The notes under the pieces were generated by a model. That model did no database searches. It was not told the origin of the DNA and was given only the letters and a program-made list of their open reading frames with translations. Shown here one piece after another: positions 1 through 64,000 of a stretch of DNA of 64,000 bases. The DNA is from Alteromonadaceae bacterium (GTDB lineage: Bacteria; Pseudomonadota; Gammaproteobacteria; Enterobacterales; Alteromonadaceae), in assembly GCA_013373625.1 (NCBI GenBank), contig JABXHM010000003.1, forward strand, positions 186,001-250,000, read 5' to 3'. Position 1 is the first letter of the stretch, and each line of letters starts with the position of its first letter. A program made the translations under genes and the position numbers.

Positions 1-1166
1 TCGATCTGGTTACCGATATCATCGGCGCTGCCAACCGGTGTCTTGTGATAACTAAAATTCAAATAACGCACTAACAAATTATCTTTCTTGCTGAATTTAC
101 TTACCATTTTAAGCCCCAGCGACACTAAGTTGCGACGAGGCAGAGTTCTGTAAACCTCGGTAGGACCAAAATCGAAACGGCGAACACCATACAGACCGTC
201 AAAATTGCGGTTGGTACCGTCGCTGCTGTCATTATCGCCGCTAATAATATCTGCCACCGCCTGCAGCGAGGTATTGTCGGTTATCATCTGTCCGATAGCG
301 CCATGAAATAACCAGGCGCGTTGATCGATTTCTGTGGTGTCACTGGGCGACGACGTTTGATGGCGCGTGCCGGACTGCAAAATTACTTCCGCATCGGCGC
401 GCCAGTCACTGGTATTCGGTAACGTATAATGGGCACTTACCGTTAAAAACTGTCGGTTGGCGGTATTCAGATCAGGACCGTCATCTTCATCTAACCAATA
501 GCTTTGTAACTGCCAGGTTTTGTTCTGAGAGTAAGCATAAAAACCATATAACTGACGCTCTGAGTAAGACTTATCCAATGCCCGCTCATTACTATCAATG
601 CTCGCAGCATCACCGGGTAAGCGGGTAACGGGGCGCAGATAGACCGCTCTTACATTCCAGTCCTGCCACTGCCAATCACTGACTACACCGTCGAACGTAT
701 TCAGCGCATTGCGAAAGTAGGCGCTGGCAATCAAACGGCGACTGCCGTGATCAAGCAAAAAACGCCCAACACTGGTTTTTTTCATGCTTAAATCGCTATT
801 GGTGTTTGCTTCGCCTAACCATGAAACATGCAGTTGAACAGGTTCCAGCGTGTTCACCTGTGAACGCCCCAACGTAGGATCGTCATTATCTAAATATACT
901 CTTGAGTCACCAAGCTCTCCAACCAGTTCAAAACGCGACCAGGTCATTACGCCCTTCACTTGTAACTTTGAAGAAAGCCGCTGGTTATGTTGATGAAAGC
1001 GTTCGTCAGTGGTCGGGAAAAACGGATTAGTTAAGTTCTCATAGCGCAAATTCCACTGTCCCGACACATCAAATTTTGGAGATTCAGCCAAAGCTGGCAA
1101 CGACAGCCCCAGTATGATTGCTCCCATACTGAGTTGTTTGGTAATTTTTGGGTAAAGTGATCTCAT
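1..1166 (-). CDS. Alginate-export-type outer-membrane protein (C-terminus cut by window edge)
   Basis: An open frame starts at the ATG at 1166, preceded by a good ribosome binding site (GGGAG), and runs off the left edge after about 388 codons. The first 27 or so residues form a signal peptide ending in LPALA. The body has alternating beta-barrel-like strands and motifs such as FRNALNTFDG, PVTRLPGD and an aromatic-rich YGFYAYS. These resemble the alginate_exp/AlgE-like porin family, which moves polysaccharide or oligosaccharide across the outer membrane. The family is assigned from memory of its pattern. The substrate cannot be read, and a general sugar porin is possible. It lies 60 bp downstream of the chemoreceptor gene on the same strand. 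Confidence 0.65.
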   Translation of the reverse strand, partial: MRSLYPKITKQLSMGAIILGLSLPALAESPKFDVSGQWNLRYENLTNPFFPTTDERFHQHNQRLSSKLQVKGVMTWSRFELVGELGDSRVYLDNDDPTLGRSQVNTLEPVQLHVSWLGEANTNSDLSMKKTSVGRFLLDHGSRRLIASAYFRNALNTFDGVVSDWQWQDWNVRAVYLRPVTRLPGDAASIDSNERALDKSYSERQLYGFYAYSQNKTWQLQSYWLDEDDGPDLNTANRQFLTVSAHYTLPNTSDWRADAEVILQSGTRHQTSSPSDTTEIDQRAWLFHGAIGQMITDNTSLQAVADIISGDNDSSDGTNRNFDGLYGVRRFDFGPTEVYRTLPRRNLVSLGLKMVSKFSKKDNLLVRYLNFSYHKTPVGSADDIGNQI

Positions 1167-1226
1167 GCGGTGTCTCCCGTTACTTCACTTTGGGTTTTTT
1201 TATAGGTTTAAGGTCTGACTTTGCTG

Positions 1227-2879
1227 TCAGGTTTTAAAGCGGCTTATCTTCTGGCCTAGCTGGAGTACAGTGCTATTAACGTCGTTGGCGATACCATCGG
1301 TGTCTTCAATCGTTTGCTGGTTTTGATGGCCAAGCGCATTGAGATTACTCACGTTGGTGTTAATGTCAGCTACCACCTGGCTTTGTTCCTCGGTGGCTGC
1401 GGCAATCTGGTAGATAGTTTCGTTGGCCTGATTAACAGCTTCGTTGACCTGCTCAAAGGCAGTCGCTAGTTGTTCTGATATGGACACCACTGACTCTACT
1501 TCACTAGCACCTTGTTCTATTGCAGATACAGCATTGCTAACACTTTGTTCCAGGCGGCCAAGCATTTCATTGATGTTTTCAGTTGATTGCTGAGTTCGAC
1601 TAGCTAATGTGCGCACCTCATCGGCAACGACCGCGAAACCACGCCCTTGTTCGCCGGCTCGTGCGGCTTCAATGGCTGCGTTAAGCGCAAGCAAGTTAGT
1701 TTGTTCAGCAATTCCCCTGATGACATCTAACACGGCAATGATATTTTGCGACTCTTTAGCAAGGCTGGAGATAACGTCACTGGCGTTACTAATTGATGTC
1801 GACAAGTTCGATACATTGCGCACAGAGTCATTCACTATTACCTTAGAGCTGCTGCTGATTTCCGATGCAACCTTAACCTTTTCCATGGCCCCCTGACTGT
1901 TGGTGGCTGTATCCGCCACCACATGGGTTAATTCATTTACTGCAGTGGCAATTTGTTCGAGGTTTTCATTTTGTTTATGTGAGGATGACTTCACTGTCAC
2001 TGATGCGTCATTAAGATTAGCTGCAGAGCCTTTTAAGTTTTCTGTATCCTGCTGAATGACAATGATCAGTTCTTGTAAATTACTCATAAACTGGTTAAAC
2101 GTTGACGCCAGCGTAGCCAGTTCATCTTTGCCTTTGCTATCCAGGCGGCTACGTAAATCACCATCTCCCTGGCTAATGTCCCGCATTACAGCAATCAAGG
2201 TATTTAAACGATCCGTTATCAAACGGGGAGCATAAATGATCGACAAAGCACATACCACCAGTACCAGAACCACTACTATGACAAGCGTGAACTGTCCGCT
2301 TTGCGATTCATCCTGCATATCTGCGTCAAGTGCATTAGCTGCATTATTAATTAGCTCACCTAATTTGTCATAATGTCCGCGCAGTGTTTCAAACTCAGTT
2401 GAAACCCGGTTAGCCCGAAGCGCCATCGCCTCTGAAGTTTGCCCATTTCGGATCATAGAAACAACCAGCTTGGCACCGCTTAGCCACTGTTCGTAATCAC
2501 GTTTAAATTCACTGCTACTGCCTACACCGGCCAACTCGCCGTCAACCAGTGCCCTGGCTTGGTTCATTCTGTCCAACGCTTGCTGGGCATTATCTTCAAA
2601 GTCAGTAACCGCCGAATCAAAGTTGTCATTGGTGTTACTAAGAATAATGACATCCTGCAAGGCAGTGTGAGCCTGATATAAGTCGCGGTCCGCATTCAAA
2701 GTAAGGCCCACTGCATTAAGGTATCGCTGCGTAATAAGCTCAGCATTGCTTGCCATACTGTTAAGAATGAATATGGATAACAGGGCCACAACAGCAAAAA
2801 GCGCAGTGATAAGTACTAATGGTAGTGCAAATTTATTTCTTATTGAGAACTGGCTAAAGTCAATCATGGATCGCTCCAA
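1227..2879 (-). CDS. Methyl-accepting chemotaxis protein
   Basis: This is a 550-residue chemoreceptor. One membrane helix lies at about 18-40 and a second at 197-216, around a small periplasmic four-helix-bundle-like sensor domain of about 155 residues. A HAMP domain follows (about 217-270), then a long cytoplasmic coiled coil. The signalling tip at 385-423 has the near-invariant [20 protein letters not shown] and [12 protein letters not shown]. It would control CheA through CheW. There is no C-terminal NWETF-type pentapeptide, so it probably does not tether CheR/CheB itself. No che genes are nearby, so it is an orphan receptor and its ligand is unknown. An alternative start is Met5. Confidence 0.95.
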
Positions 2880-3181
2880 GACCTCTGAAACGCTAATCGT
2901 AGAGAAAGCTTGGCACAGATTTGGTCTTTTGCAATAAACTAAAGAATGATTTTTGGTACTTTTTACGCACTACCTTTGCTATAAATCAACTTTCTGGTAG
3001 TCGTTGCTATTAACAACTATAAATCTTCAAAAAACGATTATTGATTGCGATAGGGAAACGCTTCATAAAAGCTAAGCGGAGAGAGGTATAGATTGCTCAA
3101 CGAGTTTCAACATGAATAAAGCGGTAATAATAGATAAGCTGCCTCAATAGTGCAGCAGCGAGTACAATAGCGATCTGACTG
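2880..3181. other. Intergenic region without recognisable gene
   Basis: About 300 bp between the chemoreceptor promoter side and the end of the SPOR lipoprotein gene. It is AT-rich and presumably holds the chemoreceptor promoter. I see no convincing ORF, RNA gene or terminator. Confidence 0.5.
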
Positions 3182-3925
3182 CTATTGAATAATATTACTA
3201 TATCCGTTCATAGCAGTAATATTTTCGCCTTCAAAATTTACTGCCATGCACTGAAAATTGAGGGTATTGAATACCTGACAAACCCGTCTCGTTGCTGTTT
3301 CGGTTTCAAAAGCGCCTACCCTCAGGCTATACAATGTTTGCCCTCCTTGCTGCTGCGTGAACACTTTTGCCTGAACTGTCTCTACTAGTGCCGGGAACTG
3401 CCGGGTAATTCTCTTCCAGCCCTGATTGGCTGCAGATAAACTCATGAAGTAAGCAAGATGAGCGGCATAGAATTGCCGTTCAGGCACCTGGTTATCTTCT
3501 TGGCCGGGCATCGGCATGCCACTTTCAGATGACTCTTCGCCAGATTCATCCTCCTGTTGTGACACCGAAGCATCACTGTCAAATAGCTCATCGTACAGAT
3601 AATCATCTTCTTCCGCCTCAATGTGATCAACCTGGCGTTCACCAGCATATTGCGGTGGCAGATTATTCAGGTCGGCTTGCATGTCCACTTCAGCTAAAAT
3701 AATGGCAAGATCCTCTTTCAGCGCAGTCAACTCTGTGAGTTGAGGCTTAACCTGCTGCCATTCTTTAATAAATGCCGTAACTTCTTCAGTTGTCATGGGT
3801 TCCTGCATCGCGGTGCGTTGTGGCCCAGTGGTCGAACAGCCATGTAGTCCCAATGCCGCACATGCAAAAAGACTCAGAACAATCAGTGATCGGCCCCTGC
3901 AATAGTACATGGGAGTAAGTAACAT
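3182..3925 (-). CDS. SPOR-type lipoprotein 1 of the usher locus
   Basis: This 247-residue protein has a lipoprotein signal ending in the lipobox LHGC, an acidic Ser/Glu-rich linker (about 100-145) and a C-terminal SPOR-like domain (about 150-235) with the typical LRVGAF segment. SPOR domains bind denuded peptidoglycan, so the protein probably links the outer membrane to the wall. C216 and C226 form a Cys-X9-Cys pair that recurs in the lipoprotein at 5326-6048 and at the end of the usher. The ATG at 3925 has an AGGA ribosome binding site, and a second ATG at 3910 has none. It is divergent from the FlgO-like genes. Its function is inferred only from domain and context. Confidence 0.75.
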   Translation of the reverse strand: MLLTPMYYCRGRSLIVLSLFACAALGLHGCSTTGPQRTAMQEPMTTEEVTAFIKEWQQVKPQLTELTALKEDLAIILAEVDMQADLNNLPPQYAGERQVDHIEAEEDDYLYDELFDSDASVSQQEDESGEESSESGMPMPGQEDNQVPERQFYAAHLAYFMSLSAANQGWKRITRQFPALVETVQAKVFTQQQGGQTLYSLRVGAFETETATRRVCQVFNTLNFQCMAVNFEGENITAMNGYSNIIQ

Positions 3926-4079
3926 TTAAGACAGTTCCTGTAAAAATTTTGACTATTTATAAGTACATCTCTGCTTATCGCTACGCAAGATATACGCCAC
4001 TTTAAAATATATATGGCATGCTTTCTGCTATTCTTACTAATATTAACAATGCGTGTCACTAACTGCTATAGGTTCGATA
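3926..4079. promoter_or_regulatory. Divergent promoter region, SPOR lipoprotein 1 and FlgO-like pair
   Basis: An AT-rich spacer of about 150 bp separates two divergent transcription units, so promoters for both must lie here or overlap it. The run around 4005-4016 is very A/T-rich and suits a -10 region. I could not fix a unique -35/-10 pair. Confidence 0.4.
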
Positions 4080-4694
4080 ATGAATATAAAGCTGGTGCTT
4101 TTGATGCTTGCAGTTGCACTGCAAAGCTGCAGTCTTACAGACAATAAAGGGGATAGCTCACCGGCTAACAACTCCGCACACTTATATCAGCCGGGCACCA
4201 TGCAACATTCCCAAGACCGACATTTGGCACAAAATATACAAGGCTATGCCAAATTAATGGTCGATGATATGGCCATCAACATGCGCAACCTGGATCCCGA
4301 AGCCAAAATTGCCGTCACGACATTTGTACGGATTGATTCAGATCTCACGCAAACCTCAGCACTGAGTTTAGAGCTTGCCGAAGCGTTTATGTCAGAGTTA
4401 CATCGTTTTGGTTTGACAACTGTTGATTTTAAAGCAGCAGACTACATTCGTGTTACTGACAACGGCGACTTTGTAATGACCCGTGATTATCTGGAACTCA
4501 AAGAGAATATATCTGCAAGCTATGCGCTACTGGGTACCTATTTGGTTCAGCATAATGGTATCAGTGTTCACGCCCGTATCGTAGAACTCTCATCGCAAAC
4601 CGTACTGGCAACCGGCGAAACCACAATACCGCCAGAATATTTGCGATATGTCTCTCGCAACCCAAGAAAAAGTGGATCCCACTATGAGAGTTAA
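4080..4694 (+). CDS. FlgO-family outer-membrane lipoprotein 1
   Basis: This is a 204-residue protein from the ATG at 4080. That start gives a short lipoprotein signal with lipobox LQSC; an in-frame GTG at 4053 would add nine unlikely residues. Residues from about 65 on match the FlgO fold, with segments such as IAVTTFVRID, LAEAFMSELHRFG and YALLGTYLVQ. FlgO of Vibrio is an outer-membrane protein needed for a stable flagellum, but no flagellar gene is present here. It is a tandem paralogue of the next gene and overlaps it by 11 bp, suggesting translational coupling. Confidence 0.75.
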   Translation: MNIKLVLLMLAVALQSCSLTDNKGDSSPANNSAHLYQPGTMQHSQDRHLAQNIQGYAKLMVDDMAINMRNLDPEAKIAVTTFVRIDSDLTQTSALSLELAEAFMSELHRFGLTTVDFKAADYIRVTDNGDFVMTRDYLELKENISASYALLGTYLVQHNGISVHARIVELSSQTVLATGETTIPPEYLRYVSRNPRKSGSHYES

Positions 4695-5322
4695 TCCCAA
4701 TTTTAAACGTCTACCCAGTGTCGTCTTATTAACTCTGGCTATGGCAGGCTGCCAAAGTTCAGACCAAAGCGCTGACCAGAGCAAAACAGAAGATGCGGTG
4801 CTGAGTATTCTTACCAGTGAGCAAGCATCCCCTGCGGCAAATAACACATCGCCAGCACGTGATTATTCGGTATATACACCTATGCATCACAACAAAGTGT
4901 TGTCTGACTACGCCGAGCAGATTGTCATGCAATTAAAGCTTCAGGGCCAGTTTGACAAGCCCATCGCCGTGGCGTCTTACGTTGAATTTGATAACAACCT
5001 GAAGACCACTAACGGGCTAGGCAACCAGCTTGCGGAAGCAGTACTCATTGAGATGTCAAACATGGGCTACCCTATGATGGACATTACCACCAGCAATTCA
5101 ATTCTGATGAACGACAGTGGTAGCTTCGCGTTTAACCGTGATTCGAGCAAATTTGCTGATGACATTTGTTGTGTGCTAAGTGGCAATCTTATCTACGAGC
5201 GTCGCGGGGTTAAAGTTAATACCAAACTTTTGGAGTTACAGTCAAAGCGGGTATTGGCCTCTAATAGCCAGCTAATTCCCTATTTTATTGCTGAAGAATT
5301 TGGTCGGCTCAGAGCGCGGTAA
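4684..5322 (+). CDS. FlgO-family outer-membrane lipoprotein 2
   Basis: This 212-residue paralogue of the upstream gene has lipobox LAMAGC. The core motifs (IAVASYVEFD, LAEAVLIEMSNMG, CVLSGNLIYE) align segment by segment with those of its neighbour. The ATG at 4684 lies inside the end of the preceding gene; an in-frame ATG at 4648 would place 12 extra residues before the signal peptide. The gene ends only 3 bp from the convergent stop of the next SPOR lipoprotein, with no room for a terminator. A role with the usher locus is inferred from position. Confidence 0.75.
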   Translation: MRVNPNFKRLPSVVLLTLAMAGCQSSDQSADQSKTEDAVLSILTSEQASPAANNTSPARDYSVYTPMHHNKVLSDYAEQIVMQLKLQGQFDKPIAVASYVEFDNNLKTTNGLGNQLAEAVLIEMSNMGYPMMDITTSNSILMNDSGSFAFNRDSSKFADDICCVLSGNLIYERRGVKVNTKLLELQSKRVLASNSQLIPYFIAEEFGRLRAR

Positions 5323-5325
5323 TAC

Positions 5326-6048
5326 TTAGTCGGTTAGTGCCTGCTCTGACCCGTCATATTGCGTCACAATACAAACCCGTTGTAATGCTCTGATTTGCCG
5401 GCACATCTCATCAGCGCCCTCACGCGTTGCGAAAAGACCCGTTTTCAATCTGAATATTGCGTTACCGTTCACCATAACTTGTTGATAACGAGGTATCTTA
5501 GCGGAAAATATCGCTGGTGCTTGAGTGGCGAGTTGTTGCCACAACACCACCAGGGTTTGTTTTTCTCCCATCGCGGCCAATTGCACACCATATTGACCTG
5601 AAATGGTCTCTGTCGTGTCGCTCCCCGTGTCACTGTCGGTATTATCCTCAGACACTGAATTAGCCGCCATATTGCTGCCGGGCTTCTGCACCTGGGCCAT
5701 TTTGGGTGGGATTGGCGCAGAGCCGGTCTGCACCGGTTTATTGCTGCCAGTACTGGCAGACTCTGACGACTCAGCCAACGCATTCAATTGCGAGATCAGC
5801 ACTTTAAACTCGTCTTCCAGCACCAACAGACGCTCTACGCCGTCTTGATTTGCCCGCCACGCATTAATCGCTTCTTTATGTTGCGGATAGTTCGCCAGCA
5901 AGGTTCTTATTGCCAGGCGCTCTTCAGCGGTTAGCGGTGGAACGGCCGAATCAGCTTTAGGCGCCTGATGACTCGCCGGTTGGTTGGCGCATCCACTCAA
6001 CATGGCAATCAGGACAAGTCCAATTACTGTGAAATACTGTGTCTTCAT
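5326..6048 (-). CDS. SPOR-type lipoprotein 2 of the usher locus
   Basis: A 240-residue lipoprotein (lipobox LSGC) with the same plan as the one at 3182-3925: a helical segment with TAEERLAIRTLL (about 40-95), a low-complexity Ser/Asp/Thr linker (about 95-145) and a SPOR-like C-terminal domain (about 150-230). The Cys-X9-Cys pair is C216/C226. The start ATG at 6048 has a good AGGA site and lies 7 bp after the usher stop codon, so it is the last gene of the pilin-chaperone-usher unit. It probably binds peptidoglycan near the usher. Its exact role is unknown. Confidence 0.78.
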   Translation of the reverse strand: MKTQYFTVIGLVLIAMLSGCANQPASHQAPKADSAVPPLTAEERLAIRTLLANYPQHKEAINAWRANQDGVERLLVLEDEFKVLISQLNALAESSESASTGSNKPVQTGSAPIPPKMAQVQKPGSNMAANSVSEDNTDSDTGSDTTETISGQYGVQLAAMGEKQTLVVLWQQLATQAPAIFSAKIPRYQQVMVNGNAIFRLKTGLFATREGADEMCRQIRALQRVCIVTQYDGSEQALTD

Positions 6049-6055
6049 TGTTATC

Positions 6056-9000
6056 CTAATAGTTAAACTCTACTGTATTCACGTTACAAGCTACGTTCTT
6101 CGCTCGCATTAGCTTACAAACTTCCACCATACTGGCTTTGTCTTGCTCGCTCTGTCTTTCCTGATAGTCGATACCCAATACATATTTACCCGACTCCGCA
6201 ACGTAATAAAACGCATTGCTGAGTAAATCTGAATCAAGACGTCGGTCCAGTAGTTTGAGATAAAGCCTGAGCATGGATAATGAAGAAAACTCTCCTGCCA
6301 CTGCAACAAAACCATCGGCCGACATTAACTCTCGCAAGGTCATATCGACACCGGTAATTAAATCACCTTTATTCGACACGGTCACACTTTTAAAACGTTC
6401 AGGTGTCATGCCGCGCTGTCGGCCGCTGGACGTATCAACTTCTATAGCATAAGTGCCGGGCATAATTTTTGTAAACAGATAATAGCCATCAAACTCGGTG
6501 CGCGTGGTTGCTACCACGTCTCCATTTTGATTAACCATGTTCATTCTTACGTAAGGCGCAATTTGCTCCTCATTGTTTTCGTTACGCCAGTACAATGTGC
6601 CATCCAATTCGCCGGCTCTGACTACCGGAATATCAAATTGCTGAATACTTCCGCGCCGACTGGCCACAGCAAAGCCATCGGTAGCAACAGTCATACTCGG
6701 ATGTGTAAATGTCGATTCATCAACGATAATATCGGTACGTCTGTTAGCGGGCAGTGATTTAAGTACCGCCAGTCCCTGCTCATTGGTTTTTTCATCTCTG
6801 AAGGCTTGCGCGGCGCTCACTTCTACGTTTTCTAACGTTGGCTCACCCTCATTAAACGTACCATCGAGATTTTCGTCTTCAAACATGCGCAGCACTACAG
6901 CCCCCGATTGTGACAGGGCGCGGCCCGACGTAAACAGGGTGTCGGTAGCAGCGTCGTAACCTAACCCAAACCGAAGGACCAGATTAATACTCCAGTCCTG
7001 TCCTTCTGCATAGTTGGCAATACCACTAAGAGATACATTGTCACCTAACCAGTTTAAGCGAAGATCATAGCGTGAACGCTCTGAAGCTACGTCATAGGTA
7101 TAACGTAATTCCGAGGTAAGCTTATTCGTAATGGGGTAATTAAGTGAGGTGCCTACGGAATTAAACCGGGTATCCGGATCGATTTCATATTCACCAAAGA
7201 CACGCGTAAAGACGGGCCCGAAACGATTACGATAAGCCAGTGAGCCAAGCGTCGACTCAACGGACATTGCACTATTTGCTTCTGTCACAGGCAGCGTATC
7301 CTTTTGCCACAGAACACCATGTGAAAACGAACCAAAAGAGGAGTTAATGCCCAATGAGTTCTGGAACTGCTGGTTTACACCGCCACTGGGCAGCTCTGAA
7401 CGAGACCACACATTTTGGTAGCTAAGAGGCGTACCAGAACTGGCAAATAAGGTACCGGTAAATCGTAAGTTAACATCTTGGGTGACTAGCTGGTTGACCT
7501 CCGAACGCTCAAGCAATAGTTCATCAAGCAGTTCACTTCTGCGGTAGGTGGCATCAATACTCACACCAGCCACCTGCGTACGGAATGAATGGAGCATGGC
7601 ACGGCGCTCATCATTTTCAAGCTGGAAAATACTATTGATTAACCCGAAACGGCCCAGTACCAGATTGGAACGCAGCGCAACACTTTCAACCTTGTCCCCT
7701 TCTTCCGGGGCAAAGTATGAACCACCAACCCCAAATGATAGCCAATCGGTTACACCGTAATCGTAGGATAAGCTTACTAATGGTCCAAGGCGGGTAGGAT
7801 CATCAGTAAAGTCTCCCACACCTAATACCGACTCATTACTTTGCACTGCCGAGAACTGCACTAAACTCTCGCCTTGCTCTGCAATATTGGAGTCAACATA
7901 ATACGATTCCTGGCGCCGCTCTATTTGCCCTTGCGGACCATAAAAAACAAATTCAAAATCGTTTTGTCCATATCCGAGCTCTACGTCGTTAAATTCGTAG
8001 CGCCCCTCAGCAACGCTGGTGCGGTTGTCAATAAGCACACCATTTCTATACAACTCAATGTCCCAGCCTACCTGAATTTCGCCGACCAGGTTAACCCGGC
8101 GGTTATCGACAATTCCATAGCGAGCATTGCTCATTCTGAAGCCTCGTCCCTGTGCTTGTGTTGCTCCGGCGCCGATGTTCACAGGTGTAACATCGCCAAA
8201 CGCATACTCAGTCATTTTTAGAGGGCCAAGCAGGTCAGCGTTATTAGAATGTCGTGATAAGCTGAGGCGCGCGTCCACCAAACCACTGTTATCATTTCCT
8301 GACAAAAAGACCTGACTGGAAAAATAACCAGCGTCCTGACTGGACAAAAGAGAGTATGACGAATCAGTATTCGATTCATTAATCCGGGCAGAAGCCTGAA
8401 CATCCAGTAACGGGGTAGAAAGCAATTTGTAGCCATTTTCTTTAACTGGCAGCACTGACTTTGAAAAAGACGTATCTTTGTCGAAACGCTTTCTCTGTCT
8501 GGCCAAGCGCTTTTCGATAGGGAAAGGCTGATCTGAATTCACCACAATATTTAATTGCCCTTCGTCAAAAAGCGCGGACACGCCAAACCATTGCTCTAAA
8601 TCGGTCAGCTCAATGTAGATATCGTCCTGAATATCGTAGCGGGAGGAAGGTATGGTAAAAAGCTCGGAGCCAGCCATAACCGTCAATGACTCATCTGGCT
8701 GTTGCTGCAAGGCAAAGCTATTCTGCTGTGCTATAAACCACCCTGAAGCGGTGGCTTCTTCGGGATCTACATCTATGGCAAAATCGACCAGTTGCGCAAA
8801 CTCCAGAAGGCCGATCCGATAGCCACCGGGACTGCGTATAGCATACAGATCACCGAGAAATAAATCGCCAAGTTGCAATGAGAAAATAAGTTCTTCGCCC
8901 ACAGCAAAGCGGCTCTCGAAGATATCTGGCGAGGCGCTTTCTGTCTGTTCGCTCGCAGTTGTTGTCAGCGTGTTATCATGTGACGACTGACGTGCTTGCT

Positions 9001-9292
9001 GAGGTTCAGGTGTAAATAGGGAATCGGGGGTAGCCTTAGGTTGCAAGGCTTCGTCTTGAGTTTGCAAGGGCGCGGTGGCTGCGTTAGCTTTTTCAGTTTG
9101 AGTAGTTGCAGGGGCCTGATCCTGCTCCTGATAAATGGTGTTAATACGTTTGATGGTTTGCTTAATATCTGCCGGCAACACAGTTTGTGCGCCTACCGGA
9201 GAAATAACTACAACTGCAGTTACTACGACAGCACCCAGTAACCTGCTTGTTACTGGTATCGTTAATCGCAAGGACAACCGAAGTATATTCAA
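6056..9292 (-). CDS. Non-canonical outer-membrane usher with C-terminal SPOR-like domain
   Basis: A 1078-residue secreted protein. The signal peptide ends near residue 35, followed by a Gln/Thr-rich linker (about 40-115). A stalk-like N-terminal domain (about 125-260) comes next, then a long beta-barrel region (about 300-785) that starts with usher-like text (ELYRNGVLIDN, GRYEFNDVELGYGQND). After it come an SdrB-like segment (about 795-860, DENLDGTFNEGEP), a carboxypeptidase-regulatory-like domain (about 905-970) and a SPOR-like tail (995-1078) with C1059 and C1069. Classical PapC ushers are about 800-850 residues and have no such tail. It would secrete and assemble the DUF4402 subunits. The only possible starts are TTG codons (9292, 9277, 9271) without a visible ribosome binding site, so the exact start is uncertain. 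Confidence 0.75.
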   Translation of the reverse strand: MNILRLSLRLTIPVTSRLLGAVVVTAVVVISPVGAQTVLPADIKQTIKRINTIYQEQDQAPATTQTEKANAATAPLQTQDEALQPKATPDSLFTPEPQQARQSSHDNTLTTTASEQTESASPDIFESRFAVGEELIFSLQLGDLFLGDLYAIRSPGGYRIGLLEFAQLVDFAIDVDPEEATASGWFIAQQNSFALQQQPDESLTVMAGSELFTIPSSRYDIQDDIYIELTDLEQWFGVSALFDEGQLNIVVNSDQPFPIEKRLARQRKRFDKDTSFSKSVLPVKENGYKLLSTPLLDVQASARINESNTDSSYSLLSSQDAGYFSSQVFLSGNDNSGLVDARLSLSRHSNNADLLGPLKMTEYAFGDVTPVNIGAGATQAQGRGFRMSNARYGIVDNRRVNLVGEIQVGWDIELYRNGVLIDNRTSVAEGRYEFNDVELGYGQNDFEFVFYGPQGQIERRQESYYVDSNIAEQGESLVQFSAVQSNESVLGVGDFTDDPTRLGPLVSLSYDYGVTDWLSFGVGGSYFAPEEGDKVESVALRSNLVLGRFGLINSIFQLENDERRAMLHSFRTQVAGVSIDATYRRSELLDELLLERSEVNQLVTQDVNLRFTGTLFASSGTPLSYQNVWSRSELPSGGVNQQFQNSLGINSSFGSFSHGVLWQKDTLPVTEANSAMSVESTLGSLAYRNRFGPVFTRVFGEYEIDPDTRFNSVGTSLNYPITNKLTSELRYTYDVASERSRYDLRLNWLGDNVSLSGIANYAEGQDWSINLVLRFGLGYDAATDTLFTSGRALSQSGAVVLRMFEDENLDGTFNEGEPTLENVEVSAAQAFRDEKTNEQGLAVLKSLPANRRTDIIVDESTFTHPSMTVATDGFAVASRRGSIQQFDIPVVRAGELDGTLYWRNENNEEQIAPYVRMNMVNQNGDVVATTRTEFDGYYLFTKIMPGTYAIEVDTSSGRQRGMTPERFKSVTVSNKGDLITGVDMTLRELMSADGFVAVAGEFSSLSMLRLYLKLLDRRLDSDLLSNAFYYVAESGKYVLGIDYQERQSEQDKASMVEVCKLMRAKNVACNVNTVEFNY

Positions 9293-9321
9293 AGTTATTC
9301 AGTTACATGAGCGCAAAGATG

Positions 9322-10164
9322 TTATTGCGATATTACATCAATATCTGATTTTTTAAATCTAACAGTTTCATCAATATATACTTTGTCCTGAAAGTCTCTG
9401 ACCCCCTCATAAACAATCCGCAATTGACCATCCTGAGGCTCAAAGTCGGCTTTTGCCCAAACCAATTGCGTGTTAACTTCATCAAGTTCCGCCCAAAAAT
9501 TGAAGTCAGCCCGTTTGGCAATCAGTTTTTCTTTGCCACCATCTGGTGTCCAGAAAGCAGAAATATCACCACTGGAAGAATGTAACCCCTGCCTGGACAT
9601 CCTGACCGAAACTGAACCACTCTCTTTATCTGGATAATAAGCCAAGGTGGTCTCTTCCAGCGCTACCGTGCTGTCGTAATTACCCTGTTGCACTGATACC
9701 GGCACAGCGAAGCTAACGGTCATATTGATTTGCATTGACGTACCTGCTTTTTTACGCTCTTCGTCTTTCGGGTTTGGTAATGCTTTAAACAGTAAGTGCG
9801 AGCGGTATTCACCGGCCGCCAGATCGCGTGGGCGTCGTAACGCTACCTTAATCGTCTGTCTCTCGCCCGGTTTAAGGGTGACCTGACGTGGCGCAAATCT
9901 GAGCATAGGACTCGCTAAGGGTAACCCGCCGGCGTCTTCTTTTTTGACCACCTCATAGCCGCCGTCCGGCAAGGCAATATTCTCTCTCCAGCTTAATCTG
10001 TAGGTGTTGGTTGTTTGCGAGGTATTGGTGAGTGACAACTCGGCCGTGCGCTCTGTGTCGTCAAATGAGACCCGCACCGGATAAATCAATAAATTCGCCG
10101 CGGTATCAAACGCTGCGAAGAGCATTAATACCAGGAAAAAAGGAAGTGTTGTTATTTTTTTCAT
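9322..10164 (-). CDS. PapD-like periplasmic pilus chaperone
   Basis: A 280-residue protein with a cleavable signal peptide and two immunoglobulin-like halves typical of fimbrial chaperones. The first half has LLIYPVRVSFDD, then LTNTSQ, then FAPRQVTLKPGERQTIKVALRRP, a standard PapD-family stretch. It should hold pilin subunits in the periplasm and deliver them to the usher that follows 29 bp downstream. The ATG at 10164 has a strong ribosome binding site (GAAGGAACAACA); the longer frame to 10191 would overlap the preceding gene. The C-terminal half is longer than in classical PapD and has an aromatic-rich FNFWAELDEV. Confidence 0.85.
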   Translation of the reverse strand: MKKITTLPFFLVLMLFAAFDTAANLLIYPVRVSFDDTERTAELSLTNTSQTTNTYRLSWRENIALPDGGYEVVKKEDAGGLPLASPMLRFAPRQVTLKPGERQTIKVALRRPRDLAAGEYRSHLLFKALPNPKDEERKKAGTSMQINMTVSFAVPVSVQQGNYDSTVALEETTLAYYPDKESGSVSVRMSRQGLHSSSGDISAFWTPDGGKEKLIAKRADFNFWAELDEVNTQLVWAKADFEPQDGQLRIVYEGVRDFQDKVYIDETVRFKKSDIDVISQ

Positions 10165-10174
10165 TGTTGTTCCT

Positions 10175-10645
10175 TCAATAACTAATATCAATTGCCAAGT
10201 CTATATTATAGGACGCAGGACTAATATATGTCCCCCCCAGACCTGATGTTTCAAGCACACCACCAATAGTAAACTGCGCGATACCTGCCTGACCGGTATT
10301 CACTGACGATGGCATATCAACGGCTCGTAAAATAAATTGCTGTGTACCGGGGATGGTTGAAGATGAATATGCAGGCACATTAGCAGAGAAATTAATGACT
10401 GTATAAGGCGGCATATCGGTAAGAGAGTATACGCCTGGCGTTCCCAATTCTATAATGTAGATGTTATTCGTTGCGCTTGCCCGGCCTGAGCGTGACATTT
10501 GTATACTGCTCACGGAGCTGTTGTTAGTCACCGCTATTTTACCGAAACTAAAAGCGTTGTCTGTCAATAACTCGCCACATACAGGAAAGCATAAAAACAG
10601 TCCAAATAAACTTATCCAGCTTGTGCGATTGTTACCTAACCACAT
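10175..10645 (-). CDS. DUF4402-like minor pilin or tip subunit
   Basis: A 156-residue secreted protein. It has a signal peptide, the sequence FSFGKIAVTNNSSV at the mature N-terminus, a central YSLTDMPPYTV, FTIGGVLETS and a final strand LAIDISY ending in tyrosine. This matches the DUF4402 beta-sandwich pattern and resembles the larger protein upstream. A terminal strand of alternating hydrophobic residues is what a pilus chaperone would recognise. The ATG at 10645 has no clear ribosome binding site and sits 11 nt after a strong hairpin, so it should be made in smaller amounts than the major subunit. Its role as a minor or tip subunit is inferred. Confidence 0.65.
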   Translation of the reverse strand: MWLGNNRTSWISLFGLFLCFPVCGELLTDNAFSFGKIAVTNNSSVSSIQMSRSGRASATNNIYIIELGTPGVYSLTDMPPYTVINFSANVPAYSSSTIPGTQQFILRAVDMPSSVNTGQAGIAQFTIGGVLETSGLGGTYISPASYNIDLAIDISY

Positions 10646-10656
10646 AATATAACAGA

Positions 10657-10692
10657 CTAAACGAATGATGCTTTACAGCATACATCGTTTAG
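10657..10692 (-). terminator. Stem-loop between the two pilin-like genes (attenuator)
   Basis: The arms CTAAACGA and TCGTTTAG pair perfectly, and the inner arms extend the stem to 15-16 pairs with one or two mismatches around a 4-nt loop. In the pilin mRNA it follows the major subunit stop by 25 nt and is followed by a U-rich but not uniform run. It could terminate most transcripts or stabilise the 3' end of the major pilin message. Confidence 0.7.
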
Positions 10693-10716
10693 CCTGTGTT
10701 TTCACAATTTTAGCTA

Positions 10717-11337
10717 TTAGTAACTCACTGTTACATCAAACTCACCAGCATAGGCTGTATTTTCGTAAGCAAGTGTGGGAGTACCCGGATCTGTAATCAT
10801 CGTCGCACCAACCGTAAAGGCGATGTTGCCAGTACCATCAGCAGTAACAGTAGTGGTTGCCGCACCTGGCGTACCTGAAGACTGATACGCAGTAAAGTCA
10901 ATTAACTGTAAGATCGGCGCGCCTGCAGGAGCAGGGTTAAGCGCTAAATCTGCTGTGGAAGGTAATGTCAGGGTAAGTGCTGTAAAAGGAGCCAGACCTG
11001 CTACTGCAAACTCTGGGCGTGTAGGTGTACCACCAACGTTTTGAATTACCGCTGTACCATCAGCTGTACAAGCAAGCGCACCAGCGGTGCCAAGCGTCGC
11101 ATTCAGGGGTGAAGCCGGGTTTGCTGGCATTGTTAAACCAACACAGTTTACCGCAGCAGATCCATCTGCTGTTGCGCGGATAGTACCAAAATCAAGTGTA
11201 CCGGTTAGGGTAAAGTCAATGGTGTTATCAACCGTTACTGCAACCGGTACTGTTAATGTTTCTGCAGAAACTGAACCGGCCATAGTGGCAATCAACGCAG
11301 CACCCAATACCGATAAATTTTTACTAAATTTTTTCAT
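10717..11337 (-). CDS. DUF4402-family major pilin-like protein
   Basis: A 206-residue secreted protein. The signal peptide is followed by a mature start near AETLTVPVAVTVDN, a LDFGTI segment, two cysteines (NCVG and LACTAD) that can form a disulfide, and a final strand EFDVTVSY. The composition (Ala, Thr, Gly, Pro rich, few charges) is typical of surface pilins. DUF4402 proteins are often found beside fimbrial chaperones, and here the chaperone and usher follow. The ATG at 11337 has an AGGA site. As first gene of the unit and before the hairpin it is probably the abundant structural subunit. Confidence 0.75.
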   Translation of the reverse strand: MKKFSKNLSVLGAALIATMAGSVSAETLTVPVAVTVDNTIDFTLTGTLDFGTIRATADGSAAVNCVGLTMPANPASPLNATLGTAGALACTADGTAVIQNVGGTPTRPEFAVAGLAPFTALTLTLPSTADLALNPAPAGAPILQLIDFTAYQSSGTPGAATTTVTADGTGNIAFTVGATMITDPGTPTLAYENTAYAGEFDVTVSY

Positions 11338-12175
11338 ATGAATTCCTAATTAGGTAGTAAACAACGCCTCTGGCTGCCCGCAATAGCAGTAACACCAAAC
11401 GCAGTATGTTATATCGGCATACAGCGCCGAATCTTTAGTTATAAATTTGATTTTTATGCCTTTTCGGCCGGGGGCGTATATTTCGTTGCCGATTCCATAA
11501 AATGGAGAGTAACAATTTAAAACCACCTCTAACCAATAGTGCGTAATATTTACCCAACGTCGTCGAAAGGTAAATACTAAGCCAAAAGAATAAACCCTGT
11601 TAAAGAAGTGGGAAAAAAAATACAGATTGACATTAAAATATACGGCCTAACGTTTTGCTTTTGCGAGCATCAAAGCACGGTATTGCTCCCCTGTTTATGA
11701 GGAATTGAGCGTTTCTTTGACTCAACAAAAACCCTTATGAGTCAAGGGTGCAACAGGATATTACGGTGCAGTCAGAAGCAAACTCTGCGTGCTTGTTTAA
11801 CCGCAAAGTCAGATTAGAATTAAGGCAAGAGGTCTTGGTTGAATAACTTAAACAGTTTATTACAGTGTTCAAATTAACAGCAGTTGCGTATATTGATCTA
11901 TAACTTTGTATTGATCGTTATATGCAGTTTGGTGATCTTTAGCGGTGTCTTTGATAAATATAGCTGTAGTTGTAGGTTCTAAGTCGTATACAGAGCGAAA
12001 GTCGACAATTCTGAGTTAACCCTAACCCGGTTTTCAAGTTCTTGATACTGGTGCCGTCAAATTGACTTATTAAATTTTACCCCCCTTCTTTTCCCCTGAT
12101 GCGACGATTTGCCGCAGCGACATAGGTTATCTAAAAAAGTACCATCCGCTAAAAATAATTAGATTAAATAACCAC
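11338..12175. promoter_or_regulatory. Long 838-bp intergenic region between pilin operon and TonB receptor
   Basis: No ORF of coding quality is visible in 838 bp. The left part must hold the promoter and leader of the pilin operon. It contains CCTAATTAGG, a short palindrome at the pilin ribosome binding site. I looked for the conserved boxes of GEMM-type c-di-GMP riboswitches and did not find them. The right part precedes the TonB receptor and is AT-rich. I could not identify a clear Fur box. Confidence 0.45.
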
Positions 12176-14266
12176 ATGTACGTAAAGAAGTTATCTATCA
12201 TCATGCTCGTTGTCAGCTCTGCGATAAGTACTGAAACTCAAAGTAATGACAATGTAGAACATATTGTTATTACCAGTACCCGTGAAGCGAAAGCAACTCT
12301 AGAGTTGTCGGAATCTGTCGGTGTGGTCACTGAACAAATGCTTGCAGACATCGCTCCTGCGCACCCTTCTGAAGCGCTCAACCGCGTTGCTGGTGTTTAC
12401 ATTAATAATTTAGGTGGTGAAGGTCATATGACAGCAATTCGCCAACCACTTAGCACTTCAGGTGTGTATCTGTTTTTGGAGGATGGCATACCAACTCGGC
12501 CAACAGGTTTTTTTAATCATAACGGTTTATACGAAATCAACGTGCCGCAAAGTAGTCGCTTAGAAGTGATTAAAGGGCCGGCTTCTGCTCTTTATGGCAG
12601 TGATGCTATCGGCGGCGTGATAAATAGTATTACAAAGCAACCAACCACTGATTTATTGCTTGGGCTCAATGCTGAAGTAGGCAGTGATGGCTGGCATCGT
12701 GGCTTAGTGTCATGGAGTAATAGTGTTAGTGATAATGCATCTGCCAGAGTTGATTACAACTACACGAAGAGTGATGGTTTTAGAGATGAATCTTCATATG
12801 ACAGACATTCAGTCAATGGTCGATTTGATGCGGATTTGGGTGAAAGCTGGCAAATGGTATTGACTGCTTCACATTCTAATATCGATCAATCCGGTAGCTC
12901 ATCCCTTGAATTTGATGATTATATCAACCAAACAGAAAAAAATTTATATCACGGTGATATAGGGTATCGAGAAGTTAGTGCAAGCCGCATTTCGGCAGAA
13001 TTAAGCTACCAAGTAAGTAGCCGCAGTTTGCTCTCGTTTACGCCATTTTACCGTCAAAATGACTCTAAAATGATGCCAAGTTGGATGATTACTTACGACC
13101 CCAATATTGCTGAAACAGACTTTCAGTCTTTCGGGCTAATGAGCAAATATCGTTATCGCAGCGATTCCGGCAACGTCGAATTTATCGCGGGTATTGATAT
13201 AGACAGTACGCCGGCATCTTATAAAGAGCAACAAATCACGGTAGAGCAACAAGGCGACATTTATACCGACTATAGTGTAACGGAGCAATATAACTATAAC
13301 TATGATGCGACTCAGCAAACCATTTCTCCTTATGTGCATGGTGAGTATCAAATAACACCACAATTAAGAGTCAACGCTGGCGTGCGTTTTGATCGCTTTG
13401 AGGTTGATTATACAAATAATTTGAGCGATGCCACTTTCGATTATGCGCACTTACGGCCGCAAAGCCAAACGATAACCTATGATAATACGAGTCCGAAGCT
13501 AGGTGTGATTTATCAATTCAATGACAATCATAATATGTATGTCAGCTACCGGTATGCTTTTCGTGCTCCAACAGTGGGTAACCTTTTTCGCCCTGGTAGT
13601 TCGCAGGGAAGTACAGAGCTTGAGCCTGTTCAGAGTAAAAGTGCTGAAATAGGTTTTCGCGGTCAAATTGCCGGACAACTTGATTATGAGGTTGCCATAT
13701 ATGATATGAATACAGAAGACGATATTGTTTCAGTGATAGAGGGGGACTCCCGAGTTACAACGAATGCCGGTGAAACTCAGCACAAAGGCATTGAGTTGGG
13801 GCTTGATACGATGCTTGGTAAACAGCTGCAACTTGGGCTTTCTTATACATATACTGACCAAACCTATAAAGACTTTAGTTATGTCTATTTTTCTACCGAC
13901 TGTTTTTGTACACAAGCGCTTAATTTTGCCGGTAACCAAATAGCTAAAGCGCCAGAACATATTGGTAATGCCCGTATCGCGTACTACCCAAACTGGTTGA
14001 CAGGTTTACGTGCAGAGCTTGAGTACAGTTACTTAGGTAGTTATTACACTGACCAAACGAATACGCAGATGGATGATGGCTTTAGCCTGGTAAATTTGCG
14101 ATTTAATTATGATATTAACGATCAGTTTCAAGCCTACTTTCGGGTGATAAATTTAACCGACGAACTTTACTCCTCCTATACATCAAATCAAGTCGGCGAC
14201 CCTGACCTTAGTTATCGTCCTGGGCAGCCACGTCGTTTCTTCCTGGGTTTTAGATATAGCTTGTAA
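12176..14266 (+). CDS. TonB-dependent outer-membrane receptor
   Basis: A 696-residue receptor. A short signal peptide is followed by a TonB-box-like HIVITSTRE, a plug domain (about 40-155) with the hallmark VIKGPASALYGSDAIGGVIN, and a 22-strand-type barrel ending in RRFFLGFRYSL with a terminal aromatic pattern. It imports a scarce ligand, probably a ferric siderophore or haem, using TonB energy. The next gene encodes a PepSY membrane protein, a frequent partner of iron receptors that suggests reductive iron release. The start ATG lacks a clear ribosome binding site. An unusual CFC sits in an extracellular loop near residue 577. GC content is lower than in the flanking housekeeping genes. Confidence 0.9.
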   Translation: MYVKKLSIIMLVVSSAISTETQSNDNVEHIVITSTREAKATLELSESVGVVTEQMLADIAPAHPSEALNRVAGVYINNLGGEGHMTAIRQPLSTSGVYLFLEDGIPTRPTGFFNHNGLYEINVPQSSRLEVIKGPASALYGSDAIGGVINSITKQPTTDLLLGLNAEVGSDGWHRGLVSWSNSVSDNASARVDYNYTKSDGFRDESSYDRHSVNGRFDADLGESWQMVLTASHSNIDQSGSSSLEFDDYINQTEKNLYHGDIGYREVSASRISAELSYQVSSRSLLSFTPFYRQNDSKMMPSWMITYDPNIAETDFQSFGLMSKYRYRSDSGNVEFIAGIDIDSTPASYKEQQITVEQQGDIYTDYSVTEQYNYNYDATQQTISPYVHGEYQITPQLRVNAGVRFDRFEVDYTNNLSDATFDYAHLRPQSQTITYDNTSPKLGVIYQFNDNHNMYVSYRYAFRAPTVGNLFRPGSSQGSTELEPVQSKSAEIGFRGQIAGQLDYEVAIYDMNTEDDIVSVIEGDSRVTTNAGETQHKGIELGLDTMLGKQLQLGLSYTYTDQTYKDFSYVYFSTDCFCTQALNFAGNQIAKAPEHIGNARIAYYPNWLTGLRAELEYSYLGSYYTDQTNTQMDDGFSLVNLRFNYDINDQFQAYFRVINLTDELYSSYTSNQVGDPDLSYRPGQPRRFFLGFRYSL

Positions 14267-14274
14267 GGTAAGTT

Positions 14275-15726
14275 ATGAAACGTTTAATAAATACGTGGCA
14301 CAAGAAGTTGGGATGGTGGGGATTAGCAGCGTTATCGATATGGGTTTTAAGTGGTCTGACTCATCCTATTATGTCTTGGTTTGGACCTCAAACAGCGGCA
14401 TTTTTTGCGCCTAAATTGGTTATTGACCACACTCAGGTGGCTGGCTTCAATGCTTTATTGCGGCAAGCTGAGGTTCATAAAAATGCACAAGTTATAAAAC
14501 TGGTCGCAAATGCAGAGTACGGCGCTTTACTGCAAGTAACCCGATCAGGGCAAACCGAACGAGACTACTATCACTTACAGACACAGCAAAAATTGAACGG
14601 TTTCGACCAAAAACAAGCAAAATGGCTTGCCAGTTATTACAGCGGAGCAGCGCAAACTGACATTGTATCTGTTCGCTTAATTAATGAATTTAATACTGAC
14701 TATCCTTCTGTTAATCGGCTATTGCCTGTCTACCAAGTCGATTTTTCGTCCGGTACACGTGCCTATGTATTCACTGAAACGAATAGTTTGGCAAGTATCA
14801 CCAATGACTTTAAAGAAAATTTAAAGGCGATTTTTATACAGTTGCATACCTTTCAGTGGTTACATAAATTTGAGTTTGGTCGGCTGCTGATCGTAAGTTT
14901 GTTTATGCTGAGTTTACTGGCAATGAGTTTAACGGGCCTCGGTTTAGTTATTGTGCTAAAGCAGCGCAAAATCAAACAAGCTAGTCGTCGTTACCATCGG
15001 TATTTGGCTTACCTGCTTTGGTTACCTTTACTGGGTTGGTCCGCAAGCGGATTTTATCACTTACTATACTCATCACAATCGCAAGAGGTCAGTGGTTTAA
15101 GGCTACAAGAGACAGCTCAGATCGATACAACACAAGGGTTAAATAATGGATGGATTGCACGATATCAAGACTATAATCTAAGCAGCGTCAGTGTGGTAAA
15201 AGATAGGCAAAACCAAGCAGTGTTGCGTATTAGCATTGCACCTAAAACGGATGTGAATGCAAACCGTGAAAGCCGTTTTAAAGGAATGCCTAGTGAAAGT
15301 AAGGCGATATATATTAACCCTTATACGGGTAAAGAGCGTGACGATCTTAATGATAAACAGCAAGCTGAGTTGTTAGCTGAGCGCTTTAGCGGCAGTGATA
15401 CAAGCGCCATCGAGGATATTCAGCTTGTCACACATTATGGGCCTGATTACGATTTTCGAAATAAGCGCTTACCAGTGTGGAACGTAAAAGTGAACAATGA
15501 TAATGCAAGTTGGCTGTTTGTTGATCCAGTCACAGGGGTGCTCGTTGATCAAAGTCGCAATCAAGATAGGTTAGAGCGCTTGTCGTTTTCATTACTGCAC
15601 AAGTGGAACCACCTCACCCCCTTTATAGGTCGAATGTGGCGCGATAGTACTATTGTATTAACCTTATTATTACTCATTTTAATTGCAGGGCTCGGCGCTA
15701 AAATGATGCTTACAAAGCGAAAGTAA
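14275..15726 (+). CDS. PepSY-associated transmembrane protein (iron-uptake type)
   Basis: A 483-residue inner-membrane protein with four predicted helices: about 16-36 (GWWGLAALSIWVLSG), 203-228, 245-265 and 450-473. PepSY-like periplasmic domains lie between them. It starts 8 bp after the TonB receptor with an AAGG ribosome binding site, so the two form one operon. Proteins of this kind are linked to siderophore receptors and some act as ferric-siderophore reductases. The conserved histidine in the first helix region (NTWHKKLGW) would fit such a role. The substrate is unknown. Confidence 0.8.
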   Translation: MKRLINTWHKKLGWWGLAALSIWVLSGLTHPIMSWFGPQTAAFFAPKLVIDHTQVAGFNALLRQAEVHKNAQVIKLVANAEYGALLQVTRSGQTERDYYHLQTQQKLNGFDQKQAKWLASYYSGAAQTDIVSVRLINEFNTDYPSVNRLLPVYQVDFSSGTRAYVFTETNSLASITNDFKENLKAIFIQLHTFQWLHKFEFGRLLIVSLFMLSLLAMSLTGLGLVIVLKQRKIKQASRRYHRYLAYLLWLPLLGWSASGFYHLLYSSQSQEVSGLRLQETAQIDTTQGLNNGWIARYQDYNLSSVSVVKDRQNQAVLRISIAPKTDVNANRESRFKGMPSESKAIYINPYTGKERDDLNDKQQAELLAERFSGSDTSAIEDIQLVTHYGPDYDFRNKRLPVWNVKVNNDNASWLFVDPVTGVLVDQSRNQDRLERLSFSLLHKWNHLTPFIGRMWRDSTIVLTLLLLILIAGLGAKMMLTKRK

Positions 15727-15748
15727 TCATTTAAACAAAAATTAAAAC

Positions 15749-15809
15749 GCCGCGATGACTTTATCATTCGCGGCTTACCAATGAGTTTGCAGATATTCGG
15801 CAAACTCAT
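15749..15809. terminator. Two adjacent hairpins between convergent genes
   Basis: The first hairpin (15749-15774) pairs GCCGCGA with TCGCGGC around a small loop. The second (15781-15809) has a perfect 10-bp stem, ATGAGTTTGC with GCAAACTCAT, and a 9-nt loop. They lie between the PepSY gene and the convergent TetR gene and probably end transcription from both sides, although long T-runs are missing. Confidence 0.55.
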
Positions 15810-15869
15810 ATCTGTATCAGAATGTATTGCACAATGTTGCATAAAAGATAGTGTACAATTTTTAGGTTT

Positions 15870-16433
15870 TCAGCTGCCTTGCAAGATACTGAGTGTCGTT
15901 TTATGGGTTAATACAACCATGCCATCGTGGTTGACTGGCATTGAGTGAGCCGTTACCGAGTAACCTTCAATGAGTGAAATTAACAAAGCAATGGCTGCAG
16001 ACAGACATTCTTTGTCCTTTGCGATAGGGTTGAGCTTATCGCCTAATATGTCTACTACATTAGTGTAATAACGTTTAAGGTAAGACTCTATTTGCGCGTT
16101 TCGACTGGAAATCGCCCAATATTCCCTAAATATTCGACACATATCGGACACTTCCATAACAGCAGAAAATTGCGCGGTGATAAATGCTTTCAAGTCGTCT
16201 TCAGATTCTACGGTTGGTGATTCTTGAAGTCCGTTCAGACACTGTTGAAAGTATTTATCTGCCATCGCTTTAAGAAGCTCATCTTTATTTTTAAAGTAAT
16301 ATTGAAGGTTGCTCAGTGACATATCACACAGTGAGGCAACTTTACGCATTGTTACACTAAAATCGCCATGACTTTGTAAAAGTAGGGTTGCCTCGTCGAG
16401 AATCTTGTCTATTTTATTTGATTTTTTTTGCAT
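15870..16433 (-). CDS. TetR/AcrR-family transcriptional regulator
   Basis: A 187-residue repressor-type protein. Residues 8-55 form the TetR DNA-binding domain: VTMRKVASLCDMSLSNLQYY is the helix-turn-helix, followed by FKNKDELLKAM. The C-terminal half is helical and would bind a small molecule. It is divergent from the oxidoreductase gene, and two matching palindromes lie in the gap, so it most likely represses that gene and itself. The ligand is unknown. Codon use is AT-rich, like the rest of this block. Confidence 0.9.
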   Translation of the reverse strand: MQKKSNKIDKILDEATLLLQSHGDFSVTMRKVASLCDMSLSNLQYYFKNKDELLKAMADKYFQQCLNGLQESPTVESEDDLKAFITAQFSAVMEVSDMCRIFREYWAISSRNAQIESYLKRYYTNVVDILGDKLNPIAKDKECLSAAIALLISLIEGYSVTAHSMPVNHDGMVVLTHKTTLSILQGS

Positions 16434-16492
16434 ATAGCTTCTTAACTTTCAGTGGTTTACTGCTCGTATGTGTTGCTAAGAGAAAATCGCAC

Positions 16493-16544
16493 TTGACACT
16501 TTAGGTCAAGTGACCTTAAATTGCAAAATTAGGTCAGGTGACCA
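16493..16544 (+). promoter_or_regulatory. Promoter with two TetR-type operators
   Basis: TTGACA at 16493-16498 and TTAAAT at 16516-16521 make a sigma-70 promoter with a 17-bp spacer reading toward the oxidoreductase. Operator 1, AGGTCAAGTGACCT (16503-16516), is a perfect inverted repeat in that spacer. Operator 2, AGGTCAGGTGACCA (16531-16544), differs by one base from a perfect one and lies just downstream. Their centres are 28 bp apart. Binding of the adjacent TetR protein here would block the promoter. Confidence 0.8.
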
Positions 16545-16571
16545 AAGTTATTGCAAATGATGAGGTAGCAG

Positions 16572-17513
16572 ATGAAAGGTCTTATTGTAAAAGACAAGCA
16601 GTTAATTTTAAAACATGATTTAAAAGTCCCTAAACCAGGCAAAGGTGAGGTTCTGGTAAGAGTGATTAGCTCTTCAATTAATCAAATAGATCAGGAAGTT
16701 ACTCAAGGTAAATACGATTGGCTTCTTAAGTTATCAGGTGGCAATCATCCCGTTAAAACAGGCATAGAGTTCTCAGGTGTCATTGCTGAAGATGGTTACG
16801 GCTTTTACAAAGGAGAGCCTGTTTTTGGCTATGTGCATTTAACTAAAGGCTGCAAAGCCCATCAGGAATATCTCAATATTAATGCTAATTTCCTTGCTAA
16901 GATGCCGACGAATATTAGTTTTGAAGAAGCTGCATCATTGCCGCTTGGCGCATTAACCTCTCATGCAGCTTTAACAGAGCTTGGCGGCGTCAGCAAAGGT
17001 ACCAAAATACTTATCATTGGAGCCTCTGGCGGACTTGGTGTTTACGCGGTTCAATTTGCTAAAATATTTGGAGCTTCCGTAACCGCCGTTGCCGGGGACA
17101 ATCAAGAAGAGTTTCTTAAATCAATTGGTGCTGCACGTGTAATTAACTATAGAGAAACGCCTTTAGAACAGTTAACTGAACAGTTTGATGTTGTGTTAGA
17201 TCTCTCTAATAAAAAATTATTTAAAGAGGTTAAATCTTTACTTAAAGAAAATGGAACGTTCATTCCAGCTGAAGCGAATAAACATTTCGTTGACCTCCTG
17301 CTTAGCTTAATTAGAACTCAGAAAACGAAATATCTATATGTCGATAGAGGCGATAAACGCAAACTAGAGAAAATAGCCAAGCTGGTTGAACAAGGAGAGC
17401 TAAAACCCTTTGTGGATAGCGTTTACTCCTTAGCAAATTATCAACAGGCATTTCAACGCTTATCGGCGAGCGGACGACGGGGAAGAATTGTCATTAATAT
17501 TAGCTGCGACTAA
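16572..17513 (+). CDS. Zinc-independent medium-chain oxidoreductase (quinone-oxidoreductase type)
   Basis: A 313-residue MDR-superfamily NADPH oxidoreductase. The N-terminal GroES-like domain (about 1-120) has VLVRVISSSINQID and GIEFSGVI. The Rossmann domain (about 120-280) has the nucleotide-binding run IGASGGLGVYAVQFAK. It lacks the structural-zinc cysteine cluster. Such enzymes reduce quinones or alpha,beta-unsaturated carbonyls. It is divergent from the TetR gene and preceded by the operators, so it is probably induced by a reactive compound sensed by that regulator. GC content is clearly below the window average. Confidence 0.85.
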   Translation: MKGLIVKDKQLILKHDLKVPKPGKGEVLVRVISSSINQIDQEVTQGKYDWLLKLSGGNHPVKTGIEFSGVIAEDGYGFYKGEPVFGYVHLTKGCKAHQEYLNINANFLAKMPTNISFEEAASLPLGALTSHAALTELGGVSKGTKILIIGASGGLGVYAVQFAKIFGASVTAVAGDNQEEFLKSIGAARVINYRETPLEQLTEQFDVVLDLSNKKLFKEVKSLLKENGTFIPAEANKHFVDLLLSLIRTQKTKYLYVDRGDKRKLEKIAKLVEQGELKPFVDSVYSLANYQQAFQRLSASGRRGRIVINISCD

Positions 17514-17580
17514 GCGGCGTTGAAGCACCCAATTTCTCGTTATAAAATATACTTTAGAAATAAACAAGAACTATAAATGC

Positions 17581-17613
17581 AAAAAAGCCCCGACCATTTC
17601 TGATCAGGGCTTT
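17581..17613 (-). terminator. Rho-independent terminator of tRNA-Phe
   Basis: On the minus strand AGCCCTGATC pairs with GGTCGGGGCT (two G-T pairs) and is followed by six T. It lies just past the 3' end of tRNA-Phe. Confidence 0.85.
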
Positions 17614-17621
17614 CGTATAAA

Positions 17622-17697
17622 TGGTGCCTCGACCCGGGATCGAACCAGGGACACGCGGATTTTCAATCCGCTGCTCTACCAACTGAGCTATCGAGGC
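17622..17697 (-). tRNA. tRNA-Phe (GAA)
   Basis: A full 76-nt cloverleaf on the minus strand with encoded CCA at the 3' end. The acceptor stem is GCCTCGA/TCGAGGC, the D-arm GCTC..GAGC, the anticodon stem GCGGA/TCCGC with loop TTGAAAA giving anticodon GAA, and the T-arm holds GGTTCGATC. It closely resembles enteric tRNA-Phe. Its 3' end points to the AT-rich accessory block on the left. Confidence 0.97.
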
Positions 17698-17743
17698 GAA
17701 ACTGGTTAGCGTATTCGGCGTTGCCGTCTCGCTGTGGGTGCGT

Positions 17744-17772
17744 ATTTAACGAGTTTCGCGCTTTTAAGTCAA
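17744..17772 (-). promoter_or_regulatory. Promoter of tRNA-Phe
   Basis: On the minus strand TTGACT (17772-17767) and TTAAAT (17749-17744) are separated by exactly 17 bp. A G/C-rich discriminator follows, as expected for a stringently controlled stable-RNA promoter. The expected start lies about 40 nt before the mature tRNA. Confidence 0.75.
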
Positions 17773-17824
17773 CCGTTTTTTCGAAGAAATTTGTTCGACT
17801 GCGCGTTCTTTAGTCAAATCGCGC

Positions 17825-18103
17825 TTAATTTGACTTATTTGGTGGAACGTAACCTTCAATAGTCGGCTCTTTGCCCTCAAATAAGAAGGCTTCCATTTGC
17901 TCTTCTAAGAACTTTCTGTCAGTGGGTTCCATCATATTGAGCTTCTTTTCGTTAATCAACATCGTTTGTTTTGATTGCCAGTCAGCCCATGCTTGTTTAG
18001 AGATGTTGTCATAAATTCGCTTCCCTAACTCACCGGGATATAGCTGAAAATCGAGCCCGTCAGCTTCCTTGTCAAAATGGGCACAATGTACAGTTCTAGG
18101 CAT
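17825..18103 (-). CDS. yggX: YggX-family iron-trafficking / oxidative-damage protection protein
   Basis: This 92-residue protein matches the YggX family closely: the conserved [28 protein letters not shown] and FLFEGKE are all present, and Cys7 is at the usual place. YggX is a small cytoplasmic protein thought to protect iron-sulfur clusters and take part in iron traffic. It follows mutY by 28 bp, the same pairing as in enteric bacteria, which makes sense because MutY carries a 4Fe-4S cluster. Confidence 0.95.
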
Positions 18104-18131
18104 ATTAATTCTCCGTTGGGCTTTGCCCTCA

Positions 18132-19172
18132 TTATAACTGTTTGGTTAGTCCTGTGAGGATTCTTTTTACTGGTGTGGGTACGCCAACTGTCAGTGACTG
18201 GCTTAAATCAACCCAGCGATGCGTGTCTTCGCTAATTCCAACCGGCAAAGCACCACATTGTATAAGCACTGGCTGAATGTCTAAATGGTAATGGCTAAAC
18301 GTATGGCGAAAAGCCGGTAAAGCCTCTGTATTAATATCATTACCCGTTATCTGCATCAGATCACGCGGTACTCCGCCGTCTAAGTCGCCTTCCACAAAAC
18401 TCCATAAGCCGCCCCATATACCACTTTGTGGTCGCTGGGTGAGCAGCACACTTCCCTGATAAAACGGAATCCACATAATGGTACTTTTCACTGGCAGTGT
18501 TTTTTTAGGCTTTTTGCCGGGATACTCACTTTGCTTACCCTGGGCGTAGGCAATGCAATCATTTTGTAACGGACACTGATCACAAGCAGGTTTACTGCGG
18601 GTGCAGATCATGGCACCTAAGTCCATCATTGCCTGCGTGTAATGGTTGGTCCGGGTAGCTGGGGTGTTTGCAGTTGCGTGCTGCCATAAGGTATCTTCTA
18701 CCGCACGTTTACCTGGCCAGCCTGCTACGGCGTAATACCGGGCCAAAACGCGCTTTACATTGCCATCCAGAATGGGGTGTGACTGCCCACAGGCAATCGA
18801 CAATATAGCCCCCGCCGTGGATCGCCCGATCCCCGGCAACGCCATAACTTGCTCTAACGTCTGCGGAAACTCACCGTTATACTCAGTGGCAATGTGCTGT
18901 GCCGCCTTGTGCAGATTACGCGCCCGTGCATAGTAGCCAAGACCCGTCCACAGGTGCAGTACATCATCTTGTGGTGCATTAGCCAGTGTTACAACGTCAG
19001 GAAAACGCTGCATGAAGCGTTCAAAATACCCAATAACGGTAGTCACCTGAGTTTGCTGCAACATAATCTCTGACACCCATACACGATACGCTGAAATTTG
19101 CTGCTGCCAGGGCAAGTGCTTACGGCCATTGGTGTCGAACCATTTTAAAACCCGGTCTGAAAATGAACTCAC
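18132..19172 (-). CDS. mutY: Adenine DNA glycosylase MutY
   Basis: A 346-residue enzyme that removes adenine mispaired with 8-oxoguanine. Catalytic Glu35 lies in [10 protein letters not shown] and Asp136 in [10 protein letters not shown], with the helix-hairpin-helix [12 protein letters not shown] before it. The cluster ligands C190, C197, C200 and C206 give the C-X6-C-X2-C-X5-C pattern. A Nudix-like C-terminal domain (about 225-340) recognises 8-oxoG. The start is GTG at 19172 with GAGGAG just upstream. It forms an operon with yggX. Confidence 0.97.
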
Positions 19173-19217
19173 ACTGCTCCTCTTTAAATAACGGCCCGTT
19201 TAATTTCGGCCCTGAGT

Positions 19218-19254
19218 GTATCAGTGATTGCACCAATACCGTAGTGCCTGATAC
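19218..19254. promoter_or_regulatory. Nested dyad in the mutY / hydrolase divergent promoter
   Basis: GTATCAG (19218-19224) and CTGATAC (19248-19254) are exact inverted repeats, with a second pair GCAC/GTGC nested inside. The element lies between the divergent starts of mutY and the alpha/beta hydrolase gene. It may be an operator or an mRNA leader hairpin. Confidence 0.45.
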
Positions 19255-19284
19255 GCTCGCGTTGTTAAAATTAAAGGACAGACT

Positions 19285-19974
19285 ATGCGTTACGTATTTT
19301 TACCCGGTACCTTATGTGATGAACGGGTATGGTTACCAGTATGGAAGCAACTGAGTCTGCCCGGCCGTGCCTATGTTCCGTTGCAATGGGCAAACTCGTT
19401 AGAAGAAATGCTTGCGCTTACCTCTGATCGCACCGATCCAGACGGCAGAAGCCATCTCATTGGTCACTCCATGGGCGGGTATATCGCCGCCTTATGGGCG
19501 CTCACTTATCCGCAAAAGGTTGCCTCGCTAACCCTTATGGGCTATTCCCCCACAGGCTTGCCAGAGAACGAAGTGACCCGCCGCAAACAACTCCTGCAGC
19601 AACTTTCCACAGGCAAGATCAACGTCACTGCAAAAAGCTATTTGCAGAATATGCTGTTGGCGCAGCATCAGGCGGCACTGCTGCCTGTACTCACCGACAT
19701 GGCGGATGATTTAGGCAGCGCCACGCTGAAAGCACATATTCAAAGTACCACGCCACGCAAAAATCTCACTACGGCATTACGTCAGCTGGAATGCCCGGTA
19801 AATATTGTTGCTGCCCGACAGGATAACGTGGCCCCTTTGCCGGCAATGCAAGCCGCTTGTAAACAAATTACAGGGGCCAATTTAACGGTAATAGAAAATA
19901 GCGGCCATATGATGCATCTTGAACAACCCAGGGCCGTTGCTGAGTTACTTGAAACATTATTGCGGCCGCTTTAA
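19285..19974 (+). CDS. Alpha/beta-hydrolase
   Basis: A 229-residue hydrolase of the BioH/MenH-like size class. The nucleophile elbow GHSMGG holds the catalytic serine near residue 62. An aspartate in VAARQDNVAP and a histidine in ENSGHMMHLEQP near the end complete the triad. It begins 112 bp from mutY on the other strand with an AAGGA ribosome binding site. It overlaps the 3' end of the convergent Nudix gene by 18 bp. The substrate is unknown, probably an ester or thioester. Confidence 0.85.
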   Translation: MRYVFLPGTLCDERVWLPVWKQLSLPGRAYVPLQWANSLEEMLALTSDRTDPDGRSHLIGHSMGGYIAALWALTYPQKVASLTLMGYSPTGLPENEVTRRKQLLQQLSTGKINVTAKSYLQNMLLAQHQAALLPVLTDMADDLGSATLKAHIQSTTPRKNLTTALRQLECPVNIVAARQDNVAPLPAMQAACKQITGANLTVIENSGHMMHLEQPRAVAELLETLLRPL

Positions 19975-20469
19975 GTAAGCCGCAATAGCCTGCCCGCCAG
20001 ATGTAAACGCCATGTCTAAGGCGCCACATTGTGCCGTGCTTACCCAGGTTATATCTTGCACTTCTGTTTTATCGGCAGTGAGGTTTGGTCGGCTGGCTAA
20101 TGTCACAGTATAAAAAATATCAAGTGTGGGATATTCCAGCGCTTTATAAGCATAAAGGTTAGGCCAGGCACCAAGATACCGGAGTGGGCAGTTCAACTCA
20201 AATGCCAGTTCTTCCTGACACTCGCGGAATAATGCCTGTTCGGCCGTCTCTCCCGGATTTACAAAGCCGCCGGGCAAGTCCCACATACCAGCTTTGGGTG
20301 CCTTGCTGCGTTTAACCAATAATATATGTTGTTGATGCACCAACACCACACCTACCGCTGCTGCGGCATTTCGAAATAGTTCAAAATCACATTGCTCGCA
20401 GCAATATTGATTGCCATCATGACTACTCAACGCGAGGCTACCGCAACGCGGGCAATAATTCTTCGACAT
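19957..20469 (-). CDS. Nudix hydrolase with N-terminal zinc ribbon
   Basis: A 170-residue protein. CPRCGS and CCEQCD at 6-28 form a small zinc ribbon. The Nudix box is GGFVNPGETAEQALF followed by RECQEEL; the usual glycine near the end of the motif is replaced by alanine. The layout matches Nudix hydrolases that cleave NADH, ADP-ribose or related dinucleotides; the substrate cannot be read from sequence. It sits between trmB (divergent) and the alpha/beta hydrolase (convergent). Confidence 0.88.
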   Translation of the reverse strand: MSKNYCPRCGSLALSSHDGNQYCCEQCDFELFRNAAAAVGVVLVHQQHILLVKRSKAPKAGMWDLPGGFVNPGETAEQALFRECQEELAFELNCPLRYLGAWPNLYAYKALEYPTLDIFYTVTLASRPNLTADKTEVQDITWVSTAQCGALDMAFTSGGQAIAAYLKRPQ

Positions 20470-20594
20470 GCTGGTATAATCCTCTACCTTGGCTTACGTT
20501 TAAACTAGCGTATATGCGGGTTATAGCCGTTGATCGTTGCAATTTTATACGCGACGTGGATAATGCCGCTGCAATTAACAGGTGACAGGTTACC

Positions 20595-21314
20595 ATGAGA
20601 CAATTTAAATCTCAGGCCGAGGCAGAAGCTGCCGGTGTCTACATCAGTAAAATAAAAAGTTTTGTAAAGCGTGAAGGCCGTTTAACTAAGGCTCAGGAGC
20701 GCGCTTTAGATGAATTCTGGCCCACTAAAGGCATCGACTACGAGCCCTCTGAGCTTGATTTTAGTGCGGTGTTTAACCGCTCAGCACCAGTAGTACTGGA
20801 AATTGGCTTTGGTATGGGTAAATCATTAGTCACAATGGCTCATGAGGCACCGGAACTGGACTTTATTGGTATAGAAGTACATCGCCCTGGTGTGGGCGCT
20901 TGTCTGGCGGATGCGGGGGAACTTAGTATAGAGAACCTTCGGGTAATGGAACACGATGCCGTTGAAGTGCTCAAAAACATGATACCAGATGCCAGCCTGC
21001 ACCGATTACAGCTGTTTTTTCCTGATCCGTGGCACAAAAAGCGCCACCACAAACGCCGCATTGTGCAACCAGAATTTGTCGAACTGGTGCGAACCAAGCT
21101 GGCCATTGGCGGTACATTTCATATGGCAACCGATTGGCAGCCGTATGCAGAACATATGGCAGCTGTCATGAATAGCGCAACCGGTTATCGCAACACTGCC
21201 AGCGAAGGTGATTATGTAGACCGCCCTGAGTATCGGCCCATCACCAAGTTTGAGGTGCGTGGTCAAAAGCTTGGTCACGGCGTATGGGATCTTATTTTCG
21301 AGCGCAATCAATGA
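20595..21314 (+). CDS. trmB: tRNA (guanine-N7-)-methyltransferase TrmB
   Basis: A 239-residue SAM enzyme that makes m7G46 in tRNA. The SAM-binding motif is [11 protein letters not shown], followed by [10 protein letters not shown]. The catalytic stretch [15 protein letters not shown] and the conserved [11 protein letters not shown] are intact. The ATG at 20595 has an AGG ribosome binding site. The stop codon overlaps the next start as ATGA, so translation with rsmC is coupled. In enteric bacteria trmB also lies divergent to mutY. Confidence 0.96.
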
Positions 21315-22396
21315 ACCTGTCACCACAAAGCCAGTTAATAAAACGTAATATTGAACAGTTCGACAACGGTAACTGGCTTATTATTAATCCGGACGATGCC
21401 GGATTATTTAGCTTGCTGTCAGCCGTTCAGCTAACGGTATTGCATCAGTATTTTGATGTCTTCAGCCAGGCTGGCGGCACAACATCAGCAATAACCTTTG
21501 ATAGTCGCGACATTGTTGCCGACAGCAGTAACCTGTGTGTGGAAAGAACAAACGGCCTGCACACCCATGTATTTGCACCGTATCTATCCGCAGTGCAAAC
21601 CAGCGATGTGCTAATATTCATGCCGAAGTCAAAAGCGCATCTTTCGATGCTGATACACATGGCTGCAGCGCTGTGTGGAAATGGCTGTCGGGTCCATGTT
21701 GTGGGCGAAAATAAGGGTGGCATTAAAAGTGCGGGCAAAGTCCTGAAGCCATTAGGCGATGTCAGTAAAGTAGACTCAGCGCGTCATTGCAGTTGGTTAA
21801 CCTGCGATGTTACAGCCGCCCCTGCACAGTTTGACATTAACCACTGGTCAGCCATTGATACATACACCCATAACGGTCACCAATGGCAGGTGTATTCTCT
21901 TCCTGGCGTATTCAGCCATAGCGAATTGGATCATGGCACTGCCATGTTGCTAAATAAACTACCGTCCACACTGTCTGGCAAAGTACTGGATTTTGCATGT
22001 GGGGCGGGGGTCATTGCCAGCTACTTGCAAACGTTAGACTGCAAAGCCTCTTTTGAATTGCTCGATGTCAGCGCACTAGCCTTGTGGAGCAGTGCCCAGA
22101 CACTGGCTTTAAACAACTGTCAGGGCATCATCATTGCAGCTGATACCTTGCAAGGTGTAGAAACCCGCTACAAAACCATTGTTACTAATCCGCCCTTTCA
22201 CACTGGCGTAAAAACTGACTATCGCATTACTCGTGAGTTTATTAACACTGCGAAGCAACACCTTATATCCAAAGGCAAACTGTTTCTTGTTGCAAACCGT
22301 TTTCTGCCTTACAGCGAATTATTAGAAGAGCAATTCGCTCAACCGGCCATGTTGGCTCAGGATAATCGCTTCGCGGTATACTTTGTGCAAAGTTAA
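21311..22396 (+). CDS. rsmC: 16S rRNA (guanine1207-N2)-methyltransferase RsmC
   Basis: This is a 361-residue protein, counted from the ATG at 21311 that overlaps the trmB stop. The N-terminal half is a degenerate methyltransferase domain. The C-terminal half has the SAM motif [11 protein letters not shown] and the RsmC signature [12 protein letters not shown] plus [11 protein letters not shown]. It methylates G1207 of 16S rRNA. The upstream in-frame ATG at 21284 would overlap trmB by 31 bp and is less likely. Confidence 0.9.
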
Positions 22397-22467
22397 CCTT
22401 TCAAAAACCGTCTTATGTGGTAATTTGATAACAGCGATGAGCAGGATTTACCACGTAGGAGAACAGT

Positions 22468-23892
22468 GTGAACATCGTCTTTGCTATTTCAGAAGTTGAG
22501 GATTTGGTAAAAACCGGCGGCCTGGCAGATGTCGGCAAAGCGTTGCCCATAGCACTTAAAGAGATGGCGCAAAACGTCTGTATATTTATGCCTTACTACC
22601 GTGCTATCGCCGAACAATTTCCGCTATCTGAGTCATGCGCAAGTCAAACGGTGTTCGCACAAAGCAAAGTCTATCATTACACTATCCGCCAACTTAATTG
22701 GCATGGCATTACTCTATACTTTATTGATTACCCTGAGTACTTTGATCGAGAAGGGCTCTACAATAACGGCTACGAAGGCTATCGTGATAATGGCGAGCGG
22801 TTTAGTTTTTTTTGTGCGGCAGTATTAAACGCACTTCAGGCGTTGAGTATCCAGCCAGATATTATTCATTGCCATGACTGGCATACCGCCATGTTGCCCT
22901 TTTTAATGCGCAACGATAACAGCGGCTACTTTACCCACACAAAATCGGTATTTACCATTCATAATGCTGCCTTTCAGGGCGTGCATCGTATTGATGAGAT
23001 CCCACTTCTGCATCATCACCCGGCAATTAGCAGTCAGGTTCATGGCGGTTATATCAACTTGCTGCAGTCAGCCATAGAGTGCGCCGACAAAATTACCACC
23101 GTCAGTCCCAACTATGCACGCGAATTACTCACTGACTTAGGCAGTCACGGTCTGCACGATCGTCTAATGCAGCGCCAACATGACTTGTCGGGTATTTTAA
23201 ATGGCTGCGACTACACGCAGTGGAATCCGATGTCTGATGACTATATTCCAAACCATTATAGCAGTGACGATTTTAGCGGTAAGGCGCAATGCAAACGTCA
23301 GTTGCAGCGTCAGACGGGCCTGACAATCGACGCTAAGGTGCCGCTATTTGGTATGGTATGCCGGTTAACCGAACAAAAAGGATTTGGCTATCTTGTTCCT
23401 ATCCTTGAACGGCTCATCAGGCACAAGCTGCAATTGGTTATCATTGGTACCGGCGATCCCAGAGTCTGTCAGGACTTAGGCGAGTTTGCGGAGCAACATC
23501 CTGAGCAATTCTCGTTTATTAATGGTTTCAGCACAGAGCATGCTCACCTAATTGAAGCCGGTGCCGACTTCTTCCTCATGCCGTCACAATTTGAACCCTG
23601 CGGACTCAATCAAATGTACAGTCTGGCTTATGGAACCGTACCGATAGTTCGGGCTGTAGGGGGCTTAAAAGACACTGTCATCGATCCTGAGCATCATCCA
23701 CAGGAAGCCACTGGCTTTGTATTTGACCAACCTAGTCCGGATGCACTGCTAAACTGTATCCGACGCGCATTGCTGGCATATCATGAATGTCCGGCTTCGT
23801 TTCGTGCCATGCAGCAACGAGGTATGCAAACTCGTTTTACCTGGCAGGCCTCTGCGCAGCAATATTTAGCGCTGTATCAAAGCTTACAATAG
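22468..23892 (+). CDS. glgA: Glycogen synthase GlgA
   Basis: A 474-residue GT5 ADP-glucose starch/glycogen synthase. The N-terminal KTGGLADV binds ADP-glucose, HDWHTAMLPF lies in the first Rossmann domain, and PSQFEPCGLNQMYSLAYGT in the second carries the catalytic E-X7-E region. The start is GTG at 22468 with AGGAG just upstream. No glgB, glgC or glgP accompanies it here, so the rest of the pathway must be elsewhere. Confidence 0.94.
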   Translation: MNIVFAISEVEDLVKTGGLADVGKALPIALKEMAQNVCIFMPYYRAIAEQFPLSESCASQTVFAQSKVYHYTIRQLNWHGITLYFIDYPEYFDREGLYNNGYEGYRDNGERFSFFCAAVLNALQALSIQPDIIHCHDWHTAMLPFLMRNDNSGYFTHTKSVFTIHNAAFQGVHRIDEIPLLHHHPAISSQVHGGYINLLQSAIECADKITTVSPNYARELLTDLGSHGLHDRLMQRQHDLSGILNGCDYTQWNPMSDDYIPNHYSSDDFSGKAQCKRQLQRQTGLTIDAKVPLFGMVCRLTEQKGFGYLVPILERLIRHKLQLVIIGTGDPRVCQDLGEFAEQHPEQFSFINGFSTEHAHLIEAGADFFLMPSQFEPCGLNQMYSLAYGTVPIVRAVGGLKDTVIDPEHHPQEATGFVFDQPSPDALLNCIRRALLAYHECPASFRAMQQRGMQTRFTWQASAQQYLALYQSLQ

Positions 23893-24014
23893 AACGAGGC
23901 AAATCAGACACACATCGCAATACACTATGGGTTTGGTTGTCGCTTTCTTTTTTGCAGTTTTACCATTTTTAGGCCAATATTAACGTACGCATTTACTTGG
24001 GTTTTCCTTACGCA

Positions 24015-25670
24015 ATGTCGCAGTCTCGCGCCAGGTTATCAATAAAAAACACGCTGTTGTGGCTAGTCATTACTAGTGCTGGCGGTGCATTATTGGTCTC
24101 CACAATCATTACAAATTACCTTCAGCACGAAGAGGTTAAACAGCAACTCCTAGATAATGTCCATTCGCTGGCCGCCATGCTGGCAGCAACAGCGAAACCC
24201 ATTTTACTCACTGATTCTGCTAATTTTGAGGCGAAATTGCTGCAAAATGAACACTTGGCGCAAGTTCTCAGTGGACTAGAAAGTTATCCTGCTGTTCTGA
24301 ATGCACATATTTACAGTGCAAAAGAATTGGACACTCCCGAATTACGAGCGCCTTACACGAATTCAGCGGCCACCCCTGTAAACAGTAAAATCAATGAAAT
24401 GGCTCGATATTTTACGGCAAGAATAAGTAAACAAGAAAATGTTGTTGAAATTGTAAGGCCGATTAATCAAAACGAAACAACACTCGGGTATGTCTACCTC
24501 AGAGTCTCAGCAGACTTTTACCACCGTTTTGTTTCCGACATTTTAATTGTACAAGGGACCGTATTTATACTGGTACTGCTGATCGCAATTATGATTGCCT
24601 TTAAGTATAGCCAAATGCTAATTAGTCCCATACAAAGCATTGTTATGCTGCTACAAAAAGTAGGCCGAACACGCGATTACTCCATTCGTTTTACACAAAG
24701 CCATATCCGCGAATATAACCTCATGTTGGATGCAATCAATTTGTTGCTATCAAGAGTTGAGGAGTATGTAGAAAAACAACAACTCGCAGAGCATCAACAC
24801 CGGGAACTCAACAGTCGGTTAGAAGATGAAGTAAGTCAGCGGACTGTCGCACTTAAAAGCGCCAATTCAGAGCTCATTAGCACACTGGAAAAGCTTCACC
24901 AGTTTCAGCATCAAATTGTCGAAAATGAAAAAATGGCATCACTGGGTGATATGGTTGCCGGCGTTGCTCACGAGGTTAATACACCAATAGGGTTAGGTAT
25001 AACAGCTTCCACTATGATGCTCGACAGGCTCGCCGTCATTGATCAGCAATTCAAAGACAAAACTCTCAAGGCCAGCAGTATGCAGCGATTCATTAGCGAA
25101 AGCCGTGAAAACCTGAATATCATTTACCGCAACCTTGATCGGGCTGCGCAGCTTATATCAAGCTTTAAGCAAGTGGCTGTCGACCAATCGAGCGAAGAGC
25201 CGCGGGATATCAATGTACGGCAATTGATAGATGAAACCTTAATGTCTTTGCAGCCAAGGTTAAAGAAAGTCAGCCATCAGATAAGTATTGAATGTGCCCC
25301 CACGCTTAACGTCACCTGTAAAGCCGGCCCGTTGAATCAGATATTAATCAATTTAGTCATGAACTCTTTAATCCATGCCTTTGAAAATATTGAAGTTGGC
25401 CATATTGATATAAAAGTCAGTTTGACGGATGAACAAAAGCTGAAAATAATTTACAGTGACAATGGTAATGGCATCCCCGATGGTATAAAAAACCGTATTT
25501 TTGATCCCTTTGTTACAACAAAACGTGGGCAAGGCGGTTCCGGACTAGGAATGCATTTGGTATTTAACTTGGTAACTCAAGCGCTTAATGGCAATATAAG
25601 GCTTCACAGCGAAAAAGGTAAAGGCGTTGAATTTACCGTGATAATTCCAGTCGGTTTGAAAAAGCAATAA
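24015..25670 (+). CDS. Membrane sensor histidine kinase
   Basis: A 551-residue kinase from the ATG at 24015; a TTG 18 bp earlier is possible. Membrane helices at 14-35 and 178-199 enclose a periplasmic domain of about 140 residues, similar to CHASE8-type sensors. A HAMP-like linker and coiled coil follow. His319 in KMASLGDMVAGVAHEVNTP is the phosphorylation site of an HPK4-like subclass. The ATPase domain has NLVMNSLIHAF, DNGNGIPD and GSGLGMHLV. There is no receiver or HPt domain, so it is not ArcB. It lies 148 bp upstream of arcA on the same strand. Confidence 0.92.
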   Translation: MSQSRARLSIKNTLLWLVITSAGGALLVSTIITNYLQHEEVKQQLLDNVHSLAAMLAATAKPILLTDSANFEAKLLQNEHLAQVLSGLESYPAVLNAHIYSAKELDTPELRAPYTNSAATPVNSKINEMARYFTARISKQENVVEIVRPINQNETTLGYVYLRVSADFYHRFVSDILIVQGTVFILVLLIAIMIAFKYSQMLISPIQSIVMLLQKVGRTRDYSIRFTQSHIREYNLMLDAINLLLSRVEEYVEKQQLAEHQHRELNSRLEDEVSQRTVALKSANSELISTLEKLHQFQHQIVENEKMASLGDMVAGVAHEVNTPIGLGITASTMMLDRLAVIDQQFKDKTLKASSMQRFISESRENLNIIYRNLDRAAQLISSFKQVAVDQSSEEPRDINVRQLIDETLMSLQPRLKKVSHQISIECAPTLNVTCKAGPLNQILINLVMNSLIHAFENIEVGHIDIKVSLTDEQKLKIIYSDNGNGIPDGIKNRIFDPFVTTKRGQGGSGLGMHLVFNLVTQALNGNIRLHSEKGKGVEFTVIIPVGLKKQ

Positions 25671-25818
25671 GGTTATTTGCCGGTATTTTCTTGAAACAAT
25701 CGGTCATTGGTAATATTTTTACGAAATTGGCCAATTATTTACAAGATAAAAAGATCGATATCAATAAAATCTGATAAACTTTGTACAGAGTACTAATATT
25801 TGTAAATAGAGTGTAAAC

Positions 25819-26526
25819 ATGCAAACGCCCAATATATTAATTGTAGAAGATGAAGTGGTCACCCGAACCACACTAAAGAGTTTGTTTGAAGCCGAAGGGT
25901 ATAACGTTTTCGAAGCTGAAAACGGCGAACAAATGCATGACTTTTTTGAAAACCATACCATAAACCTGGTTATTATGGATATTAACCTGCCGGGTAAAAA
26001 TGGACTGATTCTGGCTCGTGAAGTACGTGACCGCAAGAATATTGGCTTAATATTCCTGACCGGCCGTGATAACGATGTTGACAGAATCTTAGGACTTGAA
26101 ATTGGTGCAGATGATTATCTGACTAAACCATTCAATCCTCGCGAGCTGACTATTCGTGCGCGCAATCTGCTGAGTAGAACCACCAGCAGTACCGAAGATG
26201 ATGACTTACCCAGCCGCGTAAGCTTTAATGGCTGGACGCTTGATGGTGACAGCCGTTCATTAATTGCACCAAGTGGTAATGAATTTCGTTTACCGCGCAG
26301 TGAGTTCAGAGCATTGCACCTGTTTTTAAGTAATCCAGGTAAAATCCTGACTCGTGAACAGCTGATCATGGAAATGACCGGCCGGGAACTGCGACCCAAT
26401 GACCGTACCGTCGATGTGACCATCAGACGTATCCGCAAACATTTTGAATCAGAACCTAATGATGAAGAATTGATTGTGACTATCCACGGCGAAGGCTATC
26501 GCTTCTGCGGTTCGGTAGACAGCTAA
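25819..26526 (+). CDS. arcA: Response regulator ArcA
   Basis: A 235-residue OmpR-family regulator whose sequence follows enteric ArcA very closely, from [12 protein letters not shown] to [11 protein letters not shown]. Asp54 in VIMDINLPG is the phospho-acceptor, Lys in [18 protein letters not shown] completes the receiver site, and the winged helix contains [18 protein letters not shown]. ArcA controls respiratory and fermentative genes when oxygen falls. Its usual kinase ArcB is not in the window. The gene has its own 148-bp upstream region and a hairpin terminator after it. Confidence 0.96.
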
Positions 26527-26554
26527 TTACTTAACAAACGCTCATTTACATTCT

Positions 26555-26592
26555 CATGTTGCCAGCGCCTGTCACACAGGCGCTGACGCATG
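26555..26592. terminator. Hairpin terminator between arcA and the TPR gene
   Basis: CAGCGCCTGT and ACAGGCGCTG form a perfect 10-bp stem around a 3-nt loop, extended by outer CATG/CATG arms. It is followed on the plus strand by TATTTTAATTT. The two flanking genes converge on it, so it may act in both directions. Confidence 0.75.
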
Positions 26593-26639
26593 TATTTTAA
26601 TTTGCTGTTTATTTAAACACGCACTCTTTATATGCGTTT

Positions 26640-29447
26640 TTAGCGCGCAGCTAACGCCGTATTCAACGCCTGCGCCTGATCCCTGTAAGAATAATGTACG
26701 TTGGTGTTCAACAACTGCTGCAGGACTTCTCTGGCTTCATCGTATAACGCCAGTTCATTTAGTGTGTAAGCAATAAAGTACTGGGTGTCCGGATTGTCGC
26801 CGTACAATGTGTAAGCCTCACGCAGACGTTTAAGGCCTTCTTCCAATGCTCCTTGCTGTACCATCGACCAACCATCTAGTGCCATAATTTGTGGATCACT
26901 TGCGTTAAGTTCCACCGCAGTGGCAACGGCTGCCTGGGCTTTAACGCTATCAAAATGAAAGTACGCCTGAGCTAACCTTCTGGCTAAAGCCGCTTTGCGC
27001 TGATCCTCATCAGTACTTTCCATTAAATACTGATACTGCTCAGCAGCGGCTTTAAACTGCCCCCGGTAATAGTAGTACTGGCCCAACAGTTTACGACTGA
27101 AACTCCCTTCGGGGTCGCTTGCAACACGTTTTTTTAAGGCCTTTTCAAAGGTATCAACCCCTACGTTATACTGGGTTAATGTATACAGTTTGGCAAAGGC
27201 TAAATCAAACGACGGGTTTAAGGTAAGTACATGGTGATAGTGTTTTGCTGCTAACTCGACTTGCCCTTGCTGTTCAGCAAGGCGACCTAACAAAATCCAG
27301 TACTCAGGAATGTCGCTCAATTGTGCCTGTGACGCTTCCAGCAATTCTTTTGCATTGTTGGGTTGCTCAATATTTAAGTATAACTCTGCTAGTTTTATTG
27401 GCGCTAAAGTGTCATCGGGCGCAACGTCTATAGCCGTTTTTAAAGACCGAACCGCTAACTTTTCGTTGCCAGTTTGCAGACTCACATTCGCAATACTTAA
27501 AATTATGTCTTTGTCATCATCAGCTAATGACAAGGCTTTATACAGATCGACCGAAGCGCGAGCCATTTGTTTATCGGCCACATATAACTGCGCCCGACGG
27601 ATCAGGTTACTGCCTACATCAATATCAAGCTCAATTAAACGGCTGATTAAGTCTATAACCCGGCTCTGTTGGTTGTCCCGCTGATAAATGGTGATCAGGC
27701 TTTCAATGACACTTCGCTGTGAGTTGTCCAGCCCATAAAGTGCTTCATATTCTGTCCGGGCTTCTACGAATCGACCGGCTGAAAGAAGCATGCCTGCATA
27801 AAGTTGTTTGATCGACAATTTAGACGGGTATTGGGCAATCAGGCTAACCACTTCCGTAAGCGCTTCTTCAATCTCTCCCTGTTCATACTGCAGCCAGGCA
27901 AGATTAAGCCGCGCAGTTAACAGGCTTTCATCTAAAGACAGCGCCTTACTCAACGCCGAGTACGCTTCATCCTGCTGTTTAAGCATTAAGTGCAGTGCAC
28001 CTTTAAAGTTATACCAGGCCGCCTCGTTTTGCGCTTTATCGAGCATGTAGTCAACGATTTCCAACGCCTTCTCGGACTCGCCGGTACGCGTTAACATTAC
28101 CGCATATACGCGTGCTACTTCCTCTGAATCAGGATAGCGCTGGTACAATGCGTCGAGCTTATCCATTGCCCCCGGGAGACCTCTTTTAAACAGGATTTTA
28201 ATCTCCAGCAAATGAACATCCAGACGGTCAGGATAACGCTCAGCATACTTCGTCCAGCTGGGTAATGCTTTAAAAACGGTTCCTTGTTCTATGAATAGTT
28301 CAATTAACATTGACATTAATTCTGGCGCACCATCGAGCAACATCTCCTGCTCACCCTCAAGAACTTTAATGGCCTCGGCCGGTTTTTCCAGCGCAACATA
28401 GGTTCTGGCAAGCATAATTAAAGATTGTGGCAGATAAGCTCGCTCGGTGTGCAGGTACAGGAAATTCTTCAGGGCTTGCTCGTAGCGCCCTTCCTGATAT
28501 GCAATTAATCCCTGAAGATAGTACAGCTCTTTGTTATCGGCCTTTGATTCGCGGCTAAACTGGTCAATACGCACCTTTAGCTCGCTAAGCATTGCGGCGT
28601 ATTTTTCGTTGTAAGAAAGGCTGTTGCTGACCAGCATGGCAAATGGATCGTCAGGTGATTGTCCAATGATCATCTTAAGCGTTGCAGTGGCCTGTTCGCG
28701 TTGGTCATTAGCCAGATACACGTCCACTAGCATGCGCAGCACCCTGGGATTTTCCGGTTCCATCTTGAAGGCTTTATTGACGTAATCCAGAGCTTCATCA
28801 TGCTTTTGCCTATCGAGTGCCAACCGACTATAGGCCAGCCAGACTCTGACATCATCTTCGTCCATTGCCGCTGCGATATCGAGTTGCCTGGTGGCTTCCT
28901 GCCAGTCTTTATCGCGTATCGCTAAACCGGCAAAACCAAGCGGCACCGTGATATCAGTGGTTATTGCTGCTAACTCTGCGTAGCTCGAACGGGCACAGGT
29001 TTGTTCATTTTGCTTAAGGCATGCAATAGCGCGTGCTTTAAGCCACTCAATACGAACTGGCGTATCAAACTCGTGATAACCTTGGAAATCGGTGAGTGTT
29101 TTATAGTTGCGACTGGCTAACAGCGAACGTGACCAGGGAATTGCAAATAGCGCTGCGTCAGCGCCTTCTGACAACGCCTGAGAAAACGTCACTACCGCGA
29201 GCTCATGCCGTGAATATTCACTTTGAATTTTACCTAACAGGGTCAGCGCGGGCAGATAATCAGGCAAGGCCTGCCTACAGCGCTGCAAGTAAATAAGCGC
29301 TTCGTTCACTTTTTTATCGAGGTAGGCGAGTTCTGCTTTTTCACACTCAATGACACCTGCGGGTTTCTCATCTTGCGCAGATACAACTGGCGACACGAGA
29401 CATGTAACCAAAAAGAAAACGACAACGATAACATTGAGCAGAGACAT
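26640..29447 (-). CDS. PrsT-like PEP-CTERM-system TPR-repeat protein
   Basis: A 935-residue exported protein with a signal peptide and about twenty tetratricopeptide repeats along its length (for example NPDTQYFIAYTLNELALYDE, EYWILLGRLAEQQGQVELAA). Size and layout match PrsT, a TPR protein found with exosortase/PEP-CTERM systems that make exopolysaccharide. The neighbour upstream encodes a protein with a PEP-CTERM-like tail, which supports this. A classical lipobox is not clear; LVTC is a weak candidate. The ATG at 29447 (GTGAG site) is preferred over TTG at 29465. Confidence 0.7.
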   Translation of the reverse strand: MSLLNVIVVVFFLVTCLVSPVVSAQDEKPAGVIECEKAELAYLDKKVNEALIYLQRCRQALPDYLPALTLLGKIQSEYSRHELAVVTFSQALSEGADAALFAIPWSRSLLASRNYKTLTDFQGYHEFDTPVRIEWLKARAIACLKQNEQTCARSSYAELAAITTDITVPLGFAGLAIRDKDWQEATRQLDIAAAMDEDDVRVWLAYSRLALDRQKHDEALDYVNKAFKMEPENPRVLRMLVDVYLANDQREQATATLKMIIGQSPDDPFAMLVSNSLSYNEKYAAMLSELKVRIDQFSRESKADNKELYYLQGLIAYQEGRYEQALKNFLYLHTERAYLPQSLIMLARTYVALEKPAEAIKVLEGEQEMLLDGAPELMSMLIELFIEQGTVFKALPSWTKYAERYPDRLDVHLLEIKILFKRGLPGAMDKLDALYQRYPDSEEVARVYAVMLTRTGESEKALEIVDYMLDKAQNEAAWYNFKGALHLMLKQQDEAYSALSKALSLDESLLTARLNLAWLQYEQGEIEEALTEVVSLIAQYPSKLSIKQLYAGMLLSAGRFVEARTEYEALYGLDNSQRSVIESLITIYQRDNQQSRVIDLISRLIELDIDVGSNLIRRAQLYVADKQMARASVDLYKALSLADDDKDIILSIANVSLQTGNEKLAVRSLKTAIDVAPDDTLAPIKLAELYLNIEQPNNAKELLEASQAQLSDIPEYWILLGRLAEQQGQVELAAKHYHHVLTLNPSFDLAFAKLYTLTQYNVGVDTFEKALKKRVASDPEGSFSRKLLGQYYYYRGQFKAAAEQYQYLMESTDEDQRKAALARRLAQAYFHFDSVKAQAAVATAVELNASDPQIMALDGWSMVQQGALEEGLKRLREAYTLYGDNPDTQYFIAYTLNELALYDEAREVLQQLLNTNVHYSYRDQAQALNTALAAR

Positions 29448-29534
29448 GATACTCACAAAGTACAAAAATACTGATAGGTATTATTGCATTTTATCGCAAC
29501 TAATTAAGTACTACCTGTCAAATAAACAGCGGTA

Positions 29535-30521
29535 CTAAGCAGGCTTATGTCGTTTGTGCTGGCGTAACAGCAATAAAAAGCCGCCCGTAAACATAAGCCA
29601 AGTTGAAGGCACAGGTACCGGCAGCTCTTCGTCTTTCGGTCCGGAGGTGTTGGGTTCAAAGGTAAATAACTTATTATGAAGTTCTACGCCACCCGTGTAA
29701 GACAATGCAGCAATACCGCCATCAAGGCTGCCGGTATAACTGGAAATATCAGCGTAAGGTGCCAGTACGGACCCATTCCAACCATCACCATTAAATCTCA
29801 GCTTGGTGTAATCATAAAAGTTCCATAACACCAGTGGTGATACAGTGTTTTTATTAAAATAATTACCCTGAGCTTTAGCGTTAATATTTAATTCCCCAGT
29901 GCCGGCAACATTAATAATAATGGGCACGGTGGGCATAAAATTAAATTCCAGGCCGCCATAACGCAAATCATCACCGTCAATATTAAAGACTAAAACGTCG
30001 TCTGTAGAGTCGGACTCGAATAACTTTTTGTTTTGATCTGACGTATTAAACGTTCCGTTAGACGCTAAGTTTTTGTAATCGTAACTGTCATCAATAACAC
30101 TCTGATAGATCTCATCGAAACGGGTTTGCAACAAACTTTGGTCTTCTTTTATCACCTGACCGGTACTGCTGTTGGTAATGAGATTATTGGTATTGGCGTT
30201 TCCGCCATACACAATATGGCCGTTTTGGGCTTTCAGACTGGGAGCGTTAATATCGCCCACGACAGTCACAGCATCAACATCTGCGTCTAAAGGAATGCGA
30301 CTCCCTACATCCGTTGAGGAGCCGTTGATATTTCCGCCAATCATGATCCGACCTTCAATATCACTTGAAGTACTGAGATCATTTTTTAAGATTAGGTTAT
30401 AAGTACCAACGTTCTCTACTGAGGCCCACACAGGCACTGACAGCACAAAGAGTGCAGAGAAACATAAATACTTAACTCGCGAAAAATTCAACTCAAAAAA
30501 CCTCTGAAAAACAACACACAT
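29535..30521 (-). CDS. Choice-of-anchor-A-type secreted protein with PEP-CTERM-like sorting tail
   Basis: About 328 residues: a signal peptide, a beta-rich adhesin-like region with YNLILKNDLSTSSDIEGR, GGNINGSSTD, VVGDINAP and GWNGSVLAPYADI typical of choice-of-anchor-A proteins, then a tail. The tail has the motif VPVPSTW, a hydrophobic helix and a basic end (RQHKRHKPA), like PEP-CTERM signals cleaved by exosortase, but with PVP in place of PEP. Starts are ambiguous: TTG 30533, ATG 30521 (no ribosome site) or TTG 30491 with CAGAGG upstream, which gives a normal 24-residue signal peptide. A sigma-54 promoter candidate lies upstream. Confidence 0.75.
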   Translation of the reverse strand: MCVVFQRFFELNFSRVKYLCFSALFVLSVPVWASVENVGTYNLILKNDLSTSSDIEGRIMIGGNINGSSTDVGSRIPLDADVDAVTVVGDINAPSLKAQNGHIVYGGNANTNNLITNSSTGQVIKEDQSLLQTRFDEIYQSVIDDSYDYKNLASNGTFNTSDQNKKLFESDSTDDVLVFNIDGDDLRYGGLEFNFMPTVPIIINVAGTGELNINAKAQGNYFNKNTVSPLVLWNFYDYTKLRFNGDGWNGSVLAPYADISSYTGSLDGGIAALSYTGGVELHNKLFTFEPNTSGPKDEELPVPVPSTWLMFTGGFLLLLRQHKRHKPA

Positions 30522-30579
30522 TATATAATTCAATAGTACAGCAAATTAAGAGCACAGGGTGCTGCCTTACGTATTGGAT

Positions 30580-30595
30580 TGCAAGAATCGCTCCA
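30580..30595 (-). promoter_or_regulatory. Candidate sigma-54 promoter of the PEP-CTERM-like gene
   Basis: On the minus strand TGGAGCG-ATTC-TTGCA reads from 30595 to 30580. The GG (-24) and GC (-12) doublets are separated by exactly 10 bp, and 10 of the 12 fixed consensus positions match. The predicted start, near 30570, is 35-80 nt before the possible start codons. PEP-CTERM genes are often RpoN-dependent through PrsK/PrsR, which fits. Confidence 0.65.
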
Positions 30596-30695
30596 TTATT
30601 ACAATCGACTGATATATCATGTATTACGTCATTATATCGCAATCAGTCAGTGGCGAATGTAAAATTATTCGACAGCAACCGATGCTATTAACTGA

Positions 30696-32027
30696 TCAGG
30701 CGCCGGCAATAGTCATTTTTTCTAATAATACCGCGCCAGTACTTATACTGCCCCGATCATCGCGTTCTGCGCCAATCGCCACGATATTGGCAAACATATC
30801 CTGTAACGTGCCGGCAATAGTGACTTCATGAACCGGATACTGGATGACACCATTTTCAACCCAGTAACCTGCGGCACCGCGTGAATAGTCTCCGGTGACA
30901 ATGCTCACACCCTGCCCCATCATTTCTGTAACCAGTAAGCCTGTGCCCATTGTTTTTAGCAATTCAGCATCGGAGTGGCCTGAGTCGCCCACTATCCAGT
31001 TGTGAATACCACCAGCATGTCCGGTGCTGACCTGGTTTAACTTGCGTGCCGAATAGCTGGTATACAAATACGTTGATAATTTACCGCCATCAACAATGGT
31101 CATATCTTTCGTTGCTACACCTTCATTATCAAAGTTGCTGCTGGCTAAGGCGCCTTTTAAACGCGGTCGTTCTTCAATATTCAACCACTCAGGAAAAACC
31201 TGACTACCCAGCTTATCCAACAAAAATGATGAACGGCGGTACAATGAACCACCACTGATAGCCCCGACGTAATGACCAAACAAACTTGACGCTAACTGCT
31301 TATCAATAAGAACAGGTACAGTTGCCGTTTTGATTTTTCGGGCACCGAGCCGTGCAACAGTTGCTTTAGCCGCTTCCAGCCCCACACTTTTGGCTGAGTC
31401 GAGTTTGCTTGCATCACGACTCACCGTATAGGCGTAGTCACGTTGCATATCTTCGTTTTCGCTGGCGATGACCATACAGCTCAAACTGTATCGGCTACTG
31501 GTATAACCGGCATTAATACCATGGGTATTGCCGTAAACACGCATGCCGATATTCGCATTATAGCTGGCACCATCAGAATTGGTAATGCGCGGGTCATACT
31601 CAAGTGCTGCCGACTCTGTCTCTATGGCTGTCTCAATGGCCTTTTGAGGATCCAAAGGGATAGGATGATAAAGATCTAAATCAGGAAACTCAGTGGCAAT
31701 GAGTTCTGCATCCGCGAGACCGGTACAGGGGTCTTCGCTGGTATAACGGGCGATGTCTACGGCTTTTTCGACTGCCAGCGCCAACGCTTCGGTGCTCAAA
31801 TCTGCCGTAGAGGCGCTACCTTTATGTTTACCCACATACACGCTAATGCCAAGGCCACCATCGTTTGTGAACTCAATATTTTCAACCTCACGCAGTCGGG
31901 ACGACACGGCAATGCCCTCTACTTTAGACATGCTGGCCTCGGCTTGTGTAGCGCCTTTTTGGAGGGCCAATTTCAGCGTGTCGGCGACTTTCGATTGTAT
32001 TTCTGCTAGCTGTTGTTCAATCTGCAT
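30696..32027 (-). CDS. pmbA: TldE/PmbA metalloprotease subunit
   Basis: A 443-residue member of the TldE/PmbA family, partner of TldD in a heterodimeric protease that degrades or matures unfolded and modified peptides. Recognisable stretches are GLGISVYVGKHKGSAST near 55-75, ASENEDMQRDYAY, and near the C-terminus VSIVTGDYSRGAAGYWVENG. TldE lacks the zinc HExxxH of TldD, as is the case here. It is divergent from darP, and tldD lies just beyond darP. Confidence 0.93.
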   Translation of the reverse strand: MQIEQQLAEIQSKVADTLKLALQKGATQAEASMSKVEGIAVSSRLREVENIEFTNDGGLGISVYVGKHKGSASTADLSTEALALAVEKAVDIARYTSEDPCTGLADAELIATEFPDLDLYHPIPLDPQKAIETAIETESAALEYDPRITNSDGASYNANIGMRVYGNTHGINAGYTSSRYSLSCMVIASENEDMQRDYAYTVSRDASKLDSAKSVGLEAAKATVARLGARKIKTATVPVLIDKQLASSLFGHYVGAISGGSLYRRSSFLLDKLGSQVFPEWLNIEERPRLKGALASSNFDNEGVATKDMTIVDGGKLSTYLYTSYSARKLNQVSTGHAGGIHNWIVGDSGHSDAELLKTMGTGLLVTEMMGQGVSIVTGDYSRGAAGYWVENGVIQYPVHEVTIAGTLQDMFANIVAIGAERDDRGSISTGAVLLEKMTIAGA

Positions 32028-32098
32028 AGAAGTTTCGCTATAAATGTCCGTTGTTCATGGCTACAATTGACGTATTATCAGTGTTTCACGAGAGTCTT

Positions 32099-32650
32099 AT
32101 GAACGACCCAAGTCAGAATGATGACGCCAACCGGGATAATAACGAGAGCTATCCCGACCAAGACGAATTCGTTAGTAAATCTGAGTTAAAACGCCAGTCT
32201 GCTTTATGTCAGAAGATTGGCGAACAACTCGTAAGTTTGTCTGATGCGCACCTGAAGACCATCCCGCTGGACGATGAACTGGCAAGTGCTGTGGCACTGG
32301 CTAACAAAATAAACCGTAAAAAAGATGGCTTTCGCCGCCAATTACAGTTTATTGGCAAATTAATGCGTAACCGTGATTTAGCGCCTATTGAAGCAGGCCT
32401 GGCCAAACTTCAAAATCAACATCAGGCGCAAAATGCCCGTTTCCATCAGCTCGAAAAAACTCGCGATGCTATTGCTGATAAAGGCGATACCGCCATTCAG
32501 GAAGCCCTTGACGAGCATCCTGCTCTGGAGCGTCAGAAGCTGCGTCAGTTCCACCGTGCAATTAGCAAAGAGCGGGCTAAAAATGCCCCACCAAAGGCCT
32601 ATCGCGAGTTATTTCAGTATTTAAAAGAACACACAGTGGACCAGGATTAA
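32099..32650 (+). CDS. darP: DarP/YjgA ribosome biogenesis factor
   Basis: A 183-residue protein from the ATG at 32099; an upstream in-frame ATG at 32051 would add 16 residues without support. Features of YjgA/DarP are an acidic N-terminus, [20 protein letters not shown], then [17 protein letters not shown] and a helical C-terminal half. DarP associates with the 50S precursor and promotes its maturation. It lies between pmbA (divergent) and tldD (convergent, 4-bp overlap of the 3' ends). Confidence 0.93.
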
Positions 32651-34089
32651 CTGGTTCCACCAACGGTCAGCTCGTCAATTTTCAGGGTTGGCTGACCCAC
32701 GCCAACCGGTACACTCTGACCGTCTTTACCGCACACACCCACTCCCCTGTCGAGTGCTACGTCGTTACCGATCATGGAAATCTTCTGCATCACTTCAGGG
32801 CCGTTACCTATCAGCGTGGCGCCTTTCACTGGCGCAGTAATCTTTCCGTTTTCAATGAGATAGGCCTCAGCACTTGAGAACACAAACTTACCCGAGGTAA
32901 TATCAACCTGACCGCCGGCAAAATTAGGGGCGTAAATGCCCTTATCAATAGAAGCGATAATTTCTTCCTGACTATACTGACCTTCCAGCATAAAGGTATT
33001 GGTCATGCGCGGCATCGGTAAGTGCGCATAAGACTCACGTCGACCATTACCGGTGGGTTTAACGCCCATCAGCCTGGCATTCATTTTATCCTGCATAAAG
33101 CCGGTTAAGATACCGTCTTCAATGAGCACATTGTGCGCCGTGGGCGTACCCTCGTCATCGACGGTGAGTGAGCCACGGCGGTTATCCAGGGTACCGTCAT
33201 CAACAACCGTCACGCCTTTCGCCGCGACCTGCTGCCCCATACGACCAGAAAACGTCGACGCACCTTTACGATTAAAATCACCTTCGAGACCATGTCCTAC
33301 TGCTTCGTGCAATAATACGCCCGGCCAGCCGTTACCCAATACCACAGGCATTAGGCCCGCTGGCGACGCAATGGCCTGCATATTAATTCGCGCCATATGC
33401 AGCGCATCATCGGCGATTTGTTCATAGAGTGGTTTAGCGTCAGTCTGCTGTTCGAAAAAAGCGTAGGTATGACGCCCTCCAGCTCCGGCGCTGCCGCGCT
33501 CCCGGCGATCACCGTTTTCCAGTAATACCGAACAGTTCAGGCGCACTAACGGGCGAATATCAGTGGCCAGCGTGCCGTCGCTGCCGGCCACAAGCACTTC
33601 CTCATACACTCCGGTCAAAGACACGACGATTTGGTTAATACTACTGTCTTGCTTGCGTATGTAAGCATCCACCGCCTTTAACAACGCAATTTTCTCAGCT
33701 TCAGCCATCGCCAGAATAGGATTATCTGAAGCATATCGCGCTGCAGGGGCAACATCGCTTAACGCCGCAACCTTTACCTCGCCACCGGATGGCGCGATAC
33801 TACGGGCGGCTTTACATGCCTTGGTAATGGCTTCAATGCTGATTTCATCAGAATAGGCGAAGCCGGTTTTTTCGCCACTGATAGCGCGTACACCCACACC
33901 TCTTTCGAGATTAAAACTACCTTCTTTAATTATGCCATCTTCCATTACCCAGCTTTCATGCTGACTGGATTGAAAATACAGATCGGCGTAATCAGTTTGA
34001 TGAGAGTGAATCGAAGCAAGTGCAGAATCCAGCGATTGTCGGGTCAGGCCCGAATCAGCCAGCAAATGTGTTTCAACTTGATTTATCAA
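32647..34089 (-). CDS. tldD: TldD metalloprotease subunit
   Basis: A 480-residue catalytic subunit of the TldD/TldE protease. The zinc motif is [14 protein letters not shown] (HExxxH) near residue 260. [16 protein letters not shown] and [19 protein letters not shown] are also conserved. The start codon is TTG at 34089, strongly supported by CAGGAG six bases before it. The start overlaps the end of the nit gene by 17 bp. With pmbA on the far side of darP, both subunits of the protease are in reach. Confidence 0.95.
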
Positions 34090-34906
34090 TGTGACTCCTG
34101 AATCGATTATGTTGAGCCAGTGGCATGGCCTGCTGGTATTTGTTGATATCTGCTATTGATACTGCCTGGTGAACAATACCGGGGGCCGTCGGTCGTTCTG
34201 CGAGCAGATCACCCCAGGGCGAATAAATAAGACTGTGGCCGTAGGTTTCCCGGCCATTATCATGGGTGCCAGTTTGACCTGCGGCTACCACATAGCACTG
34301 ATTTTCAATGGCTCGGGCCCGCAACAATGTATGCCAATGGGCCGCCCCGGTCACTTGGGTAAATGCAGCAGGCAATACTAATATATCGATATCACCCATG
34401 GCATTGAACAGGCCTGGAAAGCGCACATCATAGCACACCGCCACACCAATGCGACCTACGTCTGTATCGACCACAACCACACGTTCACCCGCCTGGGTAA
34501 ACTTGGATTCTTTATACGCTTTCGTATTGTCCTCAATTGCGGCATCAAATAAATGTATTTTCTGATAACAATCAAGTTCTTTGCCGTTGGGCGCATACAC
34601 AAAACAACTGGCAGTGAATTTGTCCGGAACGTCACTTTTAGCAGGCATTGTGCCGGCTACCAGATAGCAGCGGTACTGCGCTGCCATAGCAGATAAACGC
34701 TGTTGGATGGCGCCCTCTCCCGGCGTTTCAGCTATCGTCAGCAAAAAACCGTCCCGAGTGCCGAAACAAACAAAGCATTCAGGCAATACCACCACCGAGT
34801 TGGGTGGCAGGTTTGCGTTAGCTAGTTGGGCCTCAACAAACGCCAGGTTAGTGTCCACATCCGGGCCGGATGTCATTTGCAAAGCGACTAAGTTAACTGT
34901 CTGCAT
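34073..34906 (-). CDS. Carbon-nitrogen hydrolase (Nit-type amidase)
   Basis: A 277-residue nitrilase-superfamily amidase with the catalytic triad Glu43 (VLPECF), Lys116 (YQKIHLFD) and Cys158 ([11 protein letters not shown]). The CYDVRFP text and size point to the Nit1/deaminated-glutathione amidase branch, which removes a damaged form of glutathione. The ATG at 34906 has a strong GGAGG site and overlaps the end of yhdP by 14 bp. This yhdP-nit-tldD order is common in gammaproteobacteria. Confidence 0.88.
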
Positions 34907-37900
34907 TGTCAGGTTCCTCCGGGTTAACAGGTTCAACAGGTACGCCGTCGATGGGTTCGGGCTGACTGGGCTTTTGCCGCGCTGGCAATTCGATTTCAGT
35001 GCTATTGCGGCCTACTTCTTCTAGCTCCGGCTCGTCCAGGGTTCCGGTTATTCGGTAATTCACATTAGAGATGACTTTCGCTGACGTCAACATCTGATCA
35101 AGAGCAAGTGCCGCCAGTGCGGTAGGGGGATTAGCCATAAAGTACACTAAAAACGGTAAATTACCGGTGACATTCGGTGCAAAACTCACGTTGTAGTTAA
35201 GCGTTTGTTGTTCAAGGTTAGTATAGCCACTAATCACTATCTCACCGGCACCACCATCGACTACCGTATCATTGGTACTGGCCACGCCGTCAACAATTTC
35301 CAGGCTGCCTTTTATATCGTCATAAAAGAACCCCTGGGCAAACACATCCCGAAAGTCGAGACTGAGTTTACGAATCAGGGAATTCAGACTAAACAGCGTG
35401 AATATACGCGAGCCTTTGTCGCTAACCTGGGTGAGATAACCGTCGGTTAACTCCGTACTCACTGAGCCATTCAAACTGTCGAACGTAAAATTAAATGGCG
35501 AGTCATCCCAGTTAAGACTAAATTCAATGTCTGCTTGCGAGTCTTTAATGCCGGAGTTAACGCCTAGTCCTGCCAACATTCCACCAATGTTCTGACTACT
35601 TATATCACCTTCAAAGTGCGTATGAGAACCGTCCCCACCGGTCTTTAACCAAGTGCCCTTTGCAGACAGTTCACCAAAGTTATTGGTGGCAGACAATCGC
35701 TTTAACTGCATCCCGTTTTCGGTTCGAGTGACTTCCAGATCGACACTACCAAAGTCTTTATCAAGAATGACACAAGAACCACACTGAAATCGTAGAGGCG
35801 GTAATGAATCGGGAGCAAGCTGGTGGCCTATTGGGTCTTCCTGACTCTCGTTACTGTGCCATTCGCTCAAACGAATAAAGTCAGCATCGACATCAATGCC
35901 GTGCTCTAACCAGTCTTCGAACAGTTTAACCTGTGCGGTTGCCTGGGAAGACACCACATTCAGCAGCCAGTTGCTGTCTTGCTGACGGGCAGAAAGTGTC
36001 ACATCTGTCAGCGTCTGACCACCGACATTGAGATTTACCGTTTCAACAAATACCCGTTGTGGCACGGTAAATACCGGTGTTGTCGTTTTATTTGCTTGCT
36101 CAGGCGCTGCAGGCAGATCATTCACCAACTGTTCAATGGCCCGATACCACTGAGACATATCTACCTGTTCAAGCCCGGCAGAGATATTAAACCCCGTGCC
36201 CAGGCCAACCACATCGCTGTTGCCTAATGCCAGGTGCGCCCGTGAAAATTGTTTATCGGCATGGGGAAGAACACCGGTAAATTGAATATCTGAGCCAATA
36301 TTGAAGTTAATGCCAGAGGTATCTGTATTGCCATTTACCCGCACAACAAGTGCCTCACGTTGCTCGCTACTTTTGCTAAAAGGCGCTGGCAATGTTGACT
36401 CGACGCCATGCAAATCGCTGGTTAAATTGGCATTATATTCAAACCCTTCTTTACCCAGTGTCACCGCAATGTCACTTTGCCAGTTGGCGGAGCCTGACAG
36501 GTATTCATTGTAGGATGGCAGCAGTTGCTCAATAAGTGGTTGCACCGACCAGTTTCCGTCAAGTGCCAAGTCGAGCATATAACCAGCGTCTTGCTGCACC
36601 CCAGTCAGATTAACATTTACCGGTTGCTCAAAAAGTTGAGCAGAGAGTGTATCAATAGTTATATCAGCATTGGTAAACGCTACCTCTCCGGCAACACTGC
36701 CAAACGTTAAATCAAGGCTACTGATATCAACCGAGTTGCCTGCCAATCTCGCCACACCAGACGCTTGCACATTGTTGCCGTTAAGCGGAATTTCAAGTTT
36801 AATATCACTGGTAAGCGGCCCACTTACCACAACATCTTCAGACAACACTTTTCCTAACGAGCTTTGCAAGCTCGAAAGCAACATTAAATTGGCTAACTGC
36901 TCGCCTGTCCCGGTACCCTTAGCTTCTATGGTCAGTGTTGAAGAGCCCGCTAACCGAGGGATTATTGCCCGCAGGTCTGACAGCTCAATGTCATCCAGTT
37001 TAGAGTTTTCGCTGGTCATGATCAGCGCGTCATTTTCAAACAGCAATTGCATGTCTAATTGAGACAATGCCGGCCATTGCTGTGCAAACGTAAACTCGGC
37101 ATCGGTAATCTCTACAGCAGCCTGAAAGATTCCCTCACCGTCTGAAAAGGGGAACTGTGCGGGATTGCCGTACCACAGGATACTGGCATTGTTTACTTCA
37201 CCCGCGCCACTAAAAGCCCGCCGTAAATAACCCACTGTATTACTGCCCATATAATCTTCCGGGAACAACAGCGGTACACTCGACAAAGGCATATTGCCGA
37301 CATCCAGCGCAGCAACAAATAAGCCGCTGCTAAATTCGTATCGATAAGATTGGGAAAGCGTTACCAGCGGGCTGTTTATGTGCAGATCATCGATCTCGAC
37401 CACCCAGTCTCCCGGTGCAGCTGCATAGACATACGCTGTACCACGCATGCTATCCAGTGTTAAATCGTTGGACAGCAGGCTGTCAATTGCAAGCTCAACA
37501 TTGCTGCCATCCAGCTCCAGAACACCTTGATTGCGATACCAGTAAAAATCGCCATCCAATGAGTTCACACCCGGCAGGTGACCACTTTGTTGCCAGTGCA
37601 TATCAAAGACTTTCGCCGCCACCGACAGTTGCTTTTGTTGCCATTGTAATTGCAAAGTGGCCAATTCAGCACTCGGGTCCAGGGTTCTTAATAACTTATC
37701 GCCCCCGGTGACAATGGGAGTCATTGCCAGTATTGGCGCCAGTGTAATGGGCTTAACCGTACTGACTATTACGTTGCCGTTGTTATCCAGTTCGCCAATT
37801 AAATCGGTAATTAGTGTATTGTTATCAGCCTGAAGGATAAGTTGGTCAACGCGCAACGACCAGCCAGACTCGATTGGTAGCGCCTGAATACTGCCACCAA

Positions 37901-38768
37901 GAATTTGGGTCTCAAGAATGTGATCTTCTTCGGTAAGTTGCCATGCAATATCACTGTCAGTAAATTCAATCTGAATAGCATTTACCTGACTACTGTCCAG
38001 TTGGGCCCAGAACTCAAAGTTGCCACGGCTGTGTTTAACCGGTGAGTTGGTTGGCAGCCAGGCACTGACCCACGGTGAAATATCCAGCGCCTCACCTTTA
38101 ACATACAAGGTACCTGATAAATCTGTTTTTTTACCATAGAGGTCGAGCACAAATGAGGCGGAGTTATTGGTAAGATCCTGCACCCTGATTTCGCCACGTC
38201 CCTGGTGTCGTTCATCACGGTTCACCCAGAATAATTGCGATAGCTCAATAATTTGCTGCTCATCTGGCGTGACTAACGTCACCTCACCGCTGCGCAAGGA
38301 AAAGCTTTGTAGCTGATCTAAAAACAGACTGCGTAAAGCCTCAACGATAGGAAACTCACCTTCGCCACTTTTTTCCAACCGCTGCGTATCGATTTGCGCA
38401 TGCAAACCCACTAGGTCAAAGCGTTTTGAGGATAGCTCACGTTGCTGGATAGACTGCCAAAAATCTACTTCAACATACACTTGCTCCAGGCGCAGTTCCA
38501 CCGGTGATAAGTCGCCCTGCAAAAACTTAACGCCATTTAAAACAATACTGGGGCCGGTTCCCTGCCATGCGGCAGATAAGCTTTCAATAGTAAGCTGAAT
38601 GCCATATTGATCGCTGAGATAATTTTCAAGTAGTTGTTTTTCTTCGTCGAGATAGGGCAGCGTATAACGCAATGCGCTGACGAGAACTGCAAACAGAACC
38701 AGTACAATGGCAAATAACAGCCAAAGTTTTTTAATAATATAAGTGGCGATAATCAGAGGGCGGTTCAC
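34893..38768 (-). CDS. yhdP: YhdP AsmA-like phospholipid-transport protein
   Basis: A 1291-residue protein with one N-terminal membrane helix (about 10-35) and a very long repetitive beta-rich periplasmic body (DUF3971/AsmA-like). C-terminal AsmA-type text includes LNYNVSFAPNVTGNLPFLVYF. YhdP, with TamB and YdbH, carries phospholipids to the outer membrane through a beta-groove bridge. It overlaps the end of rng by 4 bp (ATGA), so the two are coupled. The tail after residue 1255 is Pro/Glu-rich and probably disordered. Confidence 0.94.
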   Translation of the reverse strand: MNRPLIIATYIIKKLWLLFAIVLVLFAVLVSALRYTLPYLDEEKQLLENYLSDQYGIQLTIESLSAAWQGTGPSIVLNGVKFLQGDLSPVELRLEQVYVEVDFWQSIQQRELSSKRFDLVGLHAQIDTQRLEKSGEGEFPIVEALRSLFLDQLQSFSLRSGEVTLVTPDEQQIIELSQLFWVNRDERHQGRGEIRVQDLTNNSASFVLDLYGKKTDLSGTLYVKGEALDISPWVSAWLPTNSPVKHSRGNFEFWAQLDSSQVNAIQIEFTDSDIAWQLTEEDHILETQILGGSIQALPIESGWSLRVDQLILQADNNTLITDLIGELDNNGNVIVSTVKPITLAPILAMTPIVTGGDKLLRTLDPSAELATLQLQWQQKQLSVAAKVFDMHWQQSGHLPGVNSLDGDFYWYRNQGVLELDGSNVELAIDSLLSNDLTLDSMRGTAYVYAAAPGDWVVEIDDLHINSPLVTLSQSYRYEFSSGLFVAALDVGNMPLSSVPLLFPEDYMGSNTVGYLRRAFSGAGEVNNASILWYGNPAQFPFSDGEGIFQAAVEITDAEFTFAQQWPALSQLDMQLLFENDALIMTSENSKLDDIELSDLRAIIPRLAGSSTLTIEAKGTGTGEQLANLMLLSSLQSSLGKVLSEDVVVSGPLTSDIKLEIPLNGNNVQASGVARLAGNSVDISSLDLTFGSVAGEVAFTNADITIDTLSAQLFEQPVNVNLTGVQQDAGYMLDLALDGNWSVQPLIEQLLPSYNEYLSGSANWQSDIAVTLGKEGFEYNANLTSDLHGVESTLPAPFSKSSEQREALVVRVNGNTDTSGINFNIGSDIQFTGVLPHADKQFSRAHLALGNSDVVGLGTGFNISAGLEQVDMSQWYRAIEQLVNDLPAAPEQANKTTTPVFTVPQRVFVETVNLNVGGQTLTDVTLSARQQDSNWLLNVVSSQATAQVKLFEDWLEHGIDVDADFIRLSEWHSNESQEDPIGHQLAPDSLPPLRFQCGSCVILDKDFGSVDLEVTRTENGMQLKRLSATNNFGELSAKGTWLKTGGDGSHTHFEGDISSQNIGGMLAGLGVNSGIKDSQADIEFSLNWDDSPFNFTFDSLNGSVSTELTDGYLTQVSDKGSRIFTLFSLNSLIRKLSLDFRDVFAQGFFYDDIKGSLEIVDGVASTNDTVVDGGAGEIVISGYTNLEQQTLNYNVSFAPNVTGNLPFLVYFMANPPTALAALALDQMLTSAKVISNVNYRITGTLDEPELEEVGRNSTEIELPARQKPSQPEPIDGVPVEPVNPEEPDNADS

Positions 38769-40231
38769 ATCATTACCACATCGTATTTATCCTGGTTGTA
38801 CAAGGTTTCTGTTTGTACTTTTATTTGTTTAGAAACGAAGACTTCCAATTCGGCCAACATGTGCGACTCTTCACCGAGCAGGTAGTCAACCACAATTGGC
38901 GATGCATACACAACAAACATGTCCGCATCATAAGCGCGATTAACCCGCACGATCTCACGCATGATTTCAAAGCAGATGGTCTCAATGGTTTTAACCGAGC
39001 CACGGCCCTTACATACCGGACAATCACTACACAGGATATGCTCGAGGCTCTCCCGGGTGCGTTTACGGGTCATTTCCACTAATCCCAACGACGTAAAACC
39101 ATGTATATTTATTTTGGCTCTGTCCTTGGCGGTCGCTGCTTCAAGGCTACTCAACACCCGACGCTTATGATCGGCATTTGTCATGTCGATAAAATCAATC
39201 AGGATCATGCCACCTAAATTACGCAGGCGTAATTGACGTGCAATCGCCAGCGTAGCTTCAATGTTAGTATTAAAAATCGTTTCTTCGAGGTTACGGTGGC
39301 CAACGAAAGCCCCGGTGTTGATATCGATAGTGGTCATGGCTTCGGTTTGATCAATAATCAAATACCCGCCGGATTTTAAATCGACACGGCGCTCTAATGC
39401 GCGCTGGATCTCGTTCTCAACATCGTTCAGATCAAAAATGGGACGTTCACCCGGGTAATACTCAAGTTTACGGTGCATTTCCGGCACGTATTCCTTGGTG
39501 AACAGACTTAGCTCCTGATGCGATAAATTCGAATCAATGCGAATACGGTCGAGCTCTGTACCAACAAAGTCACGCAGAACCCGGCGCGCTAAAGGCAGAT
39601 CTTCGTACAATACATGTGACTTACGTTTTTTAAGACGCTGTTGTATTTTACTCCATAGCCGGCGTAAAAACGCAGCATCTGCTTTTAGCTCTGGCTGACT
39701 GACTCCCTCCGCAGCCGTGCGCAGAATAAATCCACCTTGCTCGTCACAAAATTCGGAGACCAGCTCTTTTAACCGTTCACGTTCTTTTTCATCTTCGATA
39801 CGCTGTGAAACCCCTACATGGGTAACACTCGGCATAAAGACCAGATAACGGGACGGAATGGTAATGTCGGTGGTCAGACGGGCGCCCTTGGTGCCAATAG
39901 GATCTTTAACCACTTGTACAACAATATCCTGACCATCCCGCACCAGTTCGCGAATATCATGCTTTTCAATATGACTGGTTGAAACCTCACCAACCACTTC
40001 ATTGTGGATAACGATATCTGAAGCGTGTAAAAAAGCCGCTTTGTCGAGGCCAATATCAACAAAAGCGGCTTGCATTCCAGGCAGTACGCGACTTACTTTA
40101 CCGCGGTAAATATTACCTACAAGACCACGCTTGGTATGACGCTCAACATGAACTTCCTGCAGAATACCATTCTCAATCAGCGCCACACGAGACTCCGACG
40201 GTGTAACGTTAATCAGTAGTTCTGCACTCAT
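38765..40231 (-). CDS. rng: Ribonuclease G
   Basis: A 488-residue RNase E/G-family endoribonuclease. The S1 domain (about 38-125) contains VGNIYRGKVSRVLPGMQAAF. The catalytic region has TTIDINTGAFVG and ILIDFIDM, which hold the two metal-binding aspartates. The zinc-link cysteines are in CSDCPVCKGRG. It lacks the long C-terminal scaffold of RNase E. It matures 16S rRNA 5' ends. The start overlaps the maf stop by 4 bp. Confidence 0.96.
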   Translation of the reverse strand: MSAELLINVTPSESRVALIENGILQEVHVERHTKRGLVGNIYRGKVSRVLPGMQAAFVDIGLDKAAFLHASDIVIHNEVVGEVSTSHIEKHDIRELVRDGQDIVVQVVKDPIGTKGARLTTDITIPSRYLVFMPSVTHVGVSQRIEDEKERERLKELVSEFCDEQGGFILRTAAEGVSQPELKADAAFLRRLWSKIQQRLKKRKSHVLYEDLPLARRVLRDFVGTELDRIRIDSNLSHQELSLFTKEYVPEMHRKLEYYPGERPIFDLNDVENEIQRALERRVDLKSGGYLIIDQTEAMTTIDINTGAFVGHRNLEETIFNTNIEATLAIARQLRLRNLGGMILIDFIDMTNADHKRRVLSSLEAATAKDRAKINIHGFTSLGLVEMTRKRTRESLEHILCSDCPVCKGRGSVKTIETICFEIMREIVRVNRAYDADMFVVYASPIVVDYLLGEESHMLAELEVFVSKQIKVQTETLYNQDKYDVVMM

Positions 40232-40809
40232 TTAATAACCTCAAACTCTTTAAGCAACTGCACGGTTTCGTAAAGCGGTAAACCGACTACCGCACTGTAA
40301 CTGCCCTGAATAGACCGTACAAATTGACCGGCTATACCTTGAATACCGTACGCACCGGCTTTATCTGCTGGCTCACCTGTCGCCCAGTAATCCTCAATAT
40401 CGTCATCACTGAGCGTGGCAAACTGTACCTCAGTGGACACACAAACCGTTTTTTGTCGGTAAGCGTCTAATAGACTGATCGCAGTTAATACCTGATGCGA
40501 GCGACCACTAAGCGAAGACAACATGTGTTTAGCATGGGCAAAATCCACGGGTTTACCGAGCGCCTGATCATCCAGTACAACTATCGTGTCGGAGGCAAGC
40601 ATGACATCACTGTTACCGGCTAACATCTTCGCCGCCGCTTTTGCCTTAGCGCCGGCCAGGCGCATAACCAGTTCATAGGGACGCTCTGCAGGCAGCGCAG
40701 ACTCGTCTAAATCAACCGGATGCTTATTAAATTTGACACCAATTTGCGTTAAAAGTTCGGCGCGCCGTGGCGATGCAGAAGCCAGTATCAACTGACGCTG
40801 TTGCTTCAT
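40228..40809 (-). CDS. maf: Maf-type nucleotide pyrophosphatase (YhdE)
   Basis: A 193-residue Maf protein with ILASASPRRAELL at the N-terminus, the catalytic ASDTIVVLDDQALGKP and GAYGIQGIAGQFV later. Those near mreBCD are YhdE-type enzymes that hydrolyse dTTP and UTP and limit septum formation when overproduced. It is coupled by 4-bp overlaps with mreD before it and rng after it. Confidence 0.95.
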   Translation of the reverse strand: MKQQRQLILASASPRRAELLTQIGVKFNKHPVDLDESALPAERPYELVMRLAGAKAKAAAKMLAGNSDVMLASDTIVVLDDQALGKPVDFAHAKHMLSSLSGRSHQVLTAISLLDAYRQKTVCVSTEVQFATLSDDDIEDYWATGEPADKAGAYGIQGIAGQFVRSIQGSYSAVVGLPLYETVQLLKEFEVIK

Positions 40810-41285
40810 GTGATCCTCAATTGGCGTCTTACTTTACGTAATAACCAAAACATCCATGGCCACAACGCCATGGAGGTAAGCACTGGCCATAACTCTTCAA
40901 ACCTGAATGCCACGTCTGTGAGTAAACGCAACAGCCAATACAACAGTGAATGATAAAGCGCTGAAATCACCCCAATGATGACCGCCTGCTGCCAGACCGA
41001 ATAATTGCGTAAACGCTGATAATTTGCGGCCAACACGTAAATTGACACACTCAGTGCAAAACTGTGCACACCCATGGCTGTGCCCAGTAACAAATCCAAC
41101 GCCAGTCCGCTCACAAAGGCAACACCCACGTTCGCACGGTGCGGTAACGCCATCACCCAGTACGACAGCACGATTAACACCCAGTCAGGGCGATACAAAT
41201 CGACTTGCACCGGTACCGGAATTATCTGAAAAACCATCGCCACCAGCAAAGATAGTGCAATGGCATAATGACGTACCTTAATCAT
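40806..41285 (-). CDS. mreD: Rod-shape protein MreD
   Basis: This is a 159-residue integral membrane protein with about five hydrophobic helices. Motifs include LYRPDWVLIVLSYWVMALPHR and FVSGLALDLLLGTAMGVH, as in other MreD proteins. The ATG at 41285 overlaps the mreC stop by 8 bp; a frame extension to 41306 is less likely. It works with MreB and MreC in lateral wall synthesis. Confidence 0.94.
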   Translation of the reverse strand: MIKVRHYAIALSLLVAMVFQIIPVPVQVDLYRPDWVLIVLSYWVMALPHRANVGVAFVSGLALDLLLGTAMGVHSFALSVSIYVLAANYQRLRNYSVWQQAVIIGVISALYHSLLYWLLRLLTDVAFRFEELWPVLTSMALWPWMFWLLRKVRRQLRIT

Positions 41286-42144
41286 CCGATTCGCCTTCTT
41301 CGCCAAGTTCTGGTTCTGTCGGCGCCGACTCGGGCCACAGTAGCAGCAGGTATTTTATGCGATTTAAGTGTGCACGAGGGACCACCTTAACCTGCGCAAA
41401 CGGGCGCGATTCATCACGCAGCACCTGCGTTACTTCAGCAACCGGATAGCCTTCAGGAAACACCTCGCCCAGACCGGAAGATACCAGAACATCCCCCACC
41501 TCAACATCGGTACTGTGCGGTACGTGAGTTAAAAACAGCTCGTCGATAACCCCAGCTCCGGTAGCAATAAAACGACTGTTATTACGAATTGAACGGACTG
41601 GAATCGAATGTGTCACATCGCTGATCAATAGCACCCGGCTGTTAGTGGTACCCACTTCCATTACCTGCCCTACAATACCCCGTTCATCGAGAACTGCCTG
41701 ACCAAGGTAAACACCGTCAATGGCACCTTTGTTAATGACAATCTGCTGGCTATAAGGGGTATTGTCTACTGCCATTAGCTCAGCCACCAATTTACGCATA
41801 TCTTTGCGTACCGGTGCACCAAGAAGACGACGCAGCTCGGCGTTTTCTTTTTCGAGTACTTCAAAACGTTGCAGTTGCTCGTTGAGCAATAAAATATGGT
41901 TGGTTAGCTGTTCGTTTTCGCTAATTAGTGCCTGCTGGGAGGTCAGTCGCTGAGCACTGACATTTAATAGCTGCCCCGGTAAGTTGGCAAGGTATTGCAC
42001 CGGGCTTATTAATGAATTAAGAAACACCCGCGTTGTTGAAAACGCATCAATTTTATAATCTAACACGATCAACATAACCGACATTGCCAAGGCTAATGTC
42101 AGTCGTAAGTTGAGCGAGAGTCCACGAGTGAATATGGTATCCAT
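41278..42144 (-). CDS. mreC: Rod-shape protein MreC
   Basis: This is a 288-residue protein starting at MDTIFTRG, the expected MreC N-terminus. It has one membrane helix (about 14-32), a coiled coil with ENEQLTNHILLLNEQL and a beta-rich periplasmic half with GQAVLDERGIVGQV and VLVSSGLGEVFPEGYPVAEV. It ends in an acidic tail (GEEGESDD). A stem-loop separates it from mreB. The longer frame would begin at TTG 42159 inside that hairpin and is rejected. Confidence 0.96.
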   Translation of the reverse strand: MDTIFTRGLSLNLRLTLALAMSVMLIVLDYKIDAFSTTRVFLNSLISPVQYLANLPGQLLNVSAQRLTSQQALISENEQLTNHILLLNEQLQRFEVLEKENAELRRLLGAPVRKDMRKLVAELMAVDNTPYSQQIVINKGAIDGVYLGQAVLDERGIVGQVMEVGTTNSRVLLISDVTHSIPVRSIRNNSRFIATGAGVIDELFLTHVPHSTDVEVGDVLVSSGLGEVFPEGYPVAEVTQVLRDESRPFAQVKVVPRAHLNRIKYLLLLWPESAPTEPELGEEGESDD

Positions 42145-42152
42145 AATGCAAG

Positions 42153-42175
42153 AAGGCAACCGCGAGGGTTGCCTT
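42153..42175 (-). terminator. Stem-loop between mreB and mreC
   Basis: AAGGCAACC and GGTTGCCTT form a perfect 9-bp stem with a 5-nt loop. It ends 8 nt before the mreC start codon and 6 nt after the mreB stop. The U-run is short. It may lower transcription of mreCD relative to mreB or control mreC translation. Confidence 0.65.
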
Positions 42176-42181
42176 GTTTAT

Positions 42182-43600
<1,419 letters not shown>

Positions 43601-44116
43601 TTAATCATTACCTGACTGTTGTACTTCGCCAGTATAAATAAAGTAATCAAAATAGGGGCCGGTACTAACACGATAGCGGCAGCGTGTGCTGAGGGAGTCG
43701 GCCTCATCACTATCACTGTCATAATAATCGGCCAGTACTCTGAATCCATCGACACGGCTAGGAATATTCAACAGCTGCTCCCACAATTGCAGGCAACTGG
43801 CGGAACTTGGCTCTACTTTTGGCCAGCCAAAATGGGCCATTCTGACCGGGCGACGCCCGACTTCTTTACCCTCTTCATTGTAATGAACCAACATGATCAT
43901 TTCAGGTCGCCCCTGCGCTTGCCATTGCCAGTGGGCGTTGGTTGCACTCGAGGTAAATTGCTGCGCGTAGTTTTGCATCATTTCGGCTTCGATATCCGGT
44001 TCACTTTCGTACACATACCAAATACCGGCCCCCATGAGCGCCACAAACACTACAACAACTAATAAATTAATCATTGTCCGCGATAGACTGCTTTGGTTAG
44101 CATTCCTCGATTTCAC
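43601..44116 (-). CDS. Single-pass membrane protein, MshF-like
   Basis: A 171-residue protein with one N-terminal helix (about 15-35, INLLVVVVFVALMGAGIWYV) and a periplasmic domain with WQWQAQGRP, MAHFGWP, CLQLWEQLL and CRYRVSTGPYFDYFIY. Length, topology and this W/C pattern recall MshF of the MSHA type IV pilus locus, which in Vibrio and Shewanella adjoins mreB. The likeness is from memory and weak. The start is GTG at 44116 with AAGGGG upstream. No other msh gene is in the window, so it may be a leftover. Confidence 0.5.
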   Translation of the reverse strand: MKSRNANQSSLSRTMINLLVVVVFVALMGAGIWYVYESEPDIEAEMMQNYAQQFTSSATNAHWQWQAQGRPEMIMLVHYNEEGKEVGRRPVRMAHFGWPKVEPSSASCLQLWEQLLNIPSRVDGFRVLADYYDSDSDEADSLSTRCRYRVSTGPYFDYFIYTGEVQQSGND

Positions 44117-44506
44117 TATTACTGCCCCTTGATAGTGCTTATCAAATCTAACATTGCGGTATAGGTCTCCAACCAGCCATCAATGTGTTACCTCTGCAAT
44201 TAAACCGCTCTGTCATATGCAATAGTTTCTTTACAATCACACAACTGAGAGCCCGAATCGCTTAAACATATCAATGATACTTAGCATTAACAAAATAATT
44301 CATGGCACTTCACGCCCTGCACCTTGCTGACGGTATGTAATGATCACAAGGGCACACTTAGTTCTGACGCTTCTCATTATATACTACTTTACGCTAATGA
44401 CGTCGCAGAAGCTTGATTCTGCAAAGTCAGACACGTCGATTTATATTTAGCTGGCGCCTGTCATTTTTTGTATCATAATAATAACTGACTGACCCAAGAG
44501 TGTATT
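44117..44506. other. Intergenic region without recognisable gene
   Basis: About 390 bp between two divergent genes, so it should carry both promoters. A small TTGATA/TTATCAA hairpin lies near 44131. No ORF, RNA gene or clear operator was found. Confidence 0.45.
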
Positions 44507-45097
44507 TTGGATATCACCACACAAGAATTTAGCTGCCATAACGCGGTTATACGTATGACAAGCGGCGAACCCTACGCACCATCAGACAATACTTTACAAC
44601 GTGCCCGCCAGTTAGCAATGCAGCTTTGTCACACCTACAACGCCACTGCGTTACATGATTATCAAGCTCGCTGGTCAACGCTGCAGCAGTTAATTCCCGC
44701 AGCGAAACGCTGCCAGATTGAACCTGGATTCAACATTGAGTACGGCTTTAACTGTACCATTGGCAAAGGCACTTTTATTAATTACAACGTGACCATTATC
44801 GACGCTTGCCCGGTAACACTGGGCAACCAGGTATTAGTGGGGCCCAATACGGTTATTTCTACTGTTATCGGCCGCCAAGTGATCAATGAACAGGCTACCT
44901 CAGAGGCAGCTCGCCCGATCAGAATTGGTCATCGGGTATGGCTGGCAGCGAATGTCACTCTGTGCGCAGGGGTGACCATTGGTGACAATGCAGTAATAGG
45001 CGCGGGAAGTGTCGTTACACAGGATGTTCCGGCCAATGCACTGTGTTTTGGTAACCCGGCACGTACGATACGTAAGATTGAACAAAGTACTCAATAA
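44507..45097 (+). CDS. Maltose/galactoside O-acetyltransferase-like hexapeptide protein
   Basis: A 196-residue left-handed beta-helix acyltransferase. The N-terminal MTSGEPYAPSD resembles the lead of maltose/galactoside acetyltransferases. Hexapeptide repeats run from about 75 to 185 (IGKGTFINYNVTII, VLVGPNTVIS, IGHRVWLAANVTLCAGVTIG) and end with GNPARTIRKI. It should form a trimer and transfer acetyl from acetyl-CoA to a sugar. The catalytic His seen after NYN in the family (YNV..DAC region) is not obvious; it may be replaced. The start is TTG 44507 (AAGAG site) or ATG 44555. Confidence 0.8.
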   Translation: MDITTQEFSCHNAVIRMTSGEPYAPSDNTLQRARQLAMQLCHTYNATALHDYQARWSTLQQLIPAAKRCQIEPGFNIEYGFNCTIGKGTFINYNVTIIDACPVTLGNQVLVGPNTVISTVIGRQVINEQATSEAARPIRIGHRVWLAANVTLCAGVTIGDNAVIGAGSVVTQDVPANALCFGNPARTIRKIEQSTQ

Positions 45098-45159
45098 AAA
45101 CGCACTCGCTGCCGATACCTTCTACACATCAAAATATACCCGATAGGTAACAATATATA

Positions 45160-46857
45160 ATGGCTTTTTATCGTTGGTGTCGACTTACTTCATTAAGCGT
45201 TCTACTCGCTTCCTGCATGCTGGTCGCTTGCGGTGGTGGGTTAAGTTCAGAAGACCGGGATGAAACCTTTGCAGTGAATGCCGGACGCGATCGTAGCGTC
45301 GCGGAGCAATCTGAGGTAACCCTTTCTGCACAAGTGTCTTATCCTTCCGGTGACGTCACCTATAACTGGTCAGCCTCACCCGCACTGGTCATAACCCCCA
45401 GCGATACCACTGCCTCAAACGCTACACTAACGGCGCCAGTCGCAATTGATGATACCGACTATGTGATTACCGTGTCGGTAACAGATAGTTCAGGACAAAC
45501 CGCATCAGATAGTTTTATACTCACCGTGACCCCGGAGAACCTGCCTCCTACCGCAGTTATTTCAGCCCCTGAATGGCCAGAGTTAGCGCCTGCTACCTAT
45601 CCTGCAGGCGTCGCGATTACACTGGATGGCAGTAACAGTTTTGATGAGGATACCAGCACTAACCCTGAAATAAGCACCTGGCAATGGCAGCAGACCGCCG
45701 GAGACGGGGCCATTACCAGTACCGATACCAGTACGCCGTCGCTGACATTTACAACGCCCATTGCCGAAAACCGACAAACACTCACGTTTACGCTCACCGT
45801 AACCGATGATGAAGGCGCGACTAACACCGTTACTCAGTCTTATACGATACTGTCTGCATCAGAAACCACCCCAACGGTTAATGCCGGGGTTGATCAGGCG
45901 GTTTTCAGTGGTGAGCGTATGGTGCTGGGAGGAACCGTCGCCAGTTCGGTTCCGGCCGCCTACCCCATTAGCACATTATGGACTTACACAGGCAATGCCG
46001 AGCCAACAATTGCCAACCTGACCACCGCCGATACCTATGCAGTTGCGCCGCAAGTAGACACAGAAACAACGTTGCAACTCTATTTAAACGCCGAAGACAG
46101 CTTTGGTAACGAGATTACCGACAGTCTTACCGTAGTAGTGAGACCCTTTCCTGTCAGGGTGATTAACGATACCGGCATGACATTGCAGGCGACCAATACC
46201 ACATTAGATTCGACACAACAAAATGCCTGGCCGGGACAGGATGGTCAGCGCGGTGCTGACGTACTCGCCCAGAGCGCAGTGCTCCCTAAAGCAGGTCGCG
46301 GTGAGGCCGGTTTTGATTTTACCAAGCTCAACCGCAACGGTGACGAAGAAGATGATGAAGCTGCACAATTTAGCTGTGTTCGTGACAATGTCACCGGATT
46401 GGTTTGGGAAGTCAAAACGACTGATGGCGGATTACGGGATCTGGATCACAGGTATAGTTGGTATGCCGATGAGAACAATGGTGGCGCCGAGGGTAATACT
46501 AACGGACCCAATACCGTTTGCTCAATTACAGCGTGCAACACTGCTGATTATATTGCTGCCGTAAACACGGCTGGATTATGTGGTTTTTACGACTGGCGCT
46601 TGCCAACTCACCAGGAATTGCTCTCTATTGTTCACTTTGGCCGCGAAGATTTGCCCCGGGTCGATAGCCGGTATTTCCCGAATACCGGCAACAGTGCAGA
46701 GAATACCTTATGGTACTGGACGTCGCAGCCCGGTGCAGATGGTGTCAGCAATGATGCTGCTCAGAATGCCTGGGCAATTGATTTCATTTCGGGTGTAGAT
46801 AACTTCTTGAATAAGTCTGAACCAGTTGCCATTCGACTGGTTAGAGCAGGACGATAG
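45160..46857 (+). CDS. PKD/Ig-repeat lipoprotein with C-terminal Lcl (DUF1566) domain
   Basis: A 565-residue lipoprotein (lipobox LVAC) followed by three PKD/Ig-like repeats (about 35-125, 130-230, 235-330; for example ITLDGSNSFDEDTST and LTVTDDEGATNTVT). The C-terminal Lcl/DUF1566 domain (about 400-565) has VTGLVWEV, DWRLPTHQELLSIV, YWTSQPG and PVAIRLVRAGR. Lcl domains occur in a Legionella collagen-like adhesin and are thought to bind carbohydrates. The protein is probably surface-exposed. The next gene encodes a second, shorter Lcl protein one base downstream. Confidence 0.8.
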   Translation: MAFYRWCRLTSLSVLLASCMLVACGGGLSSEDRDETFAVNAGRDRSVAEQSEVTLSAQVSYPSGDVTYNWSASPALVITPSDTTASNATLTAPVAIDDTDYVITVSVTDSSGQTASDSFILTVTPENLPPTAVISAPEWPELAPATYPAGVAITLDGSNSFDEDTSTNPEISTWQWQQTAGDGAITSTDTSTPSLTFTTPIAENRQTLTFTLTVTDDEGATNTVTQSYTILSASETTPTVNAGVDQAVFSGERMVLGGTVASSVPAAYPISTLWTYTGNAEPTIANLTTADTYAVAPQVDTETTLQLYLNAEDSFGNEITDSLTVVVRPFPVRVINDTGMTLQATNTTLDSTQQNAWPGQDGQRGADVLAQSAVLPKAGRGEAGFDFTKLNRNGDEEDDEAAQFSCVRDNVTGLVWEVKTTDGGLRDLDHRYSWYADENNGGAEGNTNGPNTVCSITACNTADYIAAVNTAGLCGFYDWRLPTHQELLSIVHFGREDLPRVDSRYFPNTGNSAENTLWYWTSQPGADGVSNDAAQNAWAIDFISGVDNFLNKSEPVAIRLVRAGR

Positions 46858-46858
46858 C

Positions 46859-47374
46859 ATGAAACTCCAATTACGTTTTTTATTGATAATATTGATATCC
46901 GCCTCACCGCTGGCCCAGGAATGCCTGTCCAGCGCAGTAGAAACTACCCCGGAAGATGCTTTTACAGAAACGGACACTGCTGAAACCGTTCTGCATACTA
47001 CGACCAACCTGGTTTGGCAACGCTGCGCCGTGGGTCAAACCTGGGATGGTGACACCTGTACTGGCGAGGCTGAACCTATGACATGGCAGCAAGCACTTAC
47101 TTACGCCCAGCAATTTGACAGTGAGAGACTGGAGGGTTGGCGCGTACCCAACGTAAAAGAACTGTCTTCGCTCACCGAGCGTAACTGCGTGCGACCGGCC
47201 ATCAATAGTGGCATTTTTCCGGCCACACCAAAGGATAGCTTTTGGACATCAACGCCCAGTTACAATGATCCACTGCGCGCCTGGACCGTCGCCTTTTTTA
47301 ATGCCAGCCACTCTATTAAAGAAAAGCAGCTATCGGTATATTTACGCTTAGTAAAAACTAATCTACCGGATTAG
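46859..47374 (+). CDS. Secreted Lcl (DUF1566) domain protein
   Basis: A 171-residue secreted protein consisting almost wholly of an Lcl/DUF1566 domain: TTNLVWQRCAVGQTWDGD, LEGWRVPNVKELSSL, FWTSTPSY and VYLRLVKTN line up with the preceding gene's C-terminal domain. A signal peptide of about 20 residues precedes it. The ATG at 46859 has AGGA eight bases before it and begins one base after the previous stop, so the two genes are one operon. Several cysteines (about C22, C57, C67, C106) could form disulfides. Confidence 0.78.
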   Translation: MKLQLRFLLIILISASPLAQECLSSAVETTPEDAFTETDTAETVLHTTTNLVWQRCAVGQTWDGDTCTGEAEPMTWQQALTYAQQFDSERLEGWRVPNVKELSSLTERNCVRPAINSGIFPATPKDSFWTSTPSYNDPLRAWTVAFFNASHSIKEKQLSVYLRLVKTNLPD

Positions 47375-47506
47375 CACTGACGGGGTCGAAAGTTGGTGGG
47401 GGAAATCCTTAAGCACAGTGCTGTCCAGAGCATGTTAACGGTGCCGCGGTTTGTTTGATATTCACTGACATTTCGATTAGCGTTTAACGACTAAGGAGTG
47501 TTTTTT

Positions 47507-47686
47507 ATGCGTAACAATAAGCTTATTTATTTTTACTTCTTGTCGGGTGTGCTGTTTTTGATTTTTGCCGGTGCAGTGTATCCAACAGAAGATCGCAATC
47601 TTACCCCGGTATTCACCAGTATTGGAGTTTCCATTATGACTATTAGCCTGGTGTTACACCGCCGTCGTCAGGGGTGTAAAAAGTAA
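47507..47686 (+). CDS. Small two-helix membrane protein
   Basis: This is a 59-residue protein starting at the ATG at 47507, which has an excellent AAGGAG site; the GTG at 47498 would overlap that site. It has two hydrophobic helices (about 7-25 and 33-51) joined by a short loop with YPTEDR, and a basic tail (HRRRQGCKK). The topology predicts both ends in the cytoplasm. No family was recognised. The strong ribosome site suggests that it is a real gene. Confidence 0.65.
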   Translation: MRNNKLIYFYFLSGVLFLIFAGAVYPTEDRNLTPVFTSIGVSIMTISLVLHRRRQGCKK

Positions 47687-47693
47687 ACGACGC

Positions 47694-48623
47694 CTACTTA
47701 GCAGGCGGGGAGAGCAGCGCGGGCAACGGCACGCTCGCCTGACCCGGAACCCGTTCCAGTTGCCAGTGACGTTTTGCCCAGGACCAGATTTCATCAAGTG
47801 GCGCACAGCCTAACGCATCAGGTGGGGCCTGGTTAAGCAATTTAAGTGTTTCAAATAACACCGTGTTCATAGCGGCTTTATCGATGGCCGGTGCGTTTGA
47901 GGATTTACTGAGTTTGCGCTGTTGAGTATCCAGCACGATAGGTAAGTGAGCGTATTGTGGGGTGTGCAGTTGCAGGCAATTTTGCAAAAACACTTGCTGG
48001 CTGGTAAGCGGATGCAGATCGCCGCCTCTTACGATATGCGTAATGCCTAAATCAAGATCGTCGACAACCACCGCCAGATGGTAGCTAAAAATGCCGTCGG
48101 CCCGTTTTAGAATAAAATCACCCAATGATGATTGCAGGTCAATCGACGTTTCGCCTTTAAGCGCATCAGCAATGACCATGGATTGCTCTGCTTTCACACG
48201 CAGGCTGCGATTGTTACCGGGTGCAACCGCTCTGTCACGACAATAACCGTCATATACCGGGCCATATTCACCGGATTTACAGCGAGCGGTGATGATTTTT
48301 CTGGAACATTCGCACCAATACGCCTTGTGTTGCCTGAGCAATTCATCGGCAAAGTGTTGATAGCGGTTAGAATGCGCGCTTTGATAGCTAATCTGGCCAT
48401 CCCATTCAAAACCAAAACGTTCAAGGGTGTTGAGAATCGCATGCGCCGATCCTTTCACCTCGCGGGCGATATCCAGATCATCAATGCGGACAAACCATTG
48501 TCCCTGGTTTTTTCTCGCGTCAAGATAGCTGGCAGCAGCCGTCACAAAAGAGCCAAAGTGGAGGTTGCCCGACGGCGTCGGCGCAAACCTGCCTTTGTAC
48601 GTAGAGCCTTGCTTTGCTGCCAT
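47694..48623 (-). CDS. gluQ: Glutamyl-Q tRNA(Asp) synthetase GluQ
   Basis: A 309-residue GluRS-like catalytic core without anticodon-binding domain. It activates glutamate and attaches it to queuosine of tRNA-Asp. The HIGH-type motif is PTPSGNLHFGS, the KMSKS-type motif KLSKSSNAP, and a zinc site is formed by CEC and DGYC (about 101-135). RIDDLDIARE is conserved. In many gammaproteobacteria gluQ follows dksA; here it follows a GluRS gene after a 36-bp gap. Confidence 0.92.
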   Translation of the reverse strand: MAAKQGSTYKGRFAPTPSGNLHFGSFVTAAASYLDARKNQGQWFVRIDDLDIAREVKGSAHAILNTLERFGFEWDGQISYQSAHSNRYQHFADELLRQHKAYWCECSRKIITARCKSGEYGPVYDGYCRDRAVAPGNNRSLRVKAEQSMVIADALKGETSIDLQSSLGDFILKRADGIFSYHLAVVVDDLDLGITHIVRGGDLHPLTSQQVFLQNCLQLHTPQYAHLPIVLDTQQRKLSKSSNAPAIDKAAMNTVLFETLKLLNQAPPDALGCAPLDEIWSWAKRHWQLERVPGQASVPLPALLSPPAK

Positions 48624-48659
48624 TGTCTTCTCAGTTAACGGAATCTGAGCAACTCAGGA

Positions 48660-50297
48660 TTAGAGAACCTTACCAAGTCGGTTAAGCACTTCGTCTTTAC
48701 CAATTAACTGACATACCTCATGGAGACTCGGGCTGTTATTGCGGCCGGTAATAACGATACGCAAAATTAACGACGCCTCTTTCATGGTGCCATGAAAGCT
48801 CTCTGGCGCTTGCTTGTATTCCTTGTTATTCATGGCAAAGCCAGCCTCTTTGGCGATAGCCTTAAGGTTTTCAAACCAATCTTCATTGAGCTCCGCATGG
48901 GTGTAGCCATCTTTATAGAGCGACAAAAAGTTGCTGACAACTTCGCCAGGCACGCCACCGAAACGCGCGTCGTCGACCGACTCACAATATTCGAATACTT
49001 CATTAAAGAAGAAACTATATAAAGCTTTAAAGTCAGACCACTTGGTGAGATCTTTCCGGGTTCGGCCGTTGTTAAATCTGTCGGCATCAATAAAGCTCGG
49101 TATCGCGTCCCAGTGCTTAGTCATTAACGCTTCGAGTTCTTCATCGAATTGTTTGGCCCAGCTAAATACCTGCTCGCGGATCTCTTCAGCAGTCATTGTT
49201 GCCACGGTATTTGCCGACACATCATTGAGTTTAATTAGATCCACCAGCGCCCCGGAAACCTGACAATCTTCTAATAAAATCGGTAATGACAGGCTTTCTT
49301 CCACAGTGGTATTGGCCAGCTTAGAATTAGCCAAGCCTCTGAGGTAGCTCAGTACAGCGGTAGTGGGATACCCCTGTTGCATGTAATACTCAACGGAGGC
49401 TTCCGGATCTTTTCGTTTCGACAGCTTGCGACGTGATTTGCCATCCATTTTCATTAATGGCGCGATGTGCGCGTATGGAATGGGCTCAAAACCCAGAGCG
49501 TCGAAGAGTTGCGTGTGTAAAGGCACCGACGCCAGCCATTCTTCACCGCGAATAACCAGATTCACCCGCATCAGGTGATCATCCACGGCGTGCGCCATGT
49601 GATAAGTAGGTAGGCGCTCTGCATTGGCAGAGGATTTTAAAATAACTACGTCGTTAATGTTATTTTTAACTTTCGTTTTGCCACGGATTTTATCTTCAAA
49701 TACAAATGGCCCCGGCTCGCCGTTACAGCGAAAACGAATGACATACTCCTCACCATTGGCGATTCTGCGCTCAGCCTCGGCCGGGTCCATCGACTGGCAG
49801 GTCGCCCAGCGGCCGTAATAACCGGTGTCGACTTTTTCGCGACGCTGCTCATCGCTTTTTTCCTGCAGATCATGTTCGCTACAAAAACAAGGATAAGCTC
49901 TTTCTTTGCGCAGCAGTTCTTTCACAAATGAAAGATACAGGTGCTGACGTGACGATTGCTTATAAGGGCCATACTGGCCGTTGCTGTCGTCTTCGGTTGG
50001 CGCAATGTCAAAGTACGCAAAGGCCTCGTCGAAATGTTCCTGTACACCTGCCACTTCACGCTTTTTATCGGTATCTTCAATACGCACAAAGTAGGCGCCG
50101 CCAGATTGCTCTGCAACGTTCTTCGAAATCATTGCCGTATAAACGCCGCCAATATGCAGAAAGCCTGTAGGACTAGGACCAAACCGGGTAACCAATGCGT
50201 CAGCAGGCAGTTCCCTGGGTGGATATTGTTCTTCTAACTCGGTGCTGGCAGGAATAGTATCCGGAATCATCAGGGAAATTGCGTTATCAGAGTACAT
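48660..50297 (-). CDS. gltX: Atypical glutamate-tRNA ligase (GluRS), long form
   Basis: A 545-residue class I synthetase. HIGH-type motif at 39-51 (FGPSPTGFLHIGG), VRIEDTD at 71-77, zinc-type cysteines at 137, 139 and 167 (CFC and TCQSM), and KMSKS-type KLSKRKDPEAS at 291. It is about 75 residues longer than usual proteobacterial GluRS and has a 30-residue extension before the HIGH motif. It resembles forms I recall from clostridia. It charges tRNA-Glu, or is a paralogue of a normal gltX elsewhere in the genome. The gluQ gene follows. Confidence 0.85.
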   Translation of the reverse strand: MYSDNAISLMIPDTIPASTELEEQYPPRELPADALVTRFGPSPTGFLHIGGVYTAMISKNVAEQSGGAYFVRIEDTDKKREVAGVQEHFDEAFAYFDIAPTEDDSNGQYGPYKQSSRQHLYLSFVKELLRKERAYPCFCSEHDLQEKSDEQRREKVDTGYYGRWATCQSMDPAEAERRIANGEEYVIRFRCNGEPGPFVFEDKIRGKTKVKNNINDVVILKSSANAERLPTYHMAHAVDDHLMRVNLVIRGEEWLASVPLHTQLFDALGFEPIPYAHIAPLMKMDGKSRRKLSKRKDPEASVEYYMQQGYPTTAVLSYLRGLANSKLANTTVEESLSLPILLEDCQVSGALVDLIKLNDVSANTVATMTAEEIREQVFSWAKQFDEELEALMTKHWDAIPSFIDADRFNNGRTRKDLTKWSDFKALYSFFFNEVFEYCESVDDARFGGVPGEVVSNFLSLYKDGYTHAELNEDWFENLKAIAKEAGFAMNNKEYKQAPESFHGTMKEASLILRIVITGRNNSPSLHEVCQLIGKDEVLNRLGKVL

Positions 50298-50817
50298 GGA
50301 TTGCTTTATGTCCGTAGTGTCATTGCTTGCTCAGCAAGCGAGAAAAAAGTAATAATCAATTATATCTGCATATAGGTTGAGATTAAACAGTCAGCAGCCC
50401 TGATGACGGATTTACCCGGGCTCGCATGCTCAGCGGCGATATCCTCAATGGTTATAGTTGTCGATAGATACAGCGCCAGAAATTGAGCGCCAGCGAACAT
50501 CATTGGTTGCCCACAGGCTGGCCGTTCAACCTTGCAGGTCGCTTCAGTAAATCAAACTATGGCTTCACATATAACACTTTCTGCGGGTATGATGACCATC
50601 TGCAACCGGCAGACGTTTTCGCGAACTAATCCGACTGTTTTTGAACGTTTCAGGCGCAAAAGTGATAACACCGGATTTAACTCAACAAAACTGACGCTGG
50701 CGCAATATCGTTTGGTATGCATAGGCCCCCTTGTTAACAAAAGCGAATAGGTGCCGGAACAACATCAATACACGCTTTTTTATTTTCATGTAGTAAAAAG
50801 GAATCTGTTGTCGCGTA
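50298..50817. other. Intergenic region without confident gene
   Basis: A 520-bp gap between divergent genes. It contains a short hairpin (GCTTGC/GCAAGC, 50327-50341) close to the GluRS start and an 8-bp direct repeat AGCGCCAG near 50470-50492. Two short opposed ORFs of 60-70 codons overlap each other at 50532-50750; neither has a ribosome binding site or a recognisable product. No RNA gene was recognised. Confidence 0.45.
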
Positions 50818-52047
50818 ATGAAGTATCTCCCGACACTACTTAACCACACATTATTACCGGTCATTGCACTTATCTTTGGCTTTACCCTAATCTCCTCCTA
50901 CCAGGTAGAAACATTATTTTGGTTGCAGGAAAAAAACTGGCTGCCGTACCCGCTGCTTGGCATTTCGGCGCTCATTGCTTCGCAATTTAATCAGAGCCGC
51001 TATTTTTATGCCTGCCTGCTTTGGTTACTTGTATTTACCAGCATAGACTCGCCAACATTACTCGCTCAGCCATTTCCACCAGGCACATTAATGCTCATGC
51101 TTTGTGGCGCAAGCAGCTTACTGATATGGCAAAAAGACAAAAGTCTGAGGCTGTCTAATTTTATCTTTACCAGCGCCTTAATTCTTGGCGTTGCCGCGGC
51201 CCTAGCCTGGGTACTCAATGCGGATTTTTTAACCGCCTTACCCATATACCAACAGAGCAGTAAAGAGTATGTGGTGTTAATGCCTGTATTGGCACAACAC
51301 TTTTCTTTACTCGAAATTTGCCTGTATGCGCTGTTTTTTGTTTCAGCGCTGGTCCGAACCTTTGTTAGCCCGAACCTGAGTCACTCTTTATTAGCGGTAT
51401 CCATGGCGAGCGTATTGATTATCGATACAAATTTTTCGCTGTTGTTACTGGCATTCGCTGCAGATCTCTTTGCACTGTTTACCCTGACGGTGGTGTTATT
51501 AAATAGCCACAAAATGGCTTTTAAAGATGAATTAACCGAGATTGCTTCGCGTCGGGCACTGATGCATTTTAGCCAATCGTTATTTAGCCATTACACAGTT
51601 GTCATGGCAGATGTGGATCATTTTAAATCGTTTAACGATAAATACGGACACGATGTTGGCGATCAGGTGCTTAAGATGGTGGCCCAGCAACTCAATAGAG
51701 TCGGTAAAGGCGGCAAAGCCTTTCGCTATGGCGGCGAAGAATTTACGTTAATTTTTCCCGGAAAGAGCCCTGAACAAGTGATTGAAACCGTTGATGCATT
51801 GCGAGAAAGCATCGCCCAATACCCGTTGGTCATTCGTCAGCCAGACCGCCCAAAACGTAAGCCTAAGGCTGGCGCACAAGCTAAACCCACTAAGCCAACA
51901 AGCAGCAGAAAAACGGTTAACGTAACGATGAGTTTTGGTGTCGCAGTCAAAAATAAACAAAACAGTTTCGACCAGGCAATGAAACAGGCCGACGTAGCCC
52001 TCTACAAAGCGAAAAAAGCAGGCAGAAACAACGTTAAAACGGCATAG
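50818..52047 (+). CDS. Membrane diguanylate cyclase (GGDEF)
   Basis: A 409-residue protein with seven to eight hydrophobic helices in the first 235 residues, then a GGDEF domain. DELTEIASRRALM opens the domain, and the active site is FRYGGEEF at 302-309. The Mg-binding ADVDHFKSFNDKYGHDVGD is complete, so it should make c-di-GMP. The RxxD inhibitory site before GGEEF is absent (VGKG instead). A basic, Pro/Lys-rich insert (about 340-364, including RPKRKPKAGAQAKPTKPT) interrupts the domain before MSFGVA. Its targets are unknown. Confidence 0.92.
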   Translation: MKYLPTLLNHTLLPVIALIFGFTLISSYQVETLFWLQEKNWLPYPLLGISALIASQFNQSRYFYACLLWLLVFTSIDSPTLLAQPFPPGTLMLMLCGASSLLIWQKDKSLRLSNFIFTSALILGVAAALAWVLNADFLTALPIYQQSSKEYVVLMPVLAQHFSLLEICLYALFFVSALVRTFVSPNLSHSLLAVSMASVLIIDTNFSLLLLAFAADLFALFTLTVVLLNSHKMAFKDELTEIASRRALMHFSQSLFSHYTVVMADVDHFKSFNDKYGHDVGDQVLKMVAQQLNRVGKGGKAFRYGGEEFTLIFPGKSPEQVIETVDALRESIAQYPLVIRQPDRPKRKPKAGAQAKPTKPTSSRKTVNVTMSFGVAVKNKQNSFDQAMKQADVALYKAKKAGRNNVKTA

Positions 52048-52176
52048 CTACATTCCGTTCGGAGTAACTGCAAGCAGTTGGCCTGCAACGTAGTACCCAG
52101 ACGCACGCAGGAAACTGTAAAATGTAAAAGAAGCAATTATAGACTACTCCGTGGGGCTGAAACCATCCAGACGATA

Positions 52177-53901
52177 TTATTGCTGAGCTTCCAGCGTCAG
52201 ATACGGTTTCAGTCTTTGTGTTTGCGCCAAACACTTTATTTCGGCAACAGTTTTCTTATTTCTGTCTTGCAAGGTTATCCCTTCACCACGCTCACATTTA
52301 GCTTCAAATGAGCGGTATACACTAATGCCTTCTTTAAAAATGTCTGACCCGTCGACAAACTGAACTTCCATACTTTGTTCAAATGCTGAACAGCCATCAA
52401 GTGGGTATGTTTTTAAATAGTCATCATAGCGAGTAAAACTGATACGCTTGTTACAGTGCGAGCTCATCAGGTTACGCATAACTTGTATTCCCCAGTGCCT
52501 GACAATTGATATTGGGTAATCTTCTGAGTACTGAGTTGATATTGTTGAACCTTCAAACCACGAAGCGACTTCCTTTTGATTGTCTAAATCAGCGGTACTG
52601 CTAAATCTATCAAATGCCAATGACAACTCTGTTGATCCGATGAGGCTGCTTAATGCGTCTAAATAATCCTGTTGGTTATAGGTTCTGTCTTCAATGTTTG
52701 CATCAAAAATATGCTTCCAGACATCAAAAACAGTTTTACCTGAATTGCTTGCATTAACAGCAGCATGACTTGCCAACCCCATTGCTGCCCCGCAGTTATA
52801 GTAACTTCTGTATCTCCATAGCTTTGCTGATTGCTCCAGAGGTTCCTTACCTTTGTTTAAGAAACAGCTATTCGCAGCGTCTTCGAACTTTTGGATCATC
52901 TGCTCATAACTTATTAAGCCGAACTCCATCATTGCAATGTTGGCAAACGTATCTGCCCCACCCTCATGCATCCAAGCATGGTTTTGTTCATCATAAGCAA
53001 ACATTTGCACATTCCAAAAATGGGCAGCTTCATGAGCTAAAAAGTGAAATAGCAAATTGTACTGTTGTTCGTTTGGAGCATTCCAATGCTTCCCAGTTAT
53101 AGTGAGTTGCACTAAACCATTTAATGTTCCACCACTGTAATGCAAATAATCAGCGTCCACCTGGTTATAATTGAAAAAGACGATTGGTTTGAAATTTAAG
53201 GGGTGGCCTGTTTTTTTCTCATAAAACGCAAAAAGTTCTGGCAAATATTTTTTGGTTTTATGCCAGGCCCACTCAGGTAAATCAGGGTCTACCAGAGCAA
53301 TCATATTCGCATTTTCAATCGGTTTTATATTCCCGAAGTAAACATAGGTTCCCTCACCTTCCAGAGTCCACTGGGCATTATTCCTATAGGTTTTCCCGAG
53401 GAAAACTATATTTTGATTCGGACTATAAAAATGAAATTTTGTCCCTTTAAATGAAGCCCCGATAGGACTAACAGCCGCATCTTCAATCAGGTTGGCGTCA
53501 AGCGCTAAATGATTGGTGTAAAGCAGTACGCTGCCGTCAGTGTATTTTAGATTAGGTGTGTAGTCTTTATGAATAACGTCATACTGTGAGGTAAATTCAA
53601 TATTTAATGAATCGAATGTACTGCCATCAACACTTTTTATTAGCTGTACATTTTCCTCTTGCTCCCACTTAAATTTAGACTCATCTATTTTATAGAGCTT
53701 TCGTCGATCAAAGTTACTTTGCCGACTAAAGGCGACATGCTCGACAGCAATCGGCAGTTCATAATTAACGTTCCATGAATCAGAATTCTGCTGATAGTGC
53801 ACGCGAATTTGGAGCTGATAATCTTTATCTGATGCAGCAACATTTAAAGAGAAAACAACGATCAGTGTGATGAAAATCCTATGAGTAAATCCATAAATCA
53901 T
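52177..53901 (-). CDS. Secreted M1-type zinc metallopeptidase-like protein
   Basis: A 574-residue exported protein with a signal peptide of about 23 residues. The zinc motif is H290-E-A-A-H294 with E313 exactly 18 residues after the second histidine (HEXXH-X18-E, in HEGGAD), the gluzincin signature of M1 and M61 peptidases. The N-terminal 190 residues are beta-rich as in those families. A tyrosine-rich helical part follows. The GXMEN substrate motif of aminopeptidase N is not visible, so its specificity is uncertain. It lies between the cyclase gene and ssb. Confidence 0.82.
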   Translation of the reverse strand: MIYGFTHRIFITLIVVFSLNVAASDKDYQLQIRVHYQQNSDSWNVNYELPIAVEHVAFSRQSNFDRRKLYKIDESKFKWEQEENVQLIKSVDGSTFDSLNIEFTSQYDVIHKDYTPNLKYTDGSVLLYTNHLALDANLIEDAAVSPIGASFKGTKFHFYSPNQNIVFLGKTYRNNAQWTLEGEGTYVYFGNIKPIENANMIALVDPDLPEWAWHKTKKYLPELFAFYEKKTGHPLNFKPIVFFNYNQVDADYLHYSGGTLNGLVQLTITGKHWNAPNEQQYNLLFHFLAHEAAHFWNVQMFAYDEQNHAWMHEGGADTFANIAMMEFGLISYEQMIQKFEDAANSCFLNKGKEPLEQSAKLWRYRSYYNCGAAMGLASHAAVNASNSGKTVFDVWKHIFDANIEDRTYNQQDYLDALSSLIGSTELSLAFDRFSSTADLDNQKEVASWFEGSTISTQYSEDYPISIVRHWGIQVMRNLMSSHCNKRISFTRYDDYLKTYPLDGCSAFEQSMEVQFVDGSDIFKEGISVYRSFEAKCERGEGITLQDRNKKTVAEIKCLAQTQRLKPYLTLEAQQ

Positions 53902-53956
53902 TATTATTCATTCCTTTAAATAATTTTTCTCTTCGATACTAATCGGTTTAAACAAA

Positions 53957-53984
53957 ATAAAAAACCCGCTGGATGAGCGGGCTT
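53957..53984 (-). terminator. Rho-independent terminator of ssb
   Basis: On the minus strand CCCGCT and AGCGGG pair around a 5-nt loop and are followed by six T. It lies about 40 nt after the ssb stop. Confidence 0.88.
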
Positions 53985-54021
53985 CTTATGGTTTGTTAAG
54001 CATTTTTCAATTTGTTACTCA

Positions 54022-54600
54022 TCAGAACGGAATATCGTCATCAAAGTCGAAGTCTGGCTCAGCCATTGGAGGCTTTTGCGGGTTTTGTCCGCCACTACCG
54101 CCTTGCGGGCGCTGAGCAGGTTGTTGATAACCACCACCCTGGTTGCCGCCCTGATTACCACCGTAGTTCTGGTTATTACCATAACCGCCACCCTGAGGTG
54201 CATTCTGCTGGCCGCCCTGAGGACGTTGTTGATAGCCACCACCCTGGCCGCCCTGTCCACCGTCACGACCGCCTAACATTTGCATTTGGTCTACGATGAT
54301 TTCAGTTGTATAGCGATCCTGGCCCTGCTGATCCTGCCATTTACGGGTTTGCAACTTACCTTCTACGTAAATCTGTGAGCCTTTTTTCAGGTACTCGCCA
54401 GCAACTTCCGCCAGGCGACGATACATCGTTAAACGATGCCATTCGGTACGTTCCTGCATCTGACCTTGTTGATCTTTCCAGCTTTCACTGGTTGCCAGGC
54501 TCAGGTTGGCAACGGCGTTGCCGTTGGGCATGTAACGTACTTCCGGGTCGTTACCTAGGTTCCCGACCAAGATGACTTTGTTAACGCCTCGAGTTGCCAT
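54022..54600 (-). CDS. ssb: Single-stranded DNA-binding protein
   Basis: A 192-residue SSB. The OB-fold (1-112) begins [20 protein letters not shown] and contains ESWKDQQG and [12 protein letters not shown] Gly/Gln-rich disordered linker (about 113-175) follows. The C-terminal tip [10 protein letters not shown] binds partner proteins. It forms a tetramer on single-stranded DNA in replication and repair. In enterics ssb is divergent from uvrA; here the neighbour is a sugar symporter. Confidence 0.98.
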
Positions 54601-54854
54601 GGATGTCTCCTAAAATCTGTTCACGCTTATATATAGCTGTATATACACAGCGCCTGATGCGCCGCAACGTCTTATACCAAAGCTTGCCAGTATAACGCAT
54701 TTTTTGCGTCTGCTCAGCGCCTTTTTAAGCTTTGGCTAAATTAGTGTGTTATAGCGCTACGCAACGTGGATTAGTTCGCTTTCAGGCTAACGTAATTGGT
54801 CTGGTAATAAACCTGAACAAGCGGATTGATTATCATACATTGAGTACTGGCCAA
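54601..54854. promoter_or_regulatory. ssb upstream region
   Basis: About 250 bp between ssb and the terminator of the SSS gene. It contains CTGTATATACACAG at 54637-54650, a LexA-like palindrome that is 2 bp shorter than the normal CTG-N10-CAG. The ssb promoter must lie here. No gene was seen. Confidence 0.4.
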
Positions 54855-54885
54855 TAAAAAAGCCCTGTCACGGTTAACAGGGCTT
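54855..54885 (-). terminator. Rho-independent terminator of the SSS symporter gene
   Basis: AAGCCCTGT and ACAGGGCTT form a perfect 9-bp stem with an 8-nt loop, followed by a T-run on the minus strand. Confidence 0.88.
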
Positions 54886-54916
54886 ACTCTTTAAGTCCGT
54901 TTGTTTACCGGCAGCG

Positions 54917-56479
54917 TTACCACCAGGTGATGTAAAACGCAGCCACTACAATAATGACTGCGAGCGAGGCAACGTTAAAGCCTGGCTTGGTAGAGAACTC
55001 GATTTCTTTAAGTTCAATCGCCTGAGGGTGATCGCCTTTGCCTTCAAACAGTGATATCGCTACAGCCAGTCCGACACACAGTAAAAACACAACGCCTACA
55101 CGGTCCATAAAGGGAAGCTCTGGCAACAACAGTTTAAATGCCAGGCTGAACACTGCAGAGCCTACAGCTGCAACCAAACCCGCCGTAGCGGTGGTTTTCT
55201 TCCAGAACATACCCAGCGCAAACAACGCTACAATCCCCGGCGTAAAGAAACCGGTAAATTCCTGAATATACTGGAACGCCTGATCAAACTGACCTAATAA
55301 TGGCTTAGCCGCAAGCATGGCAATGACAAGCGCTAAAAAGCTGACAATACGGCCCACTTTTACATAATGGTGCTGGCTTTTGTCCGGGTGTTTGTCTTTG
55401 TAAATATCCATAGTAAAGATAGTCGACACACTGTTAGTCATAGACGCCAGTGACGACACAATCGCAGCCACCAACGCCGCAAAGATAATGCCTTTTAAAC
55501 CAACCGGCATAAGTGTCATTAACGACGGATACGCTTGGTCAGCTTTGTCGAGGCCGGGTACCAACAGTACAGCGGCAATGCCTGGCAACACCACAATCAG
55601 CGGCATAAGTACTTTTAAGAATGCGGCAAATACAATCCCTTTTTGAGCTTCACTCACGCTTTTCGCAGCCAGTGTGCGTTGAATAATATACTGGTTAAAA
55701 CCCCAATAGCTGAGATTCATTATCCACAGCCCGCCAATGAGTACCGATAAGCCCGGCAAATCCATGTAATGAGGGTTATCTTCACTCAGAATCATGTCGA
55801 ATTTACCTGGCAATTCGCTGGTGACGGTAGCAAAGCCAGCCAGTACACCATTGCCATCGCCAATCAGATTGAGCGCGGTATACGACAAAAATAATCCGCC
55901 AAACACCAACAGTACTACCTGGATAATGTCCGTCATGGCAACCGCTTTTAAGCCACCATAAAGTGAATAGGCCAGCGAGAATAAACCAAGGAAAATCATG
56001 CCGTACATTAAATCAATACCCGCAATCGTGTTAATGGCCAATGCACCCAGCCACAATACCGCGGTGAGGTTCACAAACACATAAACGCCAAGCCAGAACA
56101 CGGCCATAACCTTGCGTACACGGTGGTCATAGCGCTGCTCAAGGAACTGCGGCATGGTATAGATTTTATGTTTAAGGAAGATTGGCAAAAAGTATTTACC
56201 AACGATGATCAGCGTTATAGCCGCCATCCATTCGTATGAAGCGATAGCCAGACCAACCATATAACCAGAGCCGGACATACCAATAATTTGCTCAGCGGAT
56301 ATATTCGCAGCAATAAGGGATGCCCCGATTGCCCACCATGGCAAACTGGAACCAGCGAGGAAGTAGTCATTGGTGTCTTTCTCGTGACCTTTTTCTTCAC
56401 GTGATACCCACCATGCAATGCTGATTAAAGCAATAACATAGACTGCAAACAGCACTATATCGAGTGTTTCTATTTTCAT
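54917..56479 (-). CDS. SSS-family sodium/sugar symporter 1
   Basis: A 520-residue transporter with about 14 hydrophobic helices, like vSGLT. The sodium-site region reads AANISAEQIIGMSGSGY, followed by KIYTMPQFLEQRY and WGFNQYIIQRTLAAKS, all SGLT signatures. It imports a sugar or sugar acid with sodium. It is homologous to the symporter at 61589. Genes for a lactonase, a dehydrogenase and a FadR regulator lie nearby, so the substrate is probably an aldose or galactoside product. Its upstream region carries a dyad. Confidence 0.92.
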   Translation of the reverse strand: MKIETLDIVLFAVYVIALISIAWWVSREEKGHEKDTNDYFLAGSSLPWWAIGASLIAANISAEQIIGMSGSGYMVGLAIASYEWMAAITLIIVGKYFLPIFLKHKIYTMPQFLEQRYDHRVRKVMAVFWLGVYVFVNLTAVLWLGALAINTIAGIDLMYGMIFLGLFSLAYSLYGGLKAVAMTDIIQVVLLVFGGLFLSYTALNLIGDGNGVLAGFATVTSELPGKFDMILSEDNPHYMDLPGLSVLIGGLWIMNLSYWGFNQYIIQRTLAAKSVSEAQKGIVFAAFLKVLMPLIVVLPGIAAVLLVPGLDKADQAYPSLMTLMPVGLKGIIFAALVAAIVSSLASMTNSVSTIFTMDIYKDKHPDKSQHHYVKVGRIVSFLALVIAMLAAKPLLGQFDQAFQYIQEFTGFFTPGIVALFALGMFWKKTTATAGLVAAVGSAVFSLAFKLLLPELPFMDRVGVVFLLCVGLAVAISLFEGKGDHPQAIELKEIEFSTKPGFNVASLAVIIVVAAFYITWW

Positions 56480-56864
56480 TTTGCGCCCTAAATTATTGTA
56501 ATTTTAATACGTAACAAAATTACTTTTTTACACAATTTACACAAACGCCGCCTAATCTGGCGTATAATTGTAAAAGACATGTTTCAACCCACGAATCGCA
56601 TGATACTGGTGATTGACCAGTTTAGTCACCCCCAAAATCACATTTTTTAGTAATAAAACAACAACACAGTAAAAATCGTCAAAGTTATGGCAACGGCTCA
56701 ACAGCTAAAAAGAGCAGGTCAATTGGTTCCCCAAGTGCTGTGACGAGAAATTCACCTCACGCATGTTTATAGTGATAGTTTTTGGATCGCGACAACTTTG
56801 CCGCCTGCTAACAAGGTTTTGATGTGTATAATAATGGTCTCGCTTCACGTACAGACATGTTGCC
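56480..56864. promoter_or_regulatory. Divergent promoter region with a nested dyad
   Basis: This 385-bp gap lies between the SSS gene and the YgjP-like gene. ACAATT (56532-56537) and AATTGT (56566-56571) flank an inner pair ACGCC (56545-56549) and GGCGT (56559-56563), about 55-90 bp upstream of the symporter start. It may bind a regulator. No ORF of coding quality is present. Confidence 0.45.
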
Positions 56865-57398
56865 ATGACTAAGCCACTGACATACCTGACTCACTACCCA
56901 CAACACCTGCAAGATAAAATTGCTCAAATGCAGGCAGCTAATCAGCTTGGAGACTGGTTGCGGTCACGTTATCCAACGATTCATAACATTAACAATGACA
57001 AAGAGCTCCGTGAATATGCGCAAGGGTTAAAAAGCCAGTTTATGAAGAAAACACAGCCGCTGAGCAAGGTGATATTCGACAATAAAATCCACATTGTAAA
57101 CCATGCTCTGGGCCTGCATTCCTATGTATCGAGAGTGCAAGGTAGCAAGCTTAAGAGTAAAAACGAAATGCGTATCAGTGACTTATTTAAAAATACGCCA
57201 GAGCCATTTTTGCATATGATTGTGGTGCATGAGCTCGCACATCTTAAAGAGAAGGAGCATAATAAGGCGTTTTATCAACTGTGCCGGCATATGTTACCGG
57301 ATTACCACCAAATTGAGTTTGACGTGCGCGTATACCTGACCGAGATGGATACCACCGGATACGTTTTTAATCGCCCAGCTTCTGTGGAGTATGTCTGA
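56865..57398 (+). CDS. YgjP/M48-like metalloprotein
   Basis: A 177-residue cytoplasmic protein. The zinc motif is H122-E-L-A-H126 followed by a third histidine at 132 (HELAHLKEKEH), then LCRHMLPDYHQIEFDVRVYL. This is the layout of the YgjP/WLM-type metal-dependent proteins often annotated as M48 peptidases. There is no membrane helix. It ends TGATG, sharing a base with the next start, so translation of the two is coupled. The biological role is not known. Confidence 0.82.
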   Translation: MTKPLTYLTHYPQHLQDKIAQMQAANQLGDWLRSRYPTIHNINNDKELREYAQGLKSQFMKKTQPLSKVIFDNKIHIVNHALGLHSYVSRVQGSKLKSKNEMRISDLFKNTPEPFLHMIVVHELAHLKEKEHNKAFYQLCRHMLPDYHQIEFDVRVYLTEMDTTGYVFNRPASVEYV

Positions 57399-57748
57399 TG
57401 GATTTTGAATTTATGACTGACGTAACCGGCCAGCCGTTGGCAAAGTGTGATATCGAAAGTGAAGCTTTAGGAGACTGGCTAAGTCATGATATTGGCACCA
57501 ACAAGAACGCCATTAATTCATTACTACAGAGCATTGAGCAATTACACAATAATCAGCGTACAGACGTCGATATTATCGGTAAAATCTATCATCTTAGTAT
57601 AGCCGATGATGAAGTTGAGCTGTTTCTTAATAACAATCAAACTAATCATAGTGAGTTTGAGGATGACTACGATGACGGCCCCATTGCCGGGTGTGGTTTG
57701 GTCGAATTTAACCACCTGCTGGAAAGCTGGCTCGAATTTATAAACTAG
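57398..57748 (+). CDS. yacL: YacL family protein (UPF0231)
   Basis: A 116-residue acidic protein. MDFEFMTDVTGQPLAKCDIE at the start, EALGDWLSHDIG, and GCGLVEFNHLLESWLEFI at the end follow the enteric YacL pattern. The function of the family is unknown. It is fused in translation to the YgjP-like gene (TGATG), a pairing I do not know from enteric genomes, where yacL is near acnB. It ends 5 bp from the convergent lactonase gene. Confidence 0.85.
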   Translation: MDFEFMTDVTGQPLAKCDIESEALGDWLSHDIGTNKNAINSLLQSIEQLHNNQRTDVDIIGKIYHLSIADDEVELFLNNNQTNHSEFEDDYDDGPIAGCGLVEFNHLLESWLEFIN

Positions 57749-57753
57749 CCGTA

Positions 57754-58641
57754 TTATTCGCTTGCGACAAGAGCTTCAGGTAATCCGGTAGTATTCAGCG
57801 ATAACTCAAATACACTGCCTGATAACGGGTATTGCTGCAACTGCCTGTCACTCAGGCCTGTTCGGGCCGAGGTAACATAAGCTCTGTCCAACCCTGGCCC
57901 GCCAAAGGTAATATTGGTAATAAGCGGCGCCGGCAGAATCACTTTACTGAGCAACCTGCCCTGCGGACTAAAGCAGCACAACCCACTGCCCATCCAGCAC
58001 GCTACCCAGATATTGTCCTTGCTATCTACGGTGATGCCATCAGGAAAGCCACATTGCGCTGGCCACTGAACAAACACTTGTTTGTTTGTCACGCAGCCAT
58101 TGGTATCGAGATTAAAGCTAAAAATCGTACGTGCTGGGGAACTGACTGAATACAGTTTATCGCCGGCTACATTCACTGCAGGCCCGTTAGACACCGTGTA
58201 GTCACTATCAATTAACCGCGGAGAATCCGCACCATTAGCGCAGAACAATTGATATAAGCTGCCCGATTGTCGCGATTCGTCATTATCCATCGAACCAAAA
58301 TATAAGCGCCCCTGTCGGTCAGTTTTGGCATCATTTAAGCGATTCGTTGCCGGCTCTGCTCTGGGTGCACAGATCAGCTCGGCGCACCTGTACTCGCTGG
58401 TTAATTTATAAATACCTGATTGCAACCCAGCAATAAAGTATCCCGCGCGGGTTTCTTTGATCCAACCGATGGGTTCAGGCATTGGGAAGCGGGAAATCTC
58501 ATTGGTATCGAGCGTCAACCTAAATAACAACTGGAGTCTGATATCAACCCAAAAAATGCAGTTTAATCTGACACTGTAGTATATCCCCTCGCCCAATTCA
58601 CAGCCGACAGGATAAGTAGTAATTATGGTTGCAGCAGACAT
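57754..58641 (-). CDS. SMP-30/gluconolactonase-family lactonase
   Basis: A 295-residue six-bladed beta-propeller enzyme. The metal and substrate residues are all visible: Glu18 (GEGIYY), Arg101 and Asn103 (RLNDAK), Asn152 (VSNGPA) and Asp201 (FPDGITVD). The spacing matches SMP-30 closely. It hydrolyses sugar lactones to sugar acids. There is no signal peptide, so it acts in the cytoplasm. With the SDR dehydrogenase at 59754 it would convert an aldose to its acid without phosphorylation. The exact sugar is unknown. Confidence 0.92.
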   Translation of the reverse strand: MSAATIITTYPVGCELGEGIYYSVRLNCIFWVDIRLQLLFRLTLDTNEISRFPMPEPIGWIKETRAGYFIAGLQSGIYKLTSEYRCAELICAPRAEPATNRLNDAKTDRQGRLYFGSMDNDESRQSGSLYQLFCANGADSPRLIDSDYTVSNGPAVNVAGDKLYSVSSPARTIFSFNLDTNGCVTNKQVFVQWPAQCGFPDGITVDSKDNIWVACWMGSGLCCFSPQGRLLSKVILPAPLITNITFGGPGLDRAYVTSARTGLSDRQLQQYPLSGSVFELSLNTTGLPEALVASE

Positions 58642-58818
58642 TCTTGTAATGGTGTTCGCTTTCAGAGATGGACAACGGTACAGACCAACATATTGAGGCT
58701 ATACGTCATACTTTTAATTATTGCGCACAATATGGCACTGATGAACACTTAAATAAAGAAATCCGGATAGGTATTTTTGCGCAAGCGTAGCGGTAAATTG
58801 ACGACGCTACAGCCATCA

Positions 58819-59526
58819 TCAGCCGTTTGACACTATCAGTACGGTGCCCGCAAATGCGGCCACGGCGAGAATTAGTTTTCTGACGAACATTTCATCAATA
58901 CGACGGTTTACAAAGAAGGATATAAACCAGCCAATTAATATGGCGGGAATGCACTTTAAAAACAGTTCCAGATCATCATGCCCGGCAGCGCCGGTAAACC
59001 ACAATACTGCAATACCAAACATGTTTATATAAACAAAAAACACACTCAAATTGGCTTTTATTTTATCTTTGTTTTCAGTTTGATACAGCAGCCCCATGGG
59101 GGCGCCACCGGCTGATGTAGTGGTGCCCATAAAGCCTGATATCATTGCTGCTATCAGATTAGATACGATGCTTATTCGCGGCGTAACACCCACCAGCGAT
59201 AAAATGACCGCAGCTATAATACAAATTCCCAACAGCATCTGGTACTGGTGCGCATCAATGTACAACAACACACTACCCGCCACGACAACGCCGACTGTGC
59301 CGCCAAGAATTGAGAATCCGGTTTGCTTTAAATCGATATCATACTGGTGCTTGACCGCCAGCAATGTCGTGAGTAACAGCGCATTAAGTATCATGGGCCC
59401 AGGCACTAATTCTGGCATTAGCAAGTAGATCAGCGGTGCACCTAACAGGCCAAGTCCAAAGCCAATTACGCTTTGTAAACAAGAGCCTATTATTAAGACC
59501 AGATACACCAAAAAGAAATCGGTCAA
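58819..59526 (-). CDS. TauE/SafE-family membrane permease
   Basis: A 235-residue integral membrane protein with seven to eight helices. The two family signatures are visible as repeats: SVIGFGLGLLGAPLIYLLMP near the N-terminus and GFMGTTTSAGGAPMGLLYQ after the midpoint. The family exports or imports small anions such as sulfite or sulfonates. In a sugar-acid region it may carry an organic acid, but that is only a guess. Confidence 0.88.
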   Translation of the reverse strand: MTDFFLVYLVLIIGSCLQSVIGFGLGLLGAPLIYLLMPELVPGPMILNALLLTTLLAVKHQYDIDLKQTGFSILGGTVGVVVAGSVLLYIDAHQYQMLLGICIIAAVILSLVGVTPRISIVSNLIAAMISGFMGTTTSAGGAPMGLLYQTENKDKIKANLSVFFVYINMFGIAVLWFTGAAGHDDLELFLKCIPAILIGWFISFFVNRRIDEMFVRKLILAVAAFAGTVLIVSNG

Positions 59527-59753
59527 ACAAACAATCCTATACGAACACCCAACACAGCGGCCACTTTATATTTACATATTATATTACATTTGATTTCTGC
59601 ACATTGCCAGAATGTAAACAATTTAGCAACATGCCTGTTGTTACCCAACTATGACAAAAATGCGTTTTTGCGTTGTTGTTTTAAATAAAAAGCGAGGAAC
59701 AAATTAACCTGAAAGGTGTAAAGCAGTTAAAACTGTAACATCGATGCCGTTTG

Positions 59754-60533
59754 TTAAACCCAACCGGCATCTATAATTAACGTCTGCGCTGTCATCATCT
59801 TGCTATCGTCAGCGGCTAAAAACAATGCCGCATTGGCAATATCAATGGGTAACAACGTTTCATGAATACATTGTGCTTGTTGCACTTCCTGCACAATATC
59901 CGGGCTCGCCCAGCGGGTCATTTGGCGTTCAGTCATTACCCAGCCTGGCACCAGCGTATTCACCCTGATATGTTCGGGGCCAAGCTTTGCCGCCAGTGTG
60001 CGCGTAAGGCCATCAATAGCGGCTTTGGCGGTTGTATAAACGGGCATACAGGTTTGCTTTTGGCGCCAGCTTACCGAGCCCATATTCACCACGCTGCCGC
60101 CGCCACAGCGACGCATTTGTTCGATTACAGCCTGAGTAGCAAAGTAGCTAGGACGTAAGTTCACATTCACGCGGTCGTTCCAGTACTCTTCGTCGACCTC
60201 TTCGAATTCATGACGCGTGTCGTCAGCAGCATTATTGATTAACACACTAATATCGCCATTTATTCGACCGGCTTCGGCAATGGCAGCCTGTAGTGCTTTT
60301 ATATCCCGCAGGTCACACGCTATAAAAGCCGCATTGCCGCCTTCCTGCCGGGCAACACGCTCTACCAATGCCTGGCTTTTTTCCAGATTGACATCCACAA
60401 AACACACATTTGCGCCCTGCGCACAAAAGCGTTCTACCATTACTTCCCCAATACCCGTTCCACCGCCAGTAATAAACACACTACGGTTTCGCAAACTGGG
60501 ATATTGGGCTGCAGATTCAGGCGACTGAGTCAT
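59754..60533 (-). CDS. SDR-family dehydrogenase (putative aldose 1-dehydrogenase)
   Basis: A 259-residue short-chain dehydrogenase. The cofactor motif TGGGTGIG is at 22-29, Asp47 after the second strand suggests NAD preference, NNAA is at 100-103, Ser153 and Y166-X3-K170 form the catalytic site. VNTLVPGWVMTERQ is typical of sugar and polyol enzymes. Close context (lactonase, FadR regulator, two sugar symporters) suggests oxidation of a galactose- or arabinose-type aldose to a lactone. The substrate is inferred. Confidence 0.88.
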   Translation of the reverse strand: MTQSPESAAQYPSLRNRSVFITGGGTGIGEVMVERFCAQGANVCFVDVNLEKSQALVERVARQEGGNAAFIACDLRDIKALQAAIAEAGRINGDISVLINNAADDTRHEFEEVDEEYWNDRVNVNLRPSYFATQAVIEQMRRCGGGSVVNMGSVSWRQKQTCMPVYTTAKAAIDGLTRTLAAKLGPEHIRVNTLVPGWVMTERQMTRWASPDIVQEVQQAQCIHETLLPIDIANAALFLAADDSKMMTAQTLIIDAGWV

Positions 60534-60594
60534 AGGTAACTCACCATTAATATTGGCACTGTATTCACTTGATCTAATGTTCCGTTAAGTAATA

Positions 60595-61314
60595 TTAAGC
60601 TGTTAACTCTGCTTCTGAAATTTTCAGCTCGATATACGCCATCGCCTCATCAATCAAATACGCCATCATATTTTTTGCTCGCTCGGCTTCGCCATTCTGG
60701 ATCGCCTGAAATATCTTTCTATGCTCGTCGGCAATGGTCTGCAAGCTGTCTTTCGCGTTAGTCGTATACTGAAAACTCACATTCAAGGCCGTGCTGATGA
60801 AGTCACGAAGCTGATAGAAAAAACGATTTCCGCTGGCAAGCAGGATTGCGGTATGAAATTCAACATCGCTGGTATGAATGGAACCATCCGTTTGAGCGGC
60901 GTGGTCCATGGCATTGAGCGCGGCTTCAATTTGCGCAATAGCTTGTGGGGTGCCATGTTTTGCCGCTAAAGCGGCGGCTTGCGGCTCAATAGCCAGGCGC
61001 ATTTGCAAAAACTCTTTCAACACCAGCAGCGAAGGACTACTCTCAAACATCCAGCCCAACACACTGGTATCATATAAGTTCCAGTTCTCTGGCGGTTCAA
61101 CCCGGATGCCCTGACGAGGGCGGGACGAAATCAACCCTTTCGCAGCCAGCATTTTCACGGCTTCACGAACGGCCGTTCGGCTTATACCATACTCATTGCA
61201 CAACTGTGCTTCAGTGGGAAGCCCGGAGCCTTCGCCATATACTCCCGCGATAATCGCTTTGCCAAGTTCATTGGTTACACGTTGCGATAAGTTCAGGTTC
61301 TCAATTCGCGCCAT
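60595..61314 (-). CDS. FadR/GntR-family regulator (sugar-acid type)
   Basis: A 239-residue regulator. The winged helix at 10-75 has LPTEAQLCNEYGISRTAVRE and LISSRPRQGIRV. The C-terminal FCD domain has metal-binding residues in DVEFHTAILLASGN and ADEHRKIFQAI. Members beside sugar-acid genes, such as DgoR, respond to galactonate or similar acids. It lies 61 bp upstream of the SDR gene on the same strand and divergent from the second SSS symporter. Confidence 0.9.
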   Translation of the reverse strand: MARIENLNLSQRVTNELGKAIIAGVYGEGSGLPTEAQLCNEYGISRTAVREAVKMLAAKGLISSRPRQGIRVEPPENWNLYDTSVLGWMFESSPSLLVLKEFLQMRLAIEPQAAALAAKHGTPQAIAQIEAALNAMDHAAQTDGSIHTSDVEFHTAILLASGNRFFYQLRDFISTALNVSFQYTTNAKDSLQTIADEHRKIFQAIQNGEAERAKNMMAYLIDEAMAYIELKISEAELTA

Positions 61315-61588
61315 AGGTAATTATCTTTCTTCTCACGGCTGTAATCATTAATACTATCATAGACCATCAATGATTCATGTAGCCTGTATTGTTAACATCA
61401 TTAGCGCCATCATAGAGTTGTAAGGCCTCTGCGTGCAAGCCTTTATGAATTGTTTCGCAGTAAAAGTGTGATATTTTATAAACTACGGTTTTAACGCAGT
61501 TTTAACAAAAAGCTTCCCATTAGGAATTTTGTAATATAATATTTTTTATATCCGTTTAAATTGATCATCATGGTATCAAGGTTTTTTC
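61315..61588. promoter_or_regulatory. Divergent control region of FadR regulator and SSS symporter 2
   Basis: A 274-bp AT-rich region. AATCATT (61343-61349) and AATGATT (61369-61375) form an inverted repeat close to the regulator start, and TGTTAACA is a perfect 8-bp palindrome at 61390-61397. Either may be a FadR-type operator. I could not decide which. Confidence 0.45.
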
Positions 61589-63217
61589 ATGGTTGAATTA
61601 AGTACTTTGGACTGGCTCGTACTGGCCGGCTTTTTTGTGTTACTCATTGGCGTTGTGGGCATGTCCATGCGTCAAAAGGAAGAGGACACCGCTGATTATT
61701 TTCTGGCAGGTCGAAATGCCAGCTGGTTAGTCATTGGTGCGTCGATTTTTGCTTCAAACATCGGTTCTGAACACCTGGTTGGACTGTCGGGTTCTGGCGC
61801 ACAGTCAGGTATGGCGTTAGCTCACTGGGAACTTCAGTCCTGGATTATTCTGCTACTCGGCTGGTTTTTTGTACCCTTTTACTGGAGCAGTAAAGTGTAC
61901 ACCATGCCAGAGTTCCTGGAGCGCCGGTATAATTCTAAAGCCCGCACCTTCCTGTCGGTTATTTCACTGGTAAGTTACGTACTGACCAAAGTGGCAGTAA
62001 CGGTTTACGCCGGTGGTATTGCCTTTAAAACGATTCTGGGGATCGATACCATGTTTGGCATCGATTTCTTCTGGATATCAGCCTTAGGTCTGGTCATTAT
62101 CACCGGTATATACACCGTACTGGGCGGTATGAAAGCCATCATGTGGACCTCAGTGCTACAGACGCCAGTACTTATTATAGGTTCTGTCGTGATACTGGTA
62201 GTCGGCCTCGATCAGGTAGGTGGCTGGGCTGAAGTTGAGCGTATTAATGACGCCAACCTGCACCTCATTCGCAGCGCCAGCGATGCCGAATTCCCGTGGC
62301 CGGGCATTATATTTGGCTCCTTTATTATTGGCTTCTGGTACTGGTGTACCGACCAATATATCGTTCAGCGTGTACTTTCCGCTAAAGGCATTAAAGAAGC
62401 CCGTCGTGGTACTATGTTTGCCGGTTATCTGAAGCTTCTTCCGGTCTTTATCTTCTTGTTCCCTGGCATGATTGCCGTGGCTTTAAAAGAAAAAGGCATT
62501 ATTGATTATGCCAGCGCCGATCAGGCTTTCCCTACTCTGGTCGCGCAACTTTTACCTTCAGGGGTTAAAGGCATCGTTATTGGTGGTTTGGTTGCAGCGT
62601 TAATGAGCTCTCTGGCATCACTGTTTAACTCATCGGCAACACTGTTTACCATCGATTTTTATAAAAAGTTCAAGCCTGAGTCGACCGAGAAACACCTGCT
62701 TAAGGTAGGCCGCTTGGCTACTATAGTGATTGTTATTTTGGGTATTCTGTGGATTCCGGTAATGAGCCTGATTGCCGACGTTCTGTATGAATATTTACAA
62801 AGCGTTCAGTCTTTGATCGCACCGGGTATCGCGGCAGTATTCCTGCTTGGTCTGGTGAGTCGCCGTATTACGCCTGCAGCCGGTTATTATGGCCTGGTAT
62901 CCGGATTTATACTCGGTATGATCCGTTTAGTATTGCTGCCGTTTAGAGATAGCCTCACTGGTACCAGTGTGGCCTGGATTGTTGAAATGAACTGGCTGTA
63001 CTATTGTATTCTGTTATTTGTGCTGGTTACCGTCATAATGATTGGTATCAGTATGTTCACCGCGCGCGCCAGTGAGGAAAAACTGAAAGGTTTGACCTTC
63101 CGCACATTGGGTAAGGGCACGATGAGTGAAGTGGTTGCCGGACTGGATAGGTGGGACTACATCCACACAGTGGGTATATTAGGTATTACCGCCTTTATCT
63201 ATATCCGCTTCTGGTAG
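61589..63217 (+). CDS. SSS-family sodium/sugar symporter 2
   Basis: A 542-residue transporter with about 14 helices, homologous to the one at 54917. Family marks are ASNIGSEHLVGLSGSGAQSG, KVYTMPEFLERRYN, YWCTDQYIVQRVLSAKG and GLVAALMSSLASLFNSSATL. It imports a sugar with sodium. It is divergent from the FadR regulator, so its expression is probably under that control. A long perfect palindrome after the stop acts as terminator, and an esterase gene follows. Confidence 0.93.
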   Translation: MVELSTLDWLVLAGFFVLLIGVVGMSMRQKEEDTADYFLAGRNASWLVIGASIFASNIGSEHLVGLSGSGAQSGMALAHWELQSWIILLLGWFFVPFYWSSKVYTMPEFLERRYNSKARTFLSVISLVSYVLTKVAVTVYAGGIAFKTILGIDTMFGIDFFWISALGLVIITGIYTVLGGMKAIMWTSVLQTPVLIIGSVVILVVGLDQVGGWAEVERINDANLHLIRSASDAEFPWPGIIFGSFIIGFWYWCTDQYIVQRVLSAKGIKEARRGTMFAGYLKLLPVFIFLFPGMIAVALKEKGIIDYASADQAFPTLVAQLLPSGVKGIVIGGLVAALMSSLASLFNSSATLFTIDFYKKFKPESTEKHLLKVGRLATIVIVILGILWIPVMSLIADVLYEYLQSVQSLIAPGIAAVFLLGLVSRRITPAAGYYGLVSGFILGMIRLVLLPFRDSLTGTSVAWIVEMNWLYYCILLFVLVTVIMIGISMFTARASEEKLKGLTFRTLGKGTMSEVVAGLDRWDYIHTVGILGITAFIYIRFW

Positions 63218-63237
63218 AGCTTTGACAAAGTGTTAGG

Positions 63238-63275
63238 AACAAAGCCGGTAACAGCATGCTGTTACCGGCTTTGTT
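63238..63275. terminator. 38-bp perfect palindrome, terminator of SSS symporter 2
   Basis: Two 19-nt arms (63238-63256 and 63257-63275) are exact reverse complements with no spacer; each contains AAAGCCGGTAACAGC or its complement. A T-rich tail follows (TTGTTGTTT). It lies 20 bp after the symporter stop and can act in both directions. Confidence 0.8.
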
Positions 63276-63378
63276 GTTTATAGCGATGATACATTTTGTT
63301 TCGTCACTGTCAGCATAACTAAAAAGCAGTTAGCCCTGTCGCTACTGCATTCACTGCAACCAAGAACAGAGACATCCT

Positions 63379-64000
63379 ATGATTCGACTTATTCTGCTAT
63401 TGCTTTTAATAAGCCCGGCTTTACAGGCTAAAACCTACAAGGTGTATTATCTTGGCGGGCAATCAAATATGGAAGGCTTCGGCAATAACCACGAGCTTCC
63501 CGAGTCTTACCAAACGCCCCTTTCCGATGTGAAAATCTTTACTGGTAATCCAATGCCTGATTTTAAACGAGACGGTGGCCTTGGTGTATGGAGTAGCCTG
63601 CAACCGGGTATGGGGCTGAATTATAAAAGTGATGGTAAAGACATAATACTGTCTGGGCATTTTGGTCCGGAGCTGAGTTTTGGGCATCACATTGCAGCCC
63701 TTAATAAAGAGCACGCTGTCGCCATTATTAAATACGCGCTGGGTGGTTCAGCCCTGGGCTATGGTGTAGGTAATAACTGGTTTCCTGACTACCGTCGTGG
63801 AAACGGCATTAATCAGTATGATCACTTTTTATCGACCCTGAACAACGCCTTTTCGAAAGCGGATATCGATGGTGATGGCAGCCCCGACAAACTTGTTCCG
63901 GCCGGCATAATTTGGATGCAGGGTGAGTCCGATGCCTATGACAGTGACATTACCGCCCATCGTTACCTGGAAAATTTACAACGCACTATGGCACTGTTTC
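63379..64000 (+). CDS. Secreted carbohydrate esterase (SASA/CE6-type), truncated by window end
   Basis: The first 207 codons of an exported enzyme. A signal peptide of about 18 residues (ending LQA) is followed by YLGGQSNMEGFG, the family block with the catalytic serine, then FGPELSFGH, IIKYALGGSALG and IIWMQGESDA. These are the conserved blocks of sialate O-acetylesterase/CE6 acetyl-xylan esterases, which remove acetyl groups from polysaccharides. The catalytic Asp/His near the C-terminus lies beyond the window. It fits with the sugar symporter just upstream. Confidence 0.85.
   Translation, partial: MIRLILLLLLISPALQAKTYKVYYLGGQSNMEGFGNNHELPESYQTPLSDVKIFTGNPMPDFKRDGGLGVWSSLQPGMGLNYKSDGKDIILSGHFGPELSFGHHIAALNKEHAVAIIKYALGGSALGYGVGNNWFPDYRRGNGINQYDHFLSTLNNAFSKADIDGDGSPDKLVPAGIIWMQGESDAYDSDITAHRYLENLQRTMALF

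Follow-up and report, generated by a model that had tools for sequence, protein, structure and literature searches.

What does a chaperone-usher-like locus build when its usher ends in a SPOR-like tail and its neighbors encode SPOR and FlgO lipoproteins? We conclude that the locus very probably encodes a core chaperone-usher machine, and on balance we favor the fuller reading that this is a diverged machine, which assembles a two-subunit surface fiber and is tethered to the peptidoglycan through SPOR domains. In the window (the whole stretch of 64,000 nucleotides that was analyzed), the locus comprises eight genes at positions 3182-11337, all of which were present where the earlier note had placed them:

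10717..11337, minus strand: sub1, predicted major pilin-like subunit (DUF4402, 28.9 bits; Pfam cut-off 25.2)
10646..10716, minus strand: stem-loop in the sub1-sub2 gap, possible attenuator (MFE -25.3, z -6.2 against mononucleotide shuffles)
10175..10645, minus strand: sub2, second subunit, predicted tip (133-137 bits with profiles built here)
9322..10191, minus strand: predicted PapD-like periplasmic chaperone (PapD_N, 21.0 bits, slightly below the Pfam cut-off of 23)
6056..9292, minus strand: usher, 1078 amino acids (fold comparison)
6416..6556, minus strand: usher C-terminal domain SdrD_B, residues 913-959 (48.0 bits; Pfam cut-off 29.7)
6059..6334, minus strand: SPOR-like usher tail, residues 987-1078 (hhalign and DSSP order)
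5326..6048, minus strand: SPOR lipoprotein 1, directly after the usher (SPOR, PF05036, 32.4 bits at residues 151-228, Pfam cut-off 21 bits; lipobox LSGC/A)
4648..5322, plus strand: FlgO-family lipoprotein 2 (FlgO, 94.6 bits; lipobox MAGC/Q)
4053..4694, plus strand: FlgO-family lipoprotein 1 (FlgO, PF17680, 127.3 bits, cut-off 22.6; lipobox LQSC/S)
3182..3925, minus strand: SPOR lipoprotein 2, divergently oriented relative to the FlgO pair (SPOR match over residues 162-229, 23.1 bits; lipobox LHGC/S, read by eye, the script having chosen an earlier Cys)

The two subunit genes, the chaperone, the usher and SPOR lipoprotein 1 share one strand, as had been claimed, and form an operon with intergenic gaps of 71, -17, 29 and 7 bases; the FlgO pair is convergent with this operon. 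No second usher was found elsewhere in this genome. A pattern scan returned 11 promoter-like sites, with 14.9 expected, and 16 terminator-like sites, with 8.4 expected.

The same gene set was found in 79 loci from some twenty genera, and the locus therefore exceeds a chance assembly. A chaperone gene accompanied the usher in 78 of these loci and a SPOR lipoprotein gene lay within 10 kb of it in 76, immediately following the usher on its strand in 57, while FlgO was linked to the usher in 47. The earlier note would have been contradicted by ushers regularly occurring without SPOR and FlgO genes among randomly varying neighbors; this does not describe SPOR, which proved a near-constant partner of the usher and is likely part of the same machine, and it half describes FlgO.

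FlgO-family matches were present in 23 of 25 usher-negative genomes, 20 of which harbor three in tandem. Away from ushers, FlgO sets adjoin mnmC (in 9 of 21 neighborhoods examined, two of them from usher-negative genomes) or lie near thyA or an MFS gene. Of 22 taxon labels, 14 yielded no FlgO close to the usher, and the counts were 0/5 in Shewanella, 0/7 in Marinomonas and 0/7 in Glaciecola, where some flanks were short. Because FlgO sets occur without an usher and were not detected near it in these 14 labels, we rejected the idea that FlgO is an invariable component. The same observations speak for a chaperone-usher fimbria with a working SPOR tail and SPOR lipoproteins, beside which the FlgO genes are bystanders with a non-flagellar task of their own, a reading to which we assign a nearly even chance. 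It has to contend with a linkage that persists in 8 of the 22 labels, across six or more gene orders, and that also occurs in 3 of 11 diverged usher loci, and with the clustering of usher-linked FlgO rows in the tree (16 label changes compared to 40.8 in shuffles, with 0 of 500 as low), to which near-copies contribute and in which many branches are long. Thus, the earlier proposal that FlgO belongs to the system held for the linkage but was weakened by the tandem trios of usher-negative genomes, and we consider its membership in the machine somewhat doubtful.

The FlgO pair shares its domain (E 7.7e-48 to 9yfg) and lipoprotein type with FlgO of the Vibrio H-ring, of which the deposited entries contain 58 chains each, together with MotY. 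A flagellar H-ring FlgO gene would be expected to adjoin flgT and flgP, and flgT adjoins flgO in all three single-FlgO loci that were scanned (L167, L170 and L171), with an LPP20 gene also adjoining in two. In contrast, no flgT match was found on the contig of this locus, the two FlgT matches of the genome being on other contigs, and we therefore do not favor the notion that this FlgO is a moonlighting flagellar gene.

As for SPOR, the DSSP order of the usher tail (strand-helix-strand-strand-helix-strand) is that of SPOR domains, and hhalign matched the tail to the SPOR lipoproteins at 98.1% (E 1.2e-13), compared to <1% for three controls; the Pfam SPOR model detects the tail in 4 of 30 ushers. 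These data demonstrate, by sequence or fold, that the tail is a SPOR-like domain of the same SPOR subtype as the lipoproteins. Its Cys1059 and Cys1069 are both kept in 69 of 69 rows, forming a C-x9-C pair that none of the genome's four remaining SPOR domains showed. The glycan-binding position of strand 1 is occupied by Gln in only 2 of the 69 tail rows, and in the SPOR lipoproteins by Gln in 28 and His in 13 of 44 rows.

FtsN, DamX, DedD and RlpA similarly carry a SPOR domain on an envelope-anchored protein, though these are division and morphogenesis proteins (per the available part of PMC6895207), whereas here the domain belongs to a fiber-locus lipoprotein with C-x9-C. Such roles, the septal glycan that this part of the source gives as the SPOR ligand, and the Gln kept by most lipoprotein rows would suit SPOR as an address label rather than a load-bearing tether, directing the usher to peptidoglycan at the septum or new pole and thereby placing fibers at division sites. 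We regard this as quite unlikely, as the usher tail is without Gln in 67 of its 69 rows, and the lipid anchors predicted to seat the two SPOR lipoproteins in the outer membrane fit a tether equally well. We lean towards the SPOR domains acting as a putative peptidoglycan tether.

The usher consists of an N-terminal region, a pore with a plug region, two C-terminal domains and, past these usual domains, the SPOR-like tail. FimD and PapC topped both structure comparisons, clearly ahead of porins, and the usher resembles those of type 1 (FimD/FimC) and P pili (PapC/PapD) in the fold of its pore, plug and C-terminal domains. The earlier identification as an usher was thereby confirmed by fold, without any Pfam usher match: at E 0.01, PF00577 matched none of the 30 members of the alignment, nor did it match the window usher or return anything from a search of its own genome. 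Comparison by hhalign with FimD and EcpC gave <1%, i.e., no detectable sequence relation to either. SdrD_B was matched in 30 of 30 alignment members, the window usher among them, and for both the usher and the subunits, PDB sequence profiles yielded nothing useful except SdrD. The names that these ushers bear in their sources, where there are any, were sporulation, SPOR, SdrD-like, carboxypeptidase-regulatory, SpaA-type, porin or hypothetical protein. Another kind of exporter or surface anchor, with the DUF4402 proteins as free secreted proteins, would agree with the missing Pfam match and sequence relations but is highly improbable in view of the lead of FimD and PapC over porins, the chaperone gene in nearly every locus and the putative pilin-like subunit rows. 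The chaperone-usher core, as first proposed, is supported.

The chaperone's profile matched WxLIP (E 0.0036) and CsuC (E 0.011), with weak matches to EcpE and FimC, touching both the archaic Csu and the alternative Ecp systems. Alignment to the archaic Arg anchor, described for CsuC in the available part of PMC4654587, was off by two residues. Regarding the two DUF4402-type subunits that had been claimed, sub1 is one by its Pfam match, but sub2 alone matched no Pfam family and is tied to the DUF4402 protein solely via profiles that we constructed from subunits of either kind. The top Foldseek row for sub1 was CfaB of CFA/I pili. An N-terminal extension is present in the sub1 type only and is a predicted donor strand; it has an alternating strand like that described for the CsuA/B N-terminus (same part of PMC4654587). 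By a crude signal-peptide rule, sub2 has 11 residues ahead of its core motif. The stem-loop between the two genes is a possible attenuator: 21 of 31 sub1-sub2 gaps have z < -2, compared to 75 of 278 control gaps, and it is absent from the nearest relative, L035 (z 0.2).

Like classical pili, the locus has putative pilin-like subunits and a chaperone gene beside the usher; unlike them, it lacks the FimD sequence relation and PF00577 match, adds the SPOR-like tail and the SPOR and FlgO lipoprotein genes, and has two small subunits and, in its eight genes, no long adhesin. In the E. coli ecp stretch, no gene is annotated as SPOR or FlgO.

In the tethered machine that we favor, the chaperone would cap sub1 and sub2 in the periplasm. 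Having no N-terminal extension, sub2 would enter first and become the fiber tip, and sub1 would polymerize behind it, each donating its N-terminal strand to the preceding subunit, as the fiber is exported via the usher pore. The SPOR lipoproteins would grip the peptidoglycan from the outer membrane and contact the usher at its tail, and the platform would therefore be wall-fixed and the fiber load-bearing. The FlgO lipoproteins may be an optional addition in the outer membrane, perhaps in the form of an oligomeric collar. A bolder version, which we deem unlikely, is a fourth chaperone-usher pilus class, missed by usher HMM surveys and envelope-spanning, whose degenerate tail docks on the peptidoglycan-seated SPOR of a lipoprotein and whose collar is a Vibrio-type FlgO ring, an anchoring part common to two unrelated appendages.

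Among the literature matches listed, none described a chaperone-usher locus with a SPOR usher tail and SPOR lipoproteins, and no paper on DUF4402 was found in the literature searched. Surveys based on PF00577 would miss this usher family, since that model misses the 30 scanned members. Ushers are regarded as free-standing outer-membrane platforms, and to our knowledge it is not settled how the base of a pilus withstands pulling. Wall anchoring could be tested directly on an usher family that has a SPOR-like tail of its own and SPOR lipoproteins devoted to it, and such anchoring would extend SPOR past division and morphogenesis, the sole roles named in the available part of PMC6895207.

All eight genes that an earlier note had named as a surface-fibre locus were found at 3182-11337 of the window. 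Five of them, encoding two predicted pilin-like subunits (sub1 and sub2), a PapD-like chaperone, the usher and SPOR lipoprotein 1, follow one another on the minus strand, the intervals between them measuring 71, -17, 29 and 7 bases; both FlgO-family genes lie on the opposite, plus strand, where they converge with SPOR lipoprotein 1 and diverge from SPOR lipoprotein 2:

3182-3925, minus strand, SPOR lipoprotein 2
4053-4694, plus strand, FlgO-family lipoprotein
4648-5322, plus strand, FlgO-family lipoprotein
5326-6048, minus strand, SPOR lipoprotein 1
6056-9292, minus strand, usher (1078 residues)
10646-10716, minus strand, strong stem-loop in the sub1-sub2 gap

The host genome (G000) measures 5.09 Mb, with the window on contig C74, and the closest relative that we found (G051) has an identical gene order and a usher 83% identical to this one. 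The stem-loop is enriched at the same gap in other loci and absent in the nearest relative. Beside the fibre locus, at 12176-15726, lie a receptor-like and then a membrane-type ORF, which from the look of their translations we take to be TonB-dependent receptor-like and PepSY-type, respectively.

GTDB genomes were scanned with a 30-row usher alignment, and the best 80 of 235 relatives were taken with up to 10 kb on either side; one (L131) had no usher ORF, leaving 79 loci. Of these 79 (counts that are not independent, because some loci are close relatives), 78 had a chaperone within 10 kb of the usher, 77 had one or more subunit genes and 74 had two, and a SPOR lipoprotein was found near the usher in 76, the gene immediately downstream of the usher being a SPOR gene on the same strand in 57. 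FlgO genes were found within 10 kb in 47 of the same 79, three or more of them in 39; the 32 loci lacking FlgO had flanks exceeding 9.5 kb on each side in 23 cases and a shorter flank in 9. By the 22 taxon labels taken from record titles (mostly genera, three wider), SPOR was present in 20 and FlgO in 8, the two labels without SPOR being MAGs of far groups (L124, L130); the third locus without it, L132, belongs to an unclassified gammaproteobacterial MAG. The gene cluster is real and recurrent, and the proposal that usher, SPOR and FlgO form one recurrent unit held for SPOR and in part for FlgO, which is frequent but optional.

The usher, matched at E 1e-10 with the own genome and diverged ushers counted, occurred in 24 of 146 relatives, in 33 of 394 genomes from the order and in 11 of 369 from the class, and its distribution is therefore patchy. 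The eight nearer loci (L035-L042) all carried a SPOR gene and four carried FlgO; in the diverged set (L043-L053) no SPOR lipoprotein gene was found in 11 loci, and FlgO was present in three. These three (L045, L047, L048), likewise without a SPOR lipoprotein gene, have SPOR domains within the C-terminus of a diverged usher family and FlgO genes nearby, and are the same three of eight diverged ushers scanned in which Pfam SPOR scored above cut-off. One locus, L096, comes from a record whose title names plasmid pG7 of Gayadomonas joobiniege, and so may be mobile.

Residues 987-1078 of the usher are predicted to fold as strand-helix-strand-strand-helix-strand, which is the SPOR order. A profile of this tail matched that of the neighbouring SPOR lipoproteins with an hhalign probability of 98.1% (E 1.2e-13), control profiles of FlgO, the chaperone and the usher C-terminal domain giving 0.2%, 0.4% and 0.2%; the Pfam SPOR model matched 4 of 30 ushers. 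A cysteine pair is common to the tail (69/69 usher rows) and the lipoproteins (44/44 rows), and the two pairs align to each other in the profile comparison. Among the named loci, a C-x(8-10)-C motif close to the C-terminus was present in 76 of 79 ushers, the exceptions being L112, L124 and L130 (L112 and L130 with a wider-spaced pair), and in 125 of 128 SPOR lipoproteins, the exceptions being ORFs labelled SPOR at L073, L115 and L134; C-x9-C was found in none of four other SPOR domains of the window's genome. The SPOR domain is described as an antiparallel sheet with two flanking helices, and other SPOR domains as binding glycan through a glutamine (PMC6895207). At that position the lipoprotein rows have Gln in 28 of 44 and His in 13, whereas just 2 of 69 usher rows have Gln, suggesting a division of labour in which the lipoproteins may hold glycan and the usher tail may hold the lipoproteins.

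Where FlgO is linked to the usher, its placement varies: past the SPOR gene in convergent orientation (Alteromonas facilis, Aestuariibacter, Bowmanella, Lacimicrobium, Rheinheimera D18), ahead of the subunit genes (4/6 Paraglaciecola, Rheinheimera A13L, two gammaproteobacterial MAGs), downstream in line (Pseudoalteromonas, linked in 30/30), divergent upstream (Alteromonas profundi) or in reverse orientation, flanked by SPOR and subunit genes (Paraglaciecola arctica). No FlgO gene was seen close to the usher in Shewanella (0/5), Marinomonas (0/7), Glaciecola (0/7) or Psychromonas (0/2), and in a Thalassomonas genome (G071) a FlgO set ~11 kb away fell past the 10 kb limit and was not counted. 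From two FlgO clusters in 5.1 Mb, we estimate that one would fall by chance within about 23 kb of a usher with a probability of ~1% per genome, and this makes the recurrent linkage meaningful.

FlgO genes also occur away from the fibre locus. FlgO-family matches occurred in 51 of 53 genomes searched, including 23 of 25 usher-negative ones, 20 of the 25 with three in tandem. Two- or three-gene FlgO-family lipoprotein sets adjoin mnmC, in a fabB-mnmC-yfcL-type neighbourhood, in 9 of 21 mapped FlgO neighbourhoods outside the window, two of them from usher-negative genomes (L165, L166); further sets map close to thyA or to an MFS gene. The sets beside mnmC are:

L054 (G000, contig C11), 8642-10032, FlgO set
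L165, L166, L175-L178, L183, L184, FlgO sets

No flagellar gene was recognised beside these sets. G000 has four FlgO matches, the window pair and the pair at its mnmC site, and two FlgT matches, both on contigs other than the window's. Flagellar flgO differs in being single, with flgT adjacent in all three loci scanned (L167, L170, L171) and an LPP20-type gene on the opposite side in two. A tree of 194 FlgO rows, many of its branches long, suggests that there are three types of paralogue, arranged in a constant order. Vibrio FlgO is described as belonging to the H ring, which lies at the outer membrane (PMC6504787). Solved FlgO is matched by the FlgO profile, and a FlgO ring may be entertained as an idea because the solved protein has 58 chains per deposited entry, with MotY in the same entries.

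Among the best matches in the open-access literature we found no description of this system, though a paper may exist, nor did we find a paper on DUF4402 in that literature; all known SPOR proteins are described as having roles in division or morphogenesis (PMC6895207). The cluster, whose function is predicted, encodes a class of chaperone-usher system that escapes the Pfam usher model; SPOR belongs to it nearly always, and FlgO often but optionally.
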